34,530 nt of DNA from Candidatus Brocadia sp. GTDB lineage: Bacteria > Planctomycetota > Brocadiia > Brocadiales > Brocadiaceae. Numbering within the stretch: position 1 is the first letter of the stretch; each line of letters begins with the position of its first letter. Shown one piece after another: positions 1 to 34,530 of the stretch. A program made the position numbers and the translations under genes. Location of the stretch: assembly GCA_013360945.1 (NCBI GenBank), contig JABWAQ010000031.1, positions 1 through 34,530 on the forward strand. The letters are read 5' to 3'. The notes under the pieces are model-generated. The model did not search any database and was not told where the DNA came from. It saw only the letters and a program-made list of their open reading frames with translations.

Positions 1-116
1 TTCATGAAACTATTATACAAGAACCATTTTGAAAAAGCCAGTTTATTCCTTTTCTTTTTTACGTGTCAGTACTTGCGCTTATACTTGACGTAGCCCTGTT
101 TATTCCCAACATTACC

Positions 117-146
117 TTGACATATATATCCATATTTGCTTACAAT
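117..146 (+). promoter_or_regulatory. Predicted sigma70-type promoter of secA
   Basis: A perfect -35 box TTGACA (117-122) and a -10 box TACAAT (141-146) are separated by 18 bp. The predicted start near 153 gives a leader of about 40 nt before the secA ATG at 192. The rest of positions 1-191 is AT-rich and shows no convincing gene. No clear Shine-Dalgarno precedes the secA ATG. Confidence 0.6.
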
Positions 147-191
147 AATTAATCATTTATTAAAACTTCCACTTTAAAATCTTATTAAACT

Positions 192-2810
192 ATGAGCTTT
201 CTAACGAAAGTATTCGGAACATCAAACGATAGGATACTCAAGAAGATACATCCTGTTATAGCACATATTAATTCCCTCGAGCCGGAGATGACGTCCTTAA
301 CGGATGCCGAACTCCGCCAGAAGACAGATAAATTCAAAGAACGATTGGCCGCTGGAGAGAACTTGGATAATCTCCTGCCAGAGGCGTTTGCCGTTGTGCG
401 GGAAGCAAGCCGGAGGATACTTGTCGCCCCAAATCCCGACAGCCCCAATCGCACCATGCGACACTTTGACGTCCAGCTCATTGGCGGGATTGTTTTGTAT
501 CAGGGAAAAATTGCTGAAATGGCAACCGGTGAAGGCAAGACCCTGGTTGCTACCCTGCCTGCTTATTTGAACGCACTCTCCGGAAAAGGTGTCCACATCG
601 TAACGGTCAATGATTATCTGGCGAGGCGGGACAGGGACTGGATGAATCCCTTGTATGAATTTTTAGGATTAAAGGCCGGCGCCGTCCAGTCAAATCAGCC
701 ATACGAGGAGAAGAAGGCTGCTTATCTCTGCGATATCACCTACGGGACAAATAACGAATTCGGTTTTGATTATCTCCGCGACAACATGCGGATCAGGACG
801 GAAGAACAGGTGCAGATTAGTCGCGGCCTGAATTATGCCATCGTCGATGAAGTAGATAGTATCCTGATTGACGAAGCGCGCACCCCTTTGATTATCTCCG
901 GCCCCGCTGAAGAGTCTACAGAAAAATATTATATAGCGGATAAAATCTCCAGGCGTTTAAAAGCCGGAAAACACTTTGAAATAAAAGAAAAAGAACGCAT
1001 GGCGCATCTTACCGAGGAAGGCACTGAAGAGGTAGAGAAGATGCTAAATGTCGATAGTATTTATACCGACAGGAACATGGAATGGCCGCACTATATTGAG
1101 CAGGCCCTTCGCGCCCACCATCTGTTTAAAAATGACAGGGATTATATTGTTAAAGGTGGCGAGGTTGTCATCGTGGATGAATTTACCGGGCGCCTGATGG
1201 AAGGCCGTGTGTGGAGTGACGGGCTGCATCAGGCCGTTCAGGCAAAAGAGCATCAGCGCATCAAGGAGGAAAATCAGACCCTGGCTACGATTACCCTTCA
1301 GAATTTCTTCCGGTTATATAAAAAACTTGCCGGGATGACAGGTACGGCAATGACGGAGGCTGCAGAATTCGATAAGATATACAAACTGGAAGTTGTTGTG
1401 ATTCCCGCCAATAAACCCATGCACCGCACCAATTTCCCCGATCGGGTTTATCGGACTGAAAAGGAAAAGTTTGATGCCATCATCAAAGAAATTGCAGAGG
1501 TGCACAAAACGGGCCGGCCAATCCTGGTTGGAACGGTTTCCATTGAAAAATCGGAATTGCTCAGTGAGAAACTCATGAGAGAGGGCATTGAGCACGAGGT
1601 GTTAAACGCCAAACAACATGAGCGGGAGGCGCACATTGTCGCAAAGGCCGGACAGCATGGGAATGTTACCATTGCAACGAATATGGCCGGACGAGGAACG
1701 GATATTGTTTTGGGTGAAGGCGTTGCAAATCTCGGTGGTCTTCATATTATAGGCACTGAAAGGCACGAGGCGCGGCGCATTGACAACCAGCTTCGCGGTC
1801 GTGCGGGACGGCAGGGCGATCCGGGTTCATCCCGCTTCTATGTGTCGCTTCAAGACGATTTAATGCGCATTTTCGCCTCCGAGCGTGTGAGCTCACTTTT
1901 AAAAACCTTCGGGATGGAAGAAGGTATGGCGATTGAGCATTCGATGGTCACGAGATCCATTGAGCGTGCGCAGAAAAAGGTCGAGGAACATAATTTCGAA
2001 ATACGGAAACACCTGCTCGAATATGACGAAGTAATGGACCAACAGAGAAAAACGATTTATACCCTGCGGCAAGACGTGCTTGAAGGGAAGAACATCCGTG
2101 ATTATGTTCACCAAATGATGGATGATAGCATCAGGGAAATAACGGTTTTTGCTTACGACACAAAGAGTGGAAGGGGTGAGGAAGAACCCTTTGATCTTGT
2201 TGCATGGTTTAAGCAAAAATATGGTTTGCCTGTCGATCTAAACGAGGTTGATGAGAAGACGCGTAAGAATGTGGAAGATTTTTTGATAAAGAAAGCCACG
2301 GAGGCATACGAAGCGAAGGAAAATTCCATCGGCAAAGAAGATATGGAAAGGATTGCTCAAATTCTCTTGCTGGAAAAGATCGATACAAAATGGAAAGACC
2401 ATCTCTATGCTATGGACCATCTGAGGTCGGGTATCGGTCTCCGCGGATATGCCCAGGTGGATCCCAGAATAGAATATAAAAGAGAAGCATTAGGTATGTT
2501 TGAAAACATGAATCTGTCGATCCGCGATGAGATAACTGACCTCATATTTAAATTGCAACTGGGCAAAGAGGCGGAGAGAAAAGATATATGGCACCCCGAT
2601 CATTATGTTCACCAGGAAGTTTCTGGATTGGAAGCGATTCATGAATCACCGGTTGCGGCCGGCGCTATTCAGGGTGCAACGAAGAACCCGGAAGAACCGG
2701 TTGAGCGGAAAATGGAACCTATTAAAGTCGGAGTCAAGGTGGGGAGAAATCAGCCTTGCCCATGCGGTAGTGGTAGAAAGTTCAAGCAATGTTGTGGCAG
2801 GGTAAGTTAA
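192..2810 (+). CDS. secA: Preprotein translocase ATPase SecA
   Basis: SecA is the cytoplasmic ATPase motor that drives unfolded preproteins through the SecYEG channel. The 872-residue protein has the usual family length and is complete. Walker A is visible as GEGKT at residues 113-117. The DEAD-type Walker B segment (IVDEVDSILIDEART) lies near residues 217-231, and the helicase motif MAGRGTDIVLG starts near residue 498. The C-terminus ends in a zinc-binding SEC-C motif (CPCGSGRKFKQCCG), which in known SecA proteins contacts SecB and lipid. The ATG at 192 starts the conserved N-terminus (MSFLTKVFG), although no Shine-Dalgarno is evident. A good promoter lies just upstream. waaA follows after 73 bp with no obvious terminator, so secA, waaA and metK may share a transcript. 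Confidence 0.97.
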   Translation: MSFLTKVFGTSNDRILKKIHPVIAHINSLEPEMTSLTDAELRQKTDKFKERLAAGENLDNLLPEAFAVVREASRRILVAPNPDSPNRTMRHFDVQLIGGIVLYQGKIAEMATGEGKTLVATLPAYLNALSGKGVHIVTVNDYLARRDRDWMNPLYEFLGLKAGAVQSNQPYEEKKAAYLCDITYGTNNEFGFDYLRDNMRIRTEEQVQISRGLNYAIVDEVDSILIDEARTPLIISGPAEESTEKYYIADKISRRLKAGKHFEIKEKERMAHLTEEGTEEVEKMLNVDSIYTDRNMEWPHYIEQALRAHHLFKNDRDYIVKGGEVVIVDEFTGRLMEGRVWSDGLHQAVQAKEHQRIKEENQTLATITLQNFFRLYKKLAGMTGTAMTEAAEFDKIYKLEVVVIPANKPMHRTNFPDRVYRTEKEKFDAIIKEIAEVHKTGRPILVGTVSIEKSELLSEKLMREGIEHEVLNAKQHEREAHIVAKAGQHGNVTIATNMAGRGTDIVLGEGVANLGGLHIIGTERHEARRIDNQLRGRAGRQGDPGSSRFYVSLQDDLMRIFASERVSSLLKTFGMEEGMAIEHSMVTRSIERAQKKVEEHNFEIRKHLLEYDEVMDQQRKTIYTLRQDVLEGKNIRDYVHQMMDDSIREITVFAYDTKSGRGEEEPFDLVAWFKQKYGLPVDLNEVDEKTRKNVEDFLIKKATEAYEAKENSIGKEDMERIAQILLLEKIDTKWKDHLYAMDHLRSGIGLRGYAQVDPRIEYKREALGMFENMNLSIRDEITDLIFKLQLGKEAERKDIWHPDHYVHQEVSGLEAIHESPVAAGAIQGATKNPEEPVERKMEPIKVGVKVGRNQPCPCGSGRKFKQCCGRVS

Positions 2811-2883
2811 TTTTAGCCTTATTACACTATAAATAATTACCGGCGAAAGACACATAATAACCTGAAAATCCATTCCATCCCGC

Positions 2884-4200
2884 ATGTCGATAATCTTTGA
2901 TGCTGTTTATGCAACGGCGATTACTTTTGGTTCTCCGTATTTTCTTTTGAAATTCATAACCAGTGAACGATACCGTTCCGGTTTAGCGCAGCGTCTGGGC
3001 TGGATTGATATACGTGAAAGAAAAAAACCCTGTCTATGGATTCATTGTGCCTCTGTCGGGGAAATTTTAACGGCAAAAGCATTGGTAAAATCCATCGAAA
3101 AGGAGTTTACTAATGTAGATATTGTCGTCTCTACCAATACCAACACGGGATTATCGGTTGCCAAACGGTGTTTTGACGGCAAGAAGATTTTTTATTTTCC
3201 CCTCGATTTGAGCTGGGTGGTTGATAAAGTATTGAATGCCATACAGCCCAGTTGCGTGGTGTTGGTTGAATTGGAGATATGGCCTAATTTTTTAATAGCA
3301 GTGGCAAAGAGGCGCATCCCGGTCGCCTTGCTGAATGCCAGGATATCAGAAAAATCGCTGAAATGGTACCGTGCGCTCAGCAAGATTTCAAAAGGGTTCT
3401 TTGAAAGTTTAACAAAGAAAGAGAACGTTTTTTGTGCAAGGACCGAAACCGATGCAACACGTCTGATAAGTCTGGGCATACCAGAAGCAAAAATTTTTAT
3501 TACCGGGAATATGAAATTCGATAATATGGTAACTGATGTTCCTGAAGATATGAAAAGACGGTTATTGCGCCTCTTTGAGATTGATGATGCGGATAAGGTG
3601 ATTGTCTGTGGCAGTACCCATGAGGGTGAAGAGGGTGTTATTTTGAATATCTTCAGGCAGATGAGGGCAAGAATTAAAAGGCTAAGGCTGGTTTTGGTAC
3701 CGCGCCATGTCGAAAGGGCAAACGAGGTAATTAAGCTTATTGCGTCTCTGGGGCTCAGGTGTATAAAAAAAACCTCACTCGATAGAGGAGACAAAATAGG
3801 CAATTATAAATATGAAACGGTTATTCTTGTTGATACGGTAGGGGAGTTACTCGCAACTTACAGTATTGCCGACTGCGTGTTCGTGGGTAAAAGCCTTGTG
3901 CCGCACGGTGGTCAAAATATGATGGAACCTGCCGGGTTGGCTAAACCAATTCTTGTAGGGCCGCATACGTTTAATTTTCATGAGGAGGTTCAGTTATTAA
4001 GAGAAGCCAATGCCATAAAAATTGTTCAGAATGAGTCAGCGCTGCTGAATGAAATGATGTATGTATTGGAGCATCCGGATGAGGCCAGGGAAATGGGCAG
4101 GAGGGCGCAATCGGTTGTAATGGGGCAAAGGGGCGCTACCGGTCGTAATGTAACGGTATTAAGGAACATTTTATTGAAGGAGAGGACAGTATCAGTATGA
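2884..4200 (+). CDS. waaA: 3-deoxy-D-manno-octulosonic acid (Kdo) transferase
   Basis: WaaA/KdtA is a GT30 glycosyltransferase that moves Kdo from CMP-Kdo onto lipid A precursors at the inner membrane, an essential step of LPS core synthesis. The 438-residue protein begins with a hydrophobic stretch (about residues 5-24) that may anchor it to the membrane. It carries the family motif CASVGE with the presumed catalytic Glu60. The C-terminal half has the donor-site signature [10 protein letters not shown] followed by KPILVGPH. The stop codon overlaps the metK start as ATGA at 4197-4200, so the two are probably translationally coupled. The gene implies a Gram-negative, LPS-bearing outer membrane. 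No Shine-Dalgarno is visible before the ATG. Confidence 0.93.
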
Positions 4201-5366
4201 AGAAAGGAAGGCATTTATTTACCTCTGAATCGGTGTCTATGGGGCATCCGGATAAGGTTGCTGACCAGATATCTGATGCCGTGCTGGATGCAATGCTTGA
4301 GCAAGACCCGATGAGTCGTGTAGCTTGTGAAACATTGGTGACGACAGGCGTTGCCTTTGTAGCGGGAGAATTTACCACAAAGGCGAATGTGAATATTCCC
4401 GATGTCGTGCGAAACACCATAAAAGAAATTGGCTATGGTGATGCATCGATAGGATTCGATTATAACACGTGTGCGGTCATTACCAGCATTGGCAAGCAAT
4501 CGCCCGATATTTCACAAGGCGTGACTGAAGGCGAAGGGCTCTTTAAGGAACACGGCGCCGGTGATCAGGGAATGATGTTTGGCTATGCCTGCAACGATAC
4601 CCCGGAATTGATGCCGCTCCCTATTATGCTGGCACACAGAATTATCATAAAACATGCAGAATTAAGGCAAAAAGGGGTATTGAAATATTTACGTCCGGAT
4701 GCAAAATCTCAGGTCACGGTAGAATATCAGGACCATACACCGGTAAGAATACATACTGTAGTTATCTCTACCCAGCATGCGCCAGACGTGAAATACGAGA
4801 CCATCAAGCAGGATATGATTGAAAAAGTCGCAAAGCAGGTGATTCCGGCAAACCTATTGGATAGTAAAACAATTTACCATATAAACCCAACGGGACGTTT
4901 TGTGATCGGCGGACCTCAAGGGGACTGTGGTCTGACAGGGCGAAAGATTATTGTGGATACGTATGGTGGCTGGGGGCGCCATGGAGGCGGTGCTTTTTCA
5001 GGCAAAGACCCAACGAAGGTCGATCGAAGCGCTTGTTATGCTGCCCGACATATCGCGAAGAATGTAGTGGCTTCCGGCCTTGCAGATCGGTGCGAAGCGC
5101 AGGTAGCCTATGCCATTGGCGTGGCGAAACCCCTTGCCATCCACATTGCTACGGAAGGCACCGGTAAGATTCCTGATGAAAAGCTCACTCAAATTTGCGA
5201 AAAAGTTTTCGATATGACGCCGAAGGGTATTATTGATCGGTTGAAACTGAGAAGACCGATTTACAAGGTCACGGCCCGACACGGTCATTTTGGTCGCCCG
5301 GAAGACACCTTTACGTGGGAAAAGACAGACATGGCGGATGCCTTGCGCAAGGAAGCGGGTGTTTGA
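4197..5366 (+). CDS. metK: S-adenosylmethionine synthetase
   Basis: MetK joins methionine and ATP to give S-adenosylmethionine, releasing phosphate and pyrophosphate. The 389-residue protein has the family length and all signature segments: [16 protein letters not shown] near the N-terminus, the ATP-binding hexapeptide GAGDQG followed by MMFGY, and the P-loop-like [16 protein letters not shown] near residues 261-276. It starts inside the end of waaA (ATGA overlap). ahcY follows after 141 bp, placing synthesis of SAM and recycling of its product SAH together. I saw no riboswitch before metK or ahcY. The SAM-sensing element in this region lies further downstream, at 8359. Confidence 0.97.
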
Positions 5367-5465
5367 AAGTGGCAGATTTGAAAGCGAGTTGCGGAGTGCC
5401 GCTTGGCGCTTTTACGGTAATGCTAACAAACGATGCCATTCTTAGCAAAGAAGTTAAAGAAATAA

Positions 5466-6767
<1,302 letters not shown>

Positions 6768-6826
6768 AGCTGTCTTCCTTCGCCTTATATCATTCCGAGG
6801 CAAAGCCGAAGGGTCTCTTAATTTTA

Positions 6827-6865
6827 GATTTACGATTTTAGATTTGAGATTTAAAATCGTAAATC
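6827..6865. repeat. AT-rich perfect inverted repeat before the DUF1015 gene
   Basis: Arms of 14 bp (6827-6840 and 6852-6865) are perfectly complementary around an 11-nt loop. They sit inside a stretch (about 6821-6885) of degenerate repeats of the type ATTTACGATTTT and ATCGTAAATCG. The stretch ends only a few bases before the ATG at 6891, where a ribosome site would be expected. It resembles dispersed intergenic repeats and has no U-tract that would make it a typical terminator. Confidence 0.7.
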
Positions 6866-6890
6866 GTAAATCGAAAATCGCAAATTTACC

Positions 6891-8207
6891 ATGGCTATCA
6901 TAAAACCGTTCCGGGGGTTGCGGTACAATCAGGGTATTATTAAGGACATTTCTGCCGTTGTGACACCGCCCTATGATGTAATCGCACCTCTGGAGCAAGA
7001 GCGATATTACCAGATTCATCCGAATAATATCATTCGTCTGGATTTGGGAAAAGACTTTCCCAGCGATACGGAAGATGCCAATAAATATACCCGCGCTGCT
7101 GAATTTCTCAAGAGTTGGAGGGAAAGTGGCATCCTGAAACAAGAAGATGCCCCGGCGATTTATATTTACGATCAGGAATTTTTGTCTGGCAACAGATGGC
7201 TGGTGCGGAGAGGCTTTATTGCATTGGTGAAACTGGAGCCCTTTGACAAAGGGTCCATCTATCCCCATGAGCAGACACTTCCCGGCCCAAAGGCAGATCG
7301 TTTAAAACTCACCCAATCGTGCAGGGCCAACCTTAGTTCCATATTTGCCCTTTTCCCGGACGAGAATAACGTGATCGATACTTTTTTGTCTACGATTGCA
7401 GTCACAAAACCTGATATGGATTTTTCAGACGATACAGGGGTGAAGAATAAACTTTGGGCAAGCAAGGAAAGGCAGATTATCGATAAATTGATTTCCCTCA
7501 TGAAGGAGAAACCCCTTTTCATTGCAGATGGACACCATCGGTATGAAACTGCATTGGTTTATAAAGAACAAATGCACATGAAACATGGGATAGCGGGAGA
7601 TGATTTGCCTTCGGATTATGTGATGATGGTGTGCGTTTCGATGAATAATAACGGGTTGAAGATACTGCCGGCCCATCGGCTCGTACGGAATATAAAGGAT
7701 TATCGCCCTGACCGTATTTTACAAGCGTTACAACAATCATTTAAGGTCGAACTGTTAGGCAAGGGGTGTAAGACAGAGGAGTTTATGTCAAGCCTCAACA
7801 ATGAGGCCAAGAGACATGCCTTTGTAATGTATATTGGTCAGGATGATACGTATTATAAATTGCGACTGAGTAATGAAGAACTGCTTGATGCGGTATTCGC
7901 CAAAGACCATCCTGAATGGCGGCATCTGGATGCGGGTATCCTTCATGGCGTGATTATCGGCAAAATACTGGGCATAAATTCCACCGATGTGACCGTGAAA
8001 GATTACGTGAAATATGTGAAGGATGAGGCGGAGGCCGTATCACTCGTGAGGTCTGGCCAATATCAATTGGCATTCTTTCTCAACCCTACGCGTATAGAAC
8101 AGGTCAGAGAAATTGCCATGGCACGCAAGGTTATGCCTCCCAAATCGACGTATTTTTATCCGAAGTTAATCACGGGCATTGTCATAAACAGCCTGAATTC
8201 TATCTAA
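6891..8207 (+). CDS. DUF1015 family protein
   Basis: This 438-residue protein belongs to the DUF1015 family, which is widespread in bacteria and archaea but has no established biochemical role that I know. Visible hallmarks are the N-terminal IIKPFRGLRYN segment, VVTPPYDVI near residue 25, and the signature ADGHHRYETAL near residue 208. It is soluble, with no signal peptide or membrane segment. The start ATG at 6891 has no clear Shine-Dalgarno and lies directly after an AT-rich inverted repeat. Its position between ahcY and a SAM-riboswitch-controlled module might hint at amino-acid or one-carbon metabolism, but that is only context. Confidence 0.9.
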   Translation: MAIIKPFRGLRYNQGIIKDISAVVTPPYDVIAPLEQERYYQIHPNNIIRLDLGKDFPSDTEDANKYTRAAEFLKSWRESGILKQEDAPAIYIYDQEFLSGNRWLVRRGFIALVKLEPFDKGSIYPHEQTLPGPKADRLKLTQSCRANLSSIFALFPDENNVIDTFLSTIAVTKPDMDFSDDTGVKNKLWASKERQIIDKLISLMKEKPLFIADGHHRYETALVYKEQMHMKHGIAGDDLPSDYVMMVCVSMNNNGLKILPAHRLVRNIKDYRPDRILQALQQSFKVELLGKGCKTEEFMSSLNNEAKRHAFVMYIGQDDTYYKLRLSNEELLDAVFAKDHPEWRHLDAGILHGVIIGKILGINSTDVTVKDYVKYVKDEAEAVSLVRSGQYQLAFFLNPTRIEQVREIAMARKVMPPKSTYFYPKLITGIVINSLNSI

Positions 8208-8312
8208 TCTGCTCAAACGAGCCGGAAAAGGCATTCTCTCTCCAGGACACATCTTTCTCTTGCTTTAAAAAATTAACATTTTAAACTAACAACATCACTT
8301 TAAAATAATTCA

Positions 8313-8341
8313 TTGACAGAGGGTGTTTTTTTCGTTACAAT
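8313..8341 (+). promoter_or_regulatory. Predicted sigma70-type promoter for the SAM riboswitch transcript
   Basis: TTGACA (8313-8318) and TACAAT (8336-8341) are separated by the optimal 17 bp. The predicted start near 8348 lies about 11 nt upstream of the first helix of the riboswitch, so the whole leader would be transcribed. This makes the thrC-like/cysO-like pair a separate transcription unit from the DUF1015 gene. Confidence 0.75.
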
Positions 8342-8358
8342 TTGTGAAATTTCATTCG

Positions 8359-8479
8359 TCTTATCGAGAGTGGCAGAGGGACTGGCCCTGTGAAGCCACA
8401 GCAACCGGTCTTGCCCAGCGAATTGCGCGGGCGGGATGCTGGTGCTAATTCCTGTCTCGTGTTTTGGGAAAAGATAAGA
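8359..8479 (+). promoter_or_regulatory. SAM-I (S-box) riboswitch aptamer
   Basis: The leader carries the classic S-box core in order: CTTATCGAGAG, then GGCAGAGGGACTGGCCC, then GAAGCCACAGCAACC, then GGTGCTAATTCC. The basal helix P1 is formed by TCTTATC (8359-8365) and GATAAGA (8473-8479), a perfect 7-bp pairing. S-box RNAs bind SAM and usually repress methionine synthesis and transport genes when SAM is plentiful. The expression platform follows directly: a terminator at 8491-8533, and an alternative helix between ATAAGATAGG (8474-8483) and CCTATCTTAT (8502-8511). That helix uses the 3' strand of P1 and is topologically incompatible with the terminator. The regulated genes are the threonine-synthase paralogue and the CysO-like protein. 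Confidence 0.95.
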
Positions 8480-8490
8480 TAGGTACATAG

Positions 8491-8533
8491 AAAAGCCTCT
8501 TCCTATCTTATTTGTATAGAAAGAGGCTTTTTT
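8491..8533 (+). terminator. Riboswitch-controlled intrinsic terminator
   Basis: The 11-bp stem AAAAGCCTCTT (8491-8501) and AAGAGGCTTTT (8521-8531) is followed by a T run to 8533. The loop contains CCTATCTTAT (8502-8511), which can instead pair with 8474-8483 to make an antiterminator. SAM binding should stabilise P1, free this stem and stop transcription before the gene at 8675. Confidence 0.9.
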
Positions 8534-8674
8534 ATTTGCTTGAGAGTTTGGACACAGATCACCACAGACTTCGCCGGGAACTTAGTCGAACAATTATCAG
8601 AATTTTAAAAGGTAAACCTTATTATCTGCATCTGCGGAAATCTGCGTCCTGATCAAATGAACGGAGGGCAATAG

Positions 8675-9919
8675 ATGGGATTTGTAAAAGGTCTGAAATG
8701 CCGGGAGTGTGGAAAACCATACCCAAAGGAGCCATTGCACGTCTGCAGCTTTTGTTTTGGTCCACTGGAAGTCGATTATGATTATGATGGGATTAAGAAG
8801 GTTTTGACCAGAAAGCTGATTGAATCCCGTGGCAAGACGATGTGGCGTTACCAGGAACTGCTTCCGGTTGATGGTGAACCAACGGTGGGCGCGCAGGTCG
8901 GTTTCACGCCCCTCGTCAAGGCAAATAACCTCGCCAAAGTCCTTGGGGTGAAAGAACTGTATGTGAAGAACGATTCCGTGAATTATCCCACGTTCTCCTT
9001 TAAAGACCGGGTCGTTTCCACGGCGCTGACAAAGGCAAAGGAATTTGGGTATAAAACGGTCGGATGCGCCACCACAGGAAATCTGGGGAACGCCGTAGCC
9101 GCCCAGGCCGTGCAGGCAGGGCTGGAAAGTTATATCATTATGCCTGCCGATCTGGAACAGGGCAAGATTATTGGCACGTTAATTTACGGTACGAATGTAA
9201 TAAAAGTCCGGGGAAATTATGACAATGTAAACAAGCTCTGTTCTGAGATAGCAGATAAATATGGCTGGGCGATTGTGAATGTGAATCTGAGACCTTACTA
9301 CGGAGAAGGTTCAAAGACCTATGGATACGAGATCGTTGAACAACTTGGATGGAAAGCGCCGCAACATATTATAGTTCCCATGGCAGGCGGGTCTTTGATT
9401 ACTAAGATAGAAAAGGCTATTAAAGAATTTGTAAAACTGGGTCTCATTGATAAGGCGGATACTAAACTTCACGGCGCTCAGGCAAGTGGCAGCTCGCCGA
9501 TAACTACAGCCGTTAAGCAGGAAACTGACGTGATAAAACCCGTAAAGCCCAAAACCATTGCGCAGTCGATAGCAATCGGTAACCCGGCTGACGGCTATTA
9601 CTCTGTGAAGTCCATTAATGTGTCCGGTGGATGGGCAGAGGACGTAACCGACGATGAACTCGTGGAAGGTATTAAATTGCTTGCCAGAACGGAGGGCATC
9701 TTTACGGAGACAGCGGGCGGTGTGACTGTGGCGGTTACTAAAAAACTTGTTGAACAGGGCAAAATCCCGCGGGACGAGTCCATCGTCATCAGTGTGACGG
9801 GAAACGGGTTAAAGACCCAGGAAGCGGTGCTGGATAAATTAGAAACCCCGAAAATTATCAACCCATCCCTCTCTGAATTTGATGCCATTATGGAAGAAAA
9901 GATGGCTGCAGTACATTAA
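8675..9919 (+). CDS. Threonine-synthase-like PLP enzyme under SAM riboswitch control
   Basis: A 414-residue fold-type II PLP enzyme of the threonine synthase family. It begins with a zinc-ribbon (Cys9, Cys12, Cys24, Cys27), and the PLP lysine is Lys110 in SFKDR. A strong GGAGG precedes the ATG. Canonical ThrC turns O-phosphohomoserine into threonine, but several active-site loops differ here from the second copy at 25202. The phosphate-loop motif is TTGNLGNAVAAQ instead of [20 protein letters not shown] replaces SLRIEGQKT, and VPMAGGSL replaces VPGGNLGN. With a SAM-I riboswitch upstream and a CysO-like sulfur carrier 66 bp downstream, I infer a role in sulfur transfer onto a homoserine ester (homocysteine synthesis) rather than threonine synthesis. 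Ordinary threonine synthase remains possible. Confidence 0.85.
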   Translation: MGFVKGLKCRECGKPYPKEPLHVCSFCFGPLEVDYDYDGIKKVLTRKLIESRGKTMWRYQELLPVDGEPTVGAQVGFTPLVKANNLAKVLGVKELYVKNDSVNYPTFSFKDRVVSTALTKAKEFGYKTVGCATTGNLGNAVAAQAVQAGLESYIIMPADLEQGKIIGTLIYGTNVIKVRGNYDNVNKLCSEIADKYGWAIVNVNLRPYYGEGSKTYGYEIVEQLGWKAPQHIIVPMAGGSLITKIEKAIKEFVKLGLIDKADTKLHGAQASGSSPITTAVKQETDVIKPVKPKTIAQSIAIGNPADGYYSVKSINVSGGWAEDVTDDELVEGIKLLARTEGIFTETAGGVTVAVTKKLVEQGKIPRDESIVISVTGNGLKTQEAVLDKLETPKIINPSLSEFDAIMEEKMAAVH

Positions 9920-9985
9920 ACGTATACGCAGAGGATTTCATATTTTCTGTTTTTCTTATATTTACTACTTGAAAGGGGTATAAAT

Positions 9986-10267
9986 ATGTCAGTAACGGTA
10001 CGCATTCCAACGCCACTAAGAACCCTTACCAAGGGCGCTGACGAGGTTAAAGTGGAAGGAAAGAATATTAAGGATATTGTCGAGAATCTTGAAGTGAATT
10101 ATACGGGGATCAAAGAAAGGATTTGCGACAATGACGGGCAAATCAGACGGTTTATCAATTTTTACCTTAACGATGAGGATATCCGGTTTATGAGTAACTT
10201 GAATACACCCGTAAAAGATGGCGACTATATCTCTATCGTACCTGCAATTGCTGGTGGTAATTCGTAA
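9986..10267 (+). CDS. CysO-like MoaD/ThiS-family sulfur-carrier protein
   Basis: A 93-residue ubiquitin-fold protein. From memory it resembles mycobacterial CysO along its length: VTVRIPTPLR at the start, NYTGIKERI in the middle, INFYLNDEDIRF, then VPAIAGG at the end. Such carriers are activated at the terminal glycine as a thiocarboxylate and donate sulfur to a PLP enzyme (CysO with CysM, HcyS with MetY). The di-glycine here is followed by two extra residues, Asn-Ser, before the stop, so a protease would have to expose it before activation. AGGGG lies 8 nt before the ATG. It is the last gene of the riboswitch unit. No moaE, thiF/moeB or JAMM protease gene is in the window. A molybdopterin role is possible but less consistent with the context. 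Confidence 0.85.
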   Translation: MSVTVRIPTPLRTLTKGADEVKVEGKNIKDIVENLEVNYTGIKERICDNDGQIRRFINFYLNDEDIRFMSNLNTPVKDGDYISIVPAIAGGNS

Positions 10268-10475
10268 ATATAATATATTTTGCAAATAGATAAATTCTTA
10301 TCAATCCCCTTAGTTTATCCATGAGAGAATAGGGGTGGTCTTTTGGTTTAAGCTGTGCTGCGCTATGTATAACCTCTTGGCATGCACGTGTATATTTGAG
10401 GATGCAGTACTTTTTGACGTGATCGGTAGATTTTGGTTTCCTACAGGTGTTAACAGGATATCGGAAAGTTTTTAC

Positions 10476-11705
10476 TCAATTGCATGGTTTCTTTTCAAGT
10501 TTAATCGTTGAACGTTCCTCCAACATCCTGCGTGTCCGTTCAAGCTCGGTTGATAAGGTCTTTTCATCAGGCAGCGTCGTACGATATTCTGCTGCCAACA
10601 CTTTGTTGGGAAGCCCTTCCAGTGCGTAATGGGCAACGGCATTATCCTTCTGGGCGCAAAGTATCAAACCTACAGGCGGGTTTTCGTCCGGATGTGTCCA
10701 GTGCTCTCTGGCATAATTGAGGTAGAGATGCATTTGACCGGCATCGGCATGGGTGAATTTACCCAGTTTTAAATCGATTACTACAAGACAACGCAGGCGG
10801 CGATGAAAGAAGATCAAATCCACACGATACCACTCATCCCCAATGCGTAGGCGACGCTGGCGGCCTATGAAGGCAAAATCTCCCCCAAGTTCCAGTAGAA
10901 AAGCTTCAAGCTTGTGGATCAAGGCATCTTCGAGGTCATTCTCGGAGTATTCGTCTTTTAATCCAAGAAATTCCAGTACAAACGGGTCTTTAATCTCTTC
11001 TTCAGGTGTAACGGAATCTGCGGAGAGCGGCTTAGCCCCTTTTTTCAGCATGGTGGCCTTGTTTTTGGATAAAGCGGTGCGCTCATAGAATTGAGTAGCA
11101 ATCTGGCGTTCTAATTGACGCACACTCCAGCCTCCACGTAAGACTTCTGTCTCATAAAAAGCGCGTGCTTCGGGATTTTTCAATGAGAGCAGACGAACAT
11201 AATGTGACCATGGTAAGGGAAATAGTTTCGAGGAAAGTATTTGATTAAATTCCGCAGACTGTGTCTGCGATTTTTTTGTCGTTATCAGATCTTTTATATC
11301 TCTCGATGCTTCCTCAAATTCGCCAGACGTTGTCTGGCGAATTTCTGATGGTAATTTGCCAGACAGTGTCTGGCAAATCTTATCTGGTGGATAAACTCGG
11401 TAGAATTGTCGCATTTGCTGAAGATTTTGTCGAGAAAAACCACGGCCAAACCTCTTTGTCAGATCGGCTGCCATGCGATTGAGCAGTGCCTCCCCATAGG
11501 TTGCACGTTCTTTGCCAGCTTGCTCCCATTCCACAATTCTTCTTCCGATCTCCCAGTAAGTGGCAGTCATAATCGTATTGATCGCACGTGCTGAAGCTCG
11601 GCGGGCCGATTCGAGCAGACTAACGACCTCTGATAGGATGACGTCATAGCCTCCTGTGGTGCTATGGTTACTAAGCGGAATAATTTTCCTCGAATCTTTC
11701 TTCAT
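10476..11705 (-). CDS. DUF1016 / YhcG-type PDDEXK nuclease family protein
   Basis: A 409-residue protein of the DUF1016 (YhcG) family, common on mobile and defence-associated DNA and predicted to be a PD-(D/E)XK nuclease. The N-terminal helical DUF1016 domain covers about residues 20-125 (ATYWEIGRRIVEWEQ, GRGFSRQNLQQMRQFY). The nuclease domain is C-terminal, with VDLIFFHRRLRCLVVIDLK as the presumed D...(D)xK core near residues 314-332. Between them, residues about 130-160 are an insertion made largely of QTxS units encoded by three palindromes (11253-11378). It lies alone, convergent to the CysO-like gene and 33 bp upstream of carbamate kinase on the same strand. It is unrelated to the metabolic genes around it and probably horizontally acquired; its target is unknown. 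Confidence 0.85.
   Translation of the reverse strand: MKKDSRKIIPLSNHSTTGGYDVILSEVVSLLESARRASARAINTIMTATYWEIGRRIVEWEQAGKERATYGEALLNRMAADLTKRFGRGFSRQNLQQMRQFYRVYPPDKICQTLSGKLPSEIRQTTSGEFEEASRDIKDLITTKKSQTQSAEFNQILSSKLFPLPWSHYVRLLSLKNPEARAFYETEVLRGGWSVRQLERQIATQFYERTALSKNKATMLKKGAKPLSADSVTPEEEIKDPFVLEFLGLKDEYSENDLEDALIHKLEAFLLELGGDFAFIGRQRRLRIGDEWYRVDLIFFHRRLRCLVVIDLKLGKFTHADAGQMHLYLNYAREHWTHPDENPPVGLILCAQKDNAVAHYALEGLPNKVLAAEYRTTLPDEKTLSTELERTRRMLEERSTIKLEKKPCN
11253..11378. repeat. Three in-frame palindromes inside the DUF1016 gene
   Basis: Three related perfect palindromes with 3-nt loops lie within the coding region. Arms are 7 bp at 11253-11269 (CGCAGAC/GTCTGCG), 13 bp at 11316-11344 (core CGCCAGAC/GTCTGGCG) and 11 bp at 11354-11378 (core TGCCAGAC/GTCTGGCA). 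On the coding strand they encode CQTLSGK, RQTTSGE and SQTQSAE, so the reading frame is kept. They look like copies of one short hairpin element tolerated in a linker between two domains. Confidence 0.85.
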
Positions 11706-11738
11706 GGTTTTATCCCCAACATTGTTAGCGCAAACGAC

Positions 11739-12692
11739 TCAAGTTGAATTTTTTATAATCTTTGTGCCGGTATAGCCATCCATGGACTCTTTGACCTTGT
11801 CAATGGACGTGATGATTGCCATCTCGCCACCCCAGTTTAAAAAATTGATGGCTGCCTGAATCTTCGGTCCCATGCTTCCCGGCGGGAAATGTCCTTCCCG
11901 GAAATATTTTTGGGCTTCTTTTATCGTTAAGCTGCTTAATGCCCGCTCGTTTGGCTGTTTAAAGTTTAAAAAGACGTGCTCTACACCGGTAAGCATCATA
12001 AGGCAGTGAGCCTTAATATCCCTTGCCAGGACGGCAGAGGCAAGGTCTTTGTCAATCACCACGTCAACACCCTCTAAATCCCCGTCTTCTTTCAGAATGA
12101 CAGGGATGCCGCCTCCGCCGGCGGCTATAACAATATCACCTGCCTTTAACAGGGTTTTTACGGCCCTTTCTTCCACAATTTTCAGTGGGTTGGGTGAGGC
12201 TACAACCCGGCGGTATCCCCTGTGACTATCTTCGACGATATGCCAACCTTTTTCGCGATGCAAGCACTCCGCTTCTTCTCTGGCGAAGAAGGGTCCGATG
12301 GGTTTTGTGGGATTAGAAAAGGCATTGTCGCACTTATCGACGATGACCTGCGTCAAAACGGTAACGACGCATCTGTCGATACCCTCTTTTCGTAACCGGT
12401 TGGTCAGGGATTGTTGGATCATATACCCTATTGCACCCTCAGTGTCGGCTACACAGACACCCAGAGAAAGTTCGGGAATCTGATTCCGGCTGGCCTCTAC
12501 CATGAGTAGCAGATTGCCTACCTGCGGCCCATTCCCATGGGTAATGACCACCGTAAATCCCTGTTTCAGGCAATGTATAATCCCGTCGAGGCTCTTCCGG
12601 ACGTTCTCAAATTGCTCTGCAATCGTGCCCGCTTGACCCTTCCCGATAAGCGCATTTCCCCCTAAGGCAATGACGACAACGTTCTTCTTCAT
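11739..12692 (-). CDS. arcC: Carbamate kinase
   Basis: Carbamate kinase interconverts ATP plus carbamate and ADP plus carbamoyl phosphate. In fermenters it makes ATP, and elsewhere it may supply carbamoyl phosphate. The 317-residue protein matches the family length. It shows the amino-acid-kinase opening VIALGGNALIGKG, the HGNGPQVG motif near residue 52, the glycine-rich AAGGGGIPV near residue 189 and the C-terminal FPPGSMGPKIQA. Its ATG overlaps the TGA of the upstream GTPase gene (ATGA at 12689-12692), so the two should be translationally coupled. No arginine deiminase or ornithine carbamoyltransferase gene is in view, so the source or use of carbamoyl phosphate cannot be told here. Confidence 0.95.
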   Translation of the reverse strand: MKKNVVVIALGGNALIGKGQAGTIAEQFENVRKSLDGIIHCLKQGFTVVITHGNGPQVGNLLLMVEASRNQIPELSLGVCVADTEGAIGYMIQQSLTNRLRKEGIDRCVVTVLTQVIVDKCDNAFSNPTKPIGPFFAREEAECLHREKGWHIVEDSHRGYRRVVASPNPLKIVEERAVKTLLKAGDIVIAAGGGGIPVILKEDGDLEGVDVVIDKDLASAVLARDIKAHCLMMLTGVEHVFLNFKQPNERALSSLTIKEAQKYFREGHFPPGSMGPKIQAAINFLNWGGEMAIITSIDKVKESMDGYTGTKIIKNST

Positions 12693-14032
12693 CGGAGCCT
12701 TGTTTCCAGGAGTTCTTTGAGTGTGGGTGTGCCTATTTCCTGTAAATGATACCGAACCCGGTCGGTTGGTTTGTCTATGGATATGAGTTTTCTCAGGTCG
12801 ATAGGGGTGCCAATAATTACCAGGTCACATGGAGTCCGGTCTATTGTTTCCCGCAATTCTTCCATCTGCGAATGCCCATACCCCATAGCTGGTAAGAGAT
12901 TTCTGATGTGCGGATATTTCTCAAGAGTTTCGGCAATTGACCCTACTGCATAGGGTCTTGGGTCGACAATCTCCATTGCACCATACTGTTTTGCGGCAAG
13001 AACTCCGGCGCCAAAGGTCATGCCGCCATGTGTTAAGGTTGGACCATCTTCAATGACCAATGTGCGCCTGCCTTTTATGAGGCCGGGTTTTTCAACAGTT
13101 ACCGGTAATGCGGCATCCACAATAACTGCATTGGAATTTGATTGTTTTATATGCTCTTTAACAAGGCGTATATTTTCTGGCTTTGCGGTATCTTCTTTGC
13201 TGATGACAACGATGTCTGCCAGGAGAAGATTTGTTTCTCCCGGATAATAGGCAAGCTCATGCCCTGGCCGGTGTGGGTCTACGATGGTAATATGAACATC
13301 GGGTACATAGAAGGGGGTGTCATTGTTACCACCATCCCAAACGATAATATCCGCCTCTTTTTCTGCCTCCGCCAGAATTACTGCATAATCCACACCCGCA
13401 TATACGACGGTGTGCTGTTCTACGTGGGGTTCATATTCCTCAATCTCTTCAATGGTGCAATCGTGTTTCTGAAAGTCGTCATATGAACCGAATCGTTGGA
13501 GGCGTTGTTTGGAGAGGTCACCATAGGGCATCGGGTGTCGTACAACAACGACTTTTTTCCCCATTCCTTTTATAATTTCACAGACCTTTCGTGAAGCAGG
13601 GCTCTTGCCACTGCCGGTTCTGACTGCGCAGACAGCAATAACCGGTTTTTTGCTCTTGAGCATGGTTTGCCTTGCGCCAGGGAGGGTGAATTGCGCGCCT
13701 GATGCATTCACCAGGCTGGCCTTATGCATAACGTATTCGTGTGAGACGTCACTATAGGAAAATACCACCTCGTCAATTACATGAAGTTTTATGAGGAAGG
13801 ACAGTTTTTCTTCAGATTCGATGGGAATTCCACTGGGGTACAATTTACCTGCCAATGAAGATGGGTATTGCCTTCCCGCGATATTCGGTATCTGTGCTGC
13901 CGTAAAAGCAATTACTTCGTATTCGGGGTTATCACGGAAACAGACATTAAAATTATGAAAATCACGACCTGCTGCTCCCATAATAAGGACTTTTTTTCTG
14001 TTTGCCATAGGGTTTATTACCTTGTAAAACAT
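12689..14032 (-). CDS. Cyclic 2,3-diphosphoglycerate synthetase-like GTPase/P-loop protein
   Basis: A P-loop protein of up to 447 residues, of the family often annotated as cyclic 2,3-diphosphoglycerate synthetase or simply GTPase. An N-terminal Rossmann-like part (KVLIMGAAGRDFHNFN) is followed by the nucleotide-binding loop RTGSGKSPASRKV near residues 147-159. A Walker B/G3-like IVWDGGNNDTPFY follows near residue 250. True cDPG synthesis is known from methanogens, so the annotation should not be taken as function in a bacterium. Two starts are possible: ATG at 14032 (3 bp after the kinase stop) or ATG at 14008, which begins the conserved MANRKKVLIMGAAGRD and has an AAGG about 11 nt before it. 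I favour 14008. The gene overlaps arcC by 4 bp. Confidence 0.85.
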   Translation of the reverse strand: MFYKVINPMANRKKVLIMGAAGRDFHNFNVCFRDNPEYEVIAFTAAQIPNIAGRQYPSSLAGKLYPSGIPIESEEKLSFLIKLHVIDEVVFSYSDVSHEYVMHKASLVNASGAQFTLPGARQTMLKSKKPVIAVCAVRTGSGKSPASRKVCEIIKGMGKKVVVVRHPMPYGDLSKQRLQRFGSYDDFQKHDCTIEEIEEYEPHVEQHTVVYAGVDYAVILAEAEKEADIIVWDGGNNDTPFYVPDVHITIVDPHRPGHELAYYPGETNLLLADIVVISKEDTAKPENIRLVKEHIKQSNSNAVIVDAALPVTVEKPGLIKGRRTLVIEDGPTLTHGGMTFGAGVLAAKQYGAMEIVDPRPYAVGSIAETLEKYPHIRNLLPAMGYGHSQMEELRETIDRTPCDLVIIGTPIDLRKLISIDKPTDRVRYHLQEIGTPTLKELLETRLR

Positions 14033-14035
14033 CTT

Positions 14036-14716
14036 TTATTGTAATATGTTTCTAACCACGCGCCATACCTTATCTGCAATGAACTGTTCCGATAACAACT
14101 TGCCATTTTCTGTGCAATCAATGGTTATCCAGTCGTTTTTCCCTTTGGCAATTTCCAGGAAAGTTTGTTGCGCATATCGTAAATGGTTAATATCCTCTTC
14201 GTGGATATCTTTTCTTTCCCCTGCCAGGTAAGCGCGTTGTTCCTTTTTTTCAACAAGCTGATAAGCAATTTCTGCTGGTACGTGTAATAGGATATTGAGA
14301 TTAGATCGAGGGACGGCAAATACCTGATATTCCAAGGTATCCAACCATTGAAAAAACCTTTCTTTCTCGGTAGAACTTCTGATTTTACCGCCCTGGTGGG
14401 CCATGTTGTCGCATACATAGCGGTTTGATACGATAATCTTGCCCTCATTAAGCCAAGTGCTTATCTGCTCCTTGCACTCCCATCGGTCCCCCGCATAGAG
14501 AATTGATGCTAAGTATGGGCTTACGGTGTCTGCACTGCCAAACTCACCCTTGAGATATTTCGTGACCATGTCAGCAAAAAAAGTCTTACCATACTGAGGG
14601 AAGTCTGTAGTAACAACTGAATACCCCTCTTTCAGCAATCGTTCATATAGGAACTTCGACTGCACCGTCTTACCGCTGCCGTCGATGCCAGTGACAACAA
14701 TGAGCCTTCCCTGCAT
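14036..14716 (-). CDS. tmk: Thymidylate kinase-like nucleoside-monophosphate kinase
   Basis: The 226-residue protein has the dTMP kinase layout: P-loop GIDGSGKT at residues 10-17, a substrate segment TDFPQYGKTF near residue 37, and SNRYVCDNMAHQGGK near residue 96 in place of the usual DRY box. A lid-like region KKEQRAYLAGERKDIHE follows near residue 157. dTMP kinase phosphorylates dTMP to dTDP for DNA synthesis. It starts the minus-strand run tmk, cDPGS-like GTPase, arcC, with 3 bp or overlapping junctions. AGGA lies 9 nt before the ATG, inside the end of a small upstream ORF. Its consistent packing with a carbamate kinase raises the chance that this is a specialised paralogue, but sequence alone fits Tmk. 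Confidence 0.85.
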   Translation of the reverse strand: MQGRLIVVTGIDGSGKTVQSKFLYERLLKEGYSVVTTDFPQYGKTFFADMVTKYLKGEFGSADTVSPYLASILYAGDRWECKEQISTWLNEGKIIVSNRYVCDNMAHQGGKIRSSTEKERFFQWLDTLEYQVFAVPRSNLNILLHVPAEIAYQLVEKKEQRAYLAGERKDIHEEDINHLRYAQQTFLEIAKGKNDWITIDCTENGKLLSEQFIADKVWRVVRNILQ

Positions 14717-14721
14717 TCAAT

Positions 14722-14859
14722 TTATTCCTTTTCTGTAAATGAGACAACTTTTTCCAGCCAGTCAAGCTCTTCCCCATAGGGAAGCTTCATATAATTTACG
14801 ATATCCTCTTTTCCCGTGGTATAATGAAGAAAGTAGTTGCGCTTTGAACAAAAAGCCAT
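14722..14859 (-). CDS. Small hypothetical ORF directly upstream of tmk
   Basis: A 45-codon ORF (starts MAFCSKRNYFLHY, ends VVSFTEKE) stops 5 bp before the tmk ATG, so it could be translationally coupled to tmk. A purine-rich GAGAAAGAG lies before its ATG. The peptide has mixed, protein-like composition rather than low complexity. I do not recognise it. It could be a real small protein, the remnant of a longer gene, or chance. Confidence 0.35.
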   Translation of the reverse strand: MAFCSKRNYFLHYTTGKEDIVNYMKLPYGEELDWLEKVVSFTEKE

Positions 14860-14910
14860 ACTCTTTCTCGACTCGAAGTGAATTCGTTTAGTAAGTCAGT
14901 AAAATTGTAA

Positions 14911-15005
14911 CAGTTCAGCATCCCCACCTGACCTCCCCCATCGAGGGGGAGGAAGTGTTTTTCCCCGCCCCTGGTGGGAGGGGATAGGGGAGGGGGGGTG
15001 AACTG
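14911..15005. repeat. GC-rich hairpin repeat element with short terminal inverted repeats
   Basis: A 95-bp block unlike its AT-rich surroundings is bounded by CAGTTCA (14911-14917) and its exact inverse TGAACTG (14999-15005). Inside is a hairpin CCTCCCCC/GGGGGAGG (14932-14939 and 14945-14952) and a G-rich tail. It resembles non-coding dispersed repeats common in environmental genomes. The rest of 14860-15372 holds two doubtful tiny ORFs and a possible promoter. Confidence 0.6.
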
Positions 15006-15041
15006 ATACGTAAAATTCAAGTCAAAAAAAGGAGTATATCT

Positions 15042-15095
15042 GTGAAGGATATTAAGACAAAGAAGCGGAAGAAAATCAATAAGAAAAGCCATTGA
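15042..15095 (+). CDS. Possible 17-residue lysine-rich peptide
   Basis: GTG at 15042 is preceded by a strong AAAAGGAG about 8 nt upstream. It opens a 17-codon frame (MKDIKTKKRKKINKKSH) ending in TGA. The Lys-rich start recalls very small basic proteins of the COX24/AURKAIP1 type, but those are longer, so this would be truncated. Reported only because of the ribosome site; it may be a remnant or chance. Confidence 0.25.
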   Translation: MKDIKTKKRKKINKKSH

Positions 15096-15105
15096 AAGAA
15101 GTTTT

Positions 15106-15237
15106 ATGAAGCTGTGTATTCGTGGAGGCGGAAAAGATTATCGGATCCCCATTAAAGCGACCGGACATCCCCTTCGTTATAAGCATAGAAAACATTACCG
15201 TATCTTGATTCCATCATTGCCTGCACAGATGGCTTAA
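15106..15237 (+). CDS. Possible 43-residue basic small protein
   Basis: An ATG-started frame of 43 codons (starts MKLCIRGGGKDYRIP, ends SLPAQMA) begins 10 nt after the lysine-rich 17-codon ORF. An AGAAG is close upstream. It is rich in Arg, His and Lys. I do not recognise a family. Tandem placement with the preceding tiny ORF might mean a small operon or two pieces of a broken gene. Confidence 0.25.
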   Translation: MKLCIRGGGKDYRIPIKATGHPLRYKHRKHYRILIPSLPAQMA

Positions 15238-15262
15238 TTGGGGAAGCGCAAAAATTTGTCTT

Positions 15263-15290
15263 TTGATTTTTTCGTGGCCGTATTTATAAT
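15263..15290 (+). promoter_or_regulatory. Possible promoter of the DNA glycosylase gene
   Basis: A -10 box TATAAT (15285-15290) lies 16 bp downstream of TTGATT (15263-15268). The region is AT-rich, so chance is not excluded. The predicted leader to the TTG start at 15373 would be about 75 nt. Confidence 0.45.
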
Positions 15291-15372
15291 AAATTTGCCG
15301 TTTTCATTGAATTTTTACTAAACATTAAATTTATTTCAGAAGATACTGTTCTTTTCTTGTTTAAGATGTAAC

Positions 15373-16182
15373 TTGCCTAAAATCCTCGTAAACGATTTTA
15401 ATCTTGAATCAACCCTTTTGTGTGGCCAACTGTTTCGGGTATCGAGAATGGAAGATTGGTATTCTGTTGCGGTAAGGGATCGAATCTTTCGGGTTCGGCA
15501 GTCTGCCAATCATTTAGAATTCCAGGGTGTTGACCAGAAATTTCTGGTATATTATTTTGCCCTAGACGAATCGTATTCCACGATTCTGGCACAGATAAAC
15601 AAGGATCCGCATATCGGTGAGGCGATAAGGAGATACCGCGGTTTGCGTATTGTACGGCAAGACCCCTGGGAATGCTTAATATCGTTTCTCTGCTCTTCAG
15701 CGGCTAATATCCCCAAGATAAAATTAAATCTTGAAATGTTGTCGCAATCCTTTGGAAAAAAGATTATGCAGGATGAGCTGGAGGGGTACTCATTCCCCAA
15801 TCCGGGTGATTTGAATAACTATGAACAGATTGTGCGGGCAAAAACTGGTTTTCGGGCAAAATACCTTAAGACCGCCAACGACCACGTGAGTGAGTCCCTT
15901 TTACAGTCATTAAAAAAACTTCCCTATACCGAGGCAAAGACAGCGCTGAAAAACATACCGGGGGTTGGTGATAAGATTGCCGATTGCATCCTTTTGTTTT
16001 CACTGGGTTTTACAGAGGCATTTCCCATCGATACGTGGATGAAAAAGATTCTTCGAAAGCGGTATTTTAAAAATAAAGTGGTATCAAATCGGCAACTGCA
16101 GGATTTTGGGGGAGAATATTTTGGCAGATATGCGGGTTATGCCCAGCAATTTCTTTATATGCTGGCAAGAGAATCCCGATAA
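15373..16182 (+). CDS. ogg: 8-oxoguanine DNA glycosylase / AP lyase (OGG1-type HhH-GPD)
   Basis: A 269-residue helix-hairpin-helix GPD glycosylase that removes oxidised guanine from DNA. Its order follows OGG1: an N-terminal OGG domain (about residues 5-95), then HhH-GPD. The hairpin IPGVGDKIADCILL holds the presumed Schiff-base Lys201, and PIDTW holds the catalytic Asp220, matching Lys249 and Asp268 of human OGG1. The conserved DPWECLISFLCSS lies at residues 97-109. The start must be non-ATG: TTG at 15373 begins the homologous region, and the only nearby upstream ATG runs straight into TAA. No Shine-Dalgarno is evident. It is monocistronic and converges on fprA. Confidence 0.88.
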   Translation: MPKILVNDFNLESTLLCGQLFRVSRMEDWYSVAVRDRIFRVRQSANHLEFQGVDQKFLVYYFALDESYSTILAQINKDPHIGEAIRRYRGLRIVRQDPWECLISFLCSSAANIPKIKLNLEMLSQSFGKKIMQDELEGYSFPNPGDLNNYEQIVRAKTGFRAKYLKTANDHVSESLLQSLKKLPYTEAKTALKNIPGVGDKIADCILLFSLGFTEAFPIDTWMKKILRKRYFKNKVVSNRQLQDFGGEYFGRYAGYAQQFLYMLARESR

Positions 16183-16216
16183 TAAAATTACGATTGTCTT
16201 GCAAGAGAGGGGATTT

Positions 16217-17413
16217 TTACGTCACCGGGTTCGTTGTAAGGGATTTTGCAAAATCGTATCCAAAGAAGAAACACTTTTTCAGGTCCTCCTCTGTTGGAGT
16301 TAAAAGAACCTTTATTGGAGGCTGAACAACATTGAGTTTCAGGCCCCTCAACCGTTCTTCCATAAGTTTTGTTGCCTCTCCACTCCATCCATAGGTACCA
16401 AAGGTTGCGCATTTTTTAAGTTTGGCGTTAACGCTGAACATAATGTTGATTATATTCCAGAGAGGTAATAGTGCATCGCCATTTATCGTTGATGAACCCA
16501 ACAGGATTCCGTCGGCAGATTCAATTTCACATCGCATAAGTTCGGGAGATACGCTTGCTGCATCGAACAGTTTGACCTCCGTATTCATCGTAGATGCCCC
16601 TCTGGTTACTGCCTCCGCCATCTTCCTGGTATTTCCATACATGGACGCATAAAAGATCAATATCAGTTTTTTATCGGGATTTTTCCTGGATGTACTCCAC
16701 TCTTTATAGGCATTGATGTATTTCCACGGATCGGTCCTGAGGATGGGACCATGGCTTGGGGCAATTAACTGGATATTCAGGTTTTGTATCTTTTCTATTG
16801 CCTCGAGGATCTTTTTCCGGTAAGGGCCCATGACGTGCTCAAAATAATACTGAAAATCTTCAAAAAAGGTATCAACCCGATCATCAAAAAGCCGTTCGTC
16901 GCAAAAATGGGTTGCAAAACCATCACAAGGAAACAGCACCTGATCTTCTTCCAAATATGTAAACATCGTATCTGGCCAATGCCAGTATGGCGCATGGATA
17001 AATTTTAATTGCTTGTTGCCCAGGCTGACACACTCGCCATCTTCAACTGTTTTTCCCTTCACTTCCGTGTGAAGGATGTTTTTCAGGAAAAGGGCCGCTG
17101 TTTTTGTGGATAGGATTTGTGCATTCGGGGTCTCTTTCAAGAGAAAGGGCAATGCACCCGAATGATCCATCTCTGTGTGATTAACAACGATATAACAAAT
17201 GTCCTTGAGGTTGATTAGCGAACGGAGTTTTTCTATATATTCCTGAGTAAATTTCTCATGAACGCCGTCGATAAGGGTGGGTTTATCTGCCTGAATGAGA
17301 TAGGAGTTATAGGTGGTTCCGAATCGGGCTTGAAACACCGCATCGAATACCCTGACGGTGGCATTCAATATCCCGACCCAATGAATATCTTTTTTGATTT
17401 CTAAGGTCTGCAT
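16217..17413 (-). CDS. fprA: FprA-type flavodiiron protein (O2/NO reductase)
   Basis: A-type flavoproteins reduce O2 to water and/or NO to N2O in the cytoplasm of anaerobes. The 398-residue protein has both core domains. The metallo-beta-lactamase domain has diiron ligands His79, Glu81, Asp83 and His84 in HTEMDH, the HWPD motif at 145-148, Asp164 in FPCDGF, and a late His in APSHGP. The flavodoxin domain starts near residue 252, with an FMN loop YASMYGNTRKM. No rubredoxin domain is attached, so an external electron donor is needed. The ATG follows the leuD TAA with no gap and has no Shine-Dalgarno of its own, suggesting coupling. Placement behind oxygen-sensitive iron-sulfur enzymes (LeuC, activase) suggests protection against O2 or NO. 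Confidence 0.93.
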   Translation of the reverse strand: MQTLEIKKDIHWVGILNATVRVFDAVFQARFGTTYNSYLIQADKPTLIDGVHEKFTQEYIEKLRSLINLKDICYIVVNHTEMDHSGALPFLLKETPNAQILSTKTAALFLKNILHTEVKGKTVEDGECVSLGNKQLKFIHAPYWHWPDTMFTYLEEDQVLFPCDGFATHFCDERLFDDRVDTFFEDFQYYFEHVMGPYRKKILEAIEKIQNLNIQLIAPSHGPILRTDPWKYINAYKEWSTSRKNPDKKLILIFYASMYGNTRKMAEAVTRGASTMNTEVKLFDAASVSPELMRCEIESADGILLGSSTINGDALLPLWNIINIMFSVNAKLKKCATFGTYGWSGEATKLMEERLRGLKLNVVQPPIKVLLTPTEEDLKKCFFFGYDFAKSLTTNPVT

Positions 17414-17905
17414 TTAAGCAACATTCATCTTTTTTTTCACAAAATTCATTAATCCACCGGCTTGAATGATTTCCTGCATCTCCAGGGGAAATGGCTCGAA
17501 TTTAAATCTTTTTTTTGAGGTGTGATCAATGATTTCGCCGGTCACCAATTTAGCTTCTACTTCATCACCTTCCCGAATTTGTTCTGCCGCTTCAGGACAT
17601 TCAAAGATAGGCAGACCAATATTGATGGCATTTCTAAAAAAGATACGGGCAAATGACTTTGCAATGACACATGAAATCCCCGCGGCCTTGATGGCAATCG
17701 GTGCATGCTCCCGGGAGGAACCGCATCCGAAATTATCTCCAGCCACAATAGCATCGCCTGCCTTAGCTTTTTTCACAAAATTGGGGTCGGCATCTTCCAT
17801 GCAATGAGAAGCCAGTTCTTTTGTATCAGTCGTATTCAGATACCGCGCCGGTATTATCTCATCCGTGTTAATATTATTTCCAAATTTCCAGCATTTACCT
17901 TTCAT
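17414..17905 (-). CDS. leuD: 3-isopropylmalate dehydratase small subunit (LeuD family)
   Basis: LeuD and LeuC together isomerise 2-isopropylmalate to 3-isopropylmalate in leucine synthesis. The 163-residue protein is of the short, archaeal-like type. It shows [15 protein letters not shown] at the N-terminus and the swivel-domain signature [16 protein letters not shown] near residue 57. Homoaconitase or related hydro-lyase small subunits share these features, so substrate identity rests on family habit. GAGG lies 6 nt before the ATG. It sits between the giant activase gene (70 bp upstream) and fprA (directly abutting), with leuC beyond the activase. Confidence 0.9.
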
Positions 17906-17975
17906 TATTGCCTCGTTAGTCTATAAGGGGACAAGTACAACGCATCCCTCCATGAATTACTAAAACATTCCATTA

Positions 17976-20900
17976 TCACCCTCTGCCAACTGCCAGAGGT
18001 CCACTGTTTATGGTCTCTTTTTGTTTGCGGTTCACCGTACGGTGTTTTTTAGAATTCGATCTACCTTCCATCCTTTGGTATGCCTGATGCATAAACGCCT
18101 CCAACCGCGTCTCCTCGTTCGTTTGTTCCTGGCCATCGAAGGACAATTTTAGACAGGGCATGCCGTAAAAATCTTTCTGAAACCTTTCAAGCACGCCATT
18201 TACCACTGTCCCCGGCATGCAGTGGAACGGAATTATGTTAACAATACCGTCGAATCCTTCCTCCACGTATTCAACTGCCTTACCCATGCTGAGCACCGGG
18301 TCCCCTTTGTAAGAATCATCAATATACGGTTTTCCCTTTTTGATGAGTTCTTTAATAGATGCATCCTTCAGGAAATGTCTGATTCTGCCTTTAAACATCT
18401 TCGTAAGCTTGTGTGCATCGTATCTCTGGACAATGTCAGAGATGATCTCGCCAAATAGTCCCTTATAATCCTTTTCAAAGAGGCATGATTCTCTGCGGCA
18501 GTGTGCAATATAATTAATCCATTCGGAAAACGGTGGAATAAAAACCTCTCCGCCGAGCCGTTCAATATTTTTTGCAAGAAAATTGTTTGCAAATTCATTG
18601 CACCGGACATAGGTTTCTCCAATAATGCCAATTAATGGTCTCGGTTTGCTGCGATCCATGCTCACCTTTGCAAAGGCAATATTAGCTTCCCGTGCAAACT
18701 TAACCAGACTCTGCTGGTTTTCGAGTGCGATTTCAGCCTTTTTCACAAAACTTTCATAGAGGGTGTCGGTTTCACCTTTATGTACCTCATAGGGTCTCGT
18801 CTCCCTTTGCAATTTTTGTAAAAGGTCAATGTACATAATGCCGTTCCACGCCAGTTTGCGGAAGTGGGTTCCCAGGCTCTTGGTGTCTTCGCCATAGTTT
18901 TCCCCCTGATCCATGGTGTATATTGGTACGTGGGGAAATCCCAGTTCGTCCAATACCATGCGGTGAAATTTGTTATATTGGCCGAACCGGCAGGGACCGG
19001 ATGCCGTAGCCATAAAGAAGGCGCTGGCATCAGGAGCAAAATCCGGGCTCATGGCCTTTTTCACGATATCCCCCGTTGTGAGAATCGCAGGGTAGCATTC
19101 TTTTCCCGATGTAAATCTCCGGCCAATGTCAATTGACTGCTTATTTGCCATAGGCAATGCCTCTGCCAACACACCGTTTGCACGCATAGCGGCGGCGATC
19201 ATCCTGCCGTGGTCACACATGTAAGGGATGTAAATGGTGCGTTTCCTTTTCTCTTTTAGGTTTCGAACCGGGACGTCGTCTCTTAATTTTTTTCTGTCAG
19301 GGACTGGTTTAACGTTTTTAAGGCTATCAATAAATGCCTCACAGCGTGTTATTGCCCCAACATCTGAACTGTGCTCATCAATCTCTATCGTTAAGCAGGG
19401 TTTTCCCGACAATTCCTTAACGAAGAATTTGTGTATAAATGAGTCAGGACCGCATCCAAAGTTGGTAATGTATAAAGGATAGAGCCTCTTGTCTCTGCCA
19501 ATCAGTCTGGCTGCCGCAAGGAATTTTTGTCCGGTCTTCCAATACATATTCGGATAATCATGAGATACCCCTTCGATATCCAGCGTCAAAAAGTCCAGCG
19601 GAATGGTCATAACTCCCAAATCCTTTAATTTTTCAGGAAGTCCCAGATTCATGCCCGTATCACAGCCATTATAGGAGCGACTTATCAGCACGAATGCCTT
19701 TTCGTTTTCTCCTAATTTTTCCAGAATTTCTCTTCCCCTCGCCTCTAAGGTTGTATTAAACGTTTGAAGGGCCTCACGTGCCGACTTTATGGCTGTTTCA
19801 ACAATACTTCCCGTTCTTCCAATGCTCTTTGCAATTAGACGCAGGGTTTTATCTACATATGCATCTCCATATTCGAAATGAACAACGGGAGATAAGACGT
19901 TAAATTTCTTTTCTTTAAAATCAATGGCCGAACGTACGAGATATGGTATACACTGTACATAAGGACATGCATATGAGTGAGTGAGCCTTGGACTACTGTG
20001 CGTCAGATTGACAACGCTGGGCAGGAATAGATAATCGATATCCCTGTCTAACATGTCTATTACATGTCCGTGTGCAACTTTAATGGGAAAACAGGTCTCT
20101 GCGGTAATTACCTCTACACCATTATAGATAATATCCTTATTGGTATCGCTGGAGGTTACAATTTCAAAACCCAATTCGATGAAAAACGCCTTCCACATCG
20201 GATAAAGTTCGTGAAAGGTTGATACCTGTGGTATTCCAATCTTTTTTCCTGTTGGTTGATCAGGTTTGTTTTTCTTATAGGTATTGAAGAGGGCGTCCTT
20301 CCTTTCTCGGAAAAGTCTGGGCAAGTGTTTCCCCTTTTTGAGAGACATTTCATCGTCAAACTTACCGCAACGACTTCCGTAATGAAGCGGATTTTCTCCA
20401 TCGATGGTAACTTTTCTGATCTCGCAAATATTCGAACAATCCTTGCATACGAAGGAAGACAGTTCGTATCTCTTGTGCCGGAGGTCAAACCCCTTAAACC
20501 GGGATTTTTCCCATGTCTTTTCTTCCATGGCAATAATGGCAGAACCGATGGCGCCCATGATGTCGTGATGGGGAGGAACGACAATCTTTTTCTCTGTTAC
20601 TTTTTCGAACGCCGCCTTTACGCCGCGGTTGGCTGCTACTCCTCCCTGGAAGAAGATGGTATTTCCAATCTTTCGGTCTTCGACTACCCTGTTGATAAAG
20701 TTTAATACAACAGAATAGCTCAGCCCCGCCAGCAAATCGTCTTTGGACGTTCCCCGTTGTTGATGATGGTTCAGATCTGATTCCATAAAAACGGTACACC
20801 GTTCACCAAGTTGCGATGGGCAGCATGATGAAAGCGCCCGTTTGCTAAATTCTCCTTTAATGCTTACGCTGAGTTTCTCCGCCTGTTCTTCCAGGAACGA

Positions 20901-22271
20901 ACCGGTGCCGGCAGCGCAGACTTTATTCATGGCAAAATCCACAATGGCTCCGTTTTCTAATCGAATAAACTTTGAATCCTGTCCGCCGATTTCAAAGATA
21001 GTGTCAACATTTTTATCAACATTTGCCGCGGCAGTTGCGTGGGCGGTAATTTCATTCTTTGCGATGTCGGCTCCGATAAAGTCTCCCGTTAAGTAGCGCC
21101 CGGAACCTGTGGTTCCGGCGCCACAGACGGTCACCTTGTCTCCGACCTCAATGCCTGCCTCATAGAGTCCTTGCTTTACGGCTTCAAGTGGCCTTCCTGC
21201 CGTCATAAGGTAGCGTCGTGCGAGGACATTTTTCTGTTTGTCAATAACAACAATATTTGTGCTGATCGATCCCACATCGACCCCAACGTATGCCTCAATC
21301 TTTTCATCACCAACGATTGGCTGCGTTTTTTCAACGATTTTATAGTTATCAGAATGAAGGCTTTCAAGGTTTGATGCCTTTGCGCCGCGGTTTCTCAGGT
21401 ATTCTTCAACCTCTTTTAATCCACGGAAGGGCGAGTGGATGCCTTTGTCCATAAGAGTAAACACCGCACCGACCGACCCCATCACATTAAAATATTTTGG
21501 GATGATCAGGTCGCCCTGTTTGAGCTCTAAAATATCCTCAAAAGCCTTAATCATGCCGATATTTGCTGCCACACCGCCCTGGAAGACAATGGGTTTGAAG
21601 AATTCCTTTCCCTTGCCAATGTTGCTTTTAAAATTCCTGGCCATGGCATAACAAAGGCCGGCTACAATATCATGTACCGGGGTCCCTTCCTGCTGAAGGT
21701 GGATCATGTCTGTCTTGGCAAATACACTGCAGCGACCGGCAATGCGTGGCGGATTTTTGGATTTTAACGCGAGCTCTCCAAATTCTTTTTCTATAGCGAT
21801 GCCAAGTCTTGTTGCCTGTTGATCCAAAAACGAACCTGTGCCTGCCGCACACATAGTATTCATAGAGAAATCAGAAACCTTCGTATGCTGAGTGGATGTA
21901 TCCTTTTCGATAAGCATAAGCTTTGAGTCCTCGCCGCCGATCTCAATAATAGTGCGAACTTCCGGATACAGGGTTGTAGCCGCCTGGCTGTGCGCAACAA
22001 CCTCGTTGATAAAGGCAATGTTCATTAATTCGGATATCAGTTTCCCACCGGAACCTGTAATAGCTATGCCGTCAATATCATCAACATGGGTTCGATTGAA
22101 TATGTCTCTCAAGACAAGGAGAAATGTTTCTACCGGTTGACCATGCGAACGGACATAGTGGTTTTCCAGGATTTCTTTACATTCGTTGATCAATACTGCT
22201 TTTACGCTTACAGAGCCGATGTCAAGCCCTATATATTTTTTCTGAGACATAGTTTTACTCACTTTCTCCAT
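17976..22271 (-). CDS. Giant 2-hydroxyacyl-CoA dehydratase-type activase (double BcrA/BadF domain + DUF2229)
   Basis: A protein of about 1431 residues in the family of long CoA-dehydratase activases. Two ASKHA ATPase domains lie in tandem. The first starts YIGLDIGSVSVK near residue 13, with cluster cysteines about 141 and 181 in CAAGTGS and GRCSVF. The second starts YVGVDVGSIS near 328, with cysteines about 452 and 492. A CKDCSNIC motif is at about 609-616. A DUF2229 domain from about 677 and an HgdB-like region with further cysteines follow. Smaller relatives (HgdC) use ATP to push one electron to a dehydratase; the substrate of this long type is unknown to me. An ATG at 22271 shares one base with the leuC TGA; ATG at 22250 begins the conserved part. 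The last ~25 residues are encoded by a repeat-like tail with a hairpin. Confidence 0.9.
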   Translation of the reverse strand: MEKVSKTMSQKKYIGLDIGSVSVKAVLINECKEILENHYVRSHGQPVETFLLVLRDIFNRTHVDDIDGIAITGSGGKLISELMNIAFINEVVAHSQAATTLYPEVRTIIEIGGEDSKLMLIEKDTSTQHTKVSDFSMNTMCAAGTGSFLDQQATRLGIAIEKEFGELALKSKNPPRIAGRCSVFAKTDMIHLQQEGTPVHDIVAGLCYAMARNFKSNIGKGKEFFKPIVFQGGVAANIGMIKAFEDILELKQGDLIIPKYFNVMGSVGAVFTLMDKGIHSPFRGLKEVEEYLRNRGAKASNLESLHSDNYKIVEKTQPIVGDEKIEAYVGVDVGSISTNIVVIDKQKNVLARRYLMTAGRPLEAVKQGLYEAGIEVGDKVTVCGAGTTGSGRYLTGDFIGADIAKNEITAHATAAANVDKNVDTIFEIGGQDSKFIRLENGAIVDFAMNKVCAAGTGSFLEEQAEKLSVSIKGEFSKRALSSCCPSQLGERCTVFMESDLNHHQQRGTSKDDLLAGLSYSVVLNFINRVVEDRKIGNTIFFQGGVAANRGVKAAFEKVTEKKIVVPPHHDIMGAIGSAIIAMEEKTWEKSRFKGFDLRHKRYELSSFVCKDCSNICEIRKVTIDGENPLHYGSRCGKFDDEMSLKKGKHLPRLFRERKDALFNTYKKNKPDQPTGKKIGIPQVSTFHELYPMWKAFFIELGFEIVTSSDTNKDIIYNGVEVITAETCFPIKVAHGHVIDMLDRDIDYLFLPSVVNLTHSSPRLTHSYACPYVQCIPYLVRSAIDFKEKKFNVLSPVVHFEYGDAYVDKTLRLIAKSIGRTGSIVETAIKSAREALQTFNTTLEARGREILEKLGENEKAFVLISRSYNGCDTGMNLGLPEKLKDLGVMTIPLDFLTLDIEGVSHDYPNMYWKTGQKFLAAARLIGRDKRLYPLYITNFGCGPDSFIHKFFVKELSGKPCLTIEIDEHSSDVGAITRCEAFIDSLKNVKPVPDRKKLRDDVPVRNLKEKRKRTIYIPYMCDHGRMIAAAMRANGVLAEALPMANKQSIDIGRRFTSGKECYPAILTTGDIVKKAMSPDFAPDASAFFMATASGPCRFGQYNKFHRMVLDELGFPHVPIYTMDQGENYGEDTKSLGTHFRKLAWNGIMYIDLLQKLQRETRPYEVHKGETDTLYESFVKKAEIALENQQSLVKFAREANIAFAKVSMDRSKPRPLIGIIGETYVRCNEFANNFLAKNIERLGGEVFIPPFSEWINYIAHCRRESCLFEKDYKGLFGEIISDIVQRYDAHKLTKMFKGRIRHFLKDASIKELIKKGKPYIDDSYKGDPVLSMGKAVEYVEEGFDGIVNIIPFHCMPGTVVNGVLERFQKDFYGMPCLKLSFDGQEQTNEETRLEAFMHQAYQRMEGRSNSKKHRTVNRKQKETINSGPLAVGRG
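17980..17999. repeat. Short hairpin at the 3' end of the activase gene
   Basis: CCTCTG (17980-17985) and CAGAGG (17994-17999) form a small stem just before the stop codon at 17976-17978. The surrounding 17980-18050 looks like intergenic repeat read through by the ORF; it encodes the odd C-terminal tail ending NSGPLAVGRG. Confidence 0.55.
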
Positions 22272-23539
22272 CAATTCTTTATTATTTCATCAGGTGGTGT
22301 AATCTCTCCCGTGATTGCAGACGAGGCGGCAACGGCGGGACTGCAAAGATATATCTCACTCCTGGGATGTCCCATGCGACCGACAAAATTACGGTTGGTT
22401 GTAGACAATGCCCGTTCTCCATCTGCTAAGATCCCCATGTGTCCCCCAAGACACGGACCACAGGTTGGGGTAGAAACCACCGCCTCAGCATCAATAAATA
22501 CCTCAATCAAGCCTTCTTGCAGCGCCTGTTTATAAATATCCTGAGTTGCCGGTATAATAATAAGCCGAATGGAAGGGTGTGCCTTTTTCCCTTTGAGAAT
22601 TTTAGCCGCTATCCTGAGATCTGAAATTCTTCCATTCGTGCAAGAGCCTATGACTACCTGATCAATCTTGATTCCTGAAACCTCTTCCACAGGTTTTGTG
22701 TTTTCTGGCAAACTGGGGAGGGCTATTTGAGGTGAAATTTCTTCGGCATTAAATTCGTATGTTTTCGTATAAGCACACCCGGGATCACTTTGGTGCATAA
22801 CATATTTTTTCCATACCCTGCCTTTTATGTAGTCTTCGGTGTTTTTGTCGGGGGAAATGATGCCGCTTTTCGCCCCGGCCTCAATTGCCATGTTACACAT
22901 GGCAAAACGATCGTCCATCGGTAAATTTGATATGGCGCTGCCAGTAAACTCCATCGCTTTATAAAGGGCGCCATCCACACCGATCTTCCCAATCGTGTAA
23001 AGGATCAAATCCTTTCCGGATGTCCAGTTTTTTACCTTGCCATGAAAGACAAATTTCATCGATTCGGGTACTTTGAGCCAAACTTTTCCTGTGGCAAAAC
23101 ATGCGGCGAGGTCGGTGCTCCCCACACCGGTTGAAAATGCGCCGAGTGCACCATACGTACAGGTATGAGAATCAGCGCCAATAACAAGATCGCCCGGCGC
23201 TACAATCCCTTTTTCAGGAAGCAGGGCATGTTCTATCCCCATCCGGCCAATCTCAAAGTAATGTTTCAGGTGATGTTTTTCAGCAAAGACGCGGAGGGAT
23301 TTTGACTGTTGTGCAGACTTGATATCTTTATTGGGAGTAAAATGGTCGGGAACTAAGACAATTTTTTCAGGATCAAAAACCTTTTTGATCCCTGTCTTTT
23401 CAAACTCTTCAATGGCAATGGGAGCGGTTATGTCATTGCCCAGGCAGATATCCACATTTGCGTAAACGAACTGCCCCGGACGTACTTCCTTGAGACCCGA
23501 GTGTGCAGCGATGATCTTCTCTGTTATCGTCATTCCCAT
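22271..23539 (-). CDS. leuC: 3-isopropylmalate dehydratase large subunit (LeuC family)
   Basis: The large, [4Fe-4S]-bearing subunit of isopropylmalate isomerase. The 422-residue length is of the compact IPMI/homoaconitase type found in archaea and many anaerobes. Cluster cysteines are visible in [11 protein letters not shown] near residue 303 and [12 protein letters not shown] near residue 360. [15 protein letters not shown] near residue 121 is the aconitase-family signature. It starts MGMTITEKI, so Met3 is an alternative start. No Shine-Dalgarno is apparent, and the predicted promoter at 23554-23582 would give a leader of only about 8 nt. It heads the run leuC, activase, leuD, fprA. Homoaconitase activity cannot be excluded. 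Confidence 0.92.
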
Positions 23540-23553
23540 AGATTGTTTTTAAC

Positions 23554-23582
23554 ATTGTAGTGTGCTTCGTCTTCTCTTGCAA
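23554..23582 (-). promoter_or_regulatory. Predicted promoter of the leuC-activase-leuD-fprA run
   Basis: On the minus strand TTGCAA (23577-23582) and TACAAT (23554-23559) are 17 bp apart. The predicted start lies only about 8 nt upstream of the leuC ATG, so the mRNA would be nearly leaderless. This agrees with the missing Shine-Dalgarno. Confidence 0.5.
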
Positions 23583-23630
23583 AGCGTAAGCAACGGAGGA
23601 TGATGGTTATTTGAAAGAATGATACATATT

Positions 23631-23945
23631 TTAATTTTCTGAAAATCTAGTCCTGTTCCACGATTTTAAAAATAAAGGGTCTTGTAAATATTTTTTATGG
23701 CACTTGATGCATAAATCAAAACGAAAGGTTCTATATTCTCCGTTTTCTAATAATTCGGCGGGGTTTGATGTCCCATCCTGCATCTCGTTTTCTTCCTCCA
23801 TGTCCCAGATTTCTTCATCCATATCGTCATCATCATCCATCTCCATAGCATCGCATGCGGCATATACCTCAATTTTCACCACATACCGAATGTCTTCATC
23901 TGCCAGTAATGGTCTTCCGCACATATCACACGTATAGTGCACCAT
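23631..23945 (-). CDS. Hypothetical zinc-ribbon protein with acidic middle
   Basis: A 104-residue protein with two CxxC pairs: CDMC at residues 6-9 and CIKC near residues 78-81. They would together bind one zinc as a split zinc ribbon. Between them is a very acidic stretch (EMDDDDDMDEEIWDMEEENE, residues about 35-54). GGAGG lies 8 nt before the ATG, supporting real translation. I do not recognise a named family. The shape (metal-binding ends, acidic linker) fits a small regulatory or protein-binding factor, but that is inference. It lies 91 bp upstream of leuC on the same strand. Confidence 0.75.
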   Translation of the reverse strand: MVHYTCDMCGRPLLADEDIRYVVKIEVYAACDAMEMDDDDDMDEEIWDMEEENEMQDGTSNPAELLENGEYRTFRFDLCIKCHKKYLQDPLFLKSWNRTRFSEN

Positions 23946-24138
23946 TCATGTTCCTCCATGTAAATTGCTGTCTTTGTAAAAACACACGTTGTTTTTGGCA
24001 ATCGTTCAAACTACTAAAATACGAAGATGTCAAGGAGCTTTACGAGTAAGTTTAAAATGGTCTCCGAAAGGTTGAATGCCTGCAACCTCGTGGCAGCAAA
24101 TAGTTGCCATAATAGCTGTTATGCTTGAATAGCCCCTT

Positions 24139-24984
24139 CTATGCCATAGCCCTGAGTCTCTTGATCCGCTCTTCGATTGGTGGATGGGTACTAAAGATCG
24201 CAGCAAACGAACGCCCGCTTAATGGGTTTACAATAAACATATGGGCTGTAGACGAATTTGCATCCATGGGCCTGACCATCGAGGCCTGTTGTAATTTTTC
24301 AAGTGCGCTTGCCAGTCCCAACGGATTTCCAGTCATAAGCGCGCCGCCCTTGTCGGCTGCGTACTCCCGTGAACGCGAAATTGCCATCTGGATTATCAAT
24401 GCGGCGATAGGGGCCAGAATAGCTAAAAATAACATCGCAATGCCTCCCCCCCTGCTTTCTCCTTCATCCCTCCCTCCGTAACCGCCAAAGAGGGCCGCCC
24501 ATCGGGCCATATCAGCCAGCAACATGATTGCACCGGCGACCGTTGCAACAATGGTAGAGATGAGTATATCCCGATTCCGAATATGGGATAATTCGTGTCC
24601 TAAGACACCTTTGAGTTCTTCATGTTTCAGAGAGTTGAGCATCCCTTCGGTAACTGCTACGGCAGCGTGATGGGGATTCCTGCCCGTTGCGAAGGCATTC
24701 ATGGCATTCGTTGGAATGATATATGCCCTGGGCATGGGGAGTCCGGCATCCGTAATTAATTCTTTCACAATTCCATAATACGCCGGCGACTCCTGTTCAG
24801 AGACTTCTCTGGCGCCGTACATCTTCAGAACAATTTTATCGCTAAACCAATAACTGAAAAAATTCATGCCTATAGCAATAGCAAAGGCAAAGATCGCACC
24901 ATGGCGTCCTCCGAACATACCGCCTACCCAAACAAGCAGCAGCGTCAAGGCAATTAATAATAGCGTTGTTTTGAAATAATTCAT
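24139..24984 (-). CDS. htpX: HtpX-type membrane zinc metalloprotease
   Basis: HtpX is an M48 peptidase of the inner membrane that degrades damaged membrane proteins. The 281-residue protein has two N-terminal membrane segments (about residues 5-23 and 28-46). The catalytic HELSH (130-134) lies in [11 protein letters not shown], followed by two further hydrophobic segments (about 140-157 and 175-195). The third ligand is in the [12 protein letters not shown] region. It ends with the typical [13 protein letters not shown] strong promoter (25080-25107) lies upstream. Between the stop and the zinc-ribbon gene (23946-24138) I see only a weak hairpin GGTTG/CAACC and no gene. Confidence 0.95.
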
Positions 24985-25079
24985 ACCTCTTTCTCCGCGT
25001 ACAATTCAAAAAACTTCATGAGCAGAATTCATGTTCATAAAGATTTACTATTTTTAAATGTTTTCGTACTTCAAAAATT

Positions 25080-25107
25080 ATTATAAGTATAGCCTATTTT
25101 TTGTCAA
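25080..25107 (-). promoter_or_regulatory. Predicted strong promoter of htpX
   Basis: On the minus strand a perfect TTGACA (25102-25107) and a perfect TATAAT (25080-25085) are 16 bp apart. The leader to the htpX ATG at 24984 would be about 90 nt. No heat-shock (CIRCE-like) operator was recognised. Confidence 0.7.
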
Positions 25108-25201
25108 GGAATTTAATCTGTCAATTCTCATTGAAAATGTAAGGCTGTTCGGCTTACCAGAGAATGGAAATGAAGCGCCAAAATGTAAGGGTTTTGGTGC
25201 A

Positions 25202-26539
25202 TTATAGCGATATCTTTTCAAGTTTCCCGGCGATAGCGGTCATTACTGCATCATACTGAGGTGGGACTTCTACGGGAAGATTAGCAAAGCGTGGGGTTAC
25301 TTCCTCCAAGGTATTTTCGTGATAATTTATTTTGAATTCAGGAAATTTTAAACCGTGGGCAGTGGAGATGACAACGACCTTTTCATCGGGTCTTATGAGT
25401 TTTTTCTTCAATAACTTTATTAATGCCGCCAGCGCTACCCCTGTGTGCGGGCAACTAAATAGCCCGGTTCTATCCGCCTGTGCAGAGGCGTTTGCCAGTT
25501 CATCTTCAGTTGCCTGCTCTACAATACCGTGGAAGTTTTTTAAAACGTTGATAGCCTTTTTATAACTTACCGGATCGCCTATCTGGATGGCGTTCGCAAG
25601 GGTTTTTTGCGCCTTTACCGGTTTAAATTCTTTGAATCCGCTCAAATAACTGAGATACAGAGGATTGGCCTTGGCTGCTTGTGCACACACAATGCGCGGC
25701 TGCTTATCTATCAGTCCTAATTCCTTCATCATGAGAAAGCCTTTTCCCAGTGCAGCGGTATTGCCCAAATTTCCCCCTGGCACTACCACGACATCGGGCA
25801 CCTCCCACTCAAACTGCTGAACTATTTCAATGCTTACCGTTTTTTGTCCCTCGATGCGGAGGGAGTTCATGGAGTTGGCTAAGTAGATATTATTTTTACT
25901 GCATATCTCCTTCACCAGTTTCATGCATCCGTCAAAATCTGTATCAACCGATAGCGTAAGCGCCCCGTTGGCGATTGGCTGGATGAGTTGAGCGTGAGAT
26001 ACCTTATTTTTGGGGAGAAATACAATGGCAAGAATCCCTGCGGCGGCACAATAGGACGCTAAAGCAGCGGACGTATCACCCGTGGAAGCACAAGCAACAG
26101 CCGGGATTTTTTTCCCTTCGGCGATCATTTGCTTGACCATTGAAACAAGCACGGTCATCCCCAGATCTTTAAATGATCCCGTGTGGGCATTTCCACACTG
26201 TTTGATCCATAAGTCTTCGACGCCGATTTCTTTTCCCAGTCGTTCGGCCCAAAAGAGGTTGCTTCCCCCCTCGTACAAGGAAACGACATTGTCATTATCG
26301 ACCGTTGGACAAACCCATTCCTTCTTTCCCCAAACGGAACTCCCATAAGGCCATTTGGTACGTCGGTAGCGCTCGTCGAACAATCTCTTCCAGTGTTCCG
26401 GTGAGTGCCTTCGGAGTCTGTCTAAATCATGTTTGACCTCCAGCAAATCGCCACACTTCTTACACTGATAAACGACTTCGTTCAGTTCGTACCTTTCATC
26501 ACAACCCGATATACACTGAAACCATGCCCGATATGGCAT
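25202..26539 (-). CDS. thrC: Threonine synthase (canonical copy)
   Basis: Threonine synthase makes threonine from O-phosphohomoserine with PLP. The 445-residue protein carries an N-terminal zinc-ribbon (Cys9, Cys13, Cys26, Cys29) and the PLP lysine Lys124 in TGSFKDLG. Unlike the copy at 8675, it keeps the usual ThrC active-site loops: [12 protein letters not shown] for PLP phosphate, [13 protein letters not shown], and [16 protein letters not shown] lies 9 nt before the ATG. This is therefore the better candidate for the true threonine-making enzyme, leaving the riboswitch-controlled paralogue free for another role. No hom or thrB gene is nearby. Confidence 0.93.
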
Positions 26540-26577
26540 GAACTATTTCTCCTTCCAAAATTATCGTAGTGGGAACA

Positions 26578-26874
26578 TTAACGTTTTAATGCAAAAGACA
26601 AGATTGCCCAGAGCGCCGTAATGGTAAGGGTTAAAAAACCCGGATTTAATCCCACCATCCAATAAATAATCTCTCGCTTGTCTCTTTCGGTTTTTATCAG
26701 TATCTCTGTTTTGTCTTTTTCAGTTTTCGTCAGTATCTCCGTCTTATTGTGTTCAATTTTTTCATATATTTGGTCTAATCTTAAGGCGATTTGGGTGATT
26801 CTTTCTTTGGGAACATCTTCATAAAGGGCTTCAAGTCTTGTAATTCTATGTTCTAATTCTTCAATTTCAGGCAT
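26578..26874 (-). CDS. Small coiled-coil protein with C-terminal membrane anchor
   Basis: A 98-residue protein if started at the ATG at 26874; a longer frame reaches 26967 but overlaps the promoter and the divergent gene. Residues about 1-60 are heptad-like and charged. An internal repeat KTEILTKTEKDKTEILIKTE lies at about residues 49-68. One hydrophobic segment (about 78-94) ends just before the terminal KR, so it looks tail-anchored with a cytoplasmic coiled coil. A TTGACA/TATAAT promoter puts the transcription start at the ATG itself, implying a leaderless mRNA and explaining the missing Shine-Dalgarno. The family is not recognised. Confidence 0.7.
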   Translation of the reverse strand: MPEIEELEHRITRLEALYEDVPKERITQIALRLDQIYEKIEHNKTEILTKTEKDKTEILIKTERDKREIIYWMVGLNPGFLTLTITALWAILSFALKR

Positions 26875-26880
26875 GTTAGA

Positions 26881-26910
26881 ATTATAAGATTCATATATCG
26901 AATTTGTCAA
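26881..26910 (-). promoter_or_regulatory. Predicted promoter giving a leaderless mRNA
   Basis: On the minus strand TTGACA (26905-26910) and TATAAT (26881-26886) are 18 bp apart, both perfect. Counting 7 nt from the -10 box lands on 26874, the A of the ATG of the coiled-coil protein. A divergent plus-strand candidate, TTGAAT (26917-26922) with TAAAAT (26941-26946) and an 18-bp spacer, lies next to it. Confidence 0.65.
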
Positions 26911-26949
26911 GTTATTTTGAATAGATACGCCCCGCTGTGCTAAAATTCT

Positions 26950-27432
26950 ATGGATGGAAGAAGCCATTTTAATTTTGACAAAAACGCCTTTACTTTGATA
27001 AGATTCTTGGGCATCATGTATTTACAAAGTTTATTATCAAAAATATTTTCGTGTTTTCCAAAAGTAAATGGACAATCTGTCCGGAGAGGGTTCAAGCATG
27101 CCTTTAGTCTGGGAACCTCCATTGAAAACACGACATTGAACGAACAGGAGTTGGCCCTCGTTTTGAAACTGATTGCGGTAATCAAAAAAAGGGAACTTAC
27201 GATTCCGTCTATAATGTTCCTCGAATGTGCGCAACCACTCAATTATATTGGAAGTCAGATGATGGTATTCTTCAGGCCATTTTTAACCTTTTTCTTTACA
27301 CCCGCAGAATATGATCTGTTCCAGGGTATACTTGAAAAGAGGGAGGGTATTAAAAAGATAATTGAGGAATTGGAAAAAAGTAACAGTTCGCAGGGACCCA
27401 AGATCAGCAATCAGCCATCTAAATTTGTCTGA
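26950..27432 (+). CDS. Conserved-looking small hypothetical protein upstream of the GlmL-like gene
   Basis: Up to 160 residues, no signal peptide. The central part (LVLKLIAVIKKRELTIPSIM, then FLECAQPLNYIGSQMMVFFRP, about residues 70-110) is hydrophobic and helical. It resembles short uncharacterised proteins I associate with anaerobes, but I cannot name the family. The end is charged and low in complexity. Start is uncertain: ATG at 26950 lies only 3 nt after a possible -10 box, so Met23 (ATG at 27016) may be the true start. The GlmL-like gene follows after 40 bp, so the two are probably co-transcribed. Confidence 0.65.
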   Translation: MDGRSHFNFDKNAFTLIRFLGIMYLQSLLSKIFSCFPKVNGQSVRRGFKHAFSLGTSIENTTLNEQELALVLKLIAVIKKRELTIPSIMFLECAQPLNYIGSQMMVFFRPFLTFFFTPAEYDLFQGILEKREGIKKIIEELEKSNSSQGPKISNQPSKFV

Positions 27433-27472
27433 TCACGACCCATAATAAACTGTTATAAAAAAGGAGCACGGT

Positions 27473-29260
27473 TTGAACATTATTATCGCCACAGACTGCG
27501 GCAGCACTACTACGAAGGCTATTTTAATAGAGAAAAAAGACGGAATGTATCGTCAGACATTTCGCGGGGAATCACCCACTACGGTGGAAGCCCCTTTTGA
27601 GGATGTGACCCGTGGCGTCTTAAATGCGTTTGCAGAGGTTGAAGAACTCTCTGGCCGAAAGATTTTGGATGGAGAAAAGATTATCACACCAGCACAGGGA
27701 AATGCCGGGGTCGACATCTATGTCTCCACAAGCAGCGCCGGCGGTGGATTACAGATGATGGTAGCAGGAGCCGTAAAGACCATGACGGCCGAAAGCGCCC
27801 AGCGCGCAGCTCTCGGTGCGGGCGCTATCGTTATGGACGTCATCGCATCAAACGACCAGCGTCTCCCGCACGAAAAGATTGATCGTATTCGGCATCTGAG
27901 ACCCGACATGATCCTTCTTTCCGGCGGCACAGACGGCGGCACCGTTACCCATGTAGTAGAATTGGCTGAATATATCTCTGCTGCCAATCCAAAACCCCGG
28001 CTCGGCATGACCTTTCAACTCCCCGTTATTTACGCAGGCAATAAAGATGCCCGCGAAAAAATCAAGGAGATTTTAAACGAAAAAACAGCCCTTAATATCA
28101 CGGAAAATATCCGGCCCACACTTGAACGCGAAAACCTCTTCCCGGCACGACGGGAAATCCAGAAACTCTTTCTCGAACACGTTATGGCCCAGGCGCCCGG
28201 TTACAAAAAACTTATGTCATGGACGGGAACGCCCATTATGCCTACACCCGGCGCCGTCGGCCTCATCATGCAAGCTATTGCCAAAAAGGATGCTATGAAT
28301 GTGGTGGGTGTAGATATTGGCGGCGCCACCACAGACGTCTTCTCTGTGTATGGTGAAATCTTTAACCGCACGGTGAGCGCAAACCTTGGGATGAGTTATA
28401 GCATTTCCAATGTGCTGGCGGAGGCGGGGCTTGAGAATATTCTCAGGTGGGTGCCATTTGATATCGATGAATCTGACCTGAGAAACAGGATTAAAAATAA
28501 AATGATCCGCCCCACGACAATCCCCCAGACATTGGAGGAGTTGAAGATTGAACAGGCCATATCACGTGAAGCCCTTCGGGTATCTTTCGAACAACACAAA
28601 TCCCTGGCTGTAGGACTGAAAGGGGTACAGCGGGAACGCGACATATCTGAGGCGTTTAAACAAGAGGCTGAAGGTGAGACACTTGTAGATATGTTAAAAT
28701 TAGACCTGTTAGTAGGTAGCGGTGGTGTGCTCTCCCACGCACCGCGCAGGTCGCAGGCCATGCTCATGATGATCGATGCCTTTCAGCCTGAGGGGATAAC
28801 CAGGATCGCCGTTGATAGCATCTTCATGATGCCTCACCTGGGGGTTCTTTCGACGGTAAATGAACAGGCTGCCACCGAGGTGTTTGAGAAGGATTGCCTG
28901 ATTCATCTGGGGACGTGCGTTTCTCTCGTGAAAGGCAGTGCTGGGAAGCCCGGGGAAAAATGTATCTCGTACAAGATAACAATGCCTGATGGCAAAAAGA
29001 TAGAAGATGTGCTCCCCTACGGGGAATTGCGCGTTTTACCTCTGGGTGTCGATCACATGGCGGAAATTGAGGTCTTGCCGGCGAAGAATTTCGATGTTGG
29101 AGCAGGAAAGGGCAAACCCATAACAAAAAAAGTTTCCGGGGGAGTTGTGGGCATTGTCATCGATACCCGCGGGAAACCCATCACGCTGGCAAAAGACAAG
29201 ACAACGCGGGTGGAACAACTCCAGCGATGGGCGAAGGCAATGGATGCGTATCCAGAATAA
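27473..29260 (+). CDS. glmL: GlmL/MutL-type ASKHA ATPase (glutamate mutase reactivase-like)
   Basis: A 595-residue member of the GlmL family (named MutL in glutamate mutase operons, unrelated to mismatch repair MutL). It has an ASKHA ATPase fold: phosphate-1 loop ATDCGSTTTKA at residues 6-16, a second loop GVDIGGATTDVFS near residue 282, and STSSAGGG near residue 84. It starts at TTG (27473), with AAGGAG about 7 nt upstream. Relatives are thought to act as chaperones or reactivases for B12-dependent glutamate mutase, but neither mutase subunit is in this window. Instead it sits with a small helical protein upstream and a barrel-sandwich/KOW-like protein downstream. The symbol reflects family only; the client here is unknown. 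Confidence 0.85.
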   Translation: MNIIIATDCGSTTTKAILIEKKDGMYRQTFRGESPTTVEAPFEDVTRGVLNAFAEVEELSGRKILDGEKIITPAQGNAGVDIYVSTSSAGGGLQMMVAGAVKTMTAESAQRAALGAGAIVMDVIASNDQRLPHEKIDRIRHLRPDMILLSGGTDGGTVTHVVELAEYISAANPKPRLGMTFQLPVIYAGNKDAREKIKEILNEKTALNITENIRPTLERENLFPARREIQKLFLEHVMAQAPGYKKLMSWTGTPIMPTPGAVGLIMQAIAKKDAMNVVGVDIGGATTDVFSVYGEIFNRTVSANLGMSYSISNVLAEAGLENILRWVPFDIDESDLRNRIKNKMIRPTTIPQTLEELKIEQAISREALRVSFEQHKSLAVGLKGVQRERDISEAFKQEAEGETLVDMLKLDLLVGSGGVLSHAPRRSQAMLMMIDAFQPEGITRIAVDSIFMMPHLGVLSTVNEQAATEVFEKDCLIHLGTCVSLVKGSAGKPGEKCISYKITMPDGKKIEDVLPYGELRVLPLGVDHMAEIEVLPAKNFDVGAGKGKPITKKVSGGVVGIVIDTRGKPITLAKDKTTRVEQLQRWAKAMDAYPE

Positions 29261-29271
29261 AATGTGTATTC

Positions 29272-29569
29272 ATGAAAATTGCAAAAAAGATTAAATTTTA
29301 TATGGAAGTAAACTTCGCTTTAGAGTCTTTGGTAAATGCTTTGTATTCTCTTTTAATCAAGAAGGAGTTCGATGCTGGAGACTATGAACGAATTACCATT
29401 AAATCTGACATGGATATTCGATTGCTTACGATGCATCTATTTTGTAATGGCTTTAAATCACAAAATTGTAAAGTCGATACTTACAGCCATGGATGATGAA
29501 ACCAAAAATTGGGTAGAAGGTTGGATAAAAGAATTAGTGATACCACCAAGATCATTACAAAAACAATAG
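29272..29569 (+). pseudogene. Possible frameshifted or overlapping small gene
   Basis: Two overlapping frames lie between the GlmL-like gene and its partner. One, from ATG 29272, reads MKIAKKIKFYMEVNFALES and ends at 29496. The other, from ATG 29372 behind a strong GAAGGAG, ends MDDETKNWVEGWIKELV...SLQKQ at 29569. Each has protein-like composition in a different part, as if one gene of about 95 codons had shifted frame near 29430-29460. Alternatively only the 65-codon second frame is real. No family recognised. Confidence 0.35.
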
Positions 29570-29585
29570 GAGTTTTTGAAGAACT

Positions 29586-30710
29586 ATGACTCATGCTTAC
29601 ACACCTGGTTTACGCATATCTGAAAGGACAAAGGTCACGAGTCATCGTGTCTTGCCTTTAGCAGGGGATGTCATTGTCAAAAAGGGCGATGTCCTGAAGG
29701 CAGAAGATGTGGTGGCCAGGGCTCATTTACCTGGTAAGGTGCACGCCATTAATGCAGTGAATCGCCTGGGTATCCAGCCCAAAGAACTCAGGGAATATAT
29801 GCTGAAGAAGGAAGGCGATGCCGTTCTGAAAGATGAAATCATTGCCGAAACGAAACCCTGGGTCAAGATGTTAAAAACCGTCTTGCTTTCACCCATTACA
29901 GGTACAATTGAAACTATATCCACAATTACAGGCCAAATCCTTTTGCGGGAACCCCCAAAACCTATTCAGGTGTTTGCTTATATTGACGGTACTGTCATAG
30001 AGGTTATGGAAAAAGAGGGAGTGGTTATTGAGACTACGGCTGCCTTTATCCAGGGCATCTTTGGCGTTGGGGGTGAAACTGTTGGTGAACTTGCAATGGC
30101 TGTAGATAAGCCAAACGATGTACTCACGGCAGAACGCATCCATCCTGCACACAAGGATAAGATCATTGTGGGCGGCGCTTTTATCCAGCACGATGCTATT
30201 GATAAGGCAAGAAAGGTCGGCGTAAAGGGAATCGTTGTCGGTGGATTTGATGATGAAGACCTGAGGAAACTCCTTGGTTATGATCTGGGAGTAGCCATTA
30301 CAGGTTCGGAAGAAATCGGCATCACACTCATTATTACCGAAGGGTTTGGTCAGATACAAATGGCGCAAAGAACCTTCGAACTTCTCAAATGCCGCTCAGG
30401 CTCCAAAACCTCCATGAATGGCGCTACTCAGATTCGTGCGGGTGTAGTGAGGCCTGAAATTATAATATCACATGAAGGCAAGGTGTCTGGAAAAGAAATG
30501 GATAAACCAGGCGACAGAGGCATGGAAGTTGGTGATAGTGTGAGAGTCATCCGTGTACCCTATTTTGGAAAGATTGGCAAGATCAAAACACTTCCCTTTC
30601 CCCCCCGGAACATAGAAACCGAGGCAACGGTGCGCATTCTCGAGGTCGAATTTCCCGATGGGTCTACAGCCATTGTCCCGCGGACAAATATCGAAATGAT
30701 TGAGACATGA
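29586..30710 (+). CDS. Uncharacterised GlmL-partner protein (barrel-sandwich + KOW-like)
   Basis: A 374-residue soluble protein. The N-terminal part (about residues 20-60, VIVKKGDVLKAEDVVARAHL then PGKVHAIN) and the next segment (LLSPITGTIETIS, about 98-110) look like biotinyl/lipoyl-type barrel-sandwich halves without an obvious modified-lysine motif. A Rossmann-like middle (IIVGGAFIQHDAIDKARKVG, KGIVVGGF) follows. The C-terminal 60 residues look KOW/SH3-like, starting VGDSVRVIRVPYFGKIGKI and ending VEFPDGSTAIVPRTNIEMIE. I recall similar proteins next to GlmL-type ATPases in other anaerobes, with no assigned function. AGGAG lies 12 nt before the ATG. The pairing suggests the two proteins work together. 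Confidence 0.8.
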   Translation: MTHAYTPGLRISERTKVTSHRVLPLAGDVIVKKGDVLKAEDVVARAHLPGKVHAINAVNRLGIQPKELREYMLKKEGDAVLKDEIIAETKPWVKMLKTVLLSPITGTIETISTITGQILLREPPKPIQVFAYIDGTVIEVMEKEGVVIETTAAFIQGIFGVGGETVGELAMAVDKPNDVLTAERIHPAHKDKIIVGGAFIQHDAIDKARKVGVKGIVVGGFDDEDLRKLLGYDLGVAITGSEEIGITLIITEGFGQIQMAQRTFELLKCRSGSKTSMNGATQIRAGVVRPEIIISHEGKVSGKEMDKPGDRGMEVGDSVRVIRVPYFGKIGKIKTLPFPPRNIETEATVRILEVEFPDGSTAIVPRTNIEMIET

Positions 30711-30815
30711 TACTTAAAACCAGGGATAGACACGAGGAAGCGTAAAAAGTAACTGTTTCAAATATCGTAACAATTTAGTTTTTTGAAAAATTCTCTCTAT
30801 GAATAATCTTGTCTT

Positions 30816-30844
30816 GTAGGGGCAGGTTTCAAACCGGCCCCTAC
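30816..30844. terminator. Strong hairpin between convergent genes, likely bidirectional terminator or dispersed repeat
   Basis: GTAGGGGC (30816-30823) pairs with GCCCCTAC (30837-30844), and inside it GGTTT pairs with AAACC around a single base. It lies between the plus-strand partner gene and the minus-strand DUF456 gene, 10 bp beyond the latter's stop codon. Similar hairpins occur as dispersed repeats, so both readings are possible. Confidence 0.6.
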
Positions 30845-30854
30845 ACAGCTTTAA

Positions 30855-31346
30855 CTAACCAAACACCTTCCAGATAAATAGAGAAATCATACTTATTCCA
30901 ATGAGTAGTTTTACTAACGAACCCCCCAGGAAACCCACAAAATTACCAAGTCCAGATTTCAATGCACCCTTGTAGCCTTTTCCTCCGATAATTTCAAAGA
31001 TAACGGTACCCACAACAGGTCCTAATATTAAACCCAGGGGCCCACCCATGTAAAAACCAACACCCGTGCCTACTACCGAGCCCAGGATTCCCCATTTTGT
31101 AGCGCCAAATCTTTTCGCACCGTACACATTTCCAAGATTTTCCAGTACGATGGAAAAAATGGTTAACAGGGCGAAAATGAGCAGTACCATCCACGTAACC
31201 TTCTCAAAATGGGTAAATACCGCATAGAGAAATGCCCCAAGCCAGACTAGCGGTATGCTGGGTATTATGGGTATTACAATCCCAGCCATTCCCACGATCA
31301 TAATCACAAGTGAAATCGCAAATAGAACAATTTCCCAAATTCCCAT
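30855..31346 (-). CDS. DUF456 family membrane protein
   Basis: A 163-residue integral membrane protein of the DUF456 family, with unknown function. Hydrophobic segments lie at about residues 5-25, 28-46, 50-68, 85-118 and 138-160. Glycine-zipper-like stretches (GSVVGTGVGFYMGGPLGLILG) are characteristic of the family. The start is taken as the ATG at 31346; the TTG one codon upstream is a less likely alternative. It stands alone on the minus strand and converges on the GlmL cluster. Positions 31350-31683 upstream hold a dispersed hairpin repeat and no convincing gene. Confidence 0.88.
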   Translation of the reverse strand: MGIWEIVLFAISLVIMIVGMAGIVIPIIPSIPLVWLGAFLYAVFTHFEKVTWMVLLIFALLTIFSIVLENLGNVYGAKRFGATKWGILGSVVGTGVGFYMGGPLGLILGPVVGTVIFEIIGGKGYKGALKSGLGNFVGFLGGSLVKLLIGISMISLFIWKVFG

Positions 31347-31532
31347 CAATTGCCTATCTTTATAGTATTACCCTGCAAAAACATCTTTTTTACAATCCCC
31401 TTTATTCATCTTTGTTAAGTGGTTGCGGTTTTACCGCGCCAGGTAATGTACAATTAAGAAATGAATTTTTCTATAAAATATGGTAACATAATTCCCGATA
31501 AATTCATGTTAAGGAATTTCGAAGCTGCGGTT

Positions 31533-31559
31533 GTAGTGCGACGAGGCTCGTCGCCCTAC
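31533..31559. repeat. Dispersed hairpin repeat in intergenic DNA
   Basis: GCGACGA (31538-31544) and TCGTCGC (31548-31554) form a perfect stem, with outer GTA/TAC able to extend it. The GC-rich block stands out from AT-rich flanks and resembles common dispersed intergenic repeats. A 62-codon frame passing through it (31461-31649) has no other support. Confidence 0.6.
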
Positions 31560-31683
31560 AAAGAAAAAGTCGCCCGCAGCCTGATTAAATTGCCGTTTGT
31601 TACAATGTTTTATCATATCATATCAATGCGTTGTGTCCAGCAAAATTAGCCGTGTCTGAATTGAAATCTGTGAGGAAAGAATC

Positions 31684-31953
31684 ATGTTGTGGTCCATAAT
31701 GGGAACGATTGCGGCAATTTGTACAACGGTGGGATTTATCCCGCAAATAATTCGTGGCATAAAGACCAGGGAATTACGCGACGTCTCACCAGTCATGTTA
31801 ACCCTTCTTCTTGTGGGATGCAGTTTATGGCTGGCTTACGGGATACATCTCAAAAACCCGATTATTGCATTGGCAAATGGCTTCACCCTCTCGTTTGTTA
31901 CTACGATTTTCTTATTGCGTATTTTGTTTAAAAGAAACAATGTCAGAAGATAG
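31684..31953 (+). CDS. SemiSWEET-type (MtN3/PQ-loop) transporter
   Basis: An 89-residue protein with three membrane helices (about residues 4-22, 38-55, 62-81), the size of a bacterial SemiSWEET that works as a homodimer to move small sugars. The PQ motif is plain in TTVGFIPQIIRGIKT. The second helix has WLAYGIHLKNPIIALANGF, with the conserved Asn. An AGGAAAG precedes the ATG. The substrate cannot be told from sequence. It stands alone between a repeat and tRNA-Val. Confidence 0.92.
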   Translation: MLWSIMGTIAAICTTVGFIPQIIRGIKTRELRDVSPVMLTLLLVGCSLWLAYGIHLKNPIIALANGFTLSFVTTIFLLRILFKRNNVRR

Positions 31954-32048
31954 TCTGCTCAACGCATGACGGGACGTTGCTCTTTGCCTGCGATACTTTT
32001 CAATGGAATTTAATATGATTCTTTCATAAAATAATGGCACACTTCTGT

Positions 32049-32124
32049 GGGCGCTTGGCTCAGCGGCTAGAGCACTTGCTTCACACGCAAGGGATCAGTG
32101 GTTCGAATCCACTAGCGCCCACCA
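32049..32124 (+). tRNA. tRNA-Val (anticodon CAC)
   Basis: A full cloverleaf can be read. The acceptor stem is GGGCGCT (32049-32055) with AGCGCCC (32114-32120). The anticodon stem is CTTGC/GCAAG (32075-32079 and 32087-32091) with loop TTCACAC, putting CAC at 32082-32084, and the T-loop is GGTTCGAATCC. CCA is encoded at 32122-32124. It reads valine codon GUG. The integrase remnant immediately beyond its 3' end marks it as a likely integration site. Confidence 0.97.
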
Positions 32125-32167
32125 TATAATTCAAGGGTTTCGGGCGGTTGGCCCATCCGGTTTCCCT

Positions 32168-32383
32168 CTATGGTGACCAAATCGTGCCTAAATTCTCTAA
32201 AATATTCACGCCGTCCCTCAAGGATTCCGGGCAATGGTGAGCATACCTTGTGCTCATGGAAATATGAGCATGTCCCGGCAGTTTTGAGATTTTGTAAATA
32301 TCAATGCCCCGTTGCACTAAACGTGTTGCAAAGGTATGCTGTATATCGTGGAAATGGAAATCCTGAATTCCTGACTTAACCAA
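32168..32383 (-). pseudogene. Tyrosine recombinase (phage-type integrase) C-terminal remnant
   Basis: Only the last ~70 residues of a tyrosine recombinase remain. The box II sequence reads FHFHDIQHTFATRL, where family members have HxLRHTFAT. The catalytic Arg is a Gln (CAG), so this copy cannot be active. GHAHISMSTRYAHHCPE keeps the second His region and the nucleophile Tyr. The fragment points toward tRNA-Val, whose 3' end is only 44 bp away, a usual arrangement for an island integrated at a tRNA. Its upstream end abuts a broken replication gene in another frame, indicating a deletion junction near 32376-32383. Confidence 0.85.
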
Positions 32384-33063
32384 AGCAGTCTAAGAAACTG
32401 ATCTGTTGGATCATTTCCCATAGTGGGTCTGTTTTCCATCGTGTCCGGTTTTGTGTGTCATCATCTATGGCAAGCCTTAACCAATCGCAGGTACAGTATC
32501 TCTATACATCATTAACATTACTCAAAAGGTCTGAAAATATTTTTATAGACATCTGGCCCTAGCTGAAATTCGAGTCTCCATACCCCTTGTTCTTTATCCC
32601 AACCCTGATTAACCCATATTTCCTGGAGATAGTCTTTACTGCTCTTTTTTATTTCGACAGTCTTGTCGTATAGCCTTGCTGAAATATGTCCGCCATAACC
32701 TCTCGACCAACCGGTAAATGTCTCTCTTTTCCAACGTTTTAAAGTATCCTCGGCCCTGGTTATCCATGACTGCTTTTCAATCTTTTCAAAGTCCATATCT
32801 GTGGCAAAATCGACAAAGATATCTGCCCTACTTATTGTCTCTACTTCTATCACAAAAAGCATTTTATTTACTATTTCCCTTAATTTATAAATTGCATATT
32901 CATGCCCAAGACAGTTTAAGAGTTCACTTGCTATTTGGACATACATTGTTGGAACGGTATTTTTCTTACTTGCGGTTATCTGGATATGATACCAATTATC
33001 TTCTAAAACATAAGAATAGTACCTGGCCCCTCTATCCTTTACTTTCTTTTCACTTTTACATGA
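32376..33063 (-). pseudogene. Decayed replication-initiator (phage/plasmid Rep-like) gene
   Basis: The frame is open from 33063 to 32518, but the first Met is at 32946. The upstream codons still read as protein (RYYSYVLEDNWYHIQITASK), so the true start is lost. Rep-like motifs follow: ISRADIFVDFA, GGHISARLYDKTVEI, and EIWVNQGW near GVWRLEFQLG. After KNIF (near 32540) the gene continues one frame over as SDLLSNVNDV, then TAG (32502-32504, probably a former TGG), then RYCTCDWLRLAIDDDTQNRT and WKTDPLWEM, until 32376. So there are at least three lesions: 5' truncation, frameshift and nonsense. The family is inferred from its resemblance to replication initiators of small phages and plasmids. It is a clear relic of a mobile element. 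Confidence 0.75.
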
Positions 33064-33225
33064 CTAAGTCTTATTTTGTTAGTAAGAATAACATTGAAAT
33101 AATCCCTTAAATTCCTTATACTTCCAGCAAATACTCAAACGTTAACTTAAAATGGCACTTACGAATGGGGGCTTATACTTGCGGCGCGCAATCAATAAAT
33201 TAAAATAATTAAGGCGAGAAAATCT

Positions 33226-34530
33226 ATGGCGCGAAAAAGGAATACAGAATCAAATTCGAAGCCTATCGAACAGTACGAACATAAAGACAAACAACGGCTC
33301 AACAACCCGCCCGTGGGCCTGGTGGATGCACGCACCGATAATGGCGGGCAAAAGAAGAAAAAATACCAATACGACCCTCACCTCGACCCGCAACTGCAAT
33401 GGGCTGGTAAGACAGAGCACACCAGCTTTGAAGTGCCTACCGTAAGCCTGCACGTCCACGAACGCATTGACCCGAAGCGAATTATTGAAACCGTAAAAAT
33501 GTCCCCCGCTGGCGGGGGTGCAGGGGGTGGAAGGCAACTGAGTTTGTTTGATACACACAAGAAACCCCTGCGTGACGCCATTGAATTTTACAAACACAAG
33601 GAAGGCTGGAGCAATCGTCTTGTAGCGGGAGACAGCCTGCTCGTGATGAATTCTTTGTTAGAAAAAGAAGGCATGGGCGGTAAGGTACAGATGGTCTATT
33701 TCGACCCGCCGTATGGCATTAAATACGGCAGCAACTTCCAGCCCTTTGTCAACAAGCGAGATGTGAAAGACGGCAAGGACGAAGACCTGACCGCCGAACC
33801 CGAAATGATTAAAGCATTTCGCGATACTTGGGAACTGGGCATACACAGCTACCTTACCTATCTGCGTGACCGCCTGTTATTAGTCCGTGAATTATTACAC
33901 GAAAGTGGGAGCGTCCTTGTGCAGATTGGAGATGAAAATCTACATTTAGTCCGAAATCTTTTAGATGAAGTTTTCGGAAAGGAAAATTTAGTTAGTCAAA
34001 TAACTCTAAAAAAAGCTGGTACTGCTACTACAATCCATCTTAGTAATATTTCGGATTATTTACTTTTTTACGCAAAAGACAAAAATAGGCTTAAATACAG
34101 ACAACTATTTGAGGATAAGGAGGTGGGGATAGGTGAGTCAACCGGCAGCAGATATGACCAACTCGAGTCTCCCGGTGGTAAAGAAAGAAGACCGTTATCT
34201 ACCGAAGAAAGGAAAAACCCCAATTTAATTCCCAAAGGCTGGAAGCCATATAAATTAAGCAATCCATGCTCAATGCATGATAATCCCAACCATAGAGAAG
34301 AACCTTTAGTATTTAAAAACAAGCCATATTTTCCACCTAAAGATAGACAATGGTCAACAGATTTGGAAAGAATGCAAATACTTATAAAGAGAAATAGAAT
34401 CGTTTCAACAGGAAGTAATCTTGCCTATGTGATGTATTTAGATGATTACCCTGTTATGCCAATAAATAATATTTGGACTGATGTATTGATGAGAAATGAA
34501 AAAACATATGTTGTTGAAACAAGTCCAAAA
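33226..34530 (+). CDS. Type III restriction-modification Mod-like DNA (adenine-N6) methyltransferase, cut by the window edge
   Basis: The frame from ATG 33226 stays open for 435 codons to the last base, so the 3' part is outside. The catalytic motif IV DPPY is at residues 160-163 in YFDPPYGIKYGSNFQ. Nearby are WSNRLVAGDSLLVMNSLLEK (131-150) and SGSVLVQIGDEN. DPPY coming first implies the beta class, with the SAM-binding FxGxG motif expected downstream. It resembles Type III Mod and related site-specific methyltransferases; a Res subunit would be expected beyond the edge. Residues about 93-102 (SPAGGGAGGG) come from an in-frame GC-rich hairpin. It lies on the island side of tRNA-Val, consistent with horizontal acquisition. 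Region 33064-33225 before it holds no visible gene. Confidence 0.85.
   Translation, partial: MARKRNTESNSKPIEQYEHKDKQRLNNPPVGLVDARTDNGGQKKKKYQYDPHLDPQLQWAGKTEHTSFEVPTVSLHVHERIDPKRIIETVKMSPAGGGAGGGRQLSLFDTHKKPLRDAIEFYKHKEGWSNRLVAGDSLLVMNSLLEKEGMGGKVQMVYFDPPYGIKYGSNFQPFVNKRDVKDGKDEDLTAEPEMIKAFRDTWELGIHSYLTYLRDRLLLVRELLHESGSVLVQIGDENLHLVRNLLDEVFGKENLVSQITLKKAGTATTIHLSNISDYLLFYAKDKNRLKYRQLFEDKEVGIGESTGSRYDQLESPGGKERRPLSTEERKNPNLIPKGWKPYKLSNPCSMHDNPNHREEPLVFKNKPYFPPKDRQWSTDLERMQILIKRNRIVSTGSNLAYVMYLDDYPVMPINNIWTDVLMRNEKTYVVETSPK
33503..33518. repeat. GC-rich hairpin inserted in frame in the methyltransferase gene
   Basis: CCCCCGC (33503-33509) and GCGGGGG (33512-33518) are perfect inverse arms, followed by a G-rich stretch to 33530. 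The block encodes the low-complexity SPAGGGAGGG between two ordinary protein segments and resembles a dispersed intergenic repeat that landed in a linker. Confidence 0.6.

Follow-up and report, generated by a model that had tools for sequence, protein, structure and literature searches.

Protein-thiocarboxylate homocysteine synthesis is carried out in Wolinella by the HcyS/HcyD/MetY system, where an extra C-terminal residue of the carrier is removed by a JAMM protease. The CysO/CysM/Mec system of Mycobacterium consists of the CysO carrier, the fold-type II PLP enzyme CysM and a JAMM protease, and its product is cysteine. In the MetM/MetO system, described by Hasebe et al. in 2024 (Appl Environ Microbiol 90:e01247-24), MetO reportedly passes thiocarboxylate sulfur to MetM. 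Hasebe et al. introduced the MetM of Streptomyces, which turns O-phosphohomoserine into homocysteine, as a new homocysteine synthase; according to the accessible text, S. albulus has metO and a SAM riboswitch upstream of metM (PMC12172450). The same text describes a homologue from Microcystis that is 51.6% identical to S. albulus MetM and adjoins a metO-like gene. This homologue had both threonine synthase and deaminase activity in vitro, and in cells it fell short of full MetM behaviour (PMC12172450). A further route, through DUF39 (HcyBio) with a NIL/ferredoxin protein, does not pass through homoserine, as stated in the available part of its description (PMC5764234).

The window, i.e., the whole stretch of 34,530 nucleotides of Candidatus Brocadia sp. 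DNA that we analyzed, holds a locus that resembles MetM/MetO. Like the Streptomyces system, as far as the accessible text describes it, the locus has a ThrC-like enzyme, a neighbouring sulfur-carrier gene and a SAM riboswitch upstream. The host, however, is an anammox planctomycete and not Streptomyces, and the carrier of the window extends past Gly-Gly, whereas the carrier of a related actinobacterial locus, that of Nonomuraea, ends in GG. We consider it probable that metM and metO form an operon here, controlled by a SAM-I riboswitch that terminates transcription, and that this operon would make homocysteine from O-phosphohomoserine and carrier-borne sulfur. An earlier note on this DNA had proposed the same reaction, with a ThrC-like enzyme, O-phosphohomoserine and carrier sulfide giving homocysteine, and its author knew of no described pathway with a ThrC-fold enzyme in this role. 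The function is probably the one it proposed, and the proposal fits the genomic evidence, but the pathway is not new: MetM/metO was published in 2024, together with the SAM riboswitch in S. albulus (accessible text of PMC12172450). What goes beyond the known pathway is its assignment to anammox bacteria, along with putatively masked carriers and carriers fused to NIL.

The leader and the two genes

The locus starts with a sigma-70-type promoter, TTGACA-17-TACAAT, on the plus strand at 8313-8341, which a consensus scan found with 11/12 matches. Since the 481-base stretch holds two promoter-like sites vs a shuffle mean of 0.7, this promoter is supported by its position as much as by its score. 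A SAM-I (S-box) riboswitch aptamer follows on the same strand at 8358-8480. The RF00162 covariance model gives it 83.1 bits (E 2.1e-18), above the gathering score of 44.4. An intrinsic terminator, a hairpin with a U run, is located at 8487-8535 (plus strand). Its arms, 8487-8506 and 8516-8535, are 90% complementary and 9 nt apart, and the 84-nt stretch 8462-8545 has a folding energy of -27 kcal/mol (z -4.2). The consensus scan of the leader reported no terminator, probably because it takes loops of 3-8 only. By pairing search, we also located an antiterminator on the plus strand at 8474-8511, in which 8474-8483 and 8502-8511 form 10 perfect base pairs; judged by sequence pairing, it competes with P1 of the aptamer. 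A hairpin ahead of a T run, together with an antiterminator match of 7-12 bp, is present in 20/20 loci (L001-L020, the window's own locus being counted among them as L001). The leader has both a terminator and an antiterminator, and the predicted riboswitch would bind SAM and terminate transcription.

The first gene of the unit (8675-9919, plus strand) is metM-like and encodes a ThrC-family fold-type II PLP enzyme of 414 aa. Its product matches PALP (E 6.3e-71) and the NCBIfam thrC model TIGR00260 (292 bits, cut-off 167), a model that fails to separate MetM from ThrC. Though the family models say threonine synthase, we predict from its sequence that the enzyme is an O-phosphohomoserine-dependent homocysteine synthase. 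The second gene (9986-10267, plus strand) is metO/cysO-like and encodes a ThiS-fold sulfur carrier of 93 aa (ThiS E 1.9e-14). The best solved relative of this carrier is M. tuberculosis CysO (3dwg, E 2e-23). Its C-terminus reads PAIAGG-NS, so that Gly-Gly is present and is followed by two residues, Asn-Ser, which implies that the carrier would need processing.

Upstream of the unit are metK (4197-5366) and ahcY (5508-6767), both on the plus strand and both recognized by family models, and a DUF1015 gene (6891-8207) lies between ahcY and the riboswitch. A plant-type threonine synthase is encoded outside the unit, on the minus strand at 25202-26539. Its product matches Arabidopsis ThrC (1e5x) with E 7e-178 and is likely to be the true ThrC of the window's genome. 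The gene at 8675-9919 is accordingly out as the sole threonine synthase of its genome. The promoter, S-box aptamer, terminator/antiterminator, ThrC-like gene and CysO-like carrier that the earlier note had read, and metK and ahcY upstream of them, are all in place. The GG-Asn-Ser end of the carrier and the second ThrC-like gene are points that were absent from it.

Conservation and the MetM clade

We compared the locus across 39 genomes of the order Brocadiales, which are the window's own genome and 38 relatives. The rows are related and non-independent. An enzyme match at E 0.001 or better is found in 38/39 genomes, a tally that includes the second, plant-type ThrC. The MetM-like gene proper (identity 72% or more) is present in 36/39; it is in two pieces in G024, and G016 has its 3' part only. 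At this identity, the gene was not found in G014, G019 and G035. An assembly break is likely in G014, because the carrier match there runs past the end of a 3937-base contig; the completeness of G019 is 86% and that of G035 is 88%. A SAM-I riboswitch was found in 33/39 genomes, one in each, with 73 candidates scored per genome. All 33 are on the same strand as the MetM-like gene and directly upstream of it (coordinates compared by eye). A chance riboswitch is ruled out by the 83 bits and by the 33/33 Brocadiales matches that precede a metM-like gene. The six genomes with no SAM-I match are the three in which the gene was not found, G016, where the contig begins inside the MetM-like gene, and G027 and G030, which have both genes and no riboswitch among the 73 candidates scored in each. 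A near-full-length carrier is present in 35/39 genomes. In 34 of these 35 its distance from MetM is about 0.5 kb or less, and in G020 it is 18 kb.

The best 80 loci were kept from a search of named genomes, and 53 of these are non-Brocadiales. Among the best 80, the close relatives of the window locus belong to Candidatus Brocadia, Jettenia and Scalindua, which are anammox genera. The carrier is downstream of MetM in 76 of the 80, and in the other four the contig ends within 2-1557 bases. The earlier note had raised the question of whether the pair is conserved elsewhere, and the enzyme-carrier pair is indeed found well beyond the window's genome. Outside the order, the riboswitch scan covered 34 of the 53 listed loci and gave a SAM-I riboswitch upstream in 27 of them. 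The Nonomuraea locus (L160) consists of a riboswitch, a MetM with 52% identity to that of the window, and a carrier that ends in GG. Genes that look by eye like those of a cold-shock protein and GroEL lie downstream of this carrier.

Threonine synthases, both the plant type (1e5x) and the B. subtilis-like type (6cgq), belong to the same family as MetM and probably share its substrate, O-phosphohomoserine, but MetM forms a clade apart from them and has conserved residues that they lack. In a tree built from 39 hand-picked rows (29 MetM and 10 ThrC-like), the 29 MetM rows, Nonomuraea included, are split from the 10 ThrC rows with support of 100/99, though the tree program flags the branches of Nonomuraea, Priestia, Azospirillum and Chlorohelix as long and also points to long-branch joins. 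The window enzyme groups with the MetM rows, apart from the threonine synthases, and so shares a clade with actinobacterial MetM, for which Nonomuraea is the stand-in for S. albulus. In 33 alignment columns, 27 or more of the 29 MetM rows share a residue that is seen in none of the 10 ThrC rows. These include positions 204, 206, 209, 237, 240 and 241, and the stretches around 204-209 and 237-241 would, going by threonine synthase structures, touch substrate and cofactor. A second, plant-type ThrC match is present in 35/39 genomes; these matches are 27-31% identical to MetM, and some are partial. The homology search gave no plant-type match in G014, G023, G031 and G038, the last three of which do have the MetM-like gene. 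The MetM-like enzyme of these three genomes might make threonine too, unless another ThrC type exists there.

Carrier tails and sulfur supply

Carrier ends were collected from 84 loci, namely L001-L020, a further ten Brocadiales loci and 54 from outside the order (the 53 listed loci and Nonomuraea). Three of these stretches lacked a carrier and one was ambiguous, which left 80. The set excludes L074, whose carrier is truncated where its contig stops, as well as L076 (G020), L080-L105 and L108; the last two entries are loci of named Brocadiales, several of them on contigs that also occur in the genomes compared above. A tail past Gly-Gly, ranging from one residue up to a NIL domain, is present in 74 of the 80 readable carriers, and six end in GG (4/30 Brocadiales and 2/50 others). 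The presence of a tail on most carriers implies proteolytic activation. Five carriers have tails of more than 60 residues (L106, L107, L109, L110 and L112), and four of the five are from Desulfuromonadales or Deltaproteobacteria. A NIL domain was found in both of the long-tail carriers examined by Pfam (L106, E 1.2e-13; L110, E 9.1e-14). At L106 a single riboswitch is followed by a PALP gene (CysM-like by eye), a ThiF gene, MetM, a gene of the nitrite/sulfite-reductase family, the carrier-NIL fusion and another ThiF gene. The order at L110 is MetM, carrier-NIL, two CysM-like genes (by eye) and a JAMM protease. Our literature search did not find variable carrier tails or NIL fusions in print.

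Enzymes that could process and load such carriers are encoded in nearly all of the Brocadiales genomes. Prok-JAB (JAMM protease) is above the Pfam cut-off in 37/39, and a ThiF-type E1 is present in 38/39. The neighbours of the JAMM gene in the window's genome include CysM-like and TusA genes, assigned by Pfam, and sulfite-reductase-like and DsrE-like genes, recognized by eye. An E1 gene of this genome is near a rhodanese-like gene (by eye). The CysM-like gene is above the cut-off of the cysKM model and matches TIGR01138 with E 5e-114, which is under the cut-off of that model.

The HcyS/HcyD/MetY system would be alike in making homocysteine with a thiocarboxylate carrier that has something extra at its C-terminus (there one residue) and in using a JAMM protease, but its final enzyme is the fold-type I MetY, whereas the window enzyme is fold-type II and ThrC-like. 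The CysO/CysM/Mec system shares the CysO-like carrier, the fold-type II PLP enzyme and the JAMM protease; however, it makes cysteine via CysM, and the window's genome carries a CysM-like gene separately. A NIL domain is also involved in the DUF39 route, according to the available part of its description (PMC5764234), and some of the carriers here are NIL-fused, but no DUF39 protein was found in the 39 Brocadiales genomes.

We propose that, at low SAM, the antiterminator would form and both genes would be transcribed. The JAMM protease would trim the carrier tail to expose Gly-Gly, and a ThiF/MoeB-type E1 would adenylate the carrier. Sulfide from sulfite reductase, or sulfur from a sulfurtransferase, would then give the carrier thiocarboxylate. 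MetM would swap the phosphate of O-phosphohomoserine, on which the separate plant-type ThrC would also act, for the carrier-borne sulfur. Homocysteine would then be set free, a step in which the JAMM protease might again take part. For the window genes, the substrate, sulfur transfer, tail cleavage and in vivo regulation are all inferred, and the MetM/MetO chemistry is that of Hasebe et al. 2024. A wider proposal could equally well hold or fail: the MetO carriers of anammox bacteria, and those of many proteobacterial and related MAGs, may be masked precursors whose tail, which differs in length and sequence and can be as large as a NIL domain, needs a JAMM cut before sulfur loading. This would be a protease-gated variant of MetM/MetO, with NIL perhaps sensing methionine, and most anammox bacteria would have no other route to homocysteine.

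Homocysteine and methionine in anammox bacteria

Previous studies of anammox bacteria, as far as their accessible text goes, describe gaps in the methionine pathway. Cystathionine beta-lyase and gamma-synthase were given as absent from every anammox MAG (PMC6714388), the pathway was called incomplete (PMC9909701), and the incomplete pathway in anammox metagenomes led to the suggestion of an outside supply (PMC6714388, PMC9909701, PMC5460018). In another study, methionine synthase was present and the other steps were not identified (PMC5460018). Among the papers that our literature search reached, which did not include most subscription papers, none attributes MetM to anammox bacteria.

The alternative routes that we searched were PF01053 enzymes, DUF39 and MetX. 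DUF39 (PF01837) was found in 0/39 genomes while three positive controls matched, and the DUF39 route is rejected for them. For MetX there is one match only, in the window's genome, with 20 bits vs a cut-off of 500; the nine matching controls are also all below the cut-off, which makes this a weak test. PF01053 has a raw tally of 39/39 genomes above the Pfam cut-off, and among the matches listed a clear member of this MetB/MetC/MetY family is present in 9/39. Seven of the nine are full-length (E 1.1e-159 or lower), and the others are in G006 (partial, 2e-89) and G030 (1.2e-52). The remaining matches are all partial, with E 1.6e-12 or weaker, and are taken as other fold-type I enzymes. The copies of G018 (L032) and G001 (L028) reach 530 and 536 bits with the cystathionine gamma-synthase model (cut-off 513). 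The G018 copy adjoins a gene whose best model, under its cut-off, is cystathionine beta-synthase, and reverse transsulfuration is possible in this genome. The window's genome, which is 99% complete and 5% contaminated, has no clear PF01053 member among the matches listed and hence no fold-type I MetY partner. The earlier note had called for a genome check for an alternative route to homocysteine, and neither the PF01053, the DUF39 nor the MetX route was found there.

For the step after homocysteine, PF02965, PF02574 and PF01717 detected neither MetH, MetE nor a core methionine synthase in the window's genome, and across the 39 genomes these models match 0, 3 and 6, respectively. A divergent core methionine synthase may be hidden, because PF01717 missed the control Methanosarcina acetivorans, which has the core synthase MesC according to the available text (PMC7857596). 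PF01208, which is not an established methionine synthase, is present in 20/39 genomes, i.e., 19/24 of the window's family and 1/15 others (G030). Methionine would be made from MetM homocysteine in the window's genome, though the lack of a recognized methionine synthase there is the weak point of the metM-metO reading.

Could the enzyme instead be a true threonine synthase in addition to the plant-type one, or make both threonine and homocysteine, under SAM control and with the carrier serving another pathway? This is suggested by its score with the NCBIfam thrC model and by the in vitro threonine synthase and deaminase activity of the Microcystis homologue (accessible text of PMC12172450), and we give it slightly more weight because G023, G031 and G038 combine a MetM-like gene with no plant-type ThrC match. 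We nevertheless consider it improbable, since a plant-type ThrC is encoded in the same window and a second such match is present in most of the genomes. In addition, the sole SAM-I riboswitch found in 33 of the 39 precedes the MetM-like gene, the gene is linked to a carrier, and MetM has its own clade and conserved residues. Alternatively, a CysO-dependent cysteine synthase would make cysteine from O-phosphoserine or O-acetylserine and the carrier thiocarboxylate. Though M. tuberculosis CysO is the closest solved structure to the carrier and the JAMM gene of the window's genome is beside a CysM-like gene, cysteine is already accounted for by that gene. By sequence the window enzyme resembles ThrC and not CysM, and its control element would sense SAM; we regard such a cysteine synthase as extremely improbable. 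A single carrier may well serve both MetM and the CysM-like enzyme.

It is also very improbable that the operon, in bacteria that take up methionine and do not methylate homocysteine, makes a product that is no methionine precursor. The lack of a recognized methionine synthase in the window's genome and the incomplete pathway in the accessible text of PMC6714388 and PMC9909701 would agree with uptake. However, the operon would be under SAM-I control and has metK and ahcY nearby, and at least one of the anammox papers relied, in its accessible text, on cystathionine enzymes (PMC6714388), which are needless for the MetM route. The control genome with a core synthase was, moreover, missed by PF01717 (PMC7857596, available text).

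Our reading of the locus as a metM-metO operon is based on the sequence elements, their conservation, the clade of the enzyme, the JAMM and E1 genes, and the finding of no other homocysteine route among those searched. If it is true, the homocysteine step of anammox bacteria is hidden under the label threonine synthase, and the methionine dependency inferred at this step would be an annotation gap. The missing methionine synthase then becomes a sharper question for these bacteria. Masking of the carriers and their fusion to NIL would give the pathway a further point of control, one that is unseen in the Nonomuraea carrier.

Methionine synthase and URO-D-family genes

A Pfam family search for methionine synthases (PF02965, PF02574, PF01717), covering MetH, MetE and core MetE, recognised none of them in the window's genome, and the same holds for most of the 39 genomes of the Brocadiales. 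The window nevertheless carries metK and ahcY. Genes of the URO-D family (PF01208) are present in 19 of the 24 genomes of the window's family vs 1 of the 15 others. They occur as adjacent pairs on contigs C15 and C20 of the window's genome, and such pairs are also found in relatives.

The interval between ahcY and the riboswitch

The gene for a DUF1015 protein (window 6891-8207) lies between ahcY and the SAM-I riboswitch, and an A/T-rich inverted repeat (6821-6878) separates it from ahcY.

Enzyme and carrier in relatives

Three relatives that have the MetM-like gene, G023, G031 and G038, gave no match to plant-type threonine synthase. In the single-contig genome G020, both the enzyme (contig C1, 3413274-3414512) and the carrier (3432703-3432975) are kept, 18 kb apart. 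Elsewhere the carrier is fused to a NIL domain, which follows the Gly-Gly of the sulfur carrier in loci L106 (5645-6160) and L110 (4275-4790). Pfam was run on these two loci and assigned the domain in both; L107, L109 and L112 hold putative fusions, judged from tail length.

A sulfur gene cluster and the CysO-like carrier

Sulfite-reductase-like, DsrE-like, CysM-like, JAMM and TusA genes are clustered on contig C132 of the window's genome (stretch L025, 4918-8080). Just one CysO-like carrier was found, and CysM and MetM may share it.
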